Source of the DNA: Phycisphaeraceae bacterium | GTDB taxonomy: Bacteria > Planctomycetota > Phycisphaerae > Phycisphaerales > SM1A02 | DNA: 64,000 nt | NCBI GenBank assembly: GCA_019636735.1 | Contig: JAHBWY010000006.1 | Location: 124,001 to 188,000, forward strand | Reading direction: 5' to 3' | In this document: one piece after another, positions 1 through 64,000 of the stretch | Layout: each line of letters begins with the position of its first letter | Numbering within the stretch: the first letter of the stretch is position 1 | Translations under genes and position numbers: made by a program | The notes under the pieces: generated by a model | Database searches by the model: none | Seen by the model: the letters and a program-made list of their open reading frames with translations, nothing else | Told to the model about the DNA's origin: nothing

Positions 1-357
1 CCCCGCGTGCACCGTGATGAGCCCGAGCGCATGATCGGCGCAGAGATCAGCGAGCCGAAGAGCGCGATCGAGGTTCGCCTTCCAAGTTTCGTCGGGGCGA
101 AAGCCGCCCGTGCGTCGAATGGACTCGAGCGTGCGATAGTCCTCGCCCACCGTCGCCATCATGCCGCTGAGCACTCGAACGCCCTCGGCGCGGAGAATCG
201 CGATTGCATCGCACCATTGGCGCGGTTGTTCGATCAGCGGCACGAGCGCCAACTGCACTGCATCGAGAGGAATCGAACGCACCTGCTCGGCGAGGCGCGC
301 GGGTGACTCCGGGCGCAGACTCCAGGAGCAGACGCCGATGGATCGCTCAACGCTCAT
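1..357 (-). CDS. Sugar phosphate isomerase/epimerase-like TIM-barrel protein (partial, N-terminus only)
   Basis: The frame is open from an ATG at 357 down to the window edge, giving the first 119 codons. The product begins MSVERSIGVCSWSLRPESP and continues through a helix/strand pattern to LGLITVHAG, which resembles the first strands of the xylose isomerase-like TIM-barrel family (AP endonuclease 2 fold). Members act on sugars or sugar phosphates, usually with a divalent metal. The C-terminal half and any metal ligands lie outside the window, so substrate cannot be guessed. The gene starts 19 bases after the stop of the secreted thioredoxin gene on the same strand, so the two may be cotranscribed. 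No strong Shine-Dalgarno is seen before the ATG. The family call is from fold-like sequence pattern only. Confidence 0.6.
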   Translation of the reverse strand, partial: MSVERSIGVCSWSLRPESPARLAEQVRSIPLDAVQLALVPLIEQPRQWCDAIAILRAEGVRVLSGMMATVGEDYRTLESIRRTGGFRPDETWKANLDRALRLADLCADHALGLITVHAG

Positions 358-376
358 GGCGGATCAAGGGGCCGGC

Positions 377-1792
377 TCAGGGCTGGCCTGCATCGGCCGG
401 TGTTCGCGGCCCAAGCTGTGCTTCGACGCTCCTCTGGATGCGCTGCAATCGTTCGACCGCAGCGGGCGGGAGCTTCGTCGCTTCGCCGTTCGCCGCCTCA
501 GCACCCTCGATCGCCTTGATCAGCCACTCGCGATGCATCGTGTCGACGGCCTTCGCGCGCTGCGCCGCGGCGACGATCGCTTCAAGCATCTTCGGATCGG
601 TGTCGAGCTCCATGGCGGCGACCGCGGCCTGTCGCGCCTCTTCCCTCCGGCCCGCGGCGAGCACGGCCGCGTGAATCTCCGCCGCGTCCTTGCGCCACAT
701 GCTGTCGTTCAGGCCCGTCTGATCCGGAGCGACGCCCTCCCTGGCCATGTCGAAGATTCTCCGGCGCACGCGCACGGAGCTCTCCGGATCATCGATCAAC
801 TCTCCAAGGTCCGCCCAACGCCCCTCCGCCTTCAGCATGTCGTTCAGCCGATGGTGCAGTCGCGCGAGCAGAGGCTTCACGGACGGATCATCCTTCACCT
901 GGTCGAACCACGCGAGGGTGGCGTTGGGCTCATTCACCACCTCGTTCAAGATCATCCAGTCCTGCGCGGCTTGCCACACCTGTCGCGAATCGGTGAGCGC
1001 TGCGGCGTCGAGGGCGCGGCGTGCTTCGTTCCGAAGGGCGAGGAATCGCTCCCGCGCGGCAGGATGGCGGGCCGCGAGCGTCTTCATGTCGCTGGCCATG
1101 AACGAACCTCGCACGCCTCCGAAGCCCGGCGCATCGGCCGTCGCTCCCCACAGGAACTCGAAGTTGTCCGTGGCTTCGTCGAACTTCCGGTCCCGGAGTT
1201 GCTGTTGCGCCTCCTGGTAGCGCGCCATGGGTCCGTCGTCGTCCTGCGCGCGATCGCGAGCGGCACCTCGCGGATTGGGGTCCGGCGCCTGACCGCGATT
1301 TCGCACCGGAGCGGCGCGCTTCTCCCCTCGGTCGATGCCCGCGAGCCAGGCCACAAAGGGTTGCGGCCCGACATTGCCCATGACCCGATCGAACTCCTCA
1401 CCGCCCCTGAGGGCCATCGTGGTCGGAATGCTCCGAATGCCCATCGAGCGAGCAAGGTCGGGCTCGACATCGGTGTCGAGCGCGTACACGATGGCATGCT
1501 CCCTGAGCCACTCGACGACCTTCGGATCGACCCAGGTGGTGCGATCCATCTGCCGACAGGGGCCGCACCAGACCGCGGTGGCCTTCACGATGAACCACTT
1601 CCCCGCCTCCTCCGCCGCCTGCTTCGCGTCGAGATAGGGGCGACCGTCGAAGATCTCCGGCTTCGCCACGGCTGCCGGCGCATCTCTTCCTTGCGCGGCT
1701 TGTTGCGCGGCGGACTCGGTCGTCACCGCGCCCCCGAAGGTGATCGCGAGAACCGGGATCCAGAGCTTTGATCGTGGAGTCGAGAGTGGCAT
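377..1792 (-). CDS. Secreted thioredoxin-fold protein with C-terminal helical region
   Basis: 471 residues. I chose the ATG at 1792 because an AGGAGG sits just upstream on the minus strand and because this start begins a signal peptide (hydrophobic run about residues 10-28, then Ala-rich to AAQQAAQG). A thioredoxin domain follows with the redox motif WCGPC (Cys76 and Cys79) and the cis-proline segment RSIPTTMAL. The product is therefore probably a periplasmic thiol reductase or an oxidative-folding/maturation factor. After about residue 170 there is a long charged helical region without a recognised domain, which could be TPR-like. The downstream neighbour is the partial TIM-barrel isomerase. 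The thioredoxin fold is confident; the partner protein is unknown. Confidence 0.85.
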   Translation of the reverse strand: MPLSTPRSKLWIPVLAITFGGAVTTESAAQQAAQGRDAPAAVAKPEIFDGRPYLDAKQAAEEAGKWFIVKATAVWCGPCRQMDRTTWVDPKVVEWLREHAIVYALDTDVEPDLARSMGIRSIPTTMALRGGEEFDRVMGNVGPQPFVAWLAGIDRGEKRAAPVRNRGQAPDPNPRGAARDRAQDDDGPMARYQEAQQQLRDRKFDEATDNFEFLWGATADAPGFGGVRGSFMASDMKTLAARHPAARERFLALRNEARRALDAAALTDSRQVWQAAQDWMILNEVVNEPNATLAWFDQVKDDPSVKPLLARLHHRLNDMLKAEGRWADLGELIDDPESSVRVRRRIFDMAREGVAPDQTGLNDSMWRKDAAEIHAAVLAAGRREEARQAAVAAMELDTDPKMLEAIVAAAQRAKAVDTMHREWLIKAIEGAEAANGEATKLPPAAVERLQRIQRSVEAQLGPRTPADAGQP

Positions 1793-1894
1793 GAATTCCG
1801 CCTCCTGAGTGCGTGGTTCATCGAAGTGTCCCCGGAAACGCCCCTTGGAACAAGTCCCCGCTTCTTCGCGCGGCTCTTGCGCTTCGCGGCTACC

Positions 1895-2635
1895 ATGCCG
1901 ACTCACATGACCACGGTGAAGCTCGACCACGACGGCCTGGAGCAACTCCAGGCGATGCGCGACCCGAAGGGGCGTGCCGTGGGCTCGCCCCGTGGCGCCG
2001 ACACCGATGATCGCCGGACGCTCTCCCAGCGCCTCGAAGCGTTCATCAGTCGGCTGAGCACTCGCAATCGCTTCTGGCAGAAGGTCTGCTCGCTCATCTG
2101 GCTGCCCTATGCCTTCCGGAGCGGAATCACGATGAAGCGGCTTGATGCCAAGCGCTTCACCGCGGTGCTCCCGTTCCGTCGCTTCAACCGCAACTGGTAC
2201 AACGCGATGGCTGGCGCGGCGCTCCTGGGCAACAGCGAAGTCGCCGGCGGCATGTACCTCTTCTCCCGCGTCGGCAGCGAGTTCATCGTCGTCTGCAAGG
2301 AAATGAAGTACCGCTTCCTGCGGCCGTGCGTGGGACCGGCGGTCTATCACATCATCGACGCCGAGGATCTGGATGCGAAGCTCGAGGCCGGTGGTGAGTT
2401 CAATATCCGCCTGGTGATGGACATTCGCCAGCAGGTCCGACGCCATGGCCGCGAGCCGCGCGTGGGCCGTTGCGAGATCACCTTCCACTGCACTCCAAAG
2501 GCGATGATGCGTGACCGAGCCGAGCGTCGTGAGCGCGCCCGTGAGGCCCTTGAGCCCGGTGCGGCCATCACCGCGACCACGGCGACCATCGCAACCACCA
2601 CCGCCGACATCGACACGGACGGGTCGGCCCGCTGA
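1895..2635 (+). CDS. DUF4442-like (hotdog-fold) protein
   Basis: Proposed start ATG at 1895 (MPTHMTTVKLDHDG); ATG 1907 and an upstream in-frame start at 1826 are alternatives. The central part, including RFNRNWYNAMAGAALLGNSE and GGMYLFSRVG, resembles the DUF4442 hotdog-fold family related to PaaI-type acyl-CoA thioesterases, in which the N-W/H-x-x-x-M segment lines the active site. A short Ala/Thr-rich tail (about 25 residues, ATTATIATTT) follows and is probably disordered. An adjacent gene for a multi-pass membrane protein begins right after the stop codon, so the two are probably cotranscribed. Substrate is unknown. The family call is by pattern only. Confidence 0.6.
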   Translation: MPTHMTTVKLDHDGLEQLQAMRDPKGRAVGSPRGADTDDRRTLSQRLEAFISRLSTRNRFWQKVCSLIWLPYAFRSGITMKRLDAKRFTAVLPFRRFNRNWYNAMAGAALLGNSEVAGGMYLFSRVGSEFIVVCKEMKYRFLRPCVGPAVYHIIDAEDLDAKLEAGGEFNIRLVMDIRQQVRRHGREPRVGRCEITFHCTPKAMMRDRAERRERAREALEPGAAITATTATIATTTADIDTDGSAR

Positions 2636-2641
2636 GTGCCG

Positions 2642-3877
2642 ATGGCGGAGCCGCTGCGCTCACCCGCGCTGACCTCGATCGCCCGCGGGCTCTTTCTCGC
2701 GTCAAGCTGGACCTGGTGCATCGGGGCGTTTCTGCCGCTGCTCCTGCTTCGTGACTTCGGATGGTCGGGCTTCCTGGTCTTCGCCCTCCCGAATGTGCTC
2801 GGCGCCGCGGCTGTTGGGTTTCTCTGGAACCGCGAGCGCTCCGAGCGCTTCGTTCGCGCGCATCCGACGCTTCTTGCGTGGTTCAGCACCGCGACTCTCT
2901 CCTTTCAGGCGTTCTTCATCGCGTGGATGGCACCGTTCGTCATCATGGCGGCGCGCGGTCGCACGGGCGAGGGAGATGCGCTGACGGAGCTCATCACGGC
3001 CCACGAGGCGCCGCTCCCGATGGTGGAACTCCAGCGCGCCCTCACGCCCGATGGGAGCGCATGGTGGATGTGGCTCGCGGCCATGGTGCTCTTCGCCGCC
3101 GTCGTCGGAAGCGCTCGAGCCATGCCGCGGGCGGGCGAGCGTGCATGGATCTGGCTTGGTGTCATCGTCACCATCGGATCACTGCTTCTCTGGGCATGCG
3201 AGGGGTTTCGACTCGGTGAAGCGGGCCTTGCCGGAAGCAGTGCGCTCGCCGATCTCGGCTGGCTGGCGCCGGCGATTGCACTCGGCTTTCTTGTCTGCCC
3301 GCACCTGGACGCTTCGTTTCACCGCGTGGTTCGACACGATCAAAGCCGGTGGCCCTGGATCACCTTCGTACCGGCGTTCACGGCGATGATCCTGATGACC
3401 ACGAGCGCGTTCCTGCTCAACGCGCCAGGCGAACCGGTGCTGCTTCTGGGTGGAGCATTCGTCGCGTGGTGGTTCATGCAGGTGACCTTCACTGCGGCGG
3501 TTCATGCACGCGAGCTCCGCGCTCTTTCGCTGCGACACGCCGGCTGGATGGTGCCCGCGGCGCTCCTCATCGGGGCCGTGGCCGGGCGCCCTGGCTTCGG
3601 CAGCGAAGCGACCTACCTTCGCTTCCTCGGTCTCTACGGCGCGGTGTTTCCCGCGCTGGCGCTGCTGCGCTGGCGGGGCTATGGCAGCGCCGCAATTCTC
3701 GGATTTCTCGCGATCGCGATTCCCGCGTTCGAGGTGGGTTTCATCGGACCCAGGGGCCTTGAAGGTCCGCGTTGGGCATGGGCGGTGCTGATTCCCGTGC
3801 TTCTCCTGCTTGTTCTGGTGGTCCCGCCGCGCACAATGGAGAAGAATCGACAAGGGACGCCCCGAATCGCCGAATGA
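2642..3877 (+). CDS. Multi-pass inner membrane protein, function unknown
   Basis: 411 residues from the ATG at 2642; a GTG at 2636, immediately after the preceding stop, is an alternative start. The sequence is dominated by about 11 hydrophobic helices separated by short loops, starting SIARGLFLASSWTWCIGAFL. A soluble loop around residues 105-135 (GRTGEGDALTELITAHEAPL) lies between helices. I do not recognise the family: the arrangement recalls solute symporters or permeases, but no signature motif is visible. The gene follows the DUF4442-like gene without a gap and ends shortly before the DUF1800 gene. A transport or lipid-related role would be guesswork. Confidence 0.7.
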   Translation: MAEPLRSPALTSIARGLFLASSWTWCIGAFLPLLLLRDFGWSGFLVFALPNVLGAAAVGFLWNRERSERFVRAHPTLLAWFSTATLSFQAFFIAWMAPFVIMAARGRTGEGDALTELITAHEAPLPMVELQRALTPDGSAWWMWLAAMVLFAAVVGSARAMPRAGERAWIWLGVIVTIGSLLLWACEGFRLGEAGLAGSSALADLGWLAPAIALGFLVCPHLDASFHRVVRHDQSRWPWITFVPAFTAMILMTTSAFLLNAPGEPVLLLGGAFVAWWFMQVTFTAAVHARELRALSLRHAGWMVPAALLIGAVAGRPGFGSEATYLRFLGLYGAVFPALALLRWRGYGSAAILGFLAIAIPAFEVGFIGPRGLEGPRWAWAVLIPVLLLLVLVVPPRTMEKNRQGTPRIAE

Positions 3878-3904
3878 GTCGGGAGCCCTTCGCTTCACCT
3901 GACC

Positions 3905-5401
3905 ATGCCGACTCCCTCACTGAAGCCGCTTTCTCCAGAGAAGTTCGGCTACTGGCATGCGCATCACCTGCTCTTGAGGGCGGGCTTCGGCGGAACTCCG
4001 GCGCAGGTGCGGCAATTGGCGGACCTCGGACTCAGCCGGGCGGTCGATCTCCTCGTCGACTTCCATCGCCTGCCCCAGGACGCCTCCGAGTCCGATGACG
4101 AGAGTCGATTCGACGCCGACATCATTCGTCCGCTGACCGAGGCGGAACGGCGCGAGCAGCGCGAGGCGCGTCGCCGCAACGATGAAGCCGTGCTCGAGCG
4201 CTTCCAGCGCATGCGCAATGATGCCACACGGCGAGATCGCGAACAGCTCGGCGCCATGCGGCGCTGGTGGCTGACGCGGATGATCGAAACTCCGCGCCCC
4301 CTGGAAGAGCGGCTCACCCTCTTCTGGCATGGACACTTCGCGACGGGCTATCGCACCATCGAGGACAGCTGGCACATGTATCGCCAGAACCTCTTCTTCC
4401 GCGCGAATGCAGCGGGCAACTTCGGTGATCTTGCGCGGGGCATCATCCGCGACCCCGCCATGCTGCGCTACCTCGACAACAATCGCAACCGCCGGCAGCA
4501 GCCCAATGAGAACCTCGCGCGCGAACTCATGGAGCTCTTCACCATGGGTGAAGGTCGCTACAGCGAGCGCGACATCAAGGAGGGTGCCCGCGCACTCACG
4601 GGGTACACCTTCGAGGACGACACCTTCGTCTTTCAGGAGCGCGAGCACGACAACGGGACCAAGACGATTCTCGGCCGAACCGGCCGCTGGAACGGCGATG
4701 ACTTCGTGAACATCCTGCTGGAGTCAAAGGCGACCTCGGAGTTCATTGCGCTCAAGCTCTATCGGGAGTTCGTCTGTGATCTTCCCGACCCCCTCTCCTC
4801 GGAGCGACGGCGCTTTGTCGACGCACTCGCTCGGCAGCTTCGCGAGTCGAAGTATGAGCTGCGGCCGGTGCTTCGCGCGCTCTTCCGCAGCGAGCACTTT
4901 CACGACTCCGAGCACCGCGCCTCGATGATCCGCAGCCCGGTCCAACTCATCGTGGGCACCATTCGCAGCCTGCACACCCCGGCACGCGACCTCACGCTCC
5001 TGGCGAGCGCCTCGGAGATGATGGGGCAGCACCTCTTCCAGCCGCCAAGCGTCAAGGGCTGGGATGGCGGTCGTGCGTGGATCAACACTTCCACGCTCTT
5101 CGTGCGGCAGAATGTGGTCGTCTACCTCATGACCGGACAGCGCCCTGCCGGCATGCGCGGACAGGCGGACACCTCGACCTTCGATCCCATGCACCTCGTG
5201 GCCGATCTTGGTGATCGATCGCGCGATCCCGTGGCGGTGGTCGACTACCTGACGCGCTTCCTGCTGGGAGGCGAGATTCCCCCCGAGCGGCGCGAAGTCC
5301 TGCTCGCGTTCCTCCGAGACCACGGCGATCGGATTGACAGCCACCGGCTTCGAGGCGTGCTTTGTCTCATTGCCGCGATGCCCGAGTACCAGCTCTGCTG
5401 A
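3905..5401 (+). CDS. DUF1800 family protein
   Basis: 498 residues. The DUF1800 core is clear: an N-terminal HLLLRAGFGGTPAQV segment, a central LFWHGHFATG block, and the conserved PNENLARELMELFTMGEG and GARALTGYT stretches, followed by FQPPSVKGWDGGRAWI near the C-terminus. No signal peptide is visible. In planctomycetes and many other bacteria DUF1800 genes sit directly upstream of a DUF1501 gene, as here (48 bases separate them). The biochemical function of the pair is unknown, although DUF1501 proteins are exported and sulfatase-like. The family call is very secure; no function is assigned. Confidence 0.93.
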   Translation: MPTPSLKPLSPEKFGYWHAHHLLLRAGFGGTPAQVRQLADLGLSRAVDLLVDFHRLPQDASESDDESRFDADIIRPLTEAERREQREARRRNDEAVLERFQRMRNDATRRDREQLGAMRRWWLTRMIETPRPLEERLTLFWHGHFATGYRTIEDSWHMYRQNLFFRANAAGNFGDLARGIIRDPAMLRYLDNNRNRRQQPNENLARELMELFTMGEGRYSERDIKEGARALTGYTFEDDTFVFQEREHDNGTKTILGRTGRWNGDDFVNILLESKATSEFIALKLYREFVCDLPDPLSSERRRFVDALARQLRESKYELRPVLRALFRSEHFHDSEHRASMIRSPVQLIVGTIRSLHTPARDLTLLASASEMMGQHLFQPPSVKGWDGGRAWINTSTLFVRQNVVVYLMTGQRPAGMRGQADTSTFDPMHLVADLGDRSRDPVAVVDYLTRFLLGGEIPPERREVLLAFLRDHGDRIDSHRLRGVLCLIAAMPEYQLC

Positions 5402-5449
5402 CCCGCGAATCACGCGACCACCAGCGCCTGCGAAGCAAGGAGTTCGACC

Positions 5450-6751
5450 ATGCACGATGATCAGGTCCCCTACAGCCGCCGTCGCTTCATTCAGCATGGC
5501 GTGGCGCTGGCGTCACTGGCGAGCACGATTCCATCGTTCATCCAACGCTCGGCGCTGGGCATGCTGCTTCCGGGCACGCAGGGGCGCACCAGTCTCCCGG
5601 GTGTTCCGCAGGATCATGTGCTGGTCATCGTGCAACTGGGAGGCGGCAACGATGGTCTCAACACCGTGGTGCCCTATGGTGCCCCGGAGTACTTCCGTGC
5701 CCGCCCGACGCTCGCGGTCGCCGAGCCCGGCGGGCAGGCGCGCGGCGGTGCCGGCGTCGCGCTCGAACTCGATCGCTCGCTCGGCCTGGGGCTGAACCCG
5801 GCTCTCGAGGCCATGAAGGCGCTGCACGACGACGGATTGCTCTCCATCGTGCAGGGCGTCGGCTATCCGAACCCGAATCGATCGCACTTCGCCTCGATGG
5901 ACATCTGGGAGACGGCACGCCTCGATGGCAAGGGCGAGGGGTGGATCGGACGCTACTTCGACAACACCTGCGGAGGAACGCCCATTCCCGAGGGAGCGAT
6001 TCACATCGGTCGCTCGGCGCCGCTCGCCATGATGGGCACGATCCAGAAGCCGGTCTCCTTCGAGAGCGCCGACCTCTTTCGATGGCTCGGCGACGATGTG
6101 CACGAGGCGCTGCGCGATCCATATCAGGCCATCAATCGAGCGGGTCCGGTGGGGTCCCCCGCGCCGGGAAGCCAGCGGGACTTCCTCATGCGCACCGCGC
6201 TTGATGCGCAGGTCGCCTCCGACCGGATTCGCGCGGCGGTGCGCAAGCAGCCGCTGGTGCGCTATCCGCAGAGCGACATTGCACGGCAGTTGCAGGTGGT
6301 GGGCGCCCTCATCCGCGACGGCCTCCAGACGCGCGTCTTCTATGTCAGCAAGGGCGGATTCGACACGCACGCCAATCAGCCGGGCGGACACGCGAACATT
6401 CTGCGCCAGGTGGCGGAAGCACTGCGCGCGTTCAACGACGACCTCCGTGCGCAAGGCAACCAGGAGCGCGTGCTCACGATGGTCTTCAGCGAGTTCGGCC
6501 GCCGCGTGCAGCAGAACGCAAGTCAGGGCACCGATCATGGCACGGCGGCGCCGATGTTCCTGATGGGCCCGATGGTTCGGCCGGGCATCGTGGGCCATCA
6601 TCCGAATCTCGCGGATCTCGACTTCGGCGATCTCCGATTCGGCCTTGACTTTCGAGGCGTGTACGCGGCCATCCTCGAACAGTGGATGGGCGTTGCGCCG
6701 GAGAAGGTGCTGGGCGGGCGCTTTGCGCAACCGCCGATCCTGCGAGCCTGA
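5450..6751 (+). CDS. DUF1501 family protein with Tat-type signal
   Basis: 433 residues from an ATG preceded by AAGGAG. The N-terminus SRRRFIQHGVALASLAS looks like a twin-arginine signal, implying export of a folded protein. The DUF1501 core follows: VLVIVQLGGGNDGLNTVVPY near the start, NRSHFASMDIWETA, FDTHANQ in the middle, and TMVFSEFGRRVQQNASQGTDH towards the end. The family resembles the alkaline phosphatase/sulfatase superfamily and is typically paired with DUF1800, which is the case here. Metal-ligand-like Asp and His residues are present, but the substrate is unknown in the family. The family call is very secure. Confidence 0.93.
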   Translation: MHDDQVPYSRRRFIQHGVALASLASTIPSFIQRSALGMLLPGTQGRTSLPGVPQDHVLVIVQLGGGNDGLNTVVPYGAPEYFRARPTLAVAEPGGQARGGAGVALELDRSLGLGLNPALEAMKALHDDGLLSIVQGVGYPNPNRSHFASMDIWETARLDGKGEGWIGRYFDNTCGGTPIPEGAIHIGRSAPLAMMGTIQKPVSFESADLFRWLGDDVHEALRDPYQAINRAGPVGSPAPGSQRDFLMRTALDAQVASDRIRAAVRKQPLVRYPQSDIARQLQVVGALIRDGLQTRVFYVSKGGFDTHANQPGGHANILRQVAEALRAFNDDLRAQGNQERVLTMVFSEFGRRVQQNASQGTDHGTAAPMFLMGPMVRPGIVGHHPNLADLDFGDLRFGLDFRGVYAAILEQWMGVAPEKVLGGRFAQPPILRA

Positions 6752-6810
6752 TCCCGCGCCGTCGCGCGCATCTCCTATGCTCTCGCGCCGAGCGCAGGGC
6801 TCGCGGCCGC

Positions 6811-8496
6811 ATGGACTTCCTCCACATCAATCAGACTCTGCGGAATGTCCGGCGCTATGGAGAGATCCTCTCCACGCTCGCACGGCATGGCTTCGGCGAT
6901 GTCATCCAGGAGATGAAGCTCGACCGTCTCGTCGAGCGCGGCGTGAGTTTCATGACGGCGGGGCATGTTTCCCCGGAGTTCGATCGCCTCCCTCGAGCCG
7001 TGCGTCTCCGGAAGGCGATGGAGGAGCTGGGGCCCACCTTCGTGAAGCTCGGACAGGTGCTCAGCACACGGCCCGATCTTGTGCCGCCGGAGTGGGCCGA
7101 GGAGTTCAGGGCTCTTCAGGACAATGTCCCGCAGGTTCCCTTTGAAGAGATCGAGAGGCGCCTTGATCAGGAGTTTGGCGAGGAGCGATCGTCGATCCTC
7201 CGTTCGGTGCAGCACAAGGCGCTGGCGGCCGCGTCGATGGCGCAGGTGCATCGAGCCGTGCTTGCCGACGGCACCCATGTGGTGCTGAAGATCCTGCGGC
7301 CCGGAATCCGCGAGCAGACCGAAACCGACATGGAGATCATGCGCGCCCTCGCGGGGTGGGCGGAGCGCTCCTTCTCGAACATGGGCTACAGCCCCGTGGA
7401 GGTCGTGGCCGAGTTCGCACGCGAACTCGCCAAGGAGGTCGACCTCACCCATGAAGGTCGCGCCACCGAGCGCTTTCGGGCGCAGTTCAAGGACGACCCG
7501 GACATTGTCTTCCCCGAGGTGCACTGGAGCGCCACCACGCAGAATGTCCTTGCGCTCGAGGAGATCAAGGGCGTGCTCCTCTCTCGCCGCAAGCCCGACG
7601 ATCTCACTCCCGAAGAGTGCAAGAAGGTCGTCGCCAACGGCGCCCGCGCGGTGCTGCGGCAATGTCTCGACTTCGGCTTCTTCCATGCCGACCCGCACCC
7701 GGGCAATCTCTTTGCGCTGCCTGGAGGGCGCATCGCATTCATCGACTGCGGCATGACGGGACAGGTCGAAGCGCGCACCGCGCAGCGCCTGGCGGAGCTC
7801 GTCTCCGGCGTCGTGAGCGGCGAGACGGAGCGCGTCATTGCGGCGGTTGGCGCCCTCGGTGATGTGGATCCTTCGATCCTCGAGCAGGCGGCAGTCCGCG
7901 CCGATGTCCGCGACTTCGTCGGGCGCTTCCAGAATGTACCGCTCGACCAGCTCGATCTCGGGCCCCTGCTTCGCGACTTCTTCGCTCGGCTCAGGACCCA
8001 TCGCGTGCGCTGCCCCGCCGATCTGGTGCTGCTCATCAAGGCACTCACGACGATCGAGTCGGTCGGCGCCGAGCTCGACCCGGAGTTCCAGATGGTCGAG
8101 TTCGCCCGGCCCTATGTGGAGCGCCTCGTCACGCGTCGTTACAGCCTTTCGGCGATCCGCCACCGACTCGCGGCCAGCCTTCTCGGCTATGCCGAGCTGG
8201 CGGAGGATCTTCCCGGCGAGGTGCGCTTTCTTCTGACGCAGGTGAAGCGCAATCGCCTCGCGGTGAACCTCGAACATCGCGGGCTCGGGCGCCTCGTGAA
8301 CACGATCGAACATGCCAGCCGCAATGTCGCCTTCGCACTCGTGATTGCGTCGATGCTCGTCGGCTCCTCGATCCTGGTGCTCGCGGCGAAGGAGCCCGGG
8401 GTCGGGTCGCTTTGGTTCCTGGGCGTCGCGGGATTCCTTGCAGCCACGGTGCTGGCCGTGCTCATGATCGTGAGCAATCGACGCCTGAAGGAGTGA
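6811..8496 (+). CDS. AarF/ABC1/UbiB family atypical protein kinase-like ATPase
   Basis: 561 residues starting at MDFLHINQTLRNVRRYGEIL; longer in-frame starts upstream run into DUF1501 and were rejected. Visible hallmarks of the UbiB/ADCK fold are the KxGQ motif in FVKLGQVLSTRPDLVP, the Ala-rich loop AAASMAQVHRAVL, the catalytic loop FFHADPHPGNLFAL, and the metal site IDCGMTG in place of DFG. Two hydrophobic helices close the C-terminus (about residues 500-555), as in membrane-anchored UbiB proteins. Family members support quinone or isoprenoid lipid metabolism, but no quinone biosynthesis gene is nearby, so the pathway here is inferred from the family only. Confidence 0.92.
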   Translation: MDFLHINQTLRNVRRYGEILSTLARHGFGDVIQEMKLDRLVERGVSFMTAGHVSPEFDRLPRAVRLRKAMEELGPTFVKLGQVLSTRPDLVPPEWAEEFRALQDNVPQVPFEEIERRLDQEFGEERSSILRSVQHKALAAASMAQVHRAVLADGTHVVLKILRPGIREQTETDMEIMRALAGWAERSFSNMGYSPVEVVAEFARELAKEVDLTHEGRATERFRAQFKDDPDIVFPEVHWSATTQNVLALEEIKGVLLSRRKPDDLTPEECKKVVANGARAVLRQCLDFGFFHADPHPGNLFALPGGRIAFIDCGMTGQVEARTAQRLAELVSGVVSGETERVIAAVGALGDVDPSILEQAAVRADVRDFVGRFQNVPLDQLDLGPLLRDFFARLRTHRVRCPADLVLLIKALTTIESVGAELDPEFQMVEFARPYVERLVTRRYSLSAIRHRLAASLLGYAELAEDLPGEVRFLLTQVKRNRLAVNLEHRGLGRLVNTIEHASRNVAFALVIASMLVGSSILVLAAKEPGVGSLWFLGVAGFLAATVLAVLMIVSNRRLKE

Positions 8497-8583
8497 GGCT
8501 GCGTCCGTATTCGGCGGTGGTGCGTCGAAGTGCCGTCAATCGGAGTCGGTTGCGGCGCCAGTTCGGCTGCGCGGAGAGAGCTC

Positions 8584-10647
8584 CTACGCGCTCTCCGACG
8601 CCCATGGGTCGCCGCCTGTTGCGCCTTCCTCCCAGGTCAGATCGATGCCATCATCAATCGGTGTGACCCCTTCGGGCAACGCTGAAAGAAATGCCCTTCC
8701 ATAGCGCTTGGTCACGATGCGCGGGTCAAGCACGACCACGCGCCCGGTGTCGGTGCTCGATCGAATGAGCCGACCGAAGCCCTGTCGGAAGCGAAGAACC
8801 GCTCGGGGAAGCTGATCATCCATGAAGGGCTGACCGCCGCGAGCCTCGATGAGTTCACGCCTCGCCTCGACCAACGGCTGATCTGGCGGATCAAAGGGCA
8901 GCTTGCAGATGATGACATTCCTCAGGGCGCGGCCCCGAACATCGATCCCCTGCCAGAAGCTCGCCGTGCCGAAGAGGACGCCTCGCTCACTCTCACGAAA
9001 GCGCCTGAGCAGCAGGCCTCGCGGAACACCGCGCCCCTGCACCAGGACCGAGTGGCCGTTGGAAACCAGTTCGTCTTCCAAGCGCCGCGCCACTGATTCA
9101 AGCATCGTGAAGCTGGTGAAGAGCACGAACGCGCCGCCATCGGTCGCCTGGAGATGGCGCCGAACCCTCGGCACAAGTGCGTCGACGAATCCTGGCGCAT
9201 CGGGTGACGGCATCGATGAGTCGACATGCAGGCGGACCTGCCGCGCGAAGTCGAAGGGGCTCCCGAGTTCGAGCGTCTCCGCATCGGTGCAGCCGAAGCG
9301 GGCGACGGCATGACTGAAGTCGCTGTGCCCGGTCGTGAGCGTGGCGCTCGTGAGCACGACCGAAATGTCGCGGCCGAAGAGATGCTCCGCGAGGATCGGC
9401 GCGGCATCGATGGCGGCGCAGCGCAGGCTCATTGAGCCGCGCCGGGTGCCCCGCCGCCGCGCCGAGGCACTGCGCTCCGCCCAGTAGACGCACCCGGGGA
9501 GCGATTGCGACGCAAGGATCTCAATCGACGAGGCCAGCTCGGTCGCCCGAACCGCATAGGCGTTCAGCTCGAACTGGTCCTCCTCATCAATCAGGTGTCC
9601 CTTCAGCAGGCGCAGCGATGCGGCAAGCCTGCCAAGCGCTTCCGCTGCGGGAGCGCCCTCTTCAAGCGTCGACCTCAGACGCGTGGCGCCATCGCTGTCG
9701 CCGATGTCCACCGCGACACCGTCGAAGAAGGCGCGAGATGCCTCGGCGGCATCGGAGACGCGCGTGAGCGCCTCGGCAATGATCGAATCCGCGCCGGGAT
9801 TCGCCTTCAGCGTCACGAGCACCCCGCGCTGCTGACCGGAGTGATGCAGCGTGCGAAGGAGATGCTCCACGCCTGCCTCGCTCACGCGCAGGCCGAAGTG
9901 TTCGGAGGCGACCATCTCCGCGTCGTGCGCCTCGTCGATGATGACATGGTCGTAGGCCGGCAGGAAGCTCGCGCCGCGCGATCGCATGGCCAGATCGGAG
10001 AAGAAGAGCGCATGGTTGCAGACAAGAAGGTCACCGTGCTCCATGCGACGCCGCGCCGCCTGATAGAAGCACTTCTCATAGGTGGGGCAGCGCCGCCCCA
10101 TGCAATTGTGCGCGTCGCTCTGGGCGAGCTCCCAGACGGAGGGCCGTGCGAGCTCTGGCAGTGTGCTGAGTGAACCATCGCGCGTTTCATAGGCCCACTG
10201 CTCGATCTGCTGGAGCGCGTGGCGCTCCTCTTCATCGGGAAAGAGACGATCGGCGCGCTTGCTCGCCAGTTGCAGGCGTCGCAACGAAAGGTAGTTGCCC
10301 CTTCCCTTGACGAGGACCGCACTGAACTCCTCGGGAATCACCGCGTTGAGAAGCGGAATGTCCTTCTCGATGAGCTGCTCCTGAAGGTTGATCGTGTGGG
10401 TGACGACCACCACGCGCTCTCCGGAGCGAACGATGCGCTCGATGGCGGGAATGAGATAGGCGAAGCTCTTGCCGACGCCGGTGCCCGCTTCGACGAGCAG
10501 ACGCCCGCGCTTCGCCATGCACTCGCGGACCGCCGCGGCCATCGCCATCTGCTGAGGTCGAACCTCGAATCCCTCAAGTCGACGCGCGACCGCGCCCGCT
10601 TCAGAAAGCAGCGCTTCCGCGGTGACCATGGGTGCGCTCTCAGCCAC
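8584..10647 (-). CDS. dinG: DinG/XPD-type ATP-dependent DNA helicase
   Basis: 687 residues if the GTG at 10647 is used. This start is favoured because GGGAGGGAG lies about 6 bases upstream and it overlaps the rsmG stop by 8 bases; an ATG at 10629 is the alternative. The protein has the Walker A segment VEAGTGVGKSFAYLIPA, a Walker B DEAH box (IIDEAHDAE), and a cysteine cluster CMGRRCPTYEKC followed by a later Cys in LLVCNH. Such a cluster in XPD/DinG helicases binds a 4Fe-4S centre. C-terminal helicase motifs are visible in QGFGRLIRSSTDTG. The family unwinds 5' to 3' and resolves R-loops or damaged replication intermediates. It is probably cotranscribed with rsmG. Confidence 0.93.
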   Translation of the reverse strand: MAESAPMVTAEALLSEAGAVARRLEGFEVRPQQMAMAAAVRECMAKRGRLLVEAGTGVGKSFAYLIPAIERIVRSGERVVVVTHTINLQEQLIEKDIPLLNAVIPEEFSAVLVKGRGNYLSLRRLQLASKRADRLFPDEEERHALQQIEQWAYETRDGSLSTLPELARPSVWELAQSDAHNCMGRRCPTYEKCFYQAARRRMEHGDLLVCNHALFFSDLAMRSRGASFLPAYDHVIIDEAHDAEMVASEHFGLRVSEAGVEHLLRTLHHSGQQRGVLVTLKANPGADSIIAEALTRVSDAAEASRAFFDGVAVDIGDSDGATRLRSTLEEGAPAAEALGRLAASLRLLKGHLIDEEDQFELNAYAVRATELASSIEILASQSLPGCVYWAERSASARRRGTRRGSMSLRCAAIDAAPILAEHLFGRDISVVLTSATLTTGHSDFSHAVARFGCTDAETLELGSPFDFARQVRLHVDSSMPSPDAPGFVDALVPRVRRHLQATDGGAFVLFTSFTMLESVARRLEDELVSNGHSVLVQGRGVPRGLLLRRFRESERGVLFGTASFWQGIDVRGRALRNVIICKLPFDPPDQPLVEARRELIEARGGQPFMDDQLPRAVLRFRQGFGRLIRSSTDTGRVVVLDPRIVTKRYGRAFLSALPEGVTPIDDGIDLTWEEGATGGDPWASESA

Positions 10648-11509
10648 GCGCTCTCCCTCCCGGAGGCCGTCGACCACGCGGGGCCTTCGCCCGGGGCGCA
10701 GCGTGCCCACGGCGCTCGATCGATGGAGCCTTCGCGGGTGATGACGCGGAGCGCGGTGCCCGGCGTCCGGGCCCCAGCAGCGGCCGGCGGGCCGGTTCAC
10801 CGGGCAGTCGCGGAAAGGTGCGCGGCGTGCGCGCATTCTTGGAGAGCCGCACGAGCGTGCCCGTCGGAGTCTGGCGAAGCTCGGCGACCGCGCCTCCGAG
10901 GTGCCCGATGACGAAGCGCGCCTCCTCCACTTCCGCCTCGGCGCGCTCGCCCTTGATGTAGATCGCCATGCCACCCGGGCGAACAAATGGCAGCGTCAAC
11001 TCGACCAGCACCGGCATCGCGCCCACGGCCCGGCTCACGACGACATCGTGCTGCTCGCGATGGCGGCCCCGGTCATGCGCCGCCGTCTCGGCGCGCTGCG
11101 CGTCGACTGACACACCCTCGAGCCGCAGCGCCTCAACGGCCCGCCGAAGGAACGCGGCCTTCTTGGCCGTCGTCTCGAGCAGCGTCACGGTGCTGCCCGG
11201 CGCGATCGATGCGAGCGCCACCGCCATGGGAATGCCGGGGAGTCCACCGCCGCTTCCGACATCGAGCACCTTCAATGGCCCGCCCACTTCCTCGGCGAGC
11301 GACGCAAGCCATGGCACCGGTGTCAGACTGTCGAAGATGTGGCGCATCCACGCCTGTTCAACGGGCACGCGCGTGAGGTTCATCACCTCGTTCTCGCGAT
11401 AGAGAAGCGCGAGATAGTCGCCGAGTCGGGCTCGATCGCCCGAGTCGAGTTCCACGCCAAGTTCGGCGAGGGCACCTTCGAAGGCCTGGTCCGGCGGCTG
11501 CATGGGCAT
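10640..11509 (-). CDS. rsmG: 16S rRNA (guanine-527-N7)-methyltransferase
   Basis: 289 residues. The class I methyltransferase SAM-binding motif LDVGSGGGLPGIP is present, followed by TLLETTAKKAAFLRRAVEAL and DVVVSRAVGAMPVL, all typical of RsmG (GidB), which methylates G527 of 16S rRNA. Catalytic homology ends by about residue 230. The remaining 60 residues are an Arg/Pro-rich, probably disordered tail not found in typical RsmG (about 210 residues). The DNA of this tail also carries the ribosome binding site and start of dinG. It lies downstream of rodA on the same strand, so it probably belongs to the PBP2-rodA-rsmG-dinG transcript. Confidence 0.92.
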   Translation of the reverse strand: MPMQPPDQAFEGALAELGVELDSGDRARLGDYLALLYRENEVMNLTRVPVEQAWMRHIFDSLTPVPWLASLAEEVGGPLKVLDVGSGGGLPGIPMAVALASIAPGSTVTLLETTAKKAAFLRRAVEALRLEGVSVDAQRAETAAHDRGRHREQHDVVVSRAVGAMPVLVELTLPFVRPGGMAIYIKGERAEAEVEEARFVIGHLGGAVAELRQTPTGTLVRLSKNARTPRTFPRLPGEPARRPLLGPGRRAPRSASSPAKAPSIERRGHAAPRAKAPRGRRPPGGRARG

Positions 11510-11539
11510 CTGGCGGAGAGAGGATACGCCGCCCCAGGC

Positions 11540-12760
11540 TCACGCCTCGCGGAACTCGAAGCTCGGGCGCTCGAAGTACCTCGGGCGCTGCAATCCCACC
11601 GAGAGAATCAGCCCGACCAGCATCCATGAGGCGACCATGCTGCTTCCCCCGTAGCTCACGAAGGGCAGCGTCATGCCAGTGATCGGAAGGAGTCCGACGG
11701 TCATTCCGATGTTGATCGTCGATTGCGTCGCCATGAGCGCCACCGCGCTCACCACGACCAATCGTCCGAAGGGGTCGCGTGACATCGCCGCCGTCCAGAG
11801 TCCCGCTGCAACGAAGAGAATCACCGCACATGCCACGAGCGCACCGCCAACTGCACCCCAGCGGCAGACGATCACCGCGAAGATCATGTCGTTGTGCTCT
11901 TCGGGCAGCGCGTTGTGGATGATCAGCGCGCGGGCGTGGTCCTGCCCAACGCCCCAGGCGCCACCGGCGCCCGCGACCGTCATCGCGCGATCGGCCTGGA
12001 AGCCGATGTCCTGCGCGAAACGATCATCGCCCCGGATCTGCGCCACCATTGCATCAATGCGCTCGCGCTGGTGCGGCCTGAGGAAGGGATAGGTGAGCGG
12101 CGCCGCAATGGCGCACGCCAGGAGGATTCCCGCAACATGGCGCTTCTTCGCTCCTGCGGCGAGAATGACTGCAAAGAGCGCGGGGACGAAGAGAAGTGTC
12201 GTTCCGAGATCGGGCTCGATGAGAATCAGGATCGCGGGCACGAGCGTGATGAGAAACGGCACGAAAAGCCCCGGCAGTCGTCGATGCTCATCACCGCGCC
12301 GGAGCCAATCGGCCATGACCAGGCACCACGCGAACTTTGCAAGTTCGCTCGGCTGAAGATCGGTGAACCCCAGACTGATCCAACGGCGCGATCCGTTGCG
12401 CGGGCGGACGATCCATTCGGGGATCCCGGGAAGCATCACGAAGACGAGCAGGACGATCGCCACCGCGAGCGCCAACCAGGCACCCCGGCGAAGCCAGCGC
12501 TCGGGAAGCACCGTCACGCCAAGCAACGCGATGAGGCCGACTGCCATGAAGAGCGCCTGCCGCGCGGAGCGCCCGGGATCGGTCGTGCCGATCGCCTCCA
12601 CGCCGATCACGCTCAGGAAGAGCGCCGCGATCACCACCAGCCACGCGGGGGTGAGCCAGTTGACGCGCCCCCGTCCAAGGCCGCGCGCATGGCGGGCGGC
12701 TGGCGCCACGCCGAACGCTCTCGATGGCAGCGACGGAACAGGCAGCGCCTGTGAACTCAC
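11540..12760 (-). CDS. rodA: Rod-shape SEDS peptidoglycan polymerase RodA
   Basis: 406 residues with about ten transmembrane helices. SEDS family landmarks include RWISLGFTDLQPSELAKF, LIEPDLGTTLLFVP (with the catalytic-region Asp), and GMTLPFVSYGGSSMVASW near the C-terminus. RodA polymerises lipid II glycan strands during elongation and works with a class B transpeptidase. The start codon overlaps the stop of the PBP2 gene by 4 bases (12757-12760), so the pair is translationally coupled, which separates it from the division paralogue FtsW. The first 30 residues are an Ala/Arg-rich cytoplasmic lead. It is a core component of an elongasome. Confidence 0.95.
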   Translation of the reverse strand: MSSQALPVPSLPSRAFGVAPAARHARGLGRGRVNWLTPAWLVVIAALFLSVIGVEAIGTTDPGRSARQALFMAVGLIALLGVTVLPERWLRRGAWLALAVAIVLLVFVMLPGIPEWIVRPRNGSRRWISLGFTDLQPSELAKFAWCLVMADWLRRGDEHRRLPGLFVPFLITLVPAILILIEPDLGTTLLFVPALFAVILAAGAKKRHVAGILLACAIAAPLTYPFLRPHQRERIDAMVAQIRGDDRFAQDIGFQADRAMTVAGAGGAWGVGQDHARALIIHNALPEEHNDMIFAVIVCRWGAVGGALVACAVILFVAAGLWTAAMSRDPFGRLVVVSAVALMATQSTINIGMTVGLLPITGMTLPFVSYGGSSMVASWMLVGLILSVGLQRPRYFERPSFEFREA

Positions 12761-15138
12761 TGGCGCGGCCTCCGGTCGGAGCGCCGCGGCGAGTCGGCTT
12801 CGAGATACCCCTCCTCAACGAGCGCGCGAATGACCTGCGCGGCGACCGGCCCGGCAACCTTGCCGCCCGAGCCGCCATACTCAACGAGAACGGCCATCGC
12901 ATACCGCGGCCGATCGCGGCTTCGATCGCCGACAAGCCCCGCGAACCACGCATGATCGAGCCCCGAGATCGTGCGATCGACGGTGCCGTCACCATCGATG
13001 TCGAGGCGCAAGGGCGGCGCTTGCGCCGTCCCCGTCTTGCCGTAGACACGCACCCCCGGGGTGTCGAAGATCGGCTCACGCGCCTCGCCGAACTGAAGAT
13101 GATGGGCCGTACCGTAGGACGCTTCGACCGCGCGACGAAGGCCATCGATCATCTGCGCTACGGCGCGCGGCGGAAAGTCCATCGCCTCACCGGGCGCCTC
13201 GTGCGGCCGCGACGCCTCGATCGCCTCGCGCGGCGCTCGAATGAGCGTCGCATCGCGCCGGACACCCTCGCGTGCGATGGTGGCGTACGCATTCGCCGCC
13301 TGAAGCGGCGTCCATGCGATGGGCCCCTGCCCGATGCCGAGGATGATCGGCGTCAGCGCATCGCGTCGCTCACGCATGGAGGAGACCATCGCCTCGGTGG
13401 GGAGCGAACCTCCCGACTCACCGATCATGCGCGTCGAGCCGTCGGTCCCAGTCACCTCGCGCAGCAGCCCGATCCCCAACGGTGCCCCAAGACCGAAGCG
13501 CCGCATCCACGCGGTGAAGCGCTCCGGTCCAAGGCGCTGCGCCAAGGTGTAGAAGTAGATGTTGCAGCTTCGCGCAAGCGCCTCGGCGGCGGTGAGTGCT
13601 CCGCCGGTTCGCGCCGTGTGAGACCCCATGCCGTAGCGCGGCCGGAAGATCCAGCAGCGCGCCACCTGCGGATTGTCGGGAAAGAAGTGGCCGTGGCAGG
13701 CCACGGTTCCGTCGATCGGGAAGGCGCCCTCGGCGGTGGCGGCGAGGTAGACGAGCGGCTTCAGGATGCTGCCAGGTGAGTAGATGCCATCGATCGCGCG
13801 GTGGATTCCGGGAGCAAGTCGCTCTCGCTCTCCCGGAGGTAGTGACGCCGCGAGACTCGGTGGCGGCCACGACGCGGCAACGAGAATCTCGCCGAGGTCG
13901 ACATCGATCACGACGACGGCGGAGGCGAGCGGCGTTCCCTCGGCAAATCCCGTTGAGCGCGACTCATCTTCGCCAGCACCCGCGTCATGCCAGGGGTGCC
14001 GCGTCGTGAGCCCGACCGCCGGGTCAAGCAGCGCCTCGACGCGCGCCTGGAGAGCGATATCGAGCGTGAGCTGAAGGTCGCGCCCGGGCTCGGCATCGCT
14101 CCGCTCCTCCGCGCCGCTGTCGAGGCGCGTGGTGACGCGCCCGCGAAGGCCGCGCAGCACCTCTTCCTGCGTGCGCTCGACCCCCGAGTGACCGATCAGA
14201 TCACTGCCCGGTCGATAGCCACCGAGGTCCTCCTGTCCATCGGGACGCATGAAGGGGCGCCGTTCGAGGTCCTCGCGCCAGGTCTCCGTGCGGCAGCGCC
14301 CCACGATGTGCTCGGCCACACCATCGACGGTGACCGACACGGGCCTCGCGCTCCTGAGCGGCGACGGGAAGGTGCTGCGATCGACCTCGATGGTCGCGGT
14401 TCGCCGGGGATAGACGCGTCGCACGCTGTCGGTGACGGTCACGATGCCAGGCACTGCGTCCGCCAATCGGCGCAAGGCGAAAGCAGTGCTGTCGCTCACC
14501 TCGGGAATCACCTCGTGCGCGCGGCGCTCTTCGTTGATCGGATCGGCACGAAAGGTCTCGAGCGCCCCGTCGCCGTAGCGCGCCACCCACGCGCGCTGTT
14601 GCCGCTCGCGCACGACGGCGGCGCGACGGGTGACCTCCTCGTAGACACGATCGAGCCGGGCATCGAGTTCCTCGCGCGGCAGGCCGGTCGTTCGGCAGAC
14701 TTCGTCGAGCACCTCATCGAACTGCCGCTGAGCGAGCGGCTCGAAGCGCTCGGCCGCCGCCTCGCGCCCGCGTCGAGTGAGCGACGACCATGTCGCCGCA
14801 CCAAGTTCGCGCCGCGCGAGGCGTCTCGCCTCGCTCCGCACCCATCGACCGTCGATTGCCGCGAACTCGATCGCGACGCCGTAGGCGGGCACATCCTCGG
14901 CGAGCACGCGCCCCTGTCGATCGGTGATGCGACCGCGCACGGTCGGCAGGAGCTTCGTGCGCCCCAGCCTCGACTCCGCTTCGGCCAGCCGCTCCTGCCC
15001 CTCGGAGATCGTGAGACTCCAGATCCTCGCGCCGATCGCGGTGAACGCCAGCGCCACGATCACGCCGATCGCCACCAGGCGACGGTGAAACATGCCGAAA
15101 CGGAAGAGCGAGGAAGAGGGGTCGAAACCGCGGTGCAC
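12757..15138 (-). CDS. mrdA: Penicillin-binding protein 2 (class B transpeptidase, elongation)
   Basis: 793 residues, long for PBP2 (usually about 600-650). There is an N-terminal cytoplasmic lead, one transmembrane helix at about residues 20-38, then a pedestal domain, then the transpeptidase domain. The active-site motifs are visible: S457-I-L-K460 (SxxK), S524-C-N (SxN) and K701-T-G (KTG in YGKTGTAQAPP). It crosslinks peptidoglycan with RodA, whose gene overlaps its stop. The extra length lies mainly between the membrane helix and the SxxK motif, including charged stretches (EERSDAEPGRDLQ). It is the first gene of a minus-strand run. The neighbouring + strand gene is ychF. Confidence 0.95.
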   Translation of the reverse strand: MHRGFDPSSSLFRFGMFHRRLVAIGVIVALAFTAIGARIWSLTISEGQERLAEAESRLGRTKLLPTVRGRITDRQGRVLAEDVPAYGVAIEFAAIDGRWVRSEARRLARRELGAATWSSLTRRGREAAAERFEPLAQRQFDEVLDEVCRTTGLPREELDARLDRVYEEVTRRAAVVRERQQRAWVARYGDGALETFRADPINEERRAHEVIPEVSDSTAFALRRLADAVPGIVTVTDSVRRVYPRRTATIEVDRSTFPSPLRSARPVSVTVDGVAEHIVGRCRTETWREDLERRPFMRPDGQEDLGGYRPGSDLIGHSGVERTQEEVLRGLRGRVTTRLDSGAEERSDAEPGRDLQLTLDIALQARVEALLDPAVGLTTRHPWHDAGAGEDESRSTGFAEGTPLASAVVVIDVDLGEILVAASWPPPSLAASLPPGERERLAPGIHRAIDGIYSPGSILKPLVYLAATAEGAFPIDGTVACHGHFFPDNPQVARCWIFRPRYGMGSHTARTGGALTAAEALARSCNIYFYTLAQRLGPERFTAWMRRFGLGAPLGIGLLREVTGTDGSTRMIGESGGSLPTEAMVSSMRERRDALTPIILGIGQGPIAWTPLQAANAYATIAREGVRRDATLIRAPREAIEASRPHEAPGEAMDFPPRAVAQMIDGLRRAVEASYGTAHHLQFGEAREPIFDTPGVRVYGKTGTAQAPPLRLDIDGDGTVDRTISGLDHAWFAGLVGDRSRDRPRYAMAVLVEYGGSGGKVAGPVAAQVIRALVEEGYLEADSPRRSDRRPRQ

Positions 15139-15301
15139 AGGTGATTGAAGCGTATCGGTCGAACCTCATCGGCGGCTACACGCGGAACGCCCTTCCCTTC
15201 GTTACCCTGTCGGCCCCCTGCGCCAGGCTCGGGCTCGTCGGCCGCAGGGTGTTTGGCGGTGACGAGGACGAGCGGTTGACCACACCTCCCCGGAACGACT
15301 C

Positions 15302-16390
15302 ATGGAATGCGGCATCGTCGGACTTCCCAATGTCGGCAAGAGCACTCTCTTCAATGCGCTGACGGCGGCGAAGATCGAGGCGGCCAACTACCCCTTCTGC
15401 ACCATCGAGCCCAATGTCGGCGTCGTGCCGGTGCCTGATGCGCGCCTCGGCGTGCTCCAGCGCTACATCACCACGCAGAAGGTGATTCCCGCGTCGGTGC
15501 GCCTCGTGGATATCGCCGGCCTCGTGCGCGGTGCGAGTGAAGGCGCCGGCCTCGGGAACAAGTTCCTCAGCCACATTCGAGAGGTCGATGCGATTCTGCA
15601 TGTCGTCCGCTGCTTCGAGGACCCCGATGTCACCCATGTCGACGGCTCGCCCGACCCGGTGCGAGACGCCGAGACGATCGACACCGAGCTGATGGTCGCC
15701 GATCTCCAGGTCGTTGACGGCATCCTTGAGAGGAACCGCCGCATTGCCCGGAGCGGTGACAAGGAGGCGATCGCAAAGGTCTCTCTTCTCGAGAAGGCGC
15801 GCACGGAACTTGACGCCGGGCGACCGCTCCGGCGCGGCTCATGGACTCCCGAGGAACTCAAGCTCCTCCGCGAGTTCGGGTTGATCAGTGCGAAGCCCGT
15901 GCTCTTCATCGCCAATGTCGACGAGGACGATCTGCACGGGACGGGTGCACTTGCGACGCGCCTTCGCCAGGCGGCCGAAGCGGCGGGCGCCCGCGTGGTC
16001 CCCGTCTGCGCGAAGATCGAGGCGGAACTCGCGGAGCTCTCCGAGAGCGATCGCGCGGAACTGCTCGAGAGCCTCGGCATGAAGGAGCCGGCGCTCGCCT
16101 CCGTGGCGCGTGCGGCCTACGAACTGCTCGGGCTTCAGAGCTACTTCACTGCGGGTCCGAAGGAGATTCGTGCCTGGACCATTCACAAGGGTGACACCGC
16201 GCCGCAGGCTGCGGGTGTCATTCACACCGACTTCGAGAAGGGCTTCATCCGTGCCGAGTGCTACGGCGTGAAGGACCTCGAGGAGCATGGCAGTGAGAAG
16301 GCGATCCGCGACGCCGGACGCCTCCGCAGCGAAGGGCGCAACTACATCATGCAGGATGGCGATGTGGTGCACTTCCTCTTCAATGTGTAG
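15302..16390 (+). CDS. ychF: YchF/Obg-family ATPase
   Basis: 362 residues, the usual length for YchF (about 363). The P-loop is [15 protein letters not shown] at the very N-terminus, followed by the switch region [20 protein letters not shown], which is diagnostic of this subfamily. The C-terminal TGS domain ends with [16 protein letters not shown]. YchF prefers ATP over GTP, binds ribosomes and is involved in stress and redox responses in the bacteria where it has been studied. It stands alone on the plus strand between two minus-strand envelope gene runs. The stop codon falls inside the first copy of a 14-nt tandem repeat. Confidence 0.97.
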
Positions 16391-16428
16391 CGGTTGAGGC
16401 GTAGCGGTTGATGTGTCGCGGTTGAGCA
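16387..16428 (+). repeat. Three copies of a 14-nt tandem repeat at the ychF stop
   Basis: Consecutive units 16387-16400, 16401-16414 and 16415-16428 share GTAGCGGTTGA or GTCGCGGTTGA followed by three variable bases. The first unit contains the ychF stop codon (TAG, 16388-16390). Because 14 is not a multiple of 3, the repeat is not a coding extension. It probably arose by slippage. Confidence 0.75.
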
Positions 16429-16435
16429 CGGCCAC

Positions 16436-16453
16436 GGCGGCGGTGCCGCCGCC
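16436..16453. terminator. Possible bidirectional terminator hairpin between ychF and mraY
   Basis: GGCGGCGG and CCGCCGCC form an 8-bp GC-only stem around a central TG, between the convergent ychF and mraY genes. There is no T-run on either side, so intrinsic termination is uncertain. The placement argues for a role in stopping or protecting 3' ends. Confidence 0.4.
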
Positions 16454-16555
16454 CGTGTTACATCGCCCAGGCCTGATCGACTTGGAGGACCGGCGCGACA
16501 TTCCCGCCCCCGGCTACTCGTCGTCGCGATGGCCCGACCACGCGCCGCGCCGCCG

Positions 16556-17755
16556 TCAGCGCACCTTCAGGCTGGCAAGCGCAATCATCGTCAGCATGAC
16601 GCTGACGAGCCAGAAGCGGGTCACGACCTGCGTCTCGGTCCATCCGACGAGCTGGAAGTGATGATGGATGGGTGAGCAGCGGAAGAGTCGACGCCCCTCG
16701 CCGAACATGCGGCGCGTGCTCTTGAACCAAGTGACCTGGAGCATCACGCTCATCGCTTCCGCGAAGCAGATGCCCGCGATGAGAATCAGCAGGATCTCCT
16801 GCCTGATCGCGACCGCCATCGTCGCGAGCACACCGCCCATCGCGAGGCTGCCGGTGTCACCCATGAAGACGCTCGCCGGGGCGCAGTTGAACCAGAGGAA
16901 GCCGAGTGTCGCGCCGGCCATCGCCCCCGCCATCACCATGAGCTCGGCGGTGCCCGGCACATAGGGCAGGTTCAGCGTGTAGGCATGGCTCTGCGAACCG
17001 GCGATCAGGCAGAGAAGCATCATGGCGAAGCTCGCCACCAGAATGACCCCGCCCGCGAGACCATCCATGCCATCGGTGATGTTCACCGCGTTCGAGGTGT
17101 ACGCAATGAAGAGCGTGCCGATGAGGAGAAAGAGCGGCAGCGACAGCACCAGCACGCCCGGCTCAAGCGGAAGCGCCTGAAGGAACTGCTCGGCCGCCGT
17201 CGGCGGATGCGTGCGCTGGAATGGAAGGTTGAGCACATGGCCGTCAGGCAGCATGCTCGCGTGGTAGATGAACCACGAAGCAATCAGGCCGATGCCGAGT
17301 TGAAAAAGCAGCTTCTCCCACGCCAGCAGGCCGTCACGCGCACCTTCGGCCCGTCGCGCCGCGGTCAACTTGAGCCAATCATCGAAGCCGCCGACCACGG
17401 CCAGCCAGATGAGCACGGCGAGGGTGACATGGATGTAGCGGTTGTGGACGACATCGGCGAAGAGCAGCGTCGTCAGCAGCACCGAGCCGCAGATGAGGAG
17501 GCCGCCCATCGTCGGCGTCCCCTTCTTCTGCTTCATGAGCTCATTGAGATCGGAGCGATGAAACTCGGGGTTGTCACCGATCTTGAGGCGCCGCAATCGC
17601 TCGATGACCCGAGGTCCCGCGAGCATGACGGCGGCAAAACTGAAGATGACCGCGGCGAAGGCGCGGAACTCCAGTTGCATCATCAGCCGCACCACGGCCG
17701 AGAGCCCCCACGACTGGAGGGTCTCCTGAAGCAGCTCAACGACGCGCGGAATCAT
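16556..17755 (-). CDS. mraY: Phospho-N-acetylmuramoyl-pentapeptide transferase
   Basis: 399 residues and about ten transmembrane helices. The ATG at 17755 overlaps the murF stop (ATGA), which decides the start over longer options. MraY transfers phospho-MurNAc-pentapeptide from UDP to undecaprenyl phosphate, making lipid I. Diagnostic stretches are KQKKGTPTMGGLLI, the Asp pair in VVGGFDDWLKL, VNITDGMDGLAGG, FMGDTGSLAMGG and the C-terminal SPIHHHFQLVGW. It is the last gene of the murE-murF-mraY group, all overlapping by 4 bases. The presence of this gene is direct evidence for lipid-linked peptidoglycan synthesis in this organism. Confidence 0.97.
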   Translation of the reverse strand: MIPRVVELLQETLQSWGLSAVVRLMMQLEFRAFAAVIFSFAAVMLAGPRVIERLRRLKIGDNPEFHRSDLNELMKQKKGTPTMGGLLICGSVLLTTLLFADVVHNRYIHVTLAVLIWLAVVGGFDDWLKLTAARRAEGARDGLLAWEKLLFQLGIGLIASWFIYHASMLPDGHVLNLPFQRTHPPTAAEQFLQALPLEPGVLVLSLPLFLLIGTLFIAYTSNAVNITDGMDGLAGGVILVASFAMMLLCLIAGSQSHAYTLNLPYVPGTAELMVMAGAMAGATLGFLWFNCAPASVFMGDTGSLAMGGVLATMAVAIRQEILLILIAGICFAEAMSVMLQVTWFKSTRRMFGEGRRLFRCSPIHHHFQLVGWTETQVVTRFWLVSVMLTMIALASLKVR

Positions 17756-19215
17756 TTGCGGCGAACCCCCGACGAAGATCCTCCGCCCGACGCCGTCGCC
17801 GAAGCCTGACACTCCTCGCGCAGGCCGGCGATGAGCTTCTCGAGCGCTGCGCCACGCGAAGCCTTGACGAGCACCGAGTCTCCCGGCCGGAGCGCCGCAA
17901 GGAGCGTCTCGACGCTGGCCGATGAAGTGTCCGGCAGACGCACGAGCGGCGCGCCCGGCGCGGCGCGATGGAAGCTCTCGGCCATCGGGGCGCTCCCTTC
18001 GCCGACGAAGATCGCAAGGTCGGGCGGTGCGCCCGCCATCGCTGAGGCGAGCCAGGTCCCGAGCGATTCGTGAAGCGCGTGACTCTGCGCTCCGAGTTCG
18101 AGCATTTCACCCAGAAGCGTCACCCGGCGCGTGGCACCACGCTCGATCTCTGCGAAGGCGGTGATTGAGGCGCGCATCGCCTCGGGATTCGCGTTATAGG
18201 CGTCGTTCAGAAGCGTGAACCGGCCGAGCGATTCACGGACGAAACGCATCTCCGAAGGGCGCACGGCCATGAGGCCGTCCCGGATCGCGTCGGCGTTGGC
18301 GCCGAGTGCATGAGCGGCAGCGGCGGCGGCCACGGCATTCATCGCGTTGTGTTCACCGGAGAGCGCAAGACGCAGGTGAAGGACGCCCCACGGCCCGGCG
18401 ATCTCGATGTCATCGCCCGCGGGGCCTGCGGAGCGAGAGAGGAGTCTCGCATCACCCTGCCGCAATCCGAAGGTGAGGCGCGGCGTCGAAGCGCAACGAC
18501 CGTGGTGTTCAAGCGCCTCGTTCACCGCGTGAGTCGCGAGCTCACTCGCGGCCGGAAGAACGACCGTGCCATCGGGCTCGAGTCCCGTCACGATTGATGC
18601 CTTCTCGCGCGCGATCGCCTCAACCGAGCCGAGGCGCTCGAGGTGCGCATGTCCGATCATCGTGATGACTGAGACATGCGGACGCACCAGTCGAACCAAG
18701 GGCTCGATCTCCCCGGGCGCGTTCATCCCCACCTCGGCGACGAGGTGCCTGTGATGGGACCGCAGCGCGAGGATCGTGAGCGGCACACCAAGGTCGTTGT
18801 TGAAGCTCCTGGGGCTCTGCACCGTCGGGCCGATCTGCTCGAGAATCGAGGCGATCAGTCGGCGCGTCGTGGTCTTTCCGCAGCTTCCGGTCACCGCTGC
18901 CGCGCGACCGGTGAAGCACTCCCTCGTGTGCCGGGCGAGCGCCGTAAGGGCCGCACGCGTCGATGGGACGAGCAGGCACGGGCCCGGCGTTTGCGCCAGT
19001 GGCCGTTCGATCAGCGCCGCGCGAGCCCTGTGCACGAACGCGTCGGCCAGGAAGTCGTGGCCATCGAGCCGCTCCCCCCGGATCGCCACGAAGAGGAACC
19101 CGTCGAGCGATTCACGCGAGTCGATCCCGACACCGCGGAGAGCGCCCTCGGGCGGCGGTGAGAGCCAGCGCCCGCCGACCACCGCCGCGGCCTCTTCCGA
19201 GGTGAGGTCCATCAT
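17752..19215 (-). CDS. murF: UDP-MurNAc-tripeptide:D-Ala-D-Ala ligase
   Basis: 487 residues from ATG 19215, which overlaps the murE stop in an ATGA arrangement; a second ATG follows immediately at 19212. Mur-ligase features include the P-loop TGSCGKTTTRRLIASIL, the segment SFNNDLGVPLTIL, and the later HNAMNAVAAAAAAHALG and NDAYNANPEAMRASITA blocks. MurF adds D-Ala-D-Ala to the UDP-MurNAc-tripeptide in the cytoplasm. The length is normal, with a Ser/Gly-rich C-terminal tail of about 15 residues. It is translationally coupled to both murE and mraY. Confidence 0.95.
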   Translation of the reverse strand: MMDLTSEEAAAVVGGRWLSPPPEGALRGVGIDSRESLDGFLFVAIRGERLDGHDFLADAFVHRARAALIERPLAQTPGPCLLVPSTRAALTALARHTRECFTGRAAAVTGSCGKTTTRRLIASILEQIGPTVQSPRSFNNDLGVPLTILALRSHHRHLVAEVGMNAPGEIEPLVRLVRPHVSVITMIGHAHLERLGSVEAIAREKASIVTGLEPDGTVVLPAASELATHAVNEALEHHGRCASTPRLTFGLRQGDARLLSRSAGPAGDDIEIAGPWGVLHLRLALSGEHNAMNAVAAAAAAHALGANADAIRDGLMAVRPSEMRFVRESLGRFTLLNDAYNANPEAMRASITAFAEIERGATRRVTLLGEMLELGAQSHALHESLGTWLASAMAGAPPDLAIFVGEGSAPMAESFHRAAPGAPLVRLPDTSSASVETLLAALRPGDSVLVKASRGAALEKLIAGLREECQASATASGGGSSSGVRRK

Positions 19216-20954
19216 GAGGCACACTCCGACAACTCCGCGCCACTTCGTGCCGGGCGTACACCAACACCCAGTCGCACGAGCGATTCGCGCGCCGCCTCGC
19301 CATCATCGAAGTGGCGCCGCTCGCCGCCGATGATCTGATAGTTCTCGTGGCCCTTGCCTGCAATCACGACCACATCGCCGGGACGCGCCGCGCGAATCGT
19401 CGCGTCGATGGCGAGGGCACGATCGACCTGACGCTCCACCCGTGAGCGATCGCTCGGCTCGACACCCTGCATGATCGCGTCGATGATTGCCTCGGGATTC
19501 TCGCTGCGAGGATTGTCACTGGTCACGGTCACGAGATCGGCGCCGGCGCATGCGACGCGCCCCATGCGGGGGCGCTTGGTCGGGTCACGATCGCCGCCGC
19601 AGCCGAAGACGACCCGGAGTCGAGCCGGTGGCGTCACCAGCGGCCGCAGCGCCGAGAGGACATTCTGAAGCGCATCGTCGGTGTGGGCGTAGTCGACGAA
19701 GACCTGGAAGGGCGCATCGATCGCGGTGATCGGCTCCAGTCGTCCGGGTGGCGCGGCAAGTGAAGTCACGGCCGATTGAAGTGTCCGTGCATCGAGGCCG
19801 ATGGCGTGCGCCGCGGCAATGGCCTGAAGTGCATTCATCGCATTGTGTCGACCGGTGAAGGGCACGCTTGCCCGGAACTCCCCCCACGGCCCTCGGAAGG
19901 TGAGCGCCGCGCCGGCGATGGTCATCTCGTGGATCTCAACCGACGCGCGAGCGAGCCGAGCGCTCGCGGGCGCAGTTCCAGTTGCAGGGTTCGCCGCCGT
20001 GTCCTGCGCGGTGCCATGGGCTACTGCACTTCCTCCCGCGCTCCCTCGCCCAGCCGGGCTCGCCGTTTCAAGCCCCGCCGCGCTGCGGTCCTGCGCGTTC
20101 ATTCGCCCCATCGCATCACTCCGGGCCACCTGCCCCTGTTCCACGATCTCGCAGAGGATCACCCGCGCCGAACAATCTTCAAGCATCCGGCGATGCCACG
20201 GGTCCATCGCGTTGACGATCGCCAGCGCGTCAGAACGAAGCGAGGCGAAGAGCCGTGCCTTCGCCGCGGCGTAATGCTCCATGGTGCCGTGATAGTCGAG
20301 GTGATCACCTGTCAGGTTCGTGAAGATCGCGGCGTCGAAGTCAAGCCCGGCATTGCGCTCCTGGTCGAGGGCATGACTCGAGACCTCCATCGAGAGCGCG
20401 CGACAGCCGTTGGCCCGCATCGCACTGAGCGCGGCGACGATCGACTCCGCATCGGGTGTGGTCAGTGTCGCCGGTGTCGAGCGCACACCATCGTGAATGC
20501 TCACGGTGCCGATCAGGCCGCAGCGCCACTCCGCCGCCGCAAGAATCTGCTGCGTGAGTGTGGCGGTGGTGGTCTTGCCGTTCGTGCCTGTGACACCGAC
20601 CTGCTTCATCGAGCGACCCGGCCAGCCGGCAATGGCATGCGCCATGAGCGCAGCGCTTCGCGCCGGGGTTGCCGTCGACACCCATCGCACGCCGCTTGAC
20701 GCGACTTCGGCCTTCGCACGCCAACGCGAGATCACTCCATCGCTCGCGGCAATCGCCACCGCACCGCGCGCAATCGCCTGCGGAATGAAGCTCGCGCCAT
20801 CACCACGCTGCCCCGGCCGCGCGATGAAGATCGAACCGGGCCCGACGCGCCGCGAATCATCGGTCGCATGGGTGACCTCGGGGTCGCCTCCCGCGGCGGC
20901 GCTGCCGTGCCACGCGAGCCCCGGGACCTTCTCGATCAGTTCACTCAGCCTCAT
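19212..20954 (-). CDS. murE: UDP-MurNAc-Ala-Glu:meso-diaminopimelate ligase
   Basis: 580 residues, about 80 more than typical MurE. The P-loop GVTGTNGKTTTATLTQQ, the DHLDYHGTMEHYAAAKARLF block and the substrate motif DNPRSENPEAI are present. In characterised enzymes DNPR indicates meso-diaminopimelate rather than lysine. An insertion of about 60 residues (about 274-335; rich in Ala, Gly, Ser and Thr) interrupts the middle domain just after the CEIVEQ strand. It resembles a disordered linker and has no counterpart in MurE proteins I know. The gene starts the murE-murF-mraY run. No ftsI or mraZ lies upstream in the window, so the cluster is a partial version of the usual dcw order. Confidence 0.95.
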   Translation of the reverse strand: MRLSELIEKVPGLAWHGSAAAGGDPEVTHATDDSRRVGPGSIFIARPGQRGDGASFIPQAIARGAVAIAASDGVISRWRAKAEVASSGVRWVSTATPARSAALMAHAIAGWPGRSMKQVGVTGTNGKTTTATLTQQILAAAEWRCGLIGTVSIHDGVRSTPATLTTPDAESIVAALSAMRANGCRALSMEVSSHALDQERNAGLDFDAAIFTNLTGDHLDYHGTMEHYAAAKARLFASLRSDALAIVNAMDPWHRRMLEDCSARVILCEIVEQGQVARSDAMGRMNAQDRSAAGLETASPAGRGSAGGSAVAHGTAQDTAANPATGTAPASARLARASVEIHEMTIAGAALTFRGPWGEFRASVPFTGRHNAMNALQAIAAAHAIGLDARTLQSAVTSLAAPPGRLEPITAIDAPFQVFVDYAHTDDALQNVLSALRPLVTPPARLRVVFGCGGDRDPTKRPRMGRVACAGADLVTVTSDNPRSENPEAIIDAIMQGVEPSDRSRVERQVDRALAIDATIRAARPGDVVVIAGKGHENYQIIGGERRHFDDGEAARESLVRLGVGVRPARSGAELSECAS

Positions 20955-21230
20955 CGAACGACCTCACCTGGAACGCGCTCCGTCGCCAAACCTTGCGGCA
21001 GTTGTATCGGCTTTCGCGGTCGAAATGGAACAGAGCGGACGCCGCTTCTGGACGAGGTTCCGCGTCCCCCGCGCCGGCGGTGCTCACTCCGGTCGGAGCG
21101 GCGCGAAGTCCGGGGGGGCGGGCACGGCCCGTGTGGTGCGGCCCGCGTTGCTGGCGCATGCGCCGGGCGGCGGCAGCTCGGGGGTGAAGCGAGGTCTTCC
21201 GCACCCCTGAGTTCGACCCCCGAGAGGGTT

Positions 21231-22385
21231 TCAGAGGATGAGCATGGCGTCCCCGAAACTGAAGAAGCGGTAACGCTCCCGCTGCGCCTCGGCATAGAGC
21301 CGGTGGAGACGCTCGAGTCCGACGAATGCGGCGACCAGGGCGAGCAGGCTCGATCGGGGCAGGTGAAAGTTCGTGAGCAGCGCATCGACGCGCCGGATGG
21401 GCGTTTCAGGGAGGATCATGAGCGAACTCTCCGTGGACCACCCTGCGGTGAGCCACGCCTCGTCCGGAGGCCACGGCAGGCTCTCGAGCGTGCGCACCGA
21501 GGTGGTTCCGACGGCGACGACCCTCCCCCGCCCCTCCCGACGACTCGGCTCCTTGGCGGCGAGTGCATCGAGCGTCTCGCCCGGAATGTGGATCCACTCT
21601 GAGTGAATGGGGTGATCGTCGACAAACTCGGTTTCGACCGGCTTGAAGGTGCCCGCCCCCACTTGCAGTTGCACATCGGCGAAGGTCGCCCCGCGATCTC
21701 GGAGCGCCTCGAGCAGTTCAGGAGTGAAGTGCAATCCCGCCGTCGGCGCGGCGATCGAACCATGCCCGTCGGGTCGGGCGTAGACGGTCTGGTAGCGCTC
21801 GCGGTCGAGGCGATCGATGGCGCCGTCGTCGGGCCGATGATCCGCCTGACGGGCGCGGTGAATGTAGGGGGGCAGCGGAGTCCAGCCGCAGCGCTCGACG
21901 AGTTCGTCGATGGGTTCATCCCCTTCAAAGCGGATGGCGGTGCAGTCAGCGTCGGGGCCTTCAATGACGACAGTCGCATCGGGCGACGCTCGGCGCTGGG
22001 CTTGGGGTTGGGCATGGGGGTCCAGCTCTCCCGGCGGCTCGACGCGCAGGCGATCGCCGGGATTGAGACGCTTCGAGTGCTTGATTCGAGCGCGCCACGA
22101 ACGGCCTCCCAGCGGCGCATCGAGCAACCCCTCGAAAGACTTCCCGTCGCGCTCCCTGCGGAACTTGAGGCGGGCGGCGAGCACGCGCGTGCGGTTGATG
22201 ACAATCAAGTCACCCGCGCCGAGGTAATCCGGCAGGTCACGCACCGTGCGATGGTCGACGCGATCGGCATCGCGATGCACCACCATCATGCGAGCGGAGT
22301 CGCGCGGTGTGACCGGCTCGCGCGCGATGCGCTCCGGATCGAGCGAGTAGTCGAGCTGCGAAGTTGGCGTGCGCGTGCGGTGCAT
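21231..22385 (-). CDS. queA: S-adenosylmethionine:tRNA ribosyltransferase-isomerase
   Basis: 384 residues starting MHRTRTPTSQLDYSLDPERI. QueA transfers and isomerises the ribosyl group of SAM onto 7-aminomethyl-7-deazaguanine-modified tRNA during queuosine synthesis. Recognisable stretches are LDYSLDPERIAREP at the N-terminus, DLIVINRTRVLAARL, SIAAPTAGLHFTPELL and TSVRTLES. The frame stays open for a further 69 codons upstream to a TTG at 22592, through an Ala/Ile-rich repeat. I start at the ATG where QueA homology begins, but neither start has a good Shine-Dalgarno. No tgt or queG is adjacent. Confidence 0.93.
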   Translation of the reverse strand: MHRTRTPTSQLDYSLDPERIAREPVTPRDSARMMVVHRDADRVDHRTVRDLPDYLGAGDLIVINRTRVLAARLKFRRERDGKSFEGLLDAPLGGRSWRARIKHSKRLNPGDRLRVEPPGELDPHAQPQAQRRASPDATVVIEGPDADCTAIRFEGDEPIDELVERCGWTPLPPYIHRARQADHRPDDGAIDRLDRERYQTVYARPDGHGSIAAPTAGLHFTPELLEALRDRGATFADVQLQVGAGTFKPVETEFVDDHPIHSEWIHIPGETLDALAAKEPSRREGRGRVVAVGTTSVRTLESLPWPPDEAWLTAGWSTESSLMILPETPIRRVDALLTNFHLPRSSLLALVAAFVGLERLHRLYAEAQRERYRFFSFGDAMLIL

Positions 22386-22400
22386 GACGGCGGAGATGGG

Positions 22401-22567
22401 CGCGGCGATGAGGGCGATGATGGCATTGGCTGCGGCGACAAGGGCAGCAATGTCGGCGACGACTGCGGAAGTGATGGCGGCGCTGAGGGAAGCGATGACT
22501 GCGGCAACGAGGGCAGCCATGACGGCATGAGCTGCGGCGGCGAGGGCGTCGATGATAGAGGCGATGG
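22401..22567. repeat. Degenerate 33/36-nt tandem repeat upstream of and in frame with queA
   Basis: On the plus strand units begin CTGCGG at 22430, 22463, 22499 and 22532 with spacings of 33, 36 and 33 bases. A related partial unit starts near 22401. Units 22430 and 22499 are the most alike (about 32 of 39 bases). All unit lengths are multiples of three, so both the queA frame and the antisense frame stay open. Read in the queA frame the array gives an Ala/Ile/Val-rich hydrophobic stretch. Whether it is translated is unknown. Confidence 0.7.
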
Positions 22568-22592
22568 TTCGGTCGAGACGCGCTCCTGCCAA

Positions 22593-22978
22593 TCAAGGGA
22601 CCGGCTGCACCCGAGCGAGCATTCGTTGGAGCTTCCGGCACTCGATCGGCCTGCGACCTCGGCGGGTCGCACCATGCAGCCATGCTCCAAGTCATGAGGC
22701 GAGTGCGGCATTGGTCTGATTCGCTGCTGGTGCCGGAAGGGATCGCTCTCATCGGTCCACACGGCCATCGCTGCACAAGCGTGCCGCAGCCTCATCTCTC
22801 CCTCCGGCCCGGCCAGTCCCGCGAACGACATCGCAGCGCCAGTGCTTATAGGCCTTGATACTGAACTTCGGGGCGGGCCCAACCTGCGGACTTCGCCAGC
22901 GTTTGTCGCGTGACTTCAGGGGCAGTTCATGGGTCGGCTGGGGAAGCCGCCCTCGCCCGCTTGAGGGAGAAGTGACCC
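22593..22978. other. Intergenic region with no supported gene
   Basis: About 390 bases between the queA upstream repeat and the STAS-like gene. Open frames here have no recognisable product. An AT-richer patch near 22846-22866 could hold the promoter of the downstream gene, but I see no convincing -35/-10 pair. Confidence 0.4.
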
Positions 22979-23413
22979 GTGGTGACCACAGCACAGCACA
23001 TCAGCGCTCGGGTCTCTGATCCTCCCATGGCGATTGTCGTTCCCATCGGAGATCTGACCTCGGAGGGACGCATCCGAGCTCTTCTCGTGGCCTGCCGAAC
23101 GATGCTGCGGGTCGAGTCGCGAATGATGATCGAACTCACCTGGGTGACGGCCGCGGACACCAAGCTGGTGGCAGCGCTTGTGGAGGTGTGGTCGGCCGCG
23201 CAACATCTGAGAGTTCAACTGCACATCAGAGTGTCCGAGCCGGTCGCCCGTTGGCTGCAGATCTGCCGGATCGACTGGATTCAGAGTGCACGGACCGAAT
23301 GCGAGGAGATGCCGGATTCCTGGCGGAGTCTGCCGAATGATGTCGCGATCATTGACACGGCACGCAATGTGCGGGCCGCCCTTACCAATCCGATTGAGGA
23401 GAACTTGCCATGA
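22979..23413 (+). CDS. STAS-like (anti-anti-sigma fold) small protein
   Basis: 144 residues from a GTG at 22979; ATG 23027 is an alternative. The central region reads as an alternating strand-helix pattern: MMIELTWVTAADTKLVAALV, then VQLHIRVSEPVARWLQICRI. This matches the last strand and helices of STAS domains, where the usual phosphorylatable Ser after VDSSG-like motifs would lie. Here the position reads VTAADTK, without a clear acceptor Ser. It may therefore be a non-phosphorylated STAS relative. Its stop overlaps the start of a small secreted protein gene by 4 bases. No kinase or sigma factor partner is adjacent. The fold assignment is tentative. Confidence 0.55.
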   Translation: MVTTAQHISARVSDPPMAIVVPIGDLTSEGRIRALLVACRTMLRVESRMMIELTWVTAADTKLVAALVEVWSAAQHLRVQLHIRVSEPVARWLQICRIDWIQSARTECEEMPDSWRSLPNDVAIIDTARNVRAALTNPIEENLP

Positions 23414-23727
23414 GGACCATCACGATTGTCCGTGCTTCACTCTCGCTTGCCGCTGCTGTGGCCCTGGTGCTTGGTGTGCAGCGCGACTGCACCATCCTGG
23501 GCAATGCCGCTGACGAGGTCTCGGTCGCTCCGAATGCACCGGCGTGTGCTTCGAGTCAGGACTTCGAAGCATCGGGCCTGGAGCTCGCGTCCTTCATGCT
23601 GTTCACGAAGCCCAGCCCATGGACGCTTCCGCATTGGTCCTCACCTGCGGGAGAGAGCTTCATGACGAACCCGCACCGGTTTCACCGTCCCGATCCGCGG
23701 CATCTGCGCCGCTTCCAGTACCTCTGA
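23410..23727 (+). CDS. Small secreted or membrane-anchored protein, unknown
   Basis: 105 residues. The ATG at 23410 overlaps the stop of the STAS-like gene (ATGA), implying translational coupling. The N-terminus MRTITIVRASLSLAAAVALV is a good signal peptide or anchor. The mature part contains two cysteines near residues 27 and 45 and ends with an Arg/His-rich stretch FHRPDPRHLRRFQYL. No domain is recognised. A perfect 12-bp hairpin begins 36 bases after the stop and probably ends this two-gene operon. Confidence 0.6.
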   Translation: MRTITIVRASLSLAAAVALVLGVQRDCTILGNAADEVSVAPNAPACASSQDFEASGLELASFMLFTKPSPWTLPHWSSPAGESFMTNPHRFHRPDPRHLRRFQYL

Positions 23728-23763
23728 TCCATCCGCAACGCCCACGACACTCCGGGACAGTCG

Positions 23764-23795
23764 CAGCGCCACGGGACACAAGCCCCGTGGCGCTG
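23764..23795 (+). terminator. Hairpin terminator after the STAS-like operon
   Basis: CAGCGCCACGGG (23764-23775) pairs perfectly with CCCGTGGCGCTG (23784-23795) around an 8-nt loop, directly downstream of the gene ending at 23727. There is only a short TT after the stem, so termination may be Rho-assisted. Confidence 0.6.
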
Positions 23796-24181
23796 TTCAT
23801 GCGCTCTCACCTCGAGAAGTCATCGCCCGTGGACACAGCGATGCGCGTCCGCTCAGCGGCGAGTCGACTCTGGGAAGCTCCGACTCGTCCTGTGCATCCC
23901 GCTCGTCTTGACCTGCGCGGCGCTCGCGCTCACGACCCCGCGGACCCTACGCAATCGAGATTCGGCGCCGGTATCTGCGCTGCAGCGGACCCTGGCGTGA
24001 CGCGCTCATGTTCGGATGCCCTTGCGGTCCATCGACGCGGAGCGACGGCGGATCCTGCGGGCATAGGCGAGCAAGGCCCCGGAGACCGCACAACCCGCAC
24101 GGCCGGACCAGAGTGACCGCATCGCCGGCACTTTGTCGCATTTCGGCTCATGTTCCGGCCTGCACTCATCACAGTAGAGGC
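23796..24181. other. Intergenic region without a convincing gene
   Basis: About 390 bases. One plus-strand frame contains a hydrophobic run (KLRLVLCIPLVLTCAALALT, about 23878-23937) ending at a TGA near 23999, with high GC at third positions but no ATG start. It could be a remnant or a small membrane peptide using a non-ATG start. I do not call it a gene. Confidence 0.35.
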
Positions 24182-24685
24182 GTGGCGGTTCTGTTGGTCG
24201 TTCCTGTTCAGTCGCTGCATCCGGCGCTTCAGACGCCGCCGATGCCGCCGCCTCCACCTCCACCCGCACCCCCTGCTCGCGTCGACTGCTGGCATCACGG
24301 AGTGAAGCCAGCCGACGCAGCCATGCTCCGCGCCGATCGAATGCTGGAAGAGCGCGCTCTCGCTGAGGTCGAGCGACTGCGAAACGAGCTTGGCGCCTCG
24401 GACATGGCTCTTGAAGCCACGCGCTCGCTCCTCGAGCGAAACAGATTCGAGAGCGCCCTCGACCGTCGGGCGACCGTGTCCGAAACGAACGCGGCAGCGG
24501 CACGCGCCGCCGTTGCGTCCGAGCCCTTCAGCCAGCCGGTGCCCGGCTCGATGACCGTCGGTCGCCCCACGCAGGGCGATGACGCGGGCGCCGCGCCGCT
24601 TGCCGCAGCGAGCGCCCGGGCCATGCACGCGGCAACCGAGCTGGTCGTCGTGCGACAGCGCTCCATGGTCGATTTCTTTGCTTGA
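24182..24685 (+). CDS. Hypothetical protein with Pro-rich lead and helical body
   Basis: 167 residues if the GTG at 24182 is used, giving a hydrophobic lead (VAVLLVVPVQSL); the ATG at 24242 begins directly at a seven-proline run. A helical region follows (AAMLRADRMLEERALAEVERL), then an Ala-rich part, ending AATELVVVRQRSMVDFFA. Third-position GC is high through this part, which supports coding. No domain is recognised. The gene converges on fmt with 4 bases between stops. Existence is likely but the start is uncertain. Confidence 0.45.
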   Translation: MAVLLVVPVQSLHPALQTPPMPPPPPPPAPPARVDCWHHGVKPADAAMLRADRMLEERALAEVERLRNELGASDMALEATRSLLERNRFESALDRRATVSETNAAAARAAVASEPFSQPVPGSMTVGRPTQGDDAGAAPLAAASARAMHAATELVVVRQRSMVDFFA

Positions 24686-24689
24686 GCCG

Positions 24690-25769
24690 TCACACTCGCG
24701 GTTCGGAGCGGAGTTGAAGCACGCCCGCGGTCGGCGACTCGCCCCGGGCACGGCCGCGTCGCCAAGCCTCAAATGACATGACGCGACCTCCGGGCGGCTG
24801 CACTTCGAGAAGTTCAACTTCGCCCTCTCCGCAGCGGACGATCCCGTCGCCTCGAGTGGTGCCAATCGCGGAGAGGCCCGCCGCGCGCTGGCCGACCGTT
24901 TCAGGCGCCTCGCCCGCAAAACTCCCACCCTCCACTCCGCTCCCACCGCCGACAGAGCCTCCACTACCAGCAACACCACCCTCGACTCCGCTCCCACCGC
25001 CCGCCCGAACGACTCTCGCCCGCAGGAGCTTGATGGGCGCGCCATCGATCGTCGCCTCACATCCAGGCCACGGGGAAAGGCCATTGATCCGCGCTGCCAC
25101 CAGCCTCGCCGGCTGTGACAGATCGACCCATGCATCGGCCCGAGAGAGCTTCTTCGCGCGCGTCACGAGCGAGGGGTCCTGAGCCTCTCCATGCACCGCG
25201 CCCGCCGCATGCTTCGCCAGCACCTCGTCGATCACCGCGGGCCCGAGCTGCGCTAGCCGATCATGCAGCTCCCCCGCCGTCTCCGCGGCGCCCACCGTCG
25301 TCGTCGCGGAGGCATAGATCACACCCGCGTCCATGCGCTCGGCAATCGAAATGACCGTCACGCCGACCTCGCGGTCACCCTCCATCACCGCACGCTGGAT
25401 CGGTGCCGCACCGCGCCAACGGGGCAGGAGCGAGCCGTGCAGGTTGATGGCGAAACGACCCTCGACGAACTCCGGCGCAAGCTTCTGACCGAAGGCGATC
25501 ACGACGAAGATCGGCGCGGCGCCCCTGATGCGATCGAGGTCCGGCGCCAGATTGACATTCTCACTGCGAAGAAGCGGAAGCCCAAGGGCCAAAGCTCGCT
25601 CCGAGATCGGCGTCGCCTGCGAGCGCTGGCCTCGCCCCGCGGGGCGATCGGGCTGCGAGACGACCAGCGCCACACGCCCCGTGGCCGCGAGGCTCTCAAG
25701 GCCGGGCAGGCCGAACGCCCCCGACCCGAGAAAGACGATCGGCGGACCCTTGGGCTCACCGCCGGTCAC
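24690..25769 (-). CDS. fmt: Methionyl-tRNA formyltransferase
   Basis: 359 residues. The formyltransferase domain shows the N-terminal VFLGSGAFGLPGLESLAATG, the folate and catalytic segment FAINLHGSLLPRWRGAAPIQ, and GVTVISIAERMDAGVI. It uses 10-formyl-THF to formylate initiator Met-tRNA. The C-terminal OB-fold domain starts at KLSRADAWVDLSQPARLV and is interrupted by a Gly/Ser-rich stretch (about residues 255-285) built from a 51-nt direct repeat, not usual in Fmt. It is followed by def on the same strand upstream, 36 bases away, the common def-fmt pairing. Confidence 0.95.
   Translation of the reverse strand: MTGGEPKGPPIVFLGSGAFGLPGLESLAATGRVALVVSQPDRPAGRGQRSQATPISERALALGLPLLRSENVNLAPDLDRIRGAAPIFVVIAFGQKLAPEFVEGRFAINLHGSLLPRWRGAAPIQRAVMEGDREVGVTVISIAERMDAGVIYASATTTVGAAETAGELHDRLAQLGPAVIDEVLAKHAAGAVHGEAQDPSLVTRAKKLSRADAWVDLSQPARLVAARINGLSPWPGCEATIDGAPIKLLRARVVRAGGGSGVEGGVAGSGGSVGGGSGVEGGSFAGEAPETVGQRAAGLSAIGTTRGDGIVRCGEGEVELLEVQPPGGRVMSFEAWRRGRARGESPTAGVLQLRSEPRV
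24925..25001. repeat. 26-nt direct repeat with 51-nt spacing inside fmt
   Basis: Segments 24925-24950 and 24976-25001 differ at one base out of 26. Their offset is 51 nt (17 codons), preserving the reading frame. They encode the repeated GSGVEGG element in the C-terminal domain of the formyltransferase. Confidence 0.8.
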
Positions 25770-25805
25770 TGCTGCGCACCTCGGCTCACGAGTGCCATTC
25801 TCACT

Positions 25806-26333
25806 TCACTGCGCCGCATCACGCTCGAGGGCCTTGAGCGGTTTCCGGGCGCGAAGCCGGTCAGCCGGTGCCATGCGATCGATGATGAGCACGCCATCAA
25901 GATGATCGCACTCATGCTGCCAGACGCGGGCGAGCATTCCCGAGTGCGTACGCTGGTGCCGAACGCCGTCGAGGTCGCTCCATGAGAGCGTGACTGACAA
26001 CGGTCGCCTGATGTCCCCTCGAATCTCGGGCAGGCTCAAGCACCCCTCGTTCATCGAGTCGAGTTCGCCTTCCGCCTTCTCGACGATCGGATTGATGTAG
26101 ACACCCGCCTCCTCCCGCTCATCGGGCCGCGCTTCCGTCACGAAGATGCGAAGACTCTCGCCGACCTGTGGAGCAGCCAGGCCCGCCCCCTCCTCATCGC
26201 GCATGACGCGGAACATGTCCTCCACCAGCGCTCGAATGGAGTCATCGACGGTCGCGACCGACATGGCCTTCCGTCGCAGCACCGGGGCGGGATAGAGCAC
26301 GATCTTGCGCGTGGCGATCTCCTTCACGGCCAC
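25806..26333 (-). CDS. def: Peptide deformylase
   Basis: 175 residues, the usual length. All three family motifs are visible: G49-AGLAAPQVG, E96-GCLSLP with the metal-binding Cys98, and H140-ECDH144 with the other two metal ligands and catalytic Glu141. The enzyme removes the formyl group from nascent proteins, usually with Fe2+. It lies 36 bases upstream of fmt on the same strand, so formylation and deformylation are probably coexpressed. Confidence 0.97.
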   Translation of the reverse strand: MAVKEIATRKIVLYPAPVLRRKAMSVATVDDSIRALVEDMFRVMRDEEGAGLAAPQVGESLRIFVTEARPDEREEAGVYINPIVEKAEGELDSMNEGCLSLPEIRGDIRRPLSVTLSWSDLDGVRHQRTHSGMLARVWQHECDHLDGVLIIDRMAPADRLRARKPLKALERDAAQ

Positions 26334-26491
26334 ATGCTACGCGACGCTCGAAAGGCCCCGGAATCGTGCCCGCGTTGACCCAGCGGCACGGCCGCCATAC
26401 CTTGCTCCATCCGGCAATTCGAAGCGCCTGCGCGCCTCGGAGCCGCCGGGTGCAGGCACGGTTGTCCCAGCGAGTCCCCGAAGGAGTCCGC

Positions 26492-27979
26492 GTGTTCTTC
26501 AAGTTCAAGAAGAGCGAGAGTGGCGGCAGCGCATCGAAGGGCTTCCAGCCGCAGCCCGACAAGGCTCGGAAGTTCCTCGAGCACGCCGAGACCCAGGCGA
26601 ATTCGTCGAGCTATGACTACGCGCTGCTCCTCTTCGCCCAGGGCATTCGGCTCGACCCGGCCAACATGGTGGCGCACCAGCACATGTATGAAGCCGCCGT
26701 CCGCTATGTGACCGGCGGCGGGCGCGCCGCGAGCAGCAAGGACCTGAGGCAGATCGATGACGGCACAGCCGTCGGCCGCTTTGCCGCCGCCGAGTTCGCG
26801 TGGATGAAGGACCTCAACAACGCGCAGGGCGCACTGCGCATGCTGGAGCGCGGCGTCGGCGTGGCCGAGATCGGTGTCGACCTGAGCGAGTTCGGCTCAT
26901 GGGCCGCACCCAAGGTGCTGAACCTGGTCCGCGTGCAACTCAAGAAGAAGCCGAACAAGAGCCTTCTCATTCAGGCGAAGAATGCCTTCGAAGGGGTCAA
27001 CGCCTGGGACGAGGCGATGATCTGCGCGGAGGAGGCCTATCGACTCGATCCCTCCGACAGCAAGCTGATGGATGAGATCAAGCAGCTCACCGCTCAGCGT
27101 GCCATCCAGCAGGGCGGCTATCAGCAGAATGCGAACCAGGAGGGCGGCTTCCGCGCCAACATCCGAGACGCCGACAAGCAACGCGCCCTCGAAGAGGCGG
27201 AGAGCCTCTCGGGCAACGCCGACATCGAGTCGCGCAACCTCGAGCGAGCAAAGAAGGAGTTCGAGGAGAATCCTCTTTCGCTCGAGGCGATCCGTCGCTA
27301 CGCGCAGCTTCTCAAGCGGCAGCAGACGCCCGAGGCGGAACTCAAGGCGATCGAGGTGTACGAGGCGGGTTTCGCTCGAACCAGCGACTTTGCGCTGCGA
27401 GCGGCGGCCAATGACATTCGGCTCACACACATGCGGCGCGAAGTGAAGGCGCTCGAGGAGTCTGCGTCGGCCAACCCCGCCGACGCCGCCTCAACCGAGG
27501 CCGCAGCCGCCGCGCGCCGCCGCCTGCTCGAAACGGAGCTCGCGGACTACACCGATCGCATTGCCAAGTATCCGACTGATCGCAAGCTCCGCGCGGAAGC
27601 GGGTCGCGTCGCCCTCGAACTCGGCAAGATCGAGGATGCCATGGCCTTCTTCCAAGCGGCCAAGGAAGAGCCGCGACTGCGCGTCTATGGCGCTCAGATG
27701 CTGGGCCGCTGCTTCGCCGCCGAGGGGTGGCACAACGAGGCGATTGGTGAGTTCCGAGAGGCGATCAGCGCTATCGACGCAACCACCAGCGAACTCGAGC
27801 TCGACATCCGCTATGACCTCATGACCAGCCTGGCCGCCCAGGCGAAGCAGGAGAAGAGCATCGCGCTGGCGAAAGAAGCCGTGGAGATCTGCTCGGTCAT
27901 CATGCGGCGCGACATCTCCTTCCGCGACATCCGTGCGAAGCGCAAGGAGTTCGATGGGCTCCTCAAGGATCTGAGCTGA
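26492..27979 (+). CDS. TPR-repeat protein
   Basis: 495 residues. The GTG at 26492 is chosen because AAGGAG sits 6 bases upstream; longer in-frame starts have no such site. The product begins VFFKFKKSESGGSASKGF and then consists of helical pairs with TPR character (YDYALLLFAQGIRLDPANM, WDEAMICAEEAYRLDPSDSK, EDAMAFFQAAKEEP, HNEAIGEFREAISAI). A QQGGYQQNANQEGG linker divides the two halves, and a region of predicted coiled coil lies around residues 310-360. No signal peptide is seen, so it is probably cytoplasmic. Its partner is unknown. The next gene downstream is kdsB. Confidence 0.85.
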   Translation: MFFKFKKSESGGSASKGFQPQPDKARKFLEHAETQANSSSYDYALLLFAQGIRLDPANMVAHQHMYEAAVRYVTGGGRAASSKDLRQIDDGTAVGRFAAAEFAWMKDLNNAQGALRMLERGVGVAEIGVDLSEFGSWAAPKVLNLVRVQLKKKPNKSLLIQAKNAFEGVNAWDEAMICAEEAYRLDPSDSKLMDEIKQLTAQRAIQQGGYQQNANQEGGFRANIRDADKQRALEEAESLSGNADIESRNLERAKKEFEENPLSLEAIRRYAQLLKRQQTPEAELKAIEVYEAGFARTSDFALRAAANDIRLTHMRREVKALEESASANPADAASTEAAAAARRRLLETELADYTDRIAKYPTDRKLRAEAGRVALELGKIEDAMAFFQAAKEEPRLRVYGAQMLGRCFAAEGWHNEAIGEFREAISAIDATTSELELDIRYDLMTSLAAQAKQEKSIALAKEAVEICSVIMRRDISFRDIRAKRKEFDGLLKDLS

Positions 27980-28032
27980 GCTCCGGCATCGCCGGCCTCC
28001 GCGCCGGTACCCAGGCAGGTGGTGAGCCCAAC

Positions 28033-28788
28033 ATGCGAGATGTGGCCGTCGTCATTCCTGCTCGCTACGCCAGCAGCCGCTTTCCCGGCAAGCCGCTCGC
28101 GCCGATCCTGGGAAAGCCAATGATCCAGCATGTGCACGAGCGAGCCGCGACGGTCGCCCGGCGCGTGATCGTCGCCACCGACGATGAACGAATCGCGACC
28201 GCCGTCAAGGCCTTCGGCGGCGAGGTTGTCATGACTCGGGGCGATCATCCCAACGGAACGAGCCGGATCGCCGAAGTCGCGGCGACCCTCCACGAAGATG
28301 TCATCGTGAATGTGCAGGGCGATGAGCCTGGCCTCGAACCGTCGCTGATTGAGCGCGCCGTCAAGGCGCTTCGCGCCGCGGGCCGGGGCGTGCCGATGGC
28401 GACCATCGCGTCACCCTTTTCGCACGGCGAAGATCCGAAGAGCCCGCACCTTGTCAAGGTTGTTGTCGATCGCCGCGGCCGGGCCCTCTACTTCTCGCGA
28501 AGTGTGATTCCCTTTGCACGCGACGATCAACCTCGCGACGCAGCCGACTCGACCCACGCGGCGCTGCTGCGCCATGTGGGTCTCTATGCCTACCGACGCC
28601 CCTTCCTCGCCACCTTCGTCGCCCTCGAAGAGTCACCGCTCGAGCGCACGGAGCAGCTCGAACAACTGCGGGCGATCGAGCACGGCTATCCGATTGCAGT
28701 CGCCGTGGCCGAAGCAGCCGTGCACGGAATCGACACGCCTGAGCAGCTCACGGCGTTTGAGCAGGCTCTTCGCCGCGAATCGCCCTGA
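28033..28788 (+). CDS. kdsB: 3-deoxy-manno-octulosonate cytidylyltransferase
   Basis: 251 residues, normal for KdsB. The N-terminal nucleotide-binding signature AVVIPARYASSRFPGKPLAPI is present, followed by VIVATDDERIATAV, VNVQGDEPGLEPSLI and the conserved HVGLYAYRRPFL. The enzyme activates Kdo with CTP for lipopolysaccharide inner core assembly, so its presence suggests an LPS-bearing outer membrane. Its 3' end overlaps the 3' end of the convergent aminopeptidase gene by 41 bases. Confidence 0.95.
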   Translation: MRDVAVVIPARYASSRFPGKPLAPILGKPMIQHVHERAATVARRVIVATDDERIATAVKAFGGEVVMTRGDHPNGTSRIAEVAATLHEDVIVNVQGDEPGLEPSLIERAVKALRAAGRGVPMATIASPFSHGEDPKSPHLVKVVVDRRGRALYFSRSVIPFARDDQPRDAADSTHAALLRHVGLYAYRRPFLATFVALEESPLERTEQLEQLRAIEHGYPIAVAVAEAAVHGIDTPEQLTAFEQALRRESP

Positions 28789-31552
28789 GCCATCGCTCCG
28801 CTCGCTCTCGCCGCCCCGGGTCACGGTCGCTTGAGGCGATCGCCTGGAGTCGATCGGTGGCTTCCGTCGCACGAAGCGTGGCGAGCGCCTCGCCCGCCGC
28901 GTCGCGGCTTCGACGCTCGGGGTCATCGAGCATCGGCAGGAGTGCCTGAATGATGCGGTCCCGGTCGGCCGACTCGGCCATGCCGCCCAGCTTCGCGAGG
29001 GCGCGGATCGCATCGGGGCGAGCCCGATCGAAGTTGCCCCGCGCCGCCAAGGCGAGCGCCGGCTCGATCGCCCGAAGGTCCTCGATGGCCACGAGCGCCT
29101 CGATCGCCGCGCCCCTGATGCGCTCCTGGTGACTCGGCTGCTTCGTGAGGGTGAGGAGCACCTCCGCCCGATCACTCGCCTTGATCGATCCCAAGATGCT
29201 CGCTGCGGCGGCGCGGCACTGGTAGCTGCGATCATGCAGCGCCACCTTCTCGAGGCGCTCTGCGGCATCATCCTTCGGCTGCTTCTGCAAGGCGCGAACG
29301 AGCGCCAGTCGCACGCGCGGATCGGCCTCCCCGCGATCGAAGAGGTCGATCAGCTTTGCAAGCGCTTCCGGAGTTCCGAAATCCGCAAGCGCCTCGATTG
29401 CGCGGCGCCGACTGGTGCGCGGCGCCCCCACCGCCGTGGCAACATCCATGAGCATGTCGAGTGATGCGGGTTCGCTGCGGGACGCCAGTGCATCAATCGC
29501 AAACCGCCGCGCCGCCTGCGTAGGGCCGCGCCACGCCGCCGCCGTGAGCAGCTTGGTCTCCATGTCCACTTCGAGCGTCTTCAGCGTGGCCAAGCGCGGA
29601 TCAATCGCCACCATCGTCGGCGGTCCGTCGAGATCGAAGCGGCGCTCCGCAACGCGCTCACGGATCTCCCAAGGCATGGTCCTCGCCCCGCTCGCCGTCT
29701 CGATGTAGATCGGCAGATCGAAGCGGAAGGCCGGGGTGCGCTCGTCGATCTTCTGTGTCTGCTCGACGCGGACAGTGAGCGCCCGCGACTCCGCGTCGTA
29801 CCTGACGGTCGCCTTCAGATTGGGCGAGCCCGGCCGCAGGCACCACTGATCGAAGAACCACTCGAGACTGGTGCCCGATGCCGCTTCGAGAGCCTTGCGG
29901 AAGTCATCGGTCTCAGCGAGCCCGCCTGCGTGCGCGGCCATGTAGCGGCGCGTGCCGTCATAGAAGATCTCCTCACCCAGCCGCTCCCGCAGCATGTGCA
30001 GCACACTCGCCCCCTTGGTGTAGGGATTGGCTGCACGGCTGAAGGTCTCCCACGGATTGCGATAGATCGGACTCACCATCGGAAGCTGGTTGTTGGTCGA
30101 GTCGCGCTGCGCGACACCGAAGTTGCCGACCATCGAATCGAAGTAGCCGACTTCGCCGTCGCGCTCCTCGAACCAGAGCGCGGTGGCATAGGTCGCCCAC
30201 CCCTCATTGAGCCAGATGTGCGCCCATGTTCGACAGGTGACCAGATCGCCTGCCCACTGATGCGCGAGCTCATGGGAGACGAGGCCGTCGAGATCCTCCT
30301 CCTCACCCGCGATCTCATCGAAGAGGGAGCCCGGGTGGAGCGTGGTCGCCGCCACATTCTCCATGCCGCCCGCACCGAAGTTGCGGACGACAAGCTGGTC
30401 GTAGCGCGCCCATGGGTACCTCTGTCCGAAGACATGCTCGTAGAGGCGCATCATCGCGTCGGTGTTGCCGAAGGTGCGCTCGACATCGCCTTCGCGCTCC
30501 GGCGGCACCCAGACATGCATCGACACCCCGGACTCGGGTGCCTCAAGCGGCACGCGCGCGAAGCGCCCCGCGACGATCGCCACGAGGTAGGGCACGATCG
30601 GCTCCGCCTGCCGCCAATGCCAGAGTTCGCGGGCTTCGCCCACCGGCGCAGCGCCCGTCACTCCGCCGACCGGCGAATCTCGCCGCTCAATCAACGCTCC
30701 GTTCCCTGAAACCAGCAGCCCCTTCGGGGCCGTGATGTAGAAATCCACCGCCACACGAACATTCGGGAAGTCGTGGCATGGGAACCAGTGGTGATTGCTT
30801 TCCGCCTGCCCCTGTGAATGCACTTCCGGCGCATCGGTCCCCTCGCCGGACCCGAGTGATGGCGTGAAGATGAGCCCCTGCGCCGGCCGGTCGCCCGAGT
30901 AGCGAATCGCGACTTCGACTTCGCGTGGCGGCAATGGCTCGGCGAAGCGGATCCCCAGCTTTGGACCATCGTGGAAGAACTCGATCTCCTCCCCGGCGTT
31001 CGCCATGCCCTTGCCCCAGCGGACCCACTTCACATCGAGACCGGCGCAGTCGAGGGTGAGGCCTTGCACAGGCACGCCGATCGGCGCGATCCGATAGGTC
31101 GCCAAGCCTTCGAAGCGTGCGCGGTCCATGTCGACCAAGTCGAGATCAAGCCGAAGGTGTCGGTACTCAACGAGCGGATCGGGCGCCCAGTTGCGATTGT
31201 CCGCTCCGGTCGCAGGGTCGAAGGCTCCGCGCCCCCGCTCCCCGGCGACTTCCATCATGCGGCCGCAGCCCCACTCGCCCCATGCCGTCTCCTCAGCCGC
31301 CGTGGCGCGCGGTGTCGCCTGGAGTGCAGCGACGGCGAGGGCGACGACCGCGAGGCTCCCGCCGATCACTTGAAGGGAGCGCGCCAGAGGTGACCACGCG
31401 CCTGCCGATCGCCCGACTGTCGCCGGGTCGCCAAGACCCGAGTCACCGCAATCGGCCACCGCCGATGTCGCCTGTCCCTCGGCCAAGCCACCCCGTCGAA
31501 GGCCACACCTTGTCCACTTCAAGCCTGGTCCCATCACCTTGATTCGTCGCAT
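28748..31552 (-). CDS. M1-family aminopeptidase with C-terminal HEAT-type repeats
   Basis: 934 residues. A hydrophobic export segment lies at about residues 60-78 (QVIGGSLAVVALAVAALQ) after an unusually long Arg-rich lead, so a later start is possible. The catalytic domain has the GAMEN-like GAGGMENVAATTLHP and the zinc motif H427-ELAH431 with Glu450 (HEXXH-X18-E). The C-terminal 250 residues form helical repeats with HEAT character (VRLALVRALQKQPKDDAAE, RGAAIEALVAIEDLRAIEPA), which replace the usual C-terminal domain. It probably cleaves N-terminal residues from peptides outside the inner membrane. Its end overlaps kdsB. Confidence 0.92.
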   Translation of the reverse strand: MRRIKVMGPGLKWTRCGLRRGGLAEGQATSAVADCGDSGLGDPATVGRSAGAWSPLARSLQVIGGSLAVVALAVAALQATPRATAAEETAWGEWGCGRMMEVAGERGRGAFDPATGADNRNWAPDPLVEYRHLRLDLDLVDMDRARFEGLATYRIAPIGVPVQGLTLDCAGLDVKWVRWGKGMANAGEEIEFFHDGPKLGIRFAEPLPPREVEVAIRYSGDRPAQGLIFTPSLGSGEGTDAPEVHSQGQAESNHHWFPCHDFPNVRVAVDFYITAPKGLLVSGNGALIERRDSPVGGVTGAAPVGEARELWHWRQAEPIVPYLVAIVAGRFARVPLEAPESGVSMHVWVPPEREGDVERTFGNTDAMMRLYEHVFGQRYPWARYDQLVVRNFGAGGMENVAATTLHPGSLFDEIAGEEEDLDGLVSHELAHQWAGDLVTCRTWAHIWLNEGWATYATALWFEERDGEVGYFDSMVGNFGVAQRDSTNNQLPMVSPIYRNPWETFSRAANPYTKGASVLHMLRERLGEEIFYDGTRRYMAAHAGGLAETDDFRKALEAASGTSLEWFFDQWCLRPGSPNLKATVRYDAESRALTVRVEQTQKIDERTPAFRFDLPIYIETASGARTMPWEIRERVAERRFDLDGPPTMVAIDPRLATLKTLEVDMETKLLTAAAWRGPTQAARRFAIDALASRSEPASLDMLMDVATAVGAPRTSRRRAIEALADFGTPEALAKLIDLFDRGEADPRVRLALVRALQKQPKDDAAERLEKVALHDRSYQCRAAAASILGSIKASDRAEVLLTLTKQPSHQERIRGAAIEALVAIEDLRAIEPALALAARGNFDRARPDAIRALAKLGGMAESADRDRIIQALLPMLDDPERRSRDAAGEALATLRATEATDRLQAIASSDRDPGRRERAERWLRAIRGEEPAQTP

Positions 31553-31623
31553 ATGCCCACGATAGCGACTTGGATGGGCAATCCGCCCTTGTTCATGCGA
31601 GGCCCGGCGCGTTACGATCAGAC

Positions 31624-33474
31624 ATGCCCCTCAGCGAACGCCGCGACGCGACCAGGCCTGATTCCGGAACTGGCTTCTTGTCGCAGTTCAGCGATTCGCA
31701 GGAAGCAGGCGAGTGGTTTTCCCCGGCACCGGCGGGTTACCAGCGCGGACGCACGCGCTTCGTGGTGGTGATCGGCACCGTCATGAGCGGTCTCGGCAAG
31801 GGAATCTTTTCGAGTTCGCTCGCCAAGCTGCTGAAGGACAAGGGCCTCCAGGTGGCACCCATCAAGATGGAGGGCTACCTCAACATCGACTCGGGCACGC
31901 TCAACCCATTCCGGCACGGCGAAGTCTTCGTGCTCGATGACGGTCTCGAGACCGACATGGATCTCGGCACCTACGAGAGGATTCTCGATCAGGATCTCTC
32001 GAGACGGAACTTCGTGACCGCAGGCCAGATCTACACGGAGATTCTCGAGCGAGAGCGGCGCGGCGGCTATCTCGGGCGCGATGTGCAGATGATTCCGCAT
32101 GTGACCGGCGCCGTGAAGATGCGCCTTCGAGAACTCGCCATGACCGGCGGGCCCGGCGGTCGCCCCGCCGATGTCGTCTTCGTCGAAGTGGGTGGCACCG
32201 CAGGCGACTATGAGAACGGCTTCTACATCGAGGCGCTGCGCGAGCTCGCCTTCGAGGAGGGGCCGGATTCGACCTGTTTCGTTGCGCTCACCTACATCCT
32301 TGAACCGACGATTCTCGGAGAACAGAAGTCGAAGGCGGCGCAGTTGGGCATCAAGCGACTGATGGAGGCTGGCATCCAACCGCAGCTCATCGCCTGCCGC
32401 GCGAAGAACCCCGTCTCGGACAAGGTGATGCAGAAGATCGGGATGTTCTCCAATGTCCCGATCAAGCGCATCTTCTCGATGCACGATCGAGAGTCGATCT
32501 ATGTCATTCCCGACGCCATGCGCGCGGGGGGCCTCGACCGCGAGATTCTCTCGATCCTCGGCCTGCATGACCGCGTGCACGCCCAGCATGAAGATGACGC
32601 CCGGCGCCGCTGGGGCGAGTTCAGCGCGAAGCTCGCCGCGCCTCGTCGCCATGCCGTGCGCATCGGCATTGCCGGCAAGTACGCCTCGCTTCGAGACGCC
32701 TATGCATCGATCGACAAGGCGATCGAGCACTGCGGGATTCATCTCTCCGCCTCAGTTGAGGTTGCGTGGCTGGACACGAGTGACATTCGCACGCTCGATG
32801 ACGCAGGGCGGGCGCTCGCCGGCTGCGATGCGATCATCGTGCCCGGCGGCTTCGGGGTGCGCGGCGTCGAAGGGAAGATCCGCTGTGTGGAGTGGGCCAG
32901 AACGAAGGGACTTCCCTTCCTCGGCATCTGCCTCGGCTTCCAGGTGGCCGTCATCGAGTTCGCTCGGCATGTGCTTGGCTGGGATGGCGCGAACACCACG
33001 GAGCTCGATCCAGCGACTCCCTACCCGGTCATCTCCGAGCTGCCCGAGCAGAAGCGCATCGAGGGAATCATGGGCGGCACCATGCGACTCGGGGCGCAGG
33101 ATGTGGTCATCGAGCCCGGCACACTCGCCTCGTTCCTCTTCGGCGGGCAGCCGCTGGTGCGGGAGCGCTTCCGCCATCGCTACGAAGTCGACCCGGCGCA
33201 CATCGAAGCGTTGACCGGGGCGGGACTCGTTTTCAGCGGCCGGCATCCGAAGTTCCCGGTGATGCAGGTCGTCGAACTCCCCGCGCACGCACACCCATAC
33301 TTCATCGGGGCGCAGTTCCACCCGGAGTTGACGAGCCGACCCCTCAGGCCCCAGCCGCTCTTTGCGGGACTGGTGGCCGCGGCCCTCTGCCGCGTGAGGC
33401 CGGAGGTGGCGAACGAACCCGCGATTGCACGCTGGCACCGCCCCGCCGAGGTCGCGAACGCGACGCACGCCTGA
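31624..33474 (+). CDS. pyrG: CTP synthase (divergent, N-terminally extended)
   Basis: 616 residues from ATG 31624; typical CTP synthases are about 540. An extra 45 residues precede the synthase domain. The P-loop SGLGKGI (55-61) is standard, but the next conserved block reads KMEGYLNIDSGTLNPFRHGE where E. coli-type enzymes have KxDPYxNxDPGTMSPxxHGE. The C-terminal glutamine amidotransferase domain has the nucleophile Cys436 in GICLGFQ and GAQFHPELTSRP with the His-Glu pair. It makes CTP from UTP with ammonia from glutamine. No paralogue is seen in the window, so this is probably the working enzyme. Confidence 0.93.
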   Translation: MPLSERRDATRPDSGTGFLSQFSDSQEAGEWFSPAPAGYQRGRTRFVVVIGTVMSGLGKGIFSSSLAKLLKDKGLQVAPIKMEGYLNIDSGTLNPFRHGEVFVLDDGLETDMDLGTYERILDQDLSRRNFVTAGQIYTEILERERRGGYLGRDVQMIPHVTGAVKMRLRELAMTGGPGGRPADVVFVEVGGTAGDYENGFYIEALRELAFEEGPDSTCFVALTYILEPTILGEQKSKAAQLGIKRLMEAGIQPQLIACRAKNPVSDKVMQKIGMFSNVPIKRIFSMHDRESIYVIPDAMRAGGLDREILSILGLHDRVHAQHEDDARRRWGEFSAKLAAPRRHAVRIGIAGKYASLRDAYASIDKAIEHCGIHLSASVEVAWLDTSDIRTLDDAGRALAGCDAIIVPGGFGVRGVEGKIRCVEWARTKGLPFLGICLGFQVAVIEFARHVLGWDGANTTELDPATPYPVISELPEQKRIEGIMGGTMRLGAQDVVIEPGTLASFLFGGQPLVRERFRHRYEVDPAHIEALTGAGLVFSGRHPKFPVMQVVELPAHAHPYFIGAQFHPELTSRPLRPQPLFAGLVAAALCRVRPEVANEPAIARWHRPAEVANATHA

Positions 33475-33614
33475 CGCAACGAGCCACTTCAAAGTGGCGA
33501 TCCAGCCACAGCTCTCGCCGCGCGGATCCGCCTCGCCTTCCGGCGTTGACGGACAAGACCATGGCCGTTGAGCAAGACCCCGATGGGCGCTCTTCGGCTA
33601 CACTCTCCCGCCCC

Positions 33615-33688
33615 GGCGATGTAGCTCAGCTGGCTAGAGCGAGGGATTCATAAACCCTAGGTCGGCGGTTCGAGCCCGCCCATCGCCA
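33615..33688 (+). tRNA. tRNA-Met (CAT), elongator type
   Basis: Cloverleaf of 74 nt: acceptor GGCGATG/CATCGCC, D arm GCTC...GAGC, anticodon loop TTCATAA, T arm GGCGG-TTCGAGC-CCGCC, discriminator A. CCA is not encoded. The anticodon stem has an A-A mismatch at the loop end (AGGGA/ACCCT). The acceptor lacks initiator features. A CAT tRNA modified for isoleucine cannot be excluded. Confidence 0.9.
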
Positions 33689-33703
33689 TTGGACGCTCGC
33701 GGC

Positions 33704-35137
33704 TTACGGGCACGGCCCCCACGCGCCCAGCAGGATCGCGAGATCGGCGCCATCGACGCTTCCGCTGCCATCGAGGTCGCCGCTGCCGGAGCCTCCCCAC
33801 TGCCCGAGCAGAATCGCGAGATCAGCGCCGTCGACGGTGCCGCTGTCATTGAGGTCGCCGACGCAGACCTCGACCTCGGGTGTCGCGGGCACCGGCACAT
33901 TCACTGACACAGAGCTTTCCTCGCCCGGCTTGAAGAGTCCGATCGATGCGGCACCGGTCACGGGCGGCTGATCGGCCACGAAGCGGAAGTTGAACATGGT
34001 GCTCCAACGCAGCGCGTTGGCGTTCGCATTCTGGGCGAAGGTCTGGGTACTCCAGAGCAGCTCGCTCCCGGATGCCGACATCACCCACGGATCGGTCGAG
34101 TAGGGCTCGCCCGAGTGGTGATTGATGATCGTCTGGCCCTGATTGGTGACCGTTACACCGGGCGCCACCGGGATTGACCACGACCCTGCGGCCCGGTCGA
34201 CATTCTGATTGAAGACGGCGTACTCGTAGCTCCAGGTGCCGTTGCCGTTGACGCTCACCTTCGAGCCGACGATGAAGCGACCGTCGCCGGGAACATCGAT
34301 CTCCTGAATGACGACATCGGGATCGGGGATGCCGACGCCGAGACCATGATCCTTCCACGCATAGATCGCGTGGCGCTGTTGCACCGTTGGCCCCACGAAG
34401 CTGAGCGTGTAGGAGCCGCTCGAGAAGGCACCCACCGTGAAGCGCCGATAGGCGCCGTTGTTGTTCGCATTGCCCGCCGCCGCGTCATCCGCCGCGATGT
34501 AGTGGCCCTCGCCGATATAGATGGCACCCGAGTTGAGAGCGGGGTCGAGCGCATCGATGGGAACCTGAATGCGTCGACCGATGATGTTCGGGGCAGCCGG
34601 TGCCGAGAAGGGATACGGGAACGCGCCGGTCAGGGGATTGATCTGCGAACGGGGCCCAAGCCAGGTGGTGCTTCCGTTCAGGCTCGCGCTGTAGGGATCG
34701 GAACATCCCACGCCAAGCGTGTCGCAGTTGGTCGCCTGACACGGCCCGCACAGCGTGCCGCTGAGCGCACAGAAGCCGTGCTTCACCCAGCTCATGCCGA
34801 TCTGTTCGAAGCGGCCGTCCACGATCCGATACATGTTCTGCGCGATGACCGGGTGCTGGTCCTTGGTGCAGAGCCCGGGGACATCGGCATCACACCAGAA
34901 GAGCACCTGATCGCCGATGTTGCACGAGGTCGTGCCGATCGCATAGGCCGAGATGCCATTGACCGTGCCGTACTTGCCGATGTCCGGCATCGCGCCGATG
35001 ATCACATCGGGACCAATGACCGAAGCGACGCCGCCATCATCGTCTGCGGCGACTCGGGGCTGGGCATCGAGGCGGCCAACTGCCACAGCCACGGACGCGA
35101 GTGAGGTGAGCACGATGAGGCGACCGATCAAGTTCAT
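33704..35137 (-). CDS. Secreted protein with dockerin-like C-terminal repeats (paralogue 1)
   Basis: 477 residues from ATG 35137 with a GGAG upstream. The signal peptide is MNLIGRLIVLTSLASVAVAV. The body holds many conserved Cys (CNIGDQVLFWC, CALSGTLCGPC, GVGCSDPYSASLNG) and aromatic motifs shared with the adjacent paralogue, including NANALRWSTMFNFRFVADQP and HHSGEPYSTDPW. The C-terminus carries two calcium-binding-type dockerin-like repeats, GDLNDSGTVDGADLAILLGQ and a second copy ending LLGAWGPCP. These tails are very common in planctomycete exoproteins. Function is unknown. It lies 78 bases downstream of its paralogue on the same strand, so the two probably share a transcript. Confidence 0.85.
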   Translation of the reverse strand: MNLIGRLIVLTSLASVAVAVGRLDAQPRVAADDDGGVASVIGPDVIIGAMPDIGKYGTVNGISAYAIGTTSCNIGDQVLFWCDADVPGLCTKDQHPVIAQNMYRIVDGRFEQIGMSWVKHGFCALSGTLCGPCQATNCDTLGVGCSDPYSASLNGSTTWLGPRSQINPLTGAFPYPFSAPAAPNIIGRRIQVPIDALDPALNSGAIYIGEGHYIAADDAAAGNANNNGAYRRFTVGAFSSGSYTLSFVGPTVQQRHAIYAWKDHGLGVGIPDPDVVIQEIDVPGDGRFIVGSKVSVNGNGTWSYEYAVFNQNVDRAAGSWSIPVAPGVTVTNQGQTIINHHSGEPYSTDPWVMSASGSELLWSTQTFAQNANANALRWSTMFNFRFVADQPPVTGAASIGLFKPGEESSVSVNVPVPATPEVEVCVGDLNDSGTVDGADLAILLGQWGGSGSGDLDGSGSVDGADLAILLGAWGPCP

Positions 35138-35215
35138 CAGAGACTTCTCCAGGAAAGGCAATGCAGCCGCGGCTGGAAGAGGCGCGGCGACGGGCTGAGC
35201 TTCACGCGCGTTGTA

Positions 35216-36658
35216 TCAGCAATCGCCCCACGCTCCAAGCACGATGGCGATATCGGCGCCGTTCACGACGCCGTCGTTGTTCAGATCACCGGGTCCGGTT
35301 GTTCCCCAGGCTCCGAGAATGATCGCGAGGTCGGCGCCGTTCACAAAGCCATCGTTGTTGAGGTCCGCTGGGCACAGAAGAATCGGCGCCGACGGAACCG
35401 GTACTGAGACGACGGGGTCCGACGCCACGCCGCTCTTGAAGAGCTCTAGCACCGCACTGCCCGCCACTGGCGGCGTATCCGCCACAAAGCGGAAGTTGAA
35501 CATGGTGCTCCAGCGCAGCGCGTTGGCATTGGCGTTGACATCGAACGCCTCGGTCGCCCAGAGGATCGCCTCCGACGCGAGCGTCATCGTCCACGGGAGC
35601 GTCGAGTACGGCTCGCCCGAGTGGTGATTGACGATGTTCTGATCCTGAGCCGTGACCGTCACGCCATCAGGTCGAGCCACACGCCAGCCTCGCGCGGCGC
35701 GGTCGGAATTCTGGTTGAAGATGGCGTACTCGTAGCTCCAGGTGCCGTTGCCGTTGTCGGTGACCTTGGACCCGATGATGAAGCGGCCGTCGTCCTCGAT
35801 GTCCAGTGTCTGGATATGAACCGATGGATCGGGCACGCCGATCCCGAGGCCGTGATCACGCCACGCGTAGATCGCATGCGTCTGGGTGAAAGTCGACTCC
35901 TGCATTGAGAGGGTGTAGGCGCCATTCGCGGCGAGATCGCCCACGGAGAAGCGGCGATACGAGGCGTTGTTGTTGGCATTTCCGGCGGCGGCGTCATCCG
36001 CGGCGATGTAGTGACCCTCGGCGAAGAAGAGAGCACCAGAGTTGAGCGTCGGATCGAGAGCCGACAGCGGCACCTGCACGCGCCGCCCGAGCGCGCCGCC
36101 TGCGGGAGGCGCCGTGAAGGGATAGGGGAAGATGCCCGTGACGGGATTGATCTGCGATCGAGGGCCGAGCAGCGACTGCACGCCATTCAGCGAACCGGAG
36201 TATGGATCGGAGCAGCCAACGCCGAGGGCGCTGCATCCCATCGACGATGCGATGCAGGAGCCGCAAAGACCGCCATCGAGTGCACAGAAGCCATGCTTCA
36301 CCCAGCTCATGCCGATCTGCTCGAGCCGCCCGTTCTTCAGCCGGTACATGTTCTGTGCGATGACCGGATGCTGCGTGTTGGTGCAGAAACCGCTGACATT
36401 GTTCGAGCACCATTTCAGCTCCTGATCGCCGAGGTTGCAGGAGACAGTGCCGATTCCGTACGCCGCGATCGGTCCCACGGCGCCGAAGTTGAAGAGGTCG
36501 GAGATCATGCCGACGATCACATCGGGTCCGATGCCTGCCACGCCACCCTCATCGCCGCGCGGTGAGGCCTCGGCGTTCGGCACCATCGCCATGCGTCCCA
36601 CGAGTGCGCCGAGACAGACCACAGGCGTGATGGACAGGACCTTCGCAATGCCCTTCAT
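35216..36658 (-). CDS. Secreted protein with dockerin-like C-terminal repeats (paralogue 2)
   Basis: 480 residues from ATG 36658, with GGAGAAGAG upstream. Signal peptide MKGIAKVLSITPVVCLGALV. It aligns throughout with the downstream gene: NLGDQELKWC, WVKHGFCALDGGLCGSC, NPVTGIFPYPFTAPPAGG, NGTWSYEYAIFNQNSDRAAR and NANALRWSTMFNFRFVAD are near-identical blocks. The C-terminus has two dockerin-like repeats (DLNNDGFVNGADLAIILGAW and DLNNDGVVNGADIAIVLGAW). The pair therefore looks like a tandem duplication of an exported protein of unknown function, possibly cell-surface associated. Confidence 0.85.
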   Translation of the reverse strand: MKGIAKVLSITPVVCLGALVGRMAMVPNAEASPRGDEGGVAGIGPDVIVGMISDLFNFGAVGPIAAYGIGTVSCNLGDQELKWCSNNVSGFCTNTQHPVIAQNMYRLKNGRLEQIGMSWVKHGFCALDGGLCGSCIASSMGCSALGVGCSDPYSGSLNGVQSLLGPRSQINPVTGIFPYPFTAPPAGGALGRRVQVPLSALDPTLNSGALFFAEGHYIAADDAAAGNANNNASYRRFSVGDLAANGAYTLSMQESTFTQTHAIYAWRDHGLGIGVPDPSVHIQTLDIEDDGRFIIGSKVTDNGNGTWSYEYAIFNQNSDRAARGWRVARPDGVTVTAQDQNIVNHHSGEPYSTLPWTMTLASEAILWATEAFDVNANANALRWSTMFNFRFVADTPPVAGSAVLELFKSGVASDPVVSVPVPSAPILLCPADLNNDGFVNGADLAIILGAWGTTGPGDLNNDGVVNGADIAIVLGAWGDC

Positions 36659-36950
36659 GCTTCTCTTCTCCGAGTTCGATCTCGCGTGGTTCGCAGACCT
36701 CGCGGCGACCCTCACAGGGTAGCCCGCCAGCCCCATCGGGCCACCGCGGTTGCGGGGAATGCTCTTCAATTCTCACTTCCACCTGCGCCTGTGCCGACGG
36801 AGCCCCGCGCTGCTCGCGGCGATGGTGGCAACAAAGGGTGTTGTCGGACCCGATTCGGCTTCTGTTCCGTGGCGACCTCGACCAATCTGCAATCAATAAC
36901 ACCGGACTCTCGCCCGTGCTTGTCCCCGAGTCGATCCAGGATCTGCGAAA

Positions 36951-37024
36951 CGCCCCAGGCGCGGCTCGAACGCGCGACCTCCAGTTTAGGAAACCGGTGC
37001 TCTATCCAACTGAGCTACTGGGGC
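36951..37024 (-). tRNA. tRNA-Arg (CCT)
   Basis: Cloverleaf of 74 nt on the minus strand: acceptor GCCCCAG/CTGGGGC, D arm GCTC...GAGC, anticodon stem CCGGT/ACTGG with loop TTCCTAA, T arm GCGCG-TTCGAGC-CGCGC, discriminator G. CCA is not encoded. It lies 49 bases after the small membrane protein gene and may be processed from the same transcript. Confidence 0.95.
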
Positions 37025-37073
37025 TCGAAGCGATGGCCGACAGCCGAGCAAGAACTCCGGCCGTGGTTCAGCG

Positions 37074-37211
37074 TCAATCCGCCGGCTCGACATAGGGCGG
37101 GTATCGATGGCCGCCACTCTTCTTGTCGGCACCCCTCTGCCAGAAGTAGAGGATGCACCATGCGGAGAGAAACGCGAGCCAGAGAGCGTTGGCGAAGAGA
37201 ACTTCCTTCAT
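37074..37211 (-). CDS. 45-residue single-pass membrane protein
   Basis: A short frame from ATG 37211 encodes MKEVLFANALWLAFLSAWCI followed by LYFWQ, a Lys/Gly/His-rich segment and PYVEPAD. Residues about 5-24 form one transmembrane helix, with a basic stretch after it, which predicts an N-out/C-in single-pass topology by the positive-inside rule. Codon third positions are GC-rich. No Shine-Dalgarno is strong (GACC before the ATG). It sits just upstream of tRNA-Arg on the same strand. The function is unknown. Confidence 0.6.
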   Translation of the reverse strand: MKEVLFANALWLAFLSAWCILYFWQRGADKKSGGHRYPPYVEPAD

Positions 37212-37310
37212 GGTCGTGATTCCAGAGGGCGAAGTGTACGCTCAAATCGCGGCGGGTGCAGGCGGACCGCGCCCCCGACGGGCGCTCGAGCGACCTTTCG
37301 CAGTCACCTG

Positions 37311-38324
37311 ATGTTGACGCCGCTTCCCACACCGTTCGGTCTGTTCGCGATGGTGGCCCTGATGGCGGTCATGGTGCTCGTCGCCATGACCGGCGGCATG
37401 CTCATCGCCCGAGCCCTCCGTGGCCGGTCGATCGGCGTCACCCCCTTCTGCACGCGCTGCCGCTTCGATCTGCGCGGCATGACGCTTGAAGCGACGAGCC
37501 GCTGTCCGGAATGTGGCAAGATGCTCGCCGGGCATGTGGAGGTCGGTCCGCGACGCGTGCGAGTCCGCTCGCTGATCACCGGCGTTCTGCTGGTGCTCGT
37601 CGCAGCAGTCGTGATGGTCGGCACACCGTTGGACTTCCCTCGCCGGGCCAACGCGTGGATCGTCAACCAGCGCTCCCTCGGGTCGTTCGCTGGAGCACTC
37701 GAGCGCGGCGACGAGCGGGCGTGGACCATTGCCTTCACTCGGATGCGAGACGGCCAACTCTCCCCGAGTGACCTTGAATGGCTGCTCGATCGCTCCCTTC
37801 GAAGTGTCGTTGCGACCGGCGTCATCGGCAACCGGGATCATCAGCGCATCAACCGACTCATGGCGGAAATGGCCCCGCCCACAGGCGATGCCGCGACTGA
37901 CACTTCTCGAGAGCGACTGATCGCGCAAGTCCTCGAGACCCTCTCCGATGTTCCGGGTGCAGTCGTGCTGATGGCTCATCACTCGCAGGAACCTCGCTTC
38001 CTTCGAGAAACCCTCGTCTTCACCGCGTCGCTCTCGAACTGGCCGGCGCTGACCACACCACCCGCCTCGCTGCGCATCGTCGACCTGATCGGTCCGGATC
38101 AAGCGAGCATGCCGGAGATTGAGGATCCGCGGTCCTCCCCTCCTGAGGGTGGATCATCGCGGAGCCTTCGCGTTGTTCTTGCACCCGAAGGCGGCGACGA
38201 GGTGATCACGGTGCGCGCCATCATTGAGATTCGCGCGGGCTCCCGTGATGATGGAACGCCCCTCTGGATCAAGTCGGTGGAGCGATCGCTGCCCATGCGC
38301 CTTCGAAGGCCCCCGCCACCATGA
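37311..38324 (+). CDS. Membrane protein with planctomycete-type zinc ribbon
   Basis: 337 residues from ATG 37311 (MLTPLPTPFGLFAMVALMAV). It has an N-terminal transmembrane helix (about residues 8-30), then a zinc ribbon formed by CTRCRFDLRGM and CPECGKML, a second transmembrane helix (LITGVLLVLVAAVVMVG), and a soluble C-terminal region of about 230 residues of unknown fold. The CxxC-x-DLRG-x(n)-CPxC ribbon is a frequent module in Planctomycetota membrane proteins and its function is not established. The stop overlaps the start of trmL by 4 bases, so the genes are coupled. Confidence 0.8.
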   Translation: MLTPLPTPFGLFAMVALMAVMVLVAMTGGMLIARALRGRSIGVTPFCTRCRFDLRGMTLEATSRCPECGKMLAGHVEVGPRRVRVRSLITGVLLVLVAAVVMVGTPLDFPRRANAWIVNQRSLGSFAGALERGDERAWTIAFTRMRDGQLSPSDLEWLLDRSLRSVVATGVIGNRDHQRINRLMAEMAPPTGDAATDTSRERLIAQVLETLSDVPGAVVLMAHHSQEPRFLRETLVFTASLSNWPALTTPPASLRIVDLIGPDQASMPEIEDPRSSPPEGGSSRSLRVVLAPEGGDEVITVRAIIEIRAGSRDDGTPLWIKSVERSLPMRLRRPPPP

Positions 38325-38830
38325 CCCCTGAACCGCTCCTCAATGTGGTGCTCTTTCAGCCCCAGATTCCCAACAACACGGGCAACATCGGACGCACCTG
38401 TGCGACCACGGAGTGCCGATTGCACCTCATTCATCCGCTCGCCTTTTGCATGAGCGAGAAGGCGCGGCGCCGCGCCGGCCTCGACTACTGGCACCTCGTC
38501 GACTGCCGCGAGCATGAGTCGTGGGAGGCCTTCCTCGCTCGCGAGGCACCAAAGCGCCTCTTCCTCTACACCACCGCGGGCACGCGCCCCCACTGGCAGG
38601 CGACCTTCGATCGCGGGGATTTCCTCCTCTTCGGTCGAGAGAATGGCGGAGTCCCGCAGGAGCTCCACGACTGGGTGGACCGTGAGCACTCTCCCGAACA
38701 CCGCCTCTCGCTGCCGATGCGCCCGATCGAGGGTGCCCGAAGCCTCAATCTGGCGACGGCGGTCGCCTGCGCGGTCTACGAAGGATTGCGGCAACTCGAT
38801 GCGCGCGGGCAACTGCCCTGGGCCCGGTAG
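38321..38830 (+). CDS. trmL: tRNA (cytidine/uridine-34 2'-O)-methyltransferase
   Basis: 169 residues, typical of TrmL in the SpoU (SPOUT) superfamily. The N-terminal VVLFQPQIPNNTGNIGRTCA and GLDYW motifs, the central LLFGRENGGVP and the C-terminal SLNLATAVACAVYEGL segment make up the knotted SAM site. It 2'-O-methylates the wobble base of tRNA-Leu isoacceptors in E. coli. It overlaps the preceding zinc-ribbon gene by 4 bases. Confidence 0.95.
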   Translation: MTPEPLLNVVLFQPQIPNNTGNIGRTCATTECRLHLIHPLAFCMSEKARRRAGLDYWHLVDCREHESWEAFLAREAPKRLFLYTTAGTRPHWQATFDRGDFLLFGRENGGVPQELHDWVDREHSPEHRLSLPMRPIEGARSLNLATAVACAVYEGLRQLDARGQLPWAR

Positions 38831-39000
38831 CTGCCCAAAGTCGCCAACATTCCCTTCCAATCCCGCGGCTGGACGCTAGTATTCCTGAGTCAGCGGATGA
38901 GCGTGACGAGGCCAAGGCCCGTTTCGCCCCGCTCGTGCTGCGCCACATCGCGATGATCGCGAAGGTCAGGCCCGGGCAGTTTCCTCGGGAGACCGTCCCT

Positions 39001-40071
39001 ATGCGTCGTGCACATTCATCTCGTCGACCGCTCGGCTTCACGCTGACCGAGCTCCTCGTCGCCATCGGCATCATCGCCCTTCTCATCGGGATCCTGCTGC
39101 CGGCGCTCGGAGCAATCTCGCAGCGATCGAAGAAGGCTGCGACCCAAGCGCTCATGCAGCAGTTCGCTGATGCGTGCAGCCTCTTCCAGCAGCAGGTCGG
39201 CTACCTGCCCGGGGTCATTCCCGAGGATGTCCTCGCCTTCGATGCCGCCCAGAATGGCGGTGTCGCGCGAATCAGTGGCATGGAGAATGCGCTGCTCCAC
39301 CTGCTTGGCGGTGGCGTGCGTTCCGACGATGTCACTGCGGCGGAGTGGGCAAGCCTGACCTCTGGCAACGGATGGGTGACGGTTTCCTTCCAGCGACCAC
39401 AGGGCGGCACACTCGATCTCAAGGTCAACCTGAACGAGATGGTCTCAGGTCGCGGACCTCGGATCGCAGGCAAGCAGTACGACCGCTTCTTCAATGCCAA
39501 GCCAACGGAACTGGTGGCGGTGCAGGGTCAGTTGGGTGAGCTTGATTTCAATCCGAACGCGCCTGGTCTCCAAGGTCTTCCCGACCTCGTGGACGCTTGG
39601 GGCCAGCCGATCATTTATGTCCGAGCGGCGCGCGGAACCGGGCCGCTGGTCGGCGATGTGCTGAGTGCCACAGCGCCAGCGCAGTTCGGTCGCTACTCGA
39701 TGACCCCGTACACCAACTCGACCTTCCTCGGCGAGTTGGGCCGCGATCAGACGGATCTGAGCCTGCTTTCCGGCAACAACGCCACCGGCAATGATGGCGG
39801 CGCGGGAACCGGCAACACCTTCTTCGCTCAAGTCATCCGGCATGCGGGTATGGGTAACCCCTCGCAGCCGGTGACGAGCGGAGTCGCACGAGGTCGTTTC
39901 GTGGTCATCAGCGCCGGACGCGATGGAATCTACTTCTCACGGACCGATGGACCGGGCAGCACCTCGACTCCGGTCACGAACATCATCACCAGCGACTTCA
40001 CCAACGGCGGCAACTTCGGCCCGACGGTGGTCGAGTCCTATGACGACATCCGCATCTTCGGCGGAAGCTGA
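39001..40071 (+). CDS. Prepilin-type (type II pseudopilin) protein
   Basis: 356 residues from ATG 39001. The class III signal is clear: a basic lead RRAHSSRRPLG then F-T-L-T-E-L-L-V-A-I-G-I-I with cleavage after Gly and the conserved Glu5. One hydrophobic helix follows and then a soluble domain of about 300 residues with Gly/Asn-rich parts. Such proteins form short pseudopili of type II secretion-like systems or are processed surface proteins in planctomycetes. ATG 38935 and 38953 are in-frame alternatives, but they would put extra residues before the signal. No secretion machinery genes are adjacent. A strong hairpin follows the stop. Confidence 0.88.
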   Translation: MRRAHSSRRPLGFTLTELLVAIGIIALLIGILLPALGAISQRSKKAATQALMQQFADACSLFQQQVGYLPGVIPEDVLAFDAAQNGGVARISGMENALLHLLGGGVRSDDVTAAEWASLTSGNGWVTVSFQRPQGGTLDLKVNLNEMVSGRGPRIAGKQYDRFFNAKPTELVAVQGQLGELDFNPNAPGLQGLPDLVDAWGQPIIYVRAARGTGPLVGDVLSATAPAQFGRYSMTPYTNSTFLGELGRDQTDLSLLSGNNATGNDGGAGTGNTFFAQVIRHAGMGNPSQPVTSGVARGRFVVISAGRDGIYFSRTDGPGSTSTPVTNIITSDFTNGGNFGPTVVESYDDIRIFGGS

Positions 40072-40107
40072 TCAGCGCTCGGCACGCAATGAAGCCGCCG
40101 ACCAACG

Positions 40108-40142
40108 AAGAGCCCCGCGATCGTCATGACCGCGGGGCTCTT
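40108..40142. terminator. Bidirectional terminator hairpin
   Basis: AAGAGCCCCGCG (40108-40119) pairs perfectly with CGCGGGGCTCTT (40131-40142) around an 11-nt loop, between convergent genes ending at 40071 and 40195. Short A and T pairs flank the stem on either side, so it can act in both directions. Confidence 0.75.
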
Positions 40143-40194
40143 GGCATTCCTGAGCAGCGAATCGCGCTGCTCGTGGGTGGGTGTGTTCGTTCAA

Positions 40195-40989
40195 TCACTT
40201 GGCCGACGGCGTCTCGCTCGGAGTGTCGCCGCCGCGCGGAGGTGCGCCTGCGCCTGTACCGCCGGGCATGCCGCGGCCGGGACGCTCTCCGCCCGCGCCG
40301 CCGCGACCACGGACTCCGTCGCCACCGGGACCTGCTGGTGACCCTTGGCCACCGCGACCGCGCGGGCCGCCTTCGATCGGAGTGAGCGCCGCCATCTGCT
40401 TCTGGAAGGCCTCTCGATGGGCCACGACCTGCTCCGGTGTGAAGACCTGGGAGATCTTGGTCCGAGTCTCATCGAACTTCGGACGGGACTCGATCAGCAG
40501 TCGCATCTGATCCATGAGCGCGGGATCGGGTCGACCGCCATCACGGCGACCTTCCGAGAGCTTCCGCTGGAGATCGCGCATCTTCTGGCTGTTCTCATCG
40601 CGCCACTTGTCGTTGGTCTGCTTCCACTCGTCCCGGAGCACCTTGATCCGAGCGAGCTGCTCTTCAGAGAGATCGCGGGCGATGTCATCAACGGCCTTGA
40701 GCCACGCGTGAACCTCCGCCTCGCCGCCTCGCAGCATTTCGCGCGGGGCGCCGCGGACGGGAGCACGATCTCGACCTGGCGCAGCGCCGCGATCAGGAGC
40801 AGCACCGCGATCAGGAGCCGCGCCGCGGTCGGGAGCAGCACCGCGATCACCGGGGGTTCGCTCGCCGCCGGATGGCCGCGTGGGTGGTGGCTCGCCCCGA
40901 CCCGGAGTCTCCTGAGCAAGGACGGCGCTGGTCGGCACGAGGGCCGCAGCAATAATGAGCGATGCAGTACGGAAACGATAGATGGTCAT
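40195..40989 (-). CDS. Secreted Spy/CpxP-like protein with GAAPDR repeats
   Basis: 264 residues from ATG 40989 with AAGGAGAGG 3-5 bases upstream. Signal peptide MTIYRFRTASLIIAAALVPT ending at VLAQ. Then a four-unit Gly-Ala-Ala-Pro-Asp-Arg repeat from an 18-nt DNA repeat, followed by a helical charged domain (WLKAVDDIARDLSEEQLARI, REAFQKQMAALTP) with the hairpin pattern of LTxxQ-type Spy/CpxP periplasmic chaperones. A Gly/Arg-rich tail completes it. The functional call is by helical pattern only; the length fits a small periplasmic chaperone with added low-complexity arms. Confidence 0.6.
   Translation of the reverse strand: MTIYRFRTASLIIAAALVPTSAVLAQETPGRGEPPPTRPSGGERTPGDRGAAPDRGAAPDRGAAPDRGAAPGRDRAPVRGAPREMLRGGEAEVHAWLKAVDDIARDLSEEQLARIKVLRDEWKQTNDKWRDENSQKMRDLQRKLSEGRRDGGRPDPALMDQMRLLIESRPKFDETRTKISQVFTPEQVVAHREAFQKQMAALTPIEGGPRGRGGQGSPAGPGGDGVRGRGGAGGERPGRGMPGGTGAGAPPRGGDTPSETPSAK
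40781..40852. repeat. 18-nt tandem repeat x4 encoding GAAPDR
   Basis: Units 40781-40798, 40799-40816, 40817-40834 and 40835-40852 form an exact 18-nt period inside the Spy-like gene, with base differences concentrated at a few positions. Each unit encodes one GAAPDR or a variant. Confidence 0.85.
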
Positions 40990-41159
40990 GTCCTCTCCTT
41001 GTGGCTGGCCGCCACCCGAGCAGCGACCTCTCGTCAACGAATGAGCCCCGGACGCATTGCGACCGGGAACGGTGAACCCCCCCATCATCGGTCCTCGAAG
41101 GCCCCTCCCGACGCACCGGATCACCGGAAATTCGAATCTCCCCCTACCATCTCCACCCC

Positions 41160-42254
41160 ATGCCACTCTCGAAAGATGCCGCTCTCGACGCCCTTCGAAC
41201 CGTGCCAGATCCCGATCTGGGTAAGGATCTTGTGACCCTGCGGATGGTGAAGGAGATCGAATCCGACGCCAAGTCGGTCCGGGTGACCATCGAGCTGACC
41301 ACTCCAGCATGCCCGATGAAGGATCGAATCAAGTCCGATATCACCGCGGCCATTCACGCCGCCATGGATGCGGCTGGCGAGCCGCGAGTCGGTGTCGAGG
41401 TGACCTTCACCGCGCAAGTGAAGACGACGCAGCGCCCTGAAGGCGCGAATCCGCTGCCCGGAGTCCGGCAGATCGTGGCGGTGGGCGCCGGCAAGGGTGG
41501 CGTGGGCAAGAGCACGGTCAGCGTGAATCTCGCCGTTGGTCTCGCGCGGCGCGGGGCGCGAGTCGGCTTGCTCGATGCGGACATCTACGGACCGAGTCTT
41601 CCAACCATGCTCGGACTCGACGATGTGCCCACGGAGGCGCGCGGCAACACGCTGCTGCCCTTCGAGGTGCATGGCCTTCGCGCGATGACGGTCGGCAAAC
41701 TCGTCGACCCCGACAAGGCGCTCATCTGGCGAGGGCCGATGGCGCACAAGGCGTTCACGCAGCTTGCAACACAGACGGAGTGGGGCGAACTCGACTACCT
41801 GGTCATCGACCTCCCTCCGGGCACCGGTGATGTCGCGCTCACCATGTCGCAGGTGCTTCCACTCTCGGGGGCGGTTGTCGTCTGCACACCGCAACGCGTG
41901 GCGATCGACGACGCTCGCCGCGCCGTGCGGATGTTCCAGCAACTGGGCATCCCGGTGCTGGGCGTCGTCGAGAACATGAGCAGCTTCACCGGCGACGATG
42001 GTCGAACCTATGACCTCTTCGGGCGTGGCGGCGCGGAGACGATGGCCGCCGCCATGGATCTTCCATTCCTCGGCGCACTGCCGATCCATCCCTCGCTGCG
42101 CGAAGCTTCAGATGAGGGAACACCGCTCAGGAACTTCGAGGCCGCCGCTCCGCAGCGAGCACCGCTGGAACACCTCTGCGGCGAAGTGGCACGACAACTC
42201 TCGATCGCTGCGGCGAATCAACAGCTTCAGCAGCCGACCCTGACGGTTCGATGA
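41160..42254 (+). CDS. Mrp/NBP35-type P-loop ATPase lacking the usual CxxC
   Basis: 364 residues. The N-terminal domain is MIP18-like (ALRTVPDPDLGKDLVTLRMV, with conserved TTPACPM and Cys51), followed by the deviant Walker A GKGGVGKST (Lys117) and DADIYGPSLP, and IDLPPGTGDVALTM. Mrp/ApbC proteins carry or load Fe-S clusters through a CxxC that bridges a dimer, normally in ENMSYFxCPxCG. Here the corresponding segment reads ENMSSFTGDDGRTYDLFGRG (about residues 271-290) with no cysteines. Either cluster chemistry is different or absent, or other residues serve. It is a lone gene. Confidence 0.93.
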   Translation: MPLSKDAALDALRTVPDPDLGKDLVTLRMVKEIESDAKSVRVTIELTTPACPMKDRIKSDITAAIHAAMDAAGEPRVGVEVTFTAQVKTTQRPEGANPLPGVRQIVAVGAGKGGVGKSTVSVNLAVGLARRGARVGLLDADIYGPSLPTMLGLDDVPTEARGNTLLPFEVHGLRAMTVGKLVDPDKALIWRGPMAHKAFTQLATQTEWGELDYLVIDLPPGTGDVALTMSQVLPLSGAVVVCTPQRVAIDDARRAVRMFQQLGIPVLGVVENMSSFTGDDGRTYDLFGRGGAETMAAAMDLPFLGALPIHPSLREASDEGTPLRNFEAAAPQRAPLEHLCGEVARQLSIAAANQQLQQPTLTVR

Positions 42255-42281
42255 GCGTGCGAGAGGTGCACGGATCTCGAT

Positions 42282-43502
42282 TCAGAACTCGCTTCGCACG
42301 CGCTTGAGCGCCGTCACGAGCGCGTCGATGTGCTCAGGTCGGTGCGCGGCGCTGATCTGGACGCGCAGGCGCGCGTGCCCTTCGGGGACCACCGGATACC
42401 CGAAGCCGATCACGAAGACGCCGAGTTCAAGCAGGCGCCGACTCATCGCGATCGCCTTCGCGGTGTCGTGGACGATGATCGGACAGATGGCGGTCGGGCT
42501 CTCGAGCACCTCGAAGCCGACGCCACGGATGCCCGCTCGCGCCGCCGCCACATTGGCGCGGAGGCGTTCGACAAGGCCAGGTTCGCGCTCGAGAATCTGG
42601 ATCGCGCGCAAGGCGCTTTCCGCCACGCTGCACGGCAGCGCGTTGGAGAAGAGCGTCGGACGACCCCGCTGGACCAGCAGTTCGATCATCGCCTTCGATC
42701 CGCTCACATAGCCGCCCGCTGCTCCGCCGAGCGCCTTGCCGAGCGTGCCGGTCATGCAATCGATCGATGCACCGAGCATGCCCCAGTGCTCATGCGTGCC
42801 GTGGCCGGTTCGCCCCATGACGCCGGTGCCATGGCTGTCGTCGACGATCAGGAGGGCGCCGTAGCGATCGCACAGCGCTCGCATGCCGGGCAGGTCGGCG
42901 ATGTCACCCTCCATGCTGAAGACACCGTCGGTGACGACCCAGATGGTCCCGGTCACCTCGGGATTCGCGCGAGCCTCCTTCAATCGGCGCTCGAGCGCCG
43001 TGAGATCGTTGTGCGAGTAGACCGCGCGGAGCACGCCCTTCTTGATGGACACTGCCAGGCGGATGCCGTCGATGATCGACGCGTGATTGAGTTCATCCGA
43101 GAGAATCAAGTCGCCCGGCTCGCAGAGCGTGGGAAAGATCGCCTCGTTCGCGTTCCAGCAACTGGTGAAGGTGTACGCGGCCTCGTGACCGTAGAACGCG
43201 GCGATGGCGCGCTCGAGCCGTTCATGGCACTCGAAGGTGCCGCAGATGAAGCGCACGCTTGCGGTGCCCGCACCGTAGCGGCGAAGACCTTCATGGGCCG
43301 CCTCGACCACCTCGGGGTGATTCGCAAGACCGAGATAGTTGTTCGAGCAGAAGCACGCCACTTCGCCATGGCCGCGCATGCGCACGGTGGCGTCCATGGG
43401 GCCCTCGATCATCTGGAGGTGCTTGAGCTGACCGCCCTGCTGAAGCGAGGCGAGGATCTCCTGCGTTCGGCTGGCGAAGGTCGGTGAGTCGGTGGTGGGC
43501 AT
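42282..43502 (-). CDS. kbl: 2-amino-3-ketobutyrate CoA ligase (glycine C-acetyltransferase)
   Basis: 406 residues, a PLP-dependent alpha-oxoamine synthase. Visible features are SNNYLGLANHPEVVEAAHEG, the VDDSHGTGVMG segment with the PLP-contacting Asp and His, and CMTGTLGKALGGAAGGYVSG containing the Schiff-base lysine. It cleaves 2-amino-3-ketobutyrate with CoA to glycine and acetyl-CoA. The related enzyme BioF cannot be excluded by sequence alone, but the immediately upstream threonine dehydrogenase gene (36 bases away, same strand) makes Kbl the better call. Confidence 0.93.
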   Translation of the reverse strand: MPTTDSPTFASRTQEILASLQQGGQLKHLQMIEGPMDATVRMRGHGEVACFCSNNYLGLANHPEVVEAAHEGLRRYGAGTASVRFICGTFECHERLERAIAAFYGHEAAYTFTSCWNANEAIFPTLCEPGDLILSDELNHASIIDGIRLAVSIKKGVLRAVYSHNDLTALERRLKEARANPEVTGTIWVVTDGVFSMEGDIADLPGMRALCDRYGALLIVDDSHGTGVMGRTGHGTHEHWGMLGASIDCMTGTLGKALGGAAGGYVSGSKAMIELLVQRGRPTLFSNALPCSVAESALRAIQILEREPGLVERLRANVAAARAGIRGVGFEVLESPTAICPIIVHDTAKAIAMSRRLLELGVFVIGFGYPVVPEGHARLRVQISAAHRPEHIDALVTALKRVRSEF

Positions 43503-43538
43503 ATGGGCTCATCGTAGAGCCTCGCCCGCCCGACGCGG

Positions 43539-44573
43539 TCAGGTTCGCACGCCGTACCGCGCTCGCACGCTCGGGGCGAGATAGTCGTCGAAGGCGCTCT
43601 CGAGGGTGTGGGTCGGTCGCCACCCCCACTCCCGCCGGGCGGCCTCGTCGTTCAGATCCTCGGGCCAACTGTCGACGATCGCCTGGCGACCGGCATCGGG
43701 TGCAAAGGTCACCTTCGCCTCGGGGAAGGCTCGACGCACCACGCGCTCGAAGTCGGCGGCGCTCGGACTGAAGCCCGCGATGTTGTAGACGACGCGCGAG
43801 AGGCGCTCCTTCGGCGCCGCCGCGAGTTCGAGAATCGAGCGGATCGCCTCGGGCATCGTCATGAACGGGATGCGCGTATCGGGCCGCACGAAGCAGGCGT
43901 AGGGTTGACCCGACGCCGCCGCATGAATCATCTCCGGGCCATAGTCGCTGGTTCCGCCGCTCGGCACGGTTTCGGCCGAGAGGATGCCCGGAAAACGAAT
44001 CGAGCGGAAGTCGACGGCCATCGGGAGGCGATCGCGCGCGAGCAGCCGATAGTGCCGCTCGTAGTAGCGACCCAGGTGCTCCCCTTCCAGCTTGTTGACC
44101 CCGTACATCGTCCGGGGCTCGAGGAACTGCGATTCATCGACGCGCCCCGCGCGCGCCTTGGTGGCGAGGTCCGGCAATCCGTAGACGGCGATCGAACTCG
44201 GGAAGAGGAACTTCACCGCGCGCCCATGTGTCCGCGCCTGCTCCGCGGCCAGGTGCAGCAGGTTCAGCGTGCCGCCGACATTCACCGCGTGGGCGGTTTC
44301 GGGCGCGAACTCTCCTCGCGTCGAGAGGAGCGCCGCCAGGTGATAGATCTCATCGATCTCGTAAGCAGCGAGCAATCGCTCGAGCAGTGACGGATCGCGA
44401 ATGTCGCCGGCGATCGTCTCCCGGCAGAGCGATCGAAAGGCGGGATCGAGCTCACGCACATCAATGGCGACGATCCCCCGGCCGCGCTCCGCGAGGGCGT
44501 GGAGAAGCCCATGCCCCATCTCGCCTCCCGCTCCGCTCACGATGACTGCTGCTTCGCGACGGAATCCGCTCAC
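43539..44573 (-). CDS. L-threonine 3-dehydrogenase, short-chain (epimerase-like) type
   Basis: 344 residues of the NAD-dependent epimerase/dehydratase fold. The Rossmann motif VSGAGGEMGHGLL is at the N-terminus, then IYHLAALLSTRGEF, and the catalytic YGVNK (Tyr-x-x-x-Lys) at the middle. The SIRFPGILS, PFMTMPEAIRSILELAAAP and AREWGW segments match the SDR-type threonine dehydrogenases rather than the zinc-dependent ones. It oxidises L-threonine to 2-amino-3-ketobutyrate, which Kbl, the next gene, converts to glycine and acetyl-CoA. It overlaps a small membrane protein gene by 4 bases. Confidence 0.9.
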   Translation of the reverse strand: MSGFRREAAVIVSGAGGEMGHGLLHALAERGRGIVAIDVRELDPAFRSLCRETIAGDIRDPSLLERLLAAYEIDEIYHLAALLSTRGEFAPETAHAVNVGGTLNLLHLAAEQARTHGRAVKFLFPSSIAVYGLPDLATKARAGRVDESQFLEPRTMYGVNKLEGEHLGRYYERHYRLLARDRLPMAVDFRSIRFPGILSAETVPSGGTSDYGPEMIHAAASGQPYACFVRPDTRIPFMTMPEAIRSILELAAAPKERLSRVVYNIAGFSPSAADFERVVRRAFPEAKVTFAPDAGRQAIVDSWPEDLNDEAARREWGWRPTHTLESAFDDYLAPSVRARYGVRT

Positions 44574-44866
44574 TTGGTGAACCGCTCCGCCATGTCATCG
44601 ACGCTGGTCCAGCGATCAGCCTTGACATGCACAACAGTGGCGACGACGGCCATGACCAGCGGCACGACGATCAGCGCCGCAATGACCTTCATCTCGATGG
44701 GCGACGGCAGATAGTCGAGCATGATCATCCCGGCGAACGCGCTGCACGCCAGGAAGAGGACGGCATTCAGGATGAAGAGCTTGACACCATGTCGGCCTCC
44801 CTGGCGGCGCGGTGCATGACCGCCGCCGTGGCCGTGGTGCGAACGATGATCTTTGTCGTGTGACAT
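44570..44866 (-). CDS. Small two-helix membrane protein in the threonine operon
   Basis: 98 residues from ATG 44866, after rejecting a longer frame. The N-terminus is His/Gly-rich (HDKDHRSHHGHGGGH), a possible metal-binding segment, then two transmembrane helices (LFILNAVLFLACSAFAGMIM and VIAALIVVPLVMAVVATVV) and a short C-terminal cytoplasmic tail ending AERFTK. Its stop overlaps the start of the dehydrogenase gene (ATGA), so it is the first gene of a three-gene operon. No family is recognised. Confidence 0.75.
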   Translation of the reverse strand: MSHDKDHRSHHGHGGGHAPRRQGGRHGVKLFILNAVLFLACSAFAGMIMLDYLPSPIEMKVIAALIVVPLVMAVVATVVHVKADRWTSVDDMAERFTK

Positions 44867-44970
44867 GCGGGCGACCTCGAGGAGCGGCGAGGATAGCCGC
44901 AGAGAGTGTCCGGCGCGGTAGCATCCCTCCCGTCGTCCCACACTCGCACCGACTTCTGAAGGATCGCACC

Positions 44971-46014
44971 ATGCGTACCCGACGCTCGCTGGCCCTCGCT
45001 TCTCTCGCCCTTCTCGCTTCGACGGCACTGGCCGCGGCGCAAGGAGGTGCAGGTGGTTCGGGTGGTCAGAGTGGCGGCGCTTCCGGCGCCAGCGGGCAAC
45101 CCGGCGGCACGGCCAGCCAACCCCCGGGGATCGTGGCCGCGCTCGTGAATCTCCAGATGGAGATCAACGCGCTCGACACCATGACCAACGCCATCGCCCA
45201 GCAGCTCGATGGAGCGAGCAGGCGAATCGACATGATGAACCGCTTCCTCGCGTCGAAGAACCTGGCCGATGACTTCAAGACTTTCCGACAGTCGTGGACG
45301 CCGACCTCCGCTCCACTCTCCTTCCAGCAGGCCTATCAGACGGCGATGCAGGCGGAGCAGCTTCGAGGCGGCGTGACGCCGTCGAGCGACGACTTCGACC
45401 TTCTCACTCGCGAAGTCGGCGCGACGACCACGATGGTCCGTCAGCAGTGGGACACGCTGAACAGCCGGCGCCGCGATGTTCAGGCGATGACGCAGTTCCT
45501 GCACGATCGCAATCTGCTGGATGAGTACCACACCTACGCCGGCGCGCAGACCAAGGCGGCGAAGCAGGCTGATCAGACGCTTCAGCAGCAGCAGCAGGCT
45601 GCGGCTCGCGAGCAGGATCAGAAGGACGCGGCGGCGAAGCAGGCCGCGAAGGTCCATCTCCAGAAGCAGTGGGATGCGCAGAGCCACGCGGCAGCGAGCG
45701 GGGTCAACTACAACTATTCGTTCAGCCAGGGCTTCTCGCAGGCGAGTCAGTTCAGCCAGACGCCGTGGACGGCGTATGACGCGGGAAGCGGCCAGCAGGC
45801 GCCGACGCCCGCGCCGGACCCATACCCCGGTGTCTTCGACTACTGGACGGGCACCTATTGGAACGGCTACGCCGACCCCTATTACGATGTGAACGGCGCC
45901 CCGGATGGCTACTTCCGAGGCAATGTGACGCCAGCCCAGATGTACAACCGGATGGAGCACGGCAACGCCGGACGAGCCCCCGCGGCCGCTGCAGCGGCTT
46001 CGCGGGCCCGCTGA
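44971..46014 (+). CDS. Secreted Gln/Ala-rich protein, unknown
   Basis: 347 residues from ATG 44971 with AAGGA upstream. Signal peptide MRTRRSLALASLALLASTAL. Then a Gly/Ser/Gln-rich linker, a helical region (MEINALDTMTNAIAQQLDGA), a coiled-coil-like stretch with a run of Gln (LQQQQQAAAREQDQKDAAAK, about residues 208-227) and an aromatic-rich region (SFSQGFSQASQFSQTPWTAY; DPYPGVFDYWTGTYWNGYAD). No domain is recognised. It diverges from the threonine operon. Confidence 0.75.
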   Translation: MRTRRSLALASLALLASTALAAAQGGAGGSGGQSGGASGASGQPGGTASQPPGIVAALVNLQMEINALDTMTNAIAQQLDGASRRIDMMNRFLASKNLADDFKTFRQSWTPTSAPLSFQQAYQTAMQAEQLRGGVTPSSDDFDLLTREVGATTTMVRQQWDTLNSRRRDVQAMTQFLHDRNLLDEYHTYAGAQTKAAKQADQTLQQQQQAAAREQDQKDAAAKQAAKVHLQKQWDAQSHAAASGVNYNYSFSQGFSQASQFSQTPWTAYDAGSGQQAPTPAPDPYPGVFDYWTGTYWNGYADPYYDVNGAPDGYFRGNVTPAQMYNRMEHGNAGRAPAAAAAASRAR

Positions 46015-46111
46015 CAGCGCATCCCGCCCAGACGAGCGAGCCGGCGCGGCCGTGACTCGCCGGTGGGCTGCTATCCTTTCGCCCTTCCGCGGCAGCATCC
46101 GCCGCGAACAC

Positions 46112-46183
46112 GCCACCCTAGCTCAGTGGTAGAGCAGTGCTTTCGTAAAGCACAGGTCGCCGGTTCGAATCCGGTGGGTGGCT
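46112..46183 (+). tRNA. tRNA-Thr (CGT)
   Basis: Cloverleaf of 72 nt: acceptor GCCACCC/GGGTGGC, D arm GCTC...GAGC, anticodon stem GTGCT/AGCAC with loop TTCGTAA, T arm GCCGG-TTCGAAT-CCGGT, discriminator T. CCA is not encoded. TATCCT at 46072-46077 fits a -10 box but no good -35 is visible. Confidence 0.95.
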
Positions 46184-46363
46184 TTCTCCAGACCTGAAGC
46201 GAAGCGGAAAGCGACCCGCAGCGTGACTGCGGGCTCGAGAGCCGACGGCGGTTGCGCGAGGCGCGATGGGTATCGGGTGGGGCTTCCCCCATCACTCGCT
46301 CGTGAATGCCCCGAACGCGTTCTCGCTCCGGCCTTCGAGGGCCAGGTAGTCTCCGGGCACGCC

Positions 46364-47203
46364 ATGCGAGCCGGTCATTGGACGGTCGAAGAAGTCGAGG
46401 CCACCGTCGATGACTACCTGTCGATGTTGAAGAGCGAACTGGCGGGACGAAACTTCAACAAGACCGAGCATCGGCGACGGCTCTTTCCCCGGTTGCGCGG
46501 TCGAACCGAGTCCTCGATCGAACTCAAACATGCCAACATCAGCGCCGTCCTGATCGAGCTCGGTTTCCCTTACATCTCCGGGTACAAGCCGCGTGGCAAC
46601 TATCAGCGACTCCTTCGCGAGGTCATCCAGAATCGTCTGGCCAAGGATCGGGCGATTCAGCAGCTCGCGGCCGTCGACGCAATCTCTCTACCCCCGATCC
46701 CGGAAGTCAGCGACATCCTGAAGGTCGTTACCCAACCGCCCAAGCCCACGAAGGGCTCGGCCGCGAGGACTCGCAGGTTCGTGCAGAGGAACGGGGTGAA
46801 CTACCTGGAACTCGAAGCACAGAATCAGGCGCTCGGACTCGCAGGTGAGGAGTTTGTCCTCAGGTTTGAGCGAGCGCGCTTGATTGCTGCTGGCCGCGAT
46901 GCCCTCGCGGACAGAATCCAGCATGTCTCCCGCGATGTCGGGGACGGCGAGGGATATGACATCAGGTCATTCGAGGCGAGTGGTTCCGACCGCTTCATCG
47001 AGGTCAAGACCACGAAGTACGGGCGCGAGACACCGTTCTATCTCTCTCGCAATGAACTTCGGGTGTCCCAGTGTCAATCCGACCGCTATCACCTCTACCG
47101 GGTGTTCACCTTCAGGACGAGTCCCCATCTGTTCACGCTGAAGGGCGCGCTTGACAGGACATGCACGCTCGACCCGGTCACCTACATCGGGTCGGCGGCA
47201 TGA
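46364..47203 (+). CDS. DUF3883 domain protein
   Basis: 279 residues from ATG 46364. The N-terminal region (WTVEEVEATVDDYLSMLKSE; KHANISAVLIELGFPYISGY) is the arrangement usually found before DUF3883. The C-terminal DUF3883 shows LAGEEFVLRFERARL, then GDGEGYDIRSFEASGSDRFI followed by EVKTTKYG. The Asp, Glu and Lys of GYDI and IEVKTT are those of the restriction endonuclease-like (PD-(D/E)xK) fold. Proteins with this domain often occur with restriction or other defence genes, but none is adjacent here. It lies 180 bases downstream of tRNA-Thr, a common landing site for integrated genes. The biological role is unknown. Confidence 0.85.
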   Translation: MRAGHWTVEEVEATVDDYLSMLKSELAGRNFNKTEHRRRLFPRLRGRTESSIELKHANISAVLIELGFPYISGYKPRGNYQRLLREVIQNRLAKDRAIQQLAAVDAISLPPIPEVSDILKVVTQPPKPTKGSAARTRRFVQRNGVNYLELEAQNQALGLAGEEFVLRFERARLIAAGRDALADRIQHVSRDVGDGEGYDIRSFEASGSDRFIEVKTTKYGRETPFYLSRNELRVSQCQSDRYHLYRVFTFRTSPHLFTLKGALDRTCTLDPVTYIGSAA

Positions 47204-47391
47204 CATCACACGCGGATGTTTGACGGCGCGAAACCACCATCAAGCGGCGAAAATGACCGCATTCCGCGCGAGGCGCTGACCGCGCGGCAAGCCCGATCGC
47301 AGTCCGGCGGGTGCGCGCGGCGTTCAGCCGCCTGAAGCGAACACCGCTCCGCCGAGAACAGTCACCTGAAGTTCAGCGACTCAGGCAACGA

Positions 47392-49614
47392 CTACTTGAG
47401 GATCAGCTTCACGGCCTCTTCGGCGGGAAGGCCCAACGCACCGTAGGCGATGGCGGACGCATCGGCGGTGGTGCCGCTGCTGGTCTGCACCAGTTGCCTG
47501 AGCGCGGCGATCTGTCGCGGCTCCGCACGGTTGCCGTTGCGGCGTCCACTCGCAGCGACCGCTTCGAGAAGCTCCGCCTGTTCATCGCTGCTGGCGAGCA
47601 GGGCCACATCGAGAAGCTTGATCTGGGCGCTGTCGGTCGGAATCAGCGCCATCACATTGGCAACCGCGAGCCGGAGCGCGCCACTTCGCGAGACGAGCGC
47701 CTCGGCGAGTGCCCGCTCACCATCCTCGATGCGCAGCACCGGGTTTCGCGAGAGGGCAATGTCCTGAAGCACTTCGAGCGAGCGCATCGCGTACTCGATC
47801 GCCTCGCCCTGATCCATCAGACCGCCGCTCGTTCGCTTCACCAGATCGGTAATGGTGCTGATCATGGTCTCCTGCGGGGTGCCCGCAGTCCAGACACCAA
47901 CGCGACGATCGAGAGCGAAGAGCCGCTCAACGCCGGGGCGGTCCTCCTCGGCAACGATCAGCAGCACCGGGGCCGCCGTGGTCGAGGCATTGCGGCGGAC
48001 ACCGCTCACAGTCGCCTGAAGTTGATCGCTTCGGCCGCGAGCAGCAACGAGGTCGAGCATGCCGCCGACGAGGGCGCTCGCGACGAGGTCATCCCATGTC
48101 CCAGCCGTGCCGACCACGGTGAAGCCCTCTTCAGCCAAGGCCGCGGCCATCTGCCGTCGGTCCTCTTCTTCGGGAGCGACCACCGCGGCGTACTGCGAGC
48201 CCGCGGTTCGTGCGGCGGCGGCAAGGAGCGGAACAACCGCGGTGTCCTGCGAGAAGTTCGTCGTGGGCAGAGCGGCACCGAGAAGGATCGCCGCGTCGTA
48301 CTGCACGCGTCGGTCGGGATAGCTCAGGCACTCGATGATCGGCGTGCGACCCTGCGCGCCCGTCACGACGGCCGCGCCGCCGGTGTGCGCGAGAGCCCCG
48401 ATCGCCTGTCGCACGAGCGCGGTGTCCTGCACATCAAGGGCGAGCGAAAGGACGCGCTGCCCCACCGAGCTCCCGACCACCGTCGCGAAGAACTCGGGCG
48501 AGCGATCGAGATCGCCGTAGACCGGATCAACGGTGCCCTCGGCAAGGTCCTGCTGACGACGCAGATTGGCTGCGACGAAGATCGCGAGCGCCTCAGTGTT
48601 CGCCGGATTGGTCCGCAGCGCCCGCTCCGCGAGGCGCATCGCCATCACATCGGCAAAGATCTGGGTCGGCACCGGAGTCGGCGTCAGGCCACCGTAGGAA
48701 TCCCAGACCCAGATGTTGTTGACCGGCTCATCGGGGTAGGGAATGAGCGGCAGGTCACGCCGGAAGAACTGTCGGGCAAGCGAAGTGAAGGCATCGGACA
48801 CTCCGACCGAGGTTCCCCCGAGACGGCTGATACCGCGCGACGCCGCCTCGCGCACATCGCTCGGTGCCGTTGGCTGTTCATAGACCTCGAGGAGGAAGGG
48901 CACGGCCGTCGGCCAGCCGATCTGGCCAAGAATGTCGCACACCTTCCGCTGCGAACTCGGGTCAAGATCGGGCAGCGCCATGGCCAACGGAAGCACGCTT
49001 CGGCGACCGATGGTGACGAGCACATCGGTCGATGCGATTTCAACCGACGGGTTGCGGCCATCGACGATCTGCGCGAGCAGCATTGGAACGGCGTATTCAC
49101 CGGCGGCTTCCAGGCGGCCGCGCCCCAGGCCCTGCTGCCTGATGGTGCCGCTGAGCATCTCGATCGCTTCGCGCATGCGCTCGACTTCGCGAGCACGGTC
49201 GAGGCGGCCTCGCTCGAGCTTCGTCTCGAAGCGTCCGACCAACTCGGCGACGCCGCCGCTCATCGCTCGACCGCGACGGATGGCGCGGTCGAGCTTGTCG
49301 CCCAGGTTCATCGAGTCGACCACTTCGGCCAACTGCGAGGGCGTGATGTCATCCGCAACGAGAACCTCTCCCGCGCTCGCCGCGAGATCAGGCCGCGCCA
49401 TCATGATGTGATGGAGGAACTGGTCCACCACCATCGCCGTGCGCGACTGGGCGGCTGTCTGCCCCGCCGCGTCGGTCGTTGAGTCCTGCGCCCACCCCAT
49501 TGGAAGGAACGCGAGGGCGGAGGCAATGGCCAGGATCGACGCGCGCGATTGCAAGCTGCTCAACGCAGGGCTCCTCGAACGGACGGGGCGCAGAGTGGAC
49601 GGAGACGCGTGCAC
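47392..49614 (-). CDS. Secreted HEAT-repeat protein
   Basis: 740 residues. A signal peptide follows a basic lead (ILAIASALAFLPMGWAQ). The body is made of helical repeats with HEAT character (AAGEYAVPMLLAQIVDGRNP, VREAASRGISRLGG, AIGALAHTGGAAVVTGA, RRVQYDAAILLGAALP). Around residues 430-560 there is an alpha/beta segment with strand runs (AAPVLLIVAEEDRPGVERLF) that recalls a receiver-like fold without a clear phospho-site. It ends VKLILK. It is divergent from the B12-regulated cassette, with about 650 bases between the two start codons. Confidence 0.75.
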   Translation of the reverse strand: MHASPSTLRPVRSRSPALSSLQSRASILAIASALAFLPMGWAQDSTTDAAGQTAAQSRTAMVVDQFLHHIMMARPDLAASAGEVLVADDITPSQLAEVVDSMNLGDKLDRAIRRGRAMSGGVAELVGRFETKLERGRLDRAREVERMREAIEMLSGTIRQQGLGRGRLEAAGEYAVPMLLAQIVDGRNPSVEIASTDVLVTIGRRSVLPLAMALPDLDPSSQRKVCDILGQIGWPTAVPFLLEVYEQPTAPSDVREAASRGISRLGGTSVGVSDAFTSLARQFFRRDLPLIPYPDEPVNNIWVWDSYGGLTPTPVPTQIFADVMAMRLAERALRTNPANTEALAIFVAANLRRQQDLAEGTVDPVYGDLDRSPEFFATVVGSSVGQRVLSLALDVQDTALVRQAIGALAHTGGAAVVTGAQGRTPIIECLSYPDRRVQYDAAILLGAALPTTNFSQDTAVVPLLAAAARTAGSQYAAVVAPEEEDRRQMAAALAEEGFTVVGTAGTWDDLVASALVGGMLDLVAARGRSDQLQATVSGVRRNASTTAAPVLLIVAEEDRPGVERLFALDRRVGVWTAGTPQETMISTITDLVKRTSGGLMDQGEAIEYAMRSLEVLQDIALSRNPVLRIEDGERALAEALVSRSGALRLAVANVMALIPTDSAQIKLLDVALLASSDEQAELLEAVAASGRRNGNRAEPRQIAALRQLVQTSSGTTADASAIAYGALGLPAEEAVKLILK

Positions 49615-49741
49615 CTCGTCACGCCGCCGACGGCCTCTCCGACGCCTCGGAAGTCGGCGAATCTATCGGTTGCTGCGCACCCTTGTCAATGAACGGCTCC
49701 CCCAAAGGACCCCGCAGCTTCCTGATCGGCTACGCTCCGCC

Positions 49742-49978
49742 GGTCGAGATGCCGGGAGCAGCGAGTGCTCCCGGCGGCATGGCTCCCGAATCGGATCGGC
49801 AGCCATGTGAGGGAAGGCGGTGCAAGACCGCCGCGGACGCGCCGCCGTGAAGGGTGCGTCGGAGCCGAGGAATCGGCCTGACGCGCGTCCCGCCATGAGG
49901 GCCACTGGTCGCCGTGCAATGCGAGCGATCGGGAAGGCAGGCGGGGCTCACCCCTGAGCCGGAAGACCTGTCTCGACC
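49742..49978 (+). promoter_or_regulatory. Cobalamin (B12) riboswitch
   Basis: The element is bounded by a perfect 8-bp P1: GGTCGAGA (49742-49749) pairs with TCTCGACC (49971-49978). The conserved core AGGGAAGGCGGTGCAAGACC lies at about 49810-49829, followed by CGCGG and CGCCGTGA. The 3' part has GCCACTGG, GGGAAGGC, and the B12-box-like GAGCCGGAAGACCTG (about 49956-49970). These are the diagnostic positions of the cobalamin riboswitch class that binds adenosylcobalamin or related corrinoids in its family. A gene for a secreted dockerin-tailed protein lies downstream on the same strand. Confidence 0.93.
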
Positions 49979-50246
49979 ATCGGCCGCGCCCTCGCGCAAT
50001 GGGCTCACGGCACGACGCTCCTTCATGGAGTCCGCCATGTCCGCGATTGATCTCTTCCTGTTCGGCGACCACGGGTCCGTTCGGCCGCGGCCACTCCGCA
50101 TCGGGCCGCGACACACCGCGAGCCACCACACCGAAGTGCCCAGCACACCTGCCGGCCTCGCTGGGGCGCGGGTGGTCGAGACGAGGTCGAATGCGATGAC
50201 TTCTCCCAAGGTCCGTCGGGCCGCCGTGCGATGGACCAGCGACCGT
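49979..50246 (+). other. Long leader between riboswitch and first gene
   Basis: About 270 bases. The frame of the downstream gene stays open through this region, but it begins without a signal peptide (MESAMSAIDLFLFGDHG) and looks less coding. It may hold the expression platform: GGTCC...GGACC (about 50210-50236) can pair near the likely start codons, although no clear terminator T-run is visible. Confidence 0.35.
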
Positions 50247-50270
50247 GTGACTGTGTCGCGCCATCTGGCC

Positions 50271-51200
50271 ATGGCCAAGATCATCTGTTCGGCGCTGCTC
50301 GGCGCAACCTCGCTCGCGGCAAGTTCAGGTGAAACCCCTCCAGCACTCCACGCCACCTCGTGGGTCTCCTACACGCCCGGCGCAGGCGTGCCGCTCTCAT
50401 ACCAGAATCCAAACTCGGCGCTGGGGCTTCCGACTCGATACAGCGGCTTCGGCATCGATCCCGGCGTCGTCAGCCCGTTCCATCCGGCGTTCCTTCCGAG
50501 CGAGGTGGTTTCGATCGGGCCGGGTGGTTCGCTCGTGCTCGCCTTCGATCGCGATGTCATCGACCATCCGGCGCACCCCTTCGGCATCGACCTGATCGTC
50601 TTCGGCAACAGCTTCATGGCGGACCTCTCCTACCCCGAGGGCGTCTGCGGCGGGATCTTCTCCGAGGGTGGCTTCATCGATGTGAGCGCCGACGGCGTCG
50701 TCTGGCACACCAATCCCGGAGTTGATGCCGACGGTCCCTTCCCGACCCTCGGCTATCTCGACTCGGGTCCCTACGACCTCGTGGCGGGCGCGATTCCGAG
50801 TGACTTCCACCGCCCGGTGAATCCCGCGCACCTCGCGCTCATGACTCCGGGCACCACCTACGCACAACTGCTGGCGCTCTACAACGGTTCGGGAGGTGGC
50901 GCTGGCGTCGATCTCGCCGCGGTGGGCCTCTCAAGCGCTCGCTTCGTTCGGATTCGCGTGCCAGTCGGCCACTGCTGCACTGTTGAGATCGATGCGGTCA
51001 CACTCGTGCGGCCCGAGACCGTGCCGCTCACGGGAGACCTCAATAGTGACGGCCTCGTGAATGGCGCCGACCTTGCACTCCTGCTCGGCGTCTGGGGCTC
51101 GCCCGGCTCCCTGCCCGGAGGTGGAAGCGCCGATCTCAACAACGACGGTGTGGTCGACGGCGCCGACCTCGCGATCTTGCTCGGAGCGTGGAGTGCATGA
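50271..51200 (+). CDS. Secreted surface protein with dockerin-like tail, riboswitch controlled
   Basis: 309 residues from ATG 50271 with signal peptide MAKIICSALLGATSLAAS; a GTG at 50247 is an alternative. The body includes WVSYTPGAGVPLSYQNPNSA, FLPSEVVSIGPGGSLVLAFD, FGIDLIVFGNSFMAD and FIDVSADGVVWHT, a beta-rich layout resembling surface proteins of PEP-CTERM and related sorting classes. Two dockerin-like repeats end the protein (DLNSDGLVNGADLALLLGVW and DLNNDGVVDGADLAILLGAW). The stop overlaps the pseudopilin start. A cobalamin riboswitch precedes it. A role in corrinoid capture at the surface is an inference from the riboswitch alone. Confidence 0.8.
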   Translation: MAKIICSALLGATSLAASSGETPPALHATSWVSYTPGAGVPLSYQNPNSALGLPTRYSGFGIDPGVVSPFHPAFLPSEVVSIGPGGSLVLAFDRDVIDHPAHPFGIDLIVFGNSFMADLSYPEGVCGGIFSEGGFIDVSADGVVWHTNPGVDADGPFPTLGYLDSGPYDLVAGAIPSDFHRPVNPAHLALMTPGTTYAQLLALYNGSGGGAGVDLAAVGLSSARFVRIRVPVGHCCTVEIDAVTLVRPETVPLTGDLNSDGLVNGADLALLLGVWGSPGSLPGGGSADLNNDGVVDGADLAILLGAWSA

Positions 51201-52012
51201 TGCCGTCGCACGACTCACGGCGCTTCGGCGTCACCATCATTGAACTGCTCGTCACGCTGGGCGTGGTCACGCTGCTGGTCGCGCTCCTCATGCCCGGGCT
51301 CGCCCTCGTTCGACGGGAGTCCCGATCGCAGGAGAACCTCTCCAATCTCCGCCAGCTTGTGATCGGCGCGTCGGGCTACGCGAATGTGTCGCGCGAATGG
51401 CTCCCCCCGGCGGTGCTCTTCTTCGCCAAGGGTGCATCGATCAAGACCCGCGGCTGGGACTACGAGGAACAGGGGGGAGCGTTCTCCCCGGGAGTCATCT
51501 GGGCCTTTGTCGGCGATGGTCGCATTTTCCAAAGCCCGGATCTTCCTCCTCCGGAGCGCCTCGCGAGCGGCGTGACGGGCATCGAACCCTTCACGGGCTA
51601 CAACTACAACACGACCTATCTGGGAAGCGAGGGCGCTCTGCCCGGCGTGAGCGCCGACGGCCAGATGCTCGACGGCTGGGCGAACGCTCGACTGGGCGCT
51701 CGCCCCGCGCAGGTGCGCCGACCGGATTCGACCGCGTGTTTCGGCGAAGGTGGCTGGAAGGATGGCCCCAACCGGTTCATGCGAGCGCCGGGGAACTCGG
51801 TGGAGTTCAATCTCGGCACGGTCTACGCAGGTGGACAGGCTTTTCGAGGGCGAGGCGGCACACATGTCGCGTGGCTCGACGGTCACGCGAGTCGGGTGAG
51901 CGAACCGCGCGAAGGCATGCATGCCGCTTCGAACGCGTGGCTGCTCACTTCGCTCATGGACTTTCCGAGGAATGGCTTCCTGAGCGACGACGACTCGGCG
52001 TACGCCCCGTGA
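51197..52012 (+). CDS. Prepilin-type protein with H-X9-DG-like motif, riboswitch controlled
   Basis: 271 residues from ATG 51197, whose ATGA overlaps the preceding stop; GTG 51188 is an alternative. The class III signal is FGVTIIELLVTLGVVTLLVALLMPGL, cleaved before V-T-I-I-E-L in the usual G/F position with Glu5. The mature part ends with GRGGTHVAWLDGHASRVSEP, which resembles the H-X9-DG processing-associated motif of planctomycete pseudopilins. Since the upstream gene and this gene overlap, both are likely expressed from the riboswitch leader. It is not accompanied by type II secretion genes. Confidence 0.85.
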   Translation: MMPSHDSRRFGVTIIELLVTLGVVTLLVALLMPGLALVRRESRSQENLSNLRQLVIGASGYANVSREWLPPAVLFFAKGASIKTRGWDYEEQGGAFSPGVIWAFVGDGRIFQSPDLPPPERLASGVTGIEPFTGYNYNTTYLGSEGALPGVSADGQMLDGWANARLGARPAQVRRPDSTACFGEGGWKDGPNRFMRAPGNSVEFNLGTVYAGGQAFRGRGGTHVAWLDGHASRVSEPREGMHAASNAWLLTSLMDFPRNGFLSDDDSAYAP

Positions 52013-52228
52013 TCACAGGCGCCCGGCCGCACGCCCGACCAACCCACACGGCTCATTGGCGATGAATGGCCTTCCTGTTGCGGAGCGAAGGGTGTCCAAG
52101 GCGCACTCTGATGAGCATGGCTGTTCTGGGGTTCCTCGAGCCAGCGCCAGCAACGGATGAGAACCCGCGCGAGGCAGCGTCTCCACCACTTGCATCCCGC
52201 CGAATCGCACGACTGTCTCGGCACGCTG

Positions 52229-54127
52229 CTATCGCCCGAACCGACGCTCGATTTCGTGCATCGGAATGCGGAGCGAGGTGGGACGACCGTGGGGGCAGTT
52301 CGTCGATCGCTCGACTCGCTCGCGCGCGGCAAGAAGTCGGGTGATCTCCTCATCGGTCAAGCGCTCCCCCGCTTTCACCGCCGCCTTGCAGGCCATCATG
52401 TCGATGATCCGGTGAATCGCTGCTTCGCTCGCACCGGCGAGGTCCGCGAGATCGGCGTGCTCAAGGTCGTCGTGCCCGAGGAGCTCGGCAAGGAACGCGC
52501 CCGCATCGACACGCCGCGACGCGAGGAAGCTCGGCACCGCATGCACGGCCACGGTGCGGGCGCCCGCAGGAGTCGCGTCGAATCCGAGGCGAGCCAGCAG
52601 CGGCGCCATCGACTCCACCCGTTCAACGGCGCGAGTGTCGCACTCAAGCATGATCGGCGTGAGCAGGAGCTGCTGTTCCAAGCCGCCCTGCATCACTCGT
52701 TCGAAGAGCTGCTCATAGAGGACGCGCTCATGGAGCGCATGCTGGTCAATCAGAAGGATCGCACCGGGCACCTCCTGCACCAGGTAGCTCTGGTGCACCT
52801 GGAGGACGGCATCGGCGCGAAGGAGCGTCGGCAGTGCGGGCGCTTCGTAGTCTGAGTCGGCTGGCGCACCGAGATTCGCAACGGCGGGCGCGTCGCGCAA
52901 CGGCGCCTCGGGTGCTCGCAGCGTGCGCTCGAGCGACTGGTAGTCGAAGCCGGGTGAGCGGCCCGCGCCGGTCTGGGCGCGATCGGGATAGCCGCGCTCG
53001 AACACCGCACTTGAGCGAGGCCCGCTCCAAGCGCCGCGCGACTCGGGCTGGGGCGCCGCCTCTCGGCGATCTGCGCTGGCCACACCTTCTCCCGGCGGTG
53101 AGTCGAGCGAGAAGAGCGGAACAAGATCGGCCGCGCGGAGCGCCGATCGAACCGCCCGCAGCAGGAACGAATGCACCGCCGAGGGTTGCCGGAAGCGCAC
53201 TTCGCTCTTGGCGGGGTGGACATTGACATCAACTTCGGCGGGATCGACCTCGAGTTGAATCACGGCGACCGGAAAGCGGGCCGGGTCGATGACTCCGCGA
53301 AAGGCCTCCTTGACCGCGTGGAGCAGCGAGCGATCGACGATGGCTCGCCCATTCACATAGATCCGCTGGTGGCGACCGGTCGGCTTGGACGCGCTCGGCC
53401 GCGCGACCACGCCCCAGACCGCGAGCACGCCGCTTGGCCCGCTTCCCCCGCGGGCGTCAACTTCGAGCAGTTCGGGAACGAGCTCTTCACCAAGGAGCGC
53501 GTGCACACGCTCGCGCCGGTTCGAGGCGGCGGGCAGATCCAGCACGCGACGAGGACCATGATCGAGTCTGAACGACACGGCTGGGTGTGCGAGCGCCATC
53601 GTTTCGAGCAGCTCAGTGATGCGCCCCGCTTCCGCTGACTCGCTCTTCAGAAACTTCCGCCGAGCGGGCACATGACCGAAGAGCGTCGAGACGCGAACCG
53701 TCGTTCCTGGAGCCCCCGACGCGGGCATGGGACCGGTGACCCTTCCCCCATCGACCTCGATGCGCCCCGCCTCGGGCTGCTCCCGCGGACGACTGATGAC
53801 CTCCAGTCGCGCCACGCTGCCGATGCTCGCGAGCGCCTCGCCGCGGAAACCAAGCGTGGCGATTGACGCGAGGTCATCGACCGAAGTGATCTTGCTCGTG
53901 GCGTGGGCCGTGACGGCGAGCGCGAGTTCGCCGAAGGGAATGCCCGCACCATCATCCGAGACCTCGATGAGATCCCGCCCCCCGCCCTCGGTCCGAATCT
54001 GGACCCGCGTCGCCCCCGCGTCAATCGCATTCTCGACGAGCTCCTTGACGACGCTCGCCGGGCGCTCGACCACCTCGCCGGCGGCAATCTGGTTCACCAA
54101 TTCGGGGGTCAGGAGGCGAATCGCCAT
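52229..54127 (-). CDS. mutL: DNA mismatch repair protein MutL
   Basis: 632 residues. The N-terminal GHKL ATPase shows VVKELVENAIDAGATRVQIR, DDGAGIPFGELALAVTAHAT, and TLGFRGEALASIGSVA. A Pro/Ala/Arg-rich linker runs at about residues 330-425. The C-terminal domain has the endonuclease motif DQHALHERVLYE with Asp461 and Glu467 and Glu472 (DQHA-x2-E-x4-E). This motif indicates a nicking MutL, which is consistent with an organism without MutH. The gene converges on the B12 cassette with about 215 bases between. Confidence 0.96.
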   Translation of the reverse strand: MAIRLLTPELVNQIAAGEVVERPASVVKELVENAIDAGATRVQIRTEGGGRDLIEVSDDGAGIPFGELALAVTAHATSKITSVDDLASIATLGFRGEALASIGSVARLEVISRPREQPEAGRIEVDGGRVTGPMPASGAPGTTVRVSTLFGHVPARRKFLKSESAEAGRITELLETMALAHPAVSFRLDHGPRRVLDLPAASNRRERVHALLGEELVPELLEVDARGGSGPSGVLAVWGVVARPSASKPTGRHQRIYVNGRAIVDRSLLHAVKEAFRGVIDPARFPVAVIQLEVDPAEVDVNVHPAKSEVRFRQPSAVHSFLLRAVRSALRAADLVPLFSLDSPPGEGVASADRREAAPQPESRGAWSGPRSSAVFERGYPDRAQTGAGRSPGFDYQSLERTLRAPEAPLRDAPAVANLGAPADSDYEAPALPTLLRADAVLQVHQSYLVQEVPGAILLIDQHALHERVLYEQLFERVMQGGLEQQLLLTPIMLECDTRAVERVESMAPLLARLGFDATPAGARTVAVHAVPSFLASRRVDAGAFLAELLGHDDLEHADLADLAGASEAAIHRIIDMMACKAAVKAGERLTDEEITRLLAARERVERSTNCPHGRPTSLRIPMHEIERRFGR

Positions 54128-54230
54128 GCGTCGATGCTACCCCGCGACCCCGCGGCGCACGGTGATCGCTCACTCGATCTTTGCGCCATGCTTTGAACTC
54201 CATGGCGCGCCGAAGCCGAATAATGTCATC

Positions 54231-55016
54231 ATGGTCTGCGTGAGAACGGGCACTCTTGCGATCGGCGATGTCCACGGGTGCGGCGAGGAGCTCGCCGAGC
54301 TCCTGGCTCGCTGCGACCGCTGGTACCCGGAGGGTCGCCTGATCTTCGTCGGCGATCTCTTCACCAAGGGACCCAACCCCGGATTGGTCGCTCGCCTGAT
54401 CCGTGAGCGACGCGACCGCGGCCAGCGCATCGACCTCGTCTGCGGCAACCACGACCTGCGCCTGCGCGATGCAATCCGCCGCCGAGCCGAGGGGGCTCAC
54501 CTCGACACGCTGCCCGAAACCGAAGCGCAGACGCTCAAGCTCCTCGAACGCGCCGACATGCTTCGCACCGCCACCGATCTCACCCTCGAAGCCTGTGGCC
54601 GAGTGGAGATCCGCGATCCGCGCGGTTGCTGGACGGTGCTTCACGCGGGCATCGACCCCGAGCGCGGGCTCGTCGACACCGCCGACCATGTGAAGGTTCA
54701 CATCAAGGCGCTCGAAGGCATGCCCCACTGGTGGGAGCGCTACGACGGTCACGAAGGTCTGATCGTGGTCGGCCACAAGCCACTTCCGGACGCGCTCATC
54801 CGCCGACGAGAGTCGGGCGAGCCGTTTGTCGCGGTCATCGATACGGGGTGCGCCTACGGAGGGGCCCTCACCGCCTACTGCCTCGAAGACGATCGGCTCA
54901 TTCAAGTGCCCAGCACGCAGGCGCCGTCGAACGGCTTCATGGGTCCGCCCGCGGCACTCCTCGCGAGCGAGCCACGATCGGCATGGGGCGCCCTCGCCCG
55001 AACGCTCGCGCGCTGA
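54231..55016 (+). CDS. Metallophosphoesterase of the PrpE/ApaH type
   Basis: 261 residues from ATG 54231. Metallophosphoesterase motifs appear in order: GDVHGC (metal ligands), FVGDLFTKGPN in place of the common GDxxDRG, CGNHD, and GHKP with the C-terminal His. The family includes protein Ser/Thr phosphatases and diadenosine tetraphosphatases. The Thr-Lys in place of Asp-Arg is seen in some PrpE-like proteins, so Ap4A or phosphoprotein hydrolysis are both possible. The stop overlaps the convergent nadE gene by 80 bases. Confidence 0.88.
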   Translation: MVCVRTGTLAIGDVHGCGEELAELLARCDRWYPEGRLIFVGDLFTKGPNPGLVARLIRERRDRGQRIDLVCGNHDLRLRDAIRRRAEGAHLDTLPETEAQTLKLLERADMLRTATDLTLEACGRVEIRDPRGCWTVLHAGIDPERGLVDTADHVKVHIKALEGMPHWWERYDGHEGLIVVGHKPLPDALIRRRESGEPFVAVIDTGCAYGGALTAYCLEDDRLIQVPSTQAPSNGFMGPPAALLASEPRSAWGALARTLAR

Positions 55017-56661
55017 CCTTCAGGATGACCGGGGCCTGATCGCGCTTGTACTGCTCACGATCGATCACCTGGCACCAGCGCTGCACGAAGTCCGGAGCTT
55101 CACCGCATCGATGGGCGATCGTCGCCGGATCGAGTTCCTTGTGGACGAAGTGGTCGATCAGGCGATCGAGCTGGTCATAGGGCGGGAGCGTGTCCTGATC
55201 CGTCTGATCGGGGCGAAGCTCCGCCGAAGGCGGCTTCGAGAGACTTGCCTCGGGAATCGGCGCACATCGGAAGCCAAGCTGCTCCCAATGCGCGTTCACG
55301 AAGCGGGTAAGTTCATAGACCTGCGTCTTGAGCAGGTCGCCGATCGGTGCGAGGCCGCCCGACATGTCTCCATAGAGCGTGGCATAGCCGGTGGCCAGTT
55401 CGCTCTTGTTGCCCGTCGTCAGGACGAGGGCGCCGGTGGCGTTCGAGAAGGCCATGAGCGTCAACCCGCGCAAGCGGCTCTGGAGGTTCTCATCGGCGAC
55501 GCCTTCGAAGGTGCCGAGCATTCGCTCGAAGCGACCGCGAAGGAGCCCATGCGCCTCGGTGATGCCGATCACTTCGCGACTGGCGAGGCCGAGGCGTTCG
55601 GCGACCTCGATCGAATCGACGAGCGATCCGCTCGAAGAGTAGGGTCCCGGCATGAGCAGCCCGTGCACATGCATCGGACCGATGGCGGCCGACGCGAGGG
55701 CGGCGACCAGCGCCGAGTCGATACCTCCACTGAGCCCGACAACAACGGTGCTGTGGCCCGTCTTCCGCAGGTAGTCGCTGACACCGAGAAGCAGCGCGGA
55801 CCACACTTCGGCCATCGGCTCGGTCGGCGGCGGATCGGGTCGAGGCGAGTGCCCCTCACCCGCAGCGGGAATCTCGAAGACCTCGATGCGCTCCTGAAAG
55901 CGCGCCAGTTCGGTGATGCCGCTCCGTGCAGGCAGCGCCAGCATCGAGCCGCCGTCGAAGATGAGGTCGTCATTCCCCCCCACCTGGTTGCAGATGAGCA
56001 CCGGAACGCCCAGCCGTCTCGACGCTTCAGCCGCCAGCCGCTGCTGCACCTGGTGCTTGCCGATCACGAAGGGGCTCGCGCTCGCGACGAGCAGCACCTC
56101 GGCGCCGGCGGCAATCGCCTCGGCCGCGGGATCGTCGCGATAGCGTCGCGCGTGACCGGCGTCGACCGCCCGCCAGAGGTCTTCGCAGATGAGCACACCG
56201 ATGCGCCGCCCTTCGAAGTCGAAGACGAGCGGCGCGTGTCCCGGGGTGAAATAGCGCTCCTCGTCGAAGATGTCGTAGGTCGGCAGGAGCCGCTTGTCGT
56301 AGAAGGCCTGAATCGCCCCGCCGCGACAGAGGGCGATCGAGTTCGCGCATGGACGCGGCCCGTCGGGAGTCGGACGCACGAGGCCGAGGAGCATCGTCAT
56401 CTCCGGGTAGGCCGCGGCCAGACGCTCCGCGGCTCGCACGCATCCCTCGGCAACGCCCGCGCGAAGCACGAGGTCGCGCGGCGGGTACCCGAGCAGACCG
56501 AGTTCGGGGGTCACCAGCAGGCGCGCTCCCGCGCGACGCGCGGCAGCAACGCCAGCCGCGACCATCTCGCTGTTGGCGGCGATATCGCCGATCACCGGAT
56601 TGAGTTGCGCAGCAACGACCAGCACGGGCGGGATGCTACCCGCAGCGGAAATGACCGACAC
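54937..56661 (-). CDS. nadE: Glutamine-dependent NAD+ synthetase
   Basis: 574 residues in two domains. The N-terminal carbon-nitrogen hydrolase domain has the catalytic Glu in VTPELGLLGYPPRD, Lys in AFYDKRLLPTYD and Cys in VLICEDLW. The C-terminal synthetase has the ATP pyrophosphatase motif VVGLSGGIDSALVAALA, NLQSRLRGLTLMAFSN and LATGYATLYGDMSGG. It amidates nicotinic acid adenine dinucleotide to NAD+ using glutamine. The 3' 80 bases overlap the metallophosphoesterase gene on the other strand. Upstream on the same strand is the HTH-receiver regulator. Confidence 0.95.
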   Translation of the reverse strand: MSVISAAGSIPPVLVVAAQLNPVIGDIAANSEMVAAGVAAARRAGARLLVTPELGLLGYPPRDLVLRAGVAEGCVRAAERLAAAYPEMTMLLGLVRPTPDGPRPCANSIALCRGGAIQAFYDKRLLPTYDIFDEERYFTPGHAPLVFDFEGRRIGVLICEDLWRAVDAGHARRYRDDPAAEAIAAGAEVLLVASASPFVIGKHQVQQRLAAEASRRLGVPVLICNQVGGNDDLIFDGGSMLALPARSGITELARFQERIEVFEIPAAGEGHSPRPDPPPTEPMAEVWSALLLGVSDYLRKTGHSTVVVGLSGGIDSALVAALASAAIGPMHVHGLLMPGPYSSSGSLVDSIEVAERLGLASREVIGITEAHGLLRGRFERMLGTFEGVADENLQSRLRGLTLMAFSNATGALVLTTGNKSELATGYATLYGDMSGGLAPIGDLLKTQVYELTRFVNAHWEQLGFRCAPIPEASLSKPPSAELRPDQTDQDTLPPYDQLDRLIDHFVHKELDPATIAHRCGEAPDFVQRWCQVIDREQYKRDQAPVILKVSARAFGRGRPMPIVARSRGVPRADP

Positions 56662-56767
56662 GCCGCGGATCGGGACCTTGCACAGGTCCCGATGCGTGGC
56701 GTGTCAAGTCGGAGCCCCCCGGAAGTCGCAGTCGGTCCAAGGAGGACCGTGGTCGGAGGCGTGGGGA

Positions 56768-57361
56768 TCAGGCGGTCAGCGCGTGGGTGCGCTCGATCGA
56801 ATCCACCACCGCGCGGGCGGTGAAGGGCTTGCGGAGAATGCGGTCATAGCCGAGGCGGCCGAAGCGGAGCTCATCGCTCTCGACGAACTTCGCACCGGTC
56901 GCGATCAGGCGCGTTCCGGCGAAGTCCTCGCCGCGACGAACAAACGCCGCAAAGGACTCCATCTCGCGCGTGCCGATCGACTCATCGACGAGCACCACAT
57001 GGGGACGGAAGCGCTCGCACTCGATGCCGGCGTTGAACGCCGTGTCGGCGATCTTCACCTCGAAGCGAGTCTGTGAGGTGAGCACCTCGCAGAGCGTGTT
57101 CGCGGTCTCCTGGTCGGCATCGACCACAAGCACGCGGGGGTTGCCGCTCATCGAGCCGTCGAAGGGAATGTTGTGCTTCTTCATGAAGGCCAGCAGGTTG
57201 GCCACCGGAACGCGGCGGTCCTTGCTGCCCGGAATTCGGTAGCCCTCGAGACGCCCGGAGTCGATCCACTTGCTCACGGTTCGAGCCGCCACATTGCAGA
57301 TCTTCGCAACCTCGCCGGTGGTGAGGACATCCTTGCCTGTGCCGAATGGATTGTTTCGCAT
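56768..57361 (-). CDS. Excisionase-type HTH fused to a receiver domain
   Basis: 197 residues from ATG 57361, with AAGGA about 8 bases upstream. The N-terminal 60 residues form a MerR/excisionase-like winged helix (LTTGEVAKICNVAARTVSKW; LEGYRIPGSKDRRVPVANLL). A receiver-like domain follows (about residues 75-190): NPRVLVVDADQETANTLCEV, then VVLVDESIG, which offers the phospho-acceptor Asp, and YDRILRKPF with the conserved Lys-Pro. It is an orphan regulator with no histidine kinase next to it. Targets are unknown. The pckA gene lies upstream on the same strand and may be cotranscribed. Confidence 0.85.
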   Translation of the reverse strand: MRNNPFGTGKDVLTTGEVAKICNVAARTVSKWIDSGRLEGYRIPGSKDRRVPVANLLAFMKKHNIPFDGSMSGNPRVLVVDADQETANTLCEVLTSQTRFEVKIADTAFNAGIECERFRPHVVLVDESIGTREMESFAAFVRRGEDFAGTRLIATGAKFVESDELRFGRLGYDRILRKPFTARAVVDSIERTHALTA

Positions 57362-57480
57362 GTCTCTGGTCCTTCGTGCCTTGTGCCGCCGTCGCGTGAC
57401 GCCACGCAACGACGCACCGGTGCATCGGTCGCACCGGGGGGCAGGTTCAGTCAGAGTGAGCGAATTCCCGAATGACCCGG

Positions 57481-59067
57481 TCAGACCCGGGGGCCGGCCG
57501 CCCGGACCGCGTCCGAAATGGCGAACTTCCGATCGTTCTCCCTGAAGAGCGTCGCCAGCTCCTTCGCCTTCCGGTCGTAGGCGGCGGGGTCCTTCCATGT
57601 GTTCCGGGGGTCAAGAACCTCGCTGGGAACTCCCGGCACGGCCGTGGGCATTCGAAGTCCGAAGATCGGGTGCTCCCGACACTCACCCTTGCAGAGGGAG
57701 CCGTTGAGCATGCCCGTGATCATCGCTCGAGTCCACGCAAGCTTGAAGCGCTGACCGGTCCCGTAGGGTCCGCCCGTCCAGCCGGTGTTCAGCAGCCAGA
57801 CATCGGCCTTGTGATCCCGGATGCGCTTGGCGAGCAGTTCCGCGTAGACCATCGGAGGTCGCGGCATGAACGGGGCGCCGAAGCACACACTGAAGTTCGG
57901 CTGAGGCTCGGTCACACCCGCTTCGGTGCCGGCGAGCTTCGAGGTGTAACCGTTCAGGAAGTAGTACATCGCCTGCTCGGGAGAGAGCTTCGAGACCGGC
58001 GGGAGCACGCCAAAGGCATCGGCCGAGAGGAAGATGACATTCCTCGGATGGGACGCGATCGAGGGAATCACCGCTCCCTCGATGTGCCGCAGCGGATAGG
58101 TGACCCGCGTGTTCTCCGTCTTCTTCGCGCTGTCATAGTCGGGCACCCGCGTGACCGGGTCGATCACCGTGTTCTCAAGCACGCTGCCGAAGCGGATCGC
58201 GTTCCAGATTTCGGGCTCGCCCTCCTTCGAGAGCTTGATGCACTTCGCGTAGCAGCCGCCCTCGATGTTGAAGACGCCCTTGTCGCTCCAGCCATGTTCG
58301 TCATCACCGACCAGAGCCCGGTTCGGATCGGCGCTGAGGGTCGTCTTCCCCGTGCCGGAGAGGCCGAAGAAGACCGCGACATTCGAGGGGTCCTTGCGAT
58401 CGACATTCGCCGAGCAGTGCATCGGGAAGACCCCGAGCTCCGGAAGGTCGAAGTTCATCGCATAGAAGATCGACTTCTTCATCTCGCCGGCGTAGCGGGT
58501 GCCGACGATGATGACTCGCTTCTTCTCAAGGCTCTGCACCACGGCGATGGGGCTCTTCAAGCCGAACTTGGCCGGATCGGGGAGTTTGAACGCACCGGCG
58601 TTGATCACCGTCCAATCGCTCTGCCAGTGGGCGAGGTCGGCGGGCTCCGCGTTGATGAAGAGCGTCTTTGCGAAGAGGTTGTGCCAAGCCTCCATCGTGT
58701 AGACGGTGACTTTGCAGCGGTAGTTGGGGTCCGCGCCGGCGTAGCCGTCGAAGCGGTAGAGATCCTTCTGGAGGCGAAGCTGGCTGAGAGCGAACTCCTC
58801 GATCGCATCGAACTGCTCGGGCGTGACGGGCTGATTGACCTTGCCCCAGTCGATCGAGCTTCGGACTCCGGGGGTGTCCTCGAGGAACTTCTCATGAGGG
58901 CTCCGGCCCGTTCGCTCGCCCGTGTCGCAGGCCAGCGCGCCGTTGCTCGCGAGCACACCCTCGCCGCGGGCCAGGGCAGCCTCGACCAGGTGGGCAACTG
59001 AAAGGTTCCTGTGAATCGTGGCCTTGCCGAAGTCGAGGGCGGGCCGAGACGCGGTAGCTGGAGTCAT
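57481..59067 (-). CDS. pckA: Phosphoenolpyruvate carboxykinase (ATP)
   Basis: 528 residues from ATG 59067, the usual length for the ATP-dependent enzyme (about 530). Landmarks are GRSPHEKFLEDTP, FYAMNFDLPELGVFPMHCSA, the P-loop GLSGTGKTTLSADPNR, DDEHGW and TRVTYPLRHIEGAVIPS. It converts oxaloacetate to phosphoenolpyruvate in gluconeogenesis, using ATP. It is the first gene of the minus-strand run pckA - HTH-receiver - nadE, with 119 bases after its stop before the next start. Neighbouring tRNA-His is on the other strand. Confidence 0.97.
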   Translation of the reverse strand: MTPATASRPALDFGKATIHRNLSVAHLVEAALARGEGVLASNGALACDTGERTGRSPHEKFLEDTPGVRSSIDWGKVNQPVTPEQFDAIEEFALSQLRLQKDLYRFDGYAGADPNYRCKVTVYTMEAWHNLFAKTLFINAEPADLAHWQSDWTVINAGAFKLPDPAKFGLKSPIAVVQSLEKKRVIIVGTRYAGEMKKSIFYAMNFDLPELGVFPMHCSANVDRKDPSNVAVFFGLSGTGKTTLSADPNRALVGDDEHGWSDKGVFNIEGGCYAKCIKLSKEGEPEIWNAIRFGSVLENTVIDPVTRVPDYDSAKKTENTRVTYPLRHIEGAVIPSIASHPRNVIFLSADAFGVLPPVSKLSPEQAMYYFLNGYTSKLAGTEAGVTEPQPNFSVCFGAPFMPRPPMVYAELLAKRIRDHKADVWLLNTGWTGGPYGTGQRFKLAWTRAMITGMLNGSLCKGECREHPIFGLRMPTAVPGVPSEVLDPRNTWKDPAAYDRKAKELATLFRENDRKFAISDAVRAAGPRV

Positions 59068-59201
59068 GTTGGGTGGATTCCGTGCGGCGGGATGCGCCAT
59101 GTCGCCATGGGCGTCGGAGGCCCGAAGGCGGTTCTTTCGAAGCGTTCGAGATCGTACCGCCCACCCGATGCAGCGATCAATGAAGAGCGCCGACCAAGGC
59201 G

Positions 59202-59231
59202 TTGACCGCCCGAGGTCCGCCTCCGTATGCT
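59202..59231 (+). promoter_or_regulatory. Promoter of tRNA-His
   Basis: TTGACC (59202-59207) and TATGCT (59226-59231) with an 18-bp spacer, ending 11 bases before tRNA-His. This is a plausible housekeeping-type promoter with a very short leader. Confidence 0.6.
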
Positions 59232-59242
59232 GCGATCTGTTC

Positions 59243-59316
59243 GGCGGCCGTAGCTCAGTTGGCAGAGCACCTGGTTGTGGTCCAGGACGTCGCGGGTTCA
59301 AATCCCGTCGGTCGCC
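59243..59316 (+). tRNA. tRNA-His (GTG)
   Basis: Cloverleaf with the histidine-specific extra base pair G-1:C73: acceptor GGCGGCCG/CGGTCGCC, anticodon stem CCTGG/CCAGG with loop TTGTGGT, T arm GCGGG-TTCAAAT-CCCGT. CCA is not encoded. A run of five T follows at 59318-59322, which may help terminate. Confidence 0.95.
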
Positions 59317-59511
59317 CTTTTTCGTGTGGACTCATTATGCGGTGTGTTGATCGGATGAGTTGGGTCGTCATTCAATTGCGACCCGACCGCGGTTGTGCTC
59401 CTGTACTCTCAAAGTGATCGACCTCGACCTTTGAGATTGCGCCGGCGGATCGCCAACGACCCGAGTCGTTTCACTTCTTCGATCGCGAGCGCGCACCGCG
59501 CCAGCCGTACG

Positions 59512-60342
59512 ATGCCTCTCGTCATGCGAGTGCTGCTCCTTCAGATGGACCCAGTGTGGCAGGACCCGAAGACGAACCGCGAGGAAATCGAGCGGCAGAT
59601 CTCCAAAGCGAGCCCACCGCGCGGTGCGTTCATCCTGAACCCGGAGATGGCCGAGACCGGATTCGTGCCCGAGGTCGCGGCGTCCGACGATGGCCAAGGC
59701 GCGTCATTCGCCGCCGCAATGGCGAGGAAGTTCGGAGTGTGGTTCCAGCACGGCTGCGTTGAACGGGCGAGCGATGGCTTCGGGCGCAATATGGCGATCG
59801 TCGCCAATCCCGAGGGGCGCATCGTGGCCCGGTACGCCAAGATCTTTCCTTTCGGCTTCGGTGCGGAGACCCGTGGCTTCCGGGGCGGCGCGACGATCGC
59901 CCCGTTCGCCGTCGGTGAGGCGCGAGTCTGCCCGTTCATCTGCTACGACCTTCGTTTCCCCGAAGTCTGGCGGCTCGCGGCACTTGCAGGCTCTGAGATC
60001 TTCTCGATCGGAGCAAGCTGGCCCGCCGTGCGCCATGAGGCGTGGCGCGCGCTCTGCATTTCGCGTGCCATCGAGAACCAGGCCTTTGTTCTCGGCTGTA
60101 ATCGAGCTGGTCGCGATCCGACGCACGACTATCGCGGCGGCTCCATCGTGATCTCTCCGCAGGGCGAAGTGCTCGCCGAAGGCGCCGCAAGCGCTTGCGT
60201 TCTTGAAACATCGCTCGATCTGAAGGCACTTCGTGAGTGGCGCGAGAGGTTCCCGGCCCTGCGCGATGTTCGACGGCGCTTTCTCGGACGGGTGCCGACG
60301 ACAACTTGCGATTCCTCTCAGGACAAAGTCACGACTCGTTGA
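59512..60342 (+). CDS. Carbon-nitrogen hydrolase (nitrilase superfamily amidase)
   Basis: 276 residues from ATG 59512 (alternative 59524). The catalytic triad is visible: Glu45 in NPEMAETGF, Lys in YAKIFPFGFGAE, and Cys in FICYDLRFPE. The FICYDLRFPE and SIGASWP motifs match the omega-amidase/YafV-like subgroup that hydrolyses alpha-keto-glutaramate-type amides. The substrate is not determined by sequence alone. The C-terminus is ragged (TTTCDSSQDKVTTR). It is not in an obvious operon. A promoter for the next gene starts near its stop. Confidence 0.9.
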   Translation: MPLVMRVLLLQMDPVWQDPKTNREEIERQISKASPPRGAFILNPEMAETGFVPEVAASDDGQGASFAAAMARKFGVWFQHGCVERASDGFGRNMAIVANPEGRIVARYAKIFPFGFGAETRGFRGGATIAPFAVGEARVCPFICYDLRFPEVWRLAALAGSEIFSIGASWPAVRHEAWRALCISRAIENQAFVLGCNRAGRDPTHDYRGGSIVISPQGEVLAEGAASACVLETSLDLKALREWRERFPALRDVRRRFLGRVPTTTCDSSQDKVTTR

Positions 60343-60366
60343 CGGGCCACGCACGGTCGTTAGAGT
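60339..60366 (+). promoter_or_regulatory. Candidate promoter of the sigma-like gene
   Basis: TTGACG (60339-60344) and TAGAGT (60361-60366) with a 16-bp spacer, lying just after the amidase stop and upstream of the sigma-like gene. Confidence 0.4.
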
Positions 60367-60443
60367 GACGCTCGATCTCGAATGACTTCCATCGACACTC
60401 GGCCATGACGATCATGCGCCTGAATGAACCTCGGAGGGGCCCG

Positions 60444-61115
60444 ATGACACGAACCACTGACGCACCGACCGCGAAACGGCCACGCACATCGCACGATGGA
60501 GAGGCCGAATCTCGGAAGGGCGTTCGCCGTGGGGGCGCGCGAGCGCAGGGGGCGCTTGATCCAGCGCTTTCTTCGCTGCTGCGCCGTCAATTCTTCTGTT
60601 GCGCCGAGTTCGCCACCTGTCGCCGTGTCGGCCTCGAGGAGGTTGAAGCGCACCTCATCAATGCCGGTCTCTCCATCACGCCGAGACCGCAGCGCGTGCT
60701 GTCGCATCTGCCCGATGTCATGCAGGCCATTGCGTGCATTCGAGGTGATGTGACCGCATGGAATGATCTCGTCAACGCGCACGCGTGGTGTCTTGATCGA
60801 CTCTGTGCAGAACAGCTCGGTGCCAATGATGGTCTGATCTTCGCGCGGCGCTTCTGGAGGGATCTGCGCCGCGCCACCGTGACGGCTTCGGGAGAAGGCC
60901 GGAGCCAGCCTTCACTTCCCAGAGGTGTGGCGCCACGACTTCAGCAGTACTCGGGCGTTCGCCCTCTGCGACTCTGGCTTGCGGACCGGATGATCGGCGC
61001 CGCCGCCACCACGAACGGTACACCCGGCGCCCGACGCCCCGCAATGCTTGACAGCGAAGAGGGATCGCGTACCCTTCCCCTTCTCGCCGGTTCATTCGGC
61101 GCGTCGGCAACTTAG
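60444..61115 (+). CDS. Sigma-factor-like protein, stop codon inside tRNA-Phe
   Basis: 223 residues from ATG 60444, chosen because GGAGGGG sits 5-6 bases upstream; ATG 60405 and 60414 lack a site. The Arg/Lys-rich lead is followed by a helical domain (RGDVTAWNDLVNAHAWCLDR; LIFARRFWRDLRRATV) and LQQYSGVRPLRLWLADRMIG, which recalls region 2 of ECF-type sigma factors (the conserved Y-x-G-x-x-x-L-x-x-W-L). No region 4 HTH is visible. The last codons, ending Gly-Ala-Ser-Ala-Thr, use bases that are also the start of tRNA-Phe. The family call is tentative. Confidence 0.5.
   Translation: MTRTTDAPTAKRPRTSHDGEAESRKGVRRGGARAQGALDPALSSLLRRQFFCCAEFATCRRVGLEEVEAHLINAGLSITPRPQRVLSHLPDVMQAIACIRGDVTAWNDLVNAHAWCLDRLCAEQLGANDGLIFARRFWRDLRRATVTASGEGRSQPSLPRGVAPRLQQYSGVRPLRLWLADRMIGAAATTNGTPGARRPAMLDSEEGSRTLPLLAGSFGASAT
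61048..61075 (+). promoter_or_regulatory. Promoter of tRNA-Phe, inside the sigma-like ORF
   Basis: TTGACA (61048-61053), a 16-bp spacer, and TACCCT (61070-61075), 30 bases before the tRNA. The -35 is a perfect consensus. The promoter lies inside the coding frame of the sigma-like gene. Confidence 0.65.
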
Positions 61116-61178
61116 CTCAGTTGGTAGAGCATCGCATTGAAAATGCGAGGGTCCGCGGTTCAAGTCCGCGAGTTGCCA
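61106..61178 (+). tRNA. tRNA-Phe (GAA)
   Basis: Cloverleaf of 73 nt: acceptor GGCAACT/AGTTGCC, D arm GCTC...GAGC, anticodon stem TCGCA/TGCGA with loop TTGAAAA, T arm CGCGG-TTCAAGT-CCGCG, discriminator A. CCA is not encoded. Bases 61106-61115 are shared with the 3' end of the preceding ORF, whose TAG stop is inside the D-arm entry. Confidence 0.95.
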
Positions 61179-61213
61179 TTGGCCGAGACGGCCCCCGGGT
61201 CTACGCTTGAGCC

Positions 61214-62620
61214 ATGCTTGGCTTCGCTCGCCGCGACTCGATCACCCGATCCACTCGTTGGCTTCCGGCTCTTCTGATTTCTGGTCTCTTGGGGACGACC
61301 TCGAGCGCGTGGAGTGATCTCGCGCAACCCGGCCCCTTCGCGCCGGGCATCCGGCAAGTCACGGTCACGCGGCCGAACGGTTCCACCTTCACGGCGACAC
61401 TGCACTACCCCGCAACGAGCGCCGGAACGAACGCGCCTTTCGATGCCTCGGAGGCGCCCTGCCCAGGAATCACCTTCGGGCATGGCTTTCTCCAGCCGGT
61501 GACCCAGTATGCGAGCACGCTCTCGCACCTGGCGACCCACGGATTCCTCGTCATCGCCTCGCAGAGCGAGGGCGGACTCTTCCCGAATCATGCGAACTTC
61601 GCGAGCGACCTTCGCTCCTGCCTGACCTGGCTCGAGACGCAGAATGCGTCCCCCACTTCGGAGTTCTTCGGTGCCGTGAACACTGCCGCCTTTGGCGCGA
61701 GCGGACACAGCATGGGTGGTGGCGCCTCGATCCTCGCGACGAAGGACGACCCCCGCATCAAGGCACTCGCCCCGACTGCGGCAGCGGACACATCGCCCTC
61801 GTCAATCGCCGCGATGAACTTTGTGAGCGTTCCTGTTCGACTCATGGTCGGAAGCCAGGACACGATCGTGCCACCCGGCGGTACGGCCGGCCCGATGTAC
61901 GCCAATGCCAAGGGTCCGCGGCAGCTGCACTCGATCGTCGGCGGCTTCCACTGCGGCTTCACCGATGCGAGCTTTGCGTTCTGCGACTCCGGAGCGATCA
62001 CGCGGGCGCAGCAACTCGAGATCACGAGGAGGGAACTCACTCGCTTCTTCCTGCTTCATCTGCGCGGTGAACAAGGTCTTTGGAGCGAAGTGTGGGGACC
62101 CGGCGGTCCCGCTCCCGCGCAGATCACCGTCACGCGCGACCCGAAGCTGAACCTCTCGCTCACGCCGAGCGCCGTGGTCGTCGCGCCGAACGCTTCGACC
62201 ATTGTGGCAGTGACGGCGACGAACACCGGTCATGCAGCCACAGCGGTCAGCATCGCCGTCGAGCCGACGCCGGGCTGGAGTGCCACGCCTGCCGAGAGCA
62301 CCACGGCAATCCTCGCGCCGGGGGAGTCGACGACGGTCCCGATCGAGGTGCAGCCTGGTCCCGGCGCCGCGTCGGGCGAGCTTCTCCTCTCCGCCCGACG
62401 CGAGATCGACTCAGCCACCCGCGCCTTCGCGTGGCTCGCTGTGGAGCTCTCCGCACTCAGCGCCGATCTCGACGGCAACGGCGTCGTGAACGGCGCCGAT
62501 CTTGCAATCCTGCTCGGAGCGTGGGGCCCCTGCCGTACCGCACCATGCCCTGCCGATCTCAACGGCGACGGCGTGATCGACGGCACTGACCTCGCGATCC
62601 TGCTCGGCGAGTGGTCCTGA
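61214..62620 (+). CDS. Secreted alpha/beta hydrolase of the cutinase/PETase type with dockerin-like tail
   Basis: 468 residues from ATG 61214. A signal peptide ends near residue 34. The hydrolase domain has nucleophile Ser166 in GHSMGGGAS, Asp216 in MVGSQDTIVPP and His246 in GGFHCGF, with spacings like those of cutinase-type polyesterases (Ser-Asp 50, Asp-His 30). The oxyanion loop is GFLQPVTQYASTLSHLATHG. The Trp found after the nucleophile in PET hydrolases (PWH motif) is absent; LAPTAAADTS occupies it. A beta-sandwich linker (about residues 310-405) is followed by two dockerin-like repeats ending LLGEWS. Substrate could be a lipid, ester or polyester. Confidence 0.88.
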   Translation: MLGFARRDSITRSTRWLPALLISGLLGTTSSAWSDLAQPGPFAPGIRQVTVTRPNGSTFTATLHYPATSAGTNAPFDASEAPCPGITFGHGFLQPVTQYASTLSHLATHGFLVIASQSEGGLFPNHANFASDLRSCLTWLETQNASPTSEFFGAVNTAAFGASGHSMGGGASILATKDDPRIKALAPTAAADTSPSSIAAMNFVSVPVRLMVGSQDTIVPPGGTAGPMYANAKGPRQLHSIVGGFHCGFTDASFAFCDSGAITRAQQLEITRRELTRFFLLHLRGEQGLWSEVWGPGGPAPAQITVTRDPKLNLSLTPSAVVVAPNASTIVAVTATNTGHAATAVSIAVEPTPGWSATPAESTTAILAPGESTTVPIEVQPGPGAASGELLLSARREIDSATRAFAWLAVELSALSADLDGNGVVNGADLAILLGAWGPCRTAPCPADLNGDGVIDGTDLAILLGEWS

Positions 62621-62626
62621 GGCCTG

Positions 62627-63103
62627 TCACGCCGCCCTGCGATGCACCAGGACACTCTCATCCATGCCCGGGAATGGATGGTGACGGGCCAGCGCCCGCG
62701 CGAGGCTCTTCGGATCGGTCACGACCAGCGTGACGGCACCGGGCACCACCGACGCCATGAAGCGCCGCGCCTGCGCCAACCGCTCCGCGACCGTGGCAAC
62801 CACCAGCGTGTCGTCTTCATATCGCAAGGGAAGTACGGCAAACTGCCATGCCTGCCGACGCGAGACGAGTCGTACACACTCGGGATCGAACGAACGCAAG
62901 CGCGGAGCGAGGTCAGCGACCAATTCCGCGTACTGTTCCGCCCACGCCGCCTCAACGACACGCGGATCAACTCCAAACATCTGCTCGCACACGAGGCCGA
63001 GCGGCTGCCCCGTGTCATCCTGTCGCTCAAGCGCAGCGCGAAGCTGCTCCTCCGAGATTGTCCCCTGACGGACAAGTCGTTCCCCGATTCGAACCGGCTC
63101 CAT
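62627..63103 (-). CDS. GspE N-terminal (MshEN)-like domain protein
   Basis: 158 residues from ATG 63103, preceded by AAGGAGGG. It looks like a stand-alone copy of the N-terminal domain of type II secretion/type IV pilus ATPases: IGERLVRQGTISEEQLRAAL, then WAEQYAELVADLAPRL, and LPLRYEDDTLVVATVAERL. No Walker motifs are present. Such domains can bind cyclic di-GMP in their MshEN form, but the exact LLGEIAVEL-type repeats needed are weak here. The stop is 6 bases from the convergent hydrolase gene stop. Confidence 0.75.
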   Translation of the reverse strand: MEPVRIGERLVRQGTISEEQLRAALERQDDTGQPLGLVCEQMFGVDPRVVEAAWAEQYAELVADLAPRLRSFDPECVRLVSRRQAWQFAVLPLRYEDDTLVVATVAERLAQARRFMASVVPGAVTLVVTDPKSLARALARHHPFPGMDESVLVHRRAA

Positions 63104-63268
63104 ACAACCCTCCTTGAAACAACACCTGCGACTTCGAACCAATCCTCCCACCAGTGTTTCGGCTCGACGGGGCGATCAAATCATCAGACTTCGTGAAAGA
63201 TCTGCACGAACTCTTCCCGCCGGTCCGACTGTGCCGGTTCTTCTCTCCTTGCCGCTTCTGAGGCCCGC

Positions 63269-64000
63269 ATGCGCCTGAAATCGCGAAGTTCGCTCAAGTC
63301 TCCCTCACGATACCGCCCGAGCGGTGATGCACTCCTCGCGGAGGCGGCTGTCGAGCGTCTGCTCCTGCGGCATGGCTGCGATCTTGAGCGCGAAGTCATC
63401 CAGCCAAGCGGCCACACGACGGACTTTCTTGTTCGGCGCGATGGGTCCGCGTTCCATCTGCATGTGAAGTGGCTCTCTGCACCGATGCAGGCCCCGCGAC
63501 TCGGCCCCATTCCACGCGTGCTTCGCGAACTGGGCGAGATCGAGCGCCCGATCACGGTCGCGCTGCGCTGGCGTCCCGGTGCGGGCTGCACCGCATTCCG
63601 TCGGATGGTGCGCGAGGTGACGCCCTTCCTCCGCGCGGCTCGCCTTGGCGATGAGCGCGTGGCGAGAGATGCCAAGGGAGCCATCATCGGCTCCGTGCGG
63701 GTGATTGCTCCCGGACCGCGCGGCTCACGCGTGGCTCTGACCGATGCGCGGGTCATCGACCACCTCATGGCCCAGTCGATTCGAGTTGAGCGACTCCTTC
63801 GCAAGGCGTTGGTGCAGTTCATGCCGCGCGCCGTGAATGTCATTCTCATTGCAAGCGCCGACGCCGCCGATGCTCAGGCCATCGACCTCGCGCTTCATGG
63901 AAGCCTTGAGGAGCGATGGGACCTCTTTCCGATGCGGGGCGATCGCATCGCGCACGGTCGCAGCGATGATGGCTTCTGGGCACCGGGACGCTCCAATGGA
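63269..64000 (+). CDS. Hypothetical protein (partial, runs off the window)
   Basis: The frame from ATG 63269 is open for 244 codons to the window end. The lead is basic (MRLKSRSSLKSPSRYRPSGD), followed by mixed alpha/beta sequence with no recognised domain (EREVIQPSGHTTDFLVRRD, LHVKWLSAP, ALRWRPGAGCTAFRRMVREV). The first segment resembles the opening of some nuclease folds (RDGSAFHLHVKW), but without a clear active-site motif. The other half of the gene is not available. Function is unknown. Confidence 0.55.
   Translation, partial: MRLKSRSSLKSPSRYRPSGDALLAEAAVERLLLRHGCDLEREVIQPSGHTTDFLVRRDGSAFHLHVKWLSAPMQAPRLGPIPRVLRELGEIERPITVALRWRPGAGCTAFRRMVREVTPFLRAARLGDERVARDAKGAIIGSVRVIAPGPRGSRVALTDARVIDHLMAQSIRVERLLRKALVQFMPRAVNVILIASADAADAQAIDLALHGSLEERWDLFPMRGDRIAHGRSDDGFWAPGRSNG

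Follow-up and report, generated by a model that had tools for sequence, protein, structure and literature searches.

A locus in a planctomycete genome very probably constitutes a B12-repressed operon for secreted corrinoid capture, in which a BtuH-type binder is paired with a dedicated pseudopilin. It lies in a 64,000-nucleotide stretch of contig JAHBWY010000006.1 from a Phycisphaeraceae bacterium (the window, to which the coordinates below refer; all features of the locus are on the + strand). The pseudopilin gene stands where Bacteroides has BtuB in a riboswitch-controlled capture locus of the BtuH type. The initial annotation had suggested a corrinoid-responsive surface capture system that contained no known B12 gene. 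The first part of this proposal is strongly supported by the BtuH-type fold, the conserved gene order, and the co-occurrence of DUF4465 and transcobalamin-beta-like proteins in relatives; the second part fails, because the gene under the riboswitch is of the BtuH type both by fold and by sequence profile.

The cobalamin riboswitch

A search with cmscan gave a match to the cobalamin riboswitch family RF00174 at 49810-49969 (+), with 41.4 bits against a gathering threshold of 31.5 (E 5e-7), and this was the single match in the whole 3.43 Mb draft assembly. The flanking P1 arms, GGTCGAGA (49742-49749) and TCTCGACC (49971-49978), form 8 bp of perfect complementarity and extend the aptamer to 49742-49978, as the initial annotation had described it. 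The score is just 10 bits above the threshold and the match spans model positions 45-169, as a chance hit or a decayed element might; such an origin is nonetheless extremely improbable, since scores reach 93 bits at the same place in relatives and the core does not vary among 14 aligned loci.

Directly 3' of P1 is a putative P13 hairpin (49988-50004, GCCC-TCGCGCAAT-GGGC), which is likely to serve as the expression platform. Its loop sequence CGCG is invariant in 14/14 aligned loci, and is self-complementary to a second CGCG at 49838-49841, within a segment that is also invariant in 14/14 aligned loci (GGACGCGCC) and would form the L5 side of a kissing loop. No intrinsic terminator was found in a search near the riboswitch, and its absence, together with the invariant CGCG pair, fits translational control through such a kissing loop. 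A script located an exact repeat of the P1 5' arm sequence GGTCGAGA at 50174-50181, adjoining a Shine-Dalgarno-like GAGG (50183-50186) ahead of the ATG at 50196. This repeat could pair with the P1 3' arm as an alternative.

The first gene encodes a BtuH-type secreted protein

The first gene (50196-51200) encodes a BtuH-like secreted protein with a signal sequence, a domain of the corrinoid-binding type, and a dockerin tail. Its start codon is uncertain, the candidates being 50037 (GGAG 6 nt upstream), 50196 (preceded by GAGG) and 50271 (at the onset of the hydrophobic signal sequence). The leader, considered unusually long in the initial annotation, is indeed long in this species, but this is not general, the median distance from aptamer match to protein match in relatives being 163 nt. 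The tail is a type I dockerin with two Ca-binding-type repeats (51033-51179, residues 280-328; PF00404, Dockerin_1, 34.5 bits against a cut-off of 22.9), which bears out the initial description of a secreted, dockerin-tailed product. The same tail is present on many other proteins of this genome. A scan across genome contigs returned mostly dockerin tails, with the exception of L050, a relative's locus.

Searches of Pfam and NCBIfam returned no family model for the main domain (50346-51011); Pfam gave only the dockerin and a weak EF-hand match, and no match to DUF4465 (PF14717). An AlphaFold2 model of the protein, built from 30 orthologues, had a mean pLDDT of 91.9. In VIA-align comparisons, the best fold matches in the PDB were the BtuH-type domain of BtuG1 (8blw_B 390-660, Z 13.2) and the B12-binding domain of BtuH2 (7biz_B 315-593, Z 12.8), with 147-150 residues aligned, and Foldseek gave an E-value of 5.9e-6. 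A sequence profile of divergent relatives (A4), with the dockerin tail trimmed as was needed for the match, reached 8blw_B (E 8e-7) and 7biz_A (E 0.0075), and a profile from same-family orthologues alone missed BtuH among the PDB sequences. Membership of the BtuH-type jelly-roll fold is thus supported by the predicted structure, and from this kinship in fold and profile with B12-binding members in Bacteroides we infer that the window protein binds B12.

Alternatively, the jelly-roll domain may bind another ligand, for example a glycan, with its control by B12 being part of a broader physiological response. The next fold matches after the two B12 proteins were PAPP-A (Z 9.3) and CBM32-like jelly rolls (Z 8-9), and several contact residues of BtuH2 are not conserved. 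In BtuH2, residues Asn399-Phe401 contact the phosphate and the lower ligand (PMC8941943). BtuH2 residues were placed on the assumption that their numbering differs by 100 from the PDB sequence index, under which Gln333, Tyr510 and Trp511 also fall on matching letters. Asn399 then aligned with the Asn of an FGN[SA]F segment, an Asn that is invariant in the same-family alignment, and Phe401 was mostly kept. Gln333 is kept in loci L129, L131 and L132 and not in the window protein; the contacts Tyr510, Trp511 and Trp577 fall beyond the confidently aligned core and cannot be aligned. Against a different ligand, the two best fold matches are B12 binders that stand well above the remainder, and each other riboswitch target in the bacterial family also has the fold of a B12 binder. 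We therefore regard a non-corrinoid ligand as improbable.

Conservation of the locus in the bacterial family

To describe the occurrence of the locus, 101 genomes of the same bacterial family were surveyed, and 91 orthologues of the BtuH-like gene were present in 90 of them. The three-part order of riboswitch, surface protein and pseudopilin that had been read in the window is conserved: 84/91 orthologues are preceded on their own strand by a riboswitch at a distance of no more than 1.5 kb, and a full-length relative of the pseudopilin lies directly downstream at 57 of the 58 same-family loci with a readable downstream region. Among the 75 genomes with a single riboswitch, it sits at the BtuH-like locus in 72.

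The 101 genomes contain 97 cobalamin riboswitches above threshold, 83 at the BtuH-like locus and 14 elsewhere, and none of the 97 is directly ahead of a transporter or synthesis gene. The remaining 14 each stand immediately before a gene of a second family, of short secreted proteins with a PEP-CTERM-like tail. This family had no sequence match in Pfam or the PDB; in its model (pLDDT 85.5) the fold is that of the beta domain found in transcobalamin, intrinsic factor and haptocorrin (Z 11.7-12.8, unrelated folds at or below 6.5). Several sub-threshold riboswitch matches precede the same short family and are thus probably real as well. Second riboswitches ahead of this transcobalamin-beta-like protein with its PEP-CTERM-like tail were seen in other genomes of the family at L063-L082.

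The genome itself encodes a full B12-dependent methionine synthase, MetH, along with other B12-binding domains, and a search for CbiC found none. A FecCD permease gene adjoins that of a PF01497 binding protein, a putative transporter for which corrinoid is a possible substrate. The initial annotation had advised looking for BtuB/TonB genes nearby, and none is present; a search of the 33-contig draft (97.3% complete) found no TonB plug (PF07715) anywhere in the genome, a result from one domain and a draft assembly that cannot prove the absence of every receptor. Accordingly, no BtuB route is visible. The plug was likewise not found in 70/101 family genomes; 62 of these are among the 90 that carry the BtuH-like locus, an overlap counted by hand from two tables. 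The genome with the window also encodes secretins, GspE/PilB-type ATPases and, with a score over its cut-off, a PilT-type ATPase.

Variants of the locus in relatives

Beyond the bacterial family, divergent BtuH-like genes were found in 56/392 genomes of the phylum, with a riboswitch at 14 of 19 loci examined. The locus L050:4218-7810 contains, in order, a riboswitch (113 bits), a DUF4465 gene with PEP-CTERM (E 1.2e-52), a BtuH-like gene with dockerin, and a pseudopilin gene. Since eight distantly related DUF4465 members have been shown to bind B12 (PMC13398666), the DUF4465 gene in this operon provides independent support for the B12 reading. In L120, L124-L126 and L128, a short transcobalamin-beta-like gene is followed by the BtuH-like gene and the pseudopilin gene, and in L121 and L122 the transcobalamin-beta-like and BtuH-like domains are fused in one protein.

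Other loci differ in their downstream genes. The BtuH-like gene occurs without a pseudopilin in L114-L119 and L127, and a PQQ-propeller-type gene lies downstream of it in L115, L117, L119 and L127. In L129-L132, a propeller-like gene is upstream of the BtuH-like gene, between it and the riboswitch (a riboswitch was seen in L132). This gene resembles BtuG by eye and may be its counterpart; a profile found no PDB relative, and it was left unclassified. A pseudopilin gene also follows BtuH-like genes that lack the dockerin tail, in L088 of G009 and in L130. The notion that the pseudopilin simply tracks the dockerin tail is contradicted by these two loci and by L114-L117.

The pseudopilin and its possible roles

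The second gene (51197-52012) encodes a type IV pseudopilin (DUF1559-like) and overlaps the first by four bases (ATGA), in agreement with the initial annotation. The N_methyl domain (PF07963) of the window protein scored 15.7, under the cut-off of 21.2. Among 12 members of its family, N_methyl was matched in 10 and DUF1559/SBP_bac_10 in 7 (E<=0.01). An H-X9-DG motif had been assigned to the protein; its histidine is replaced by Gly in the window (FRGRGGTHVAWLDG), and most relatives keep the His. The full-length subfamily is single-copy in the genome and limited to the B12 locus, and 14 other pilin-like genes of the genome match it at the N-terminus only.

Other prepilin-type genes were noted in the course of the analysis. 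One in the window (38935-40071) has a different C-terminal part and adjoins no dockerin partner. Elsewhere in the genome, at L184:2270-10053 and L189:1294-2911, dockerin-tailed secreted genes adjoin pseudopilin genes with no RF00174 match, which suggests a recurring module of secreted protein and pseudopilin.

Two roles were considered for the pseudopilin at the B12 locus. In the first, the operon does capture corrinoid, and the pseudopilin only aids export or anchoring of the dockerin-tailed protein, in the manner of type II secretion, with the corrinoid entering by an unrelated channel. Such neighborhoods occur at two other places in the genome: at C2:172-180 kb four genes with a dockerin tail lie ahead of a pseudopilin gene, and near C4:345 kb a further dockerin-tailed gene overlaps one. 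The pairing could thus be a general means of exporting or anchoring proteins, for which the GspE/PilB-type ATPases and secretins would be at hand. The single-copy subfamily specific to the B12 locus, and the presence of the pseudopilin behind the BtuH-like genes without dockerin in L088 and L130, weigh against this role while leaving room for export. We give it a substantial probability, if somewhat short of an even chance. That the pseudopilin follows these dockerin-less genes counts in favor of a link specific to B12.

In the second, the pseudopilin would form a retractable fiber. With the BtuH-like protein mounted on it, this fiber would bring corrinoid through a secretin into the periplasm and so take over the part of BtuB/TonB. 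The lack of detected TonB plugs in this genome and in most locus-bearing genomes, and the PilT-type ATPase, are consistent with such a fiber. Further support comes from other planctomycetes, in which pili-like fibers bind dextran and the size limit of porins is about 600 Da (PMC5394234), and for which a pilin "fishing rod" hypothesis of polysaccharide uptake has been proposed (PMC12078418). On the other hand, polymerization and surface exposure of the pseudopilin are assumptions of this reading, the plug domain is present in 28/90 locus-bearing genomes, and the f2-family relatives lack a pseudopilin. The retractable fiber is a tentative proposal and a somewhat doubtful one. Its generalization, that Phycisphaerae import B12 without BtuB/TonB by means of a riboswitch-controlled BtuH-type binder and a retractable pseudopilus that together cross the outer membrane, is rather unlikely.

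Proposed model

In our favored reading of the locus as a corrinoid-capture operon, scarcity of corrinoid would lead the riboswitch to permit expression, probably by the kissing-loop translational mechanism, and B12 would repress it. The product would be a secreted BtuH-type binder, held at the cell surface or released from it by way of the dockerin tail, and the dedicated type IV pseudopilin would be made along with it. The binder would capture corrinoid for a cell that has MetH and in which neither CbiC nor a TonB-dependent receptor was detected. Cooperating with the binder, the pseudopilin would either draw the corrinoid in by way of a secretin, following the fishing-rod model, or serve in the export or anchoring of the binder.

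Comparison with known systems

The closest known relatives are the surface lipoproteins BtuH and BtuG1 (BtuGH) of Bacteroides thetaiotaomicron, which share the domain fold and are detectably homologous by profile (PMC8941943, PMC10404256, PMC12751083). Control by a cobalamin riboswitch, a signal peptide, and the occurrence of several families of B12 binders in the same loci are also shared. BtuH of Bacteroides is a PKD-bearing lipoprotein; no lipobox or PKD domain was seen here, and a dockerin or PEP-CTERM tail is present instead. Part of the binding-site residues differ in the planctomycete protein, and in contrast to the Bacteroides loci no BtuB/TonB partner was found and a pseudopilin gene is in the operon. 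Proteins for B12 capture under riboswitch control have been known chiefly from Bacteroides of the gut; the locus adds a planctomycete family, in which every above-threshold cobalamin riboswitch detected serves a protein of the B12-capture type. Among the papers covered by a literature search, none dealt with cobalamin riboswitches with PEP-CTERM targets, with planctomycete BtuH, or with B12 uptake by pilins.

Two further families of B12-related proteins bear comparison. Members of DUF4465/BtuJ are likewise secreted B12 binders, and include one from Phycisphaerae, in Mucisphaera calidilacus (PMC12751083, PMC13398666). A DUF4465 gene is part of the L050 operon; unlike these proteins, the window protein does not match DUF4465, and genes for TonB or ABC transport lie close to many of the reported DUF4465 genes. 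The beta domain of transcobalamin and intrinsic factor provides the fold of the second riboswitch-controlled family, and is found fused to a BtuH-like domain in the two loci described above, though it is not encoded at the window locus. A bacterial transcobalamin-like SLBB clade has previously been noted in planctomycetes (PMC1796856).

The fishing-rod model (PMC5394234, PMC12078418) likewise invokes dedicated pilin-like proteins for carrying molecules that exceed the porin limit through the outer membrane. That model concerns polysaccharides in other planctomycetes, whereas a vitamin is the presumed ligand here, with a riboswitch for that vitamin in control of the gene. The locus offers a test case for such transport in planctomycetes, since B12 is a defined and easily labeled ligand with a growth phenotype, and the binder and the pseudopilin are encoded in one two-gene operon under B12 control.
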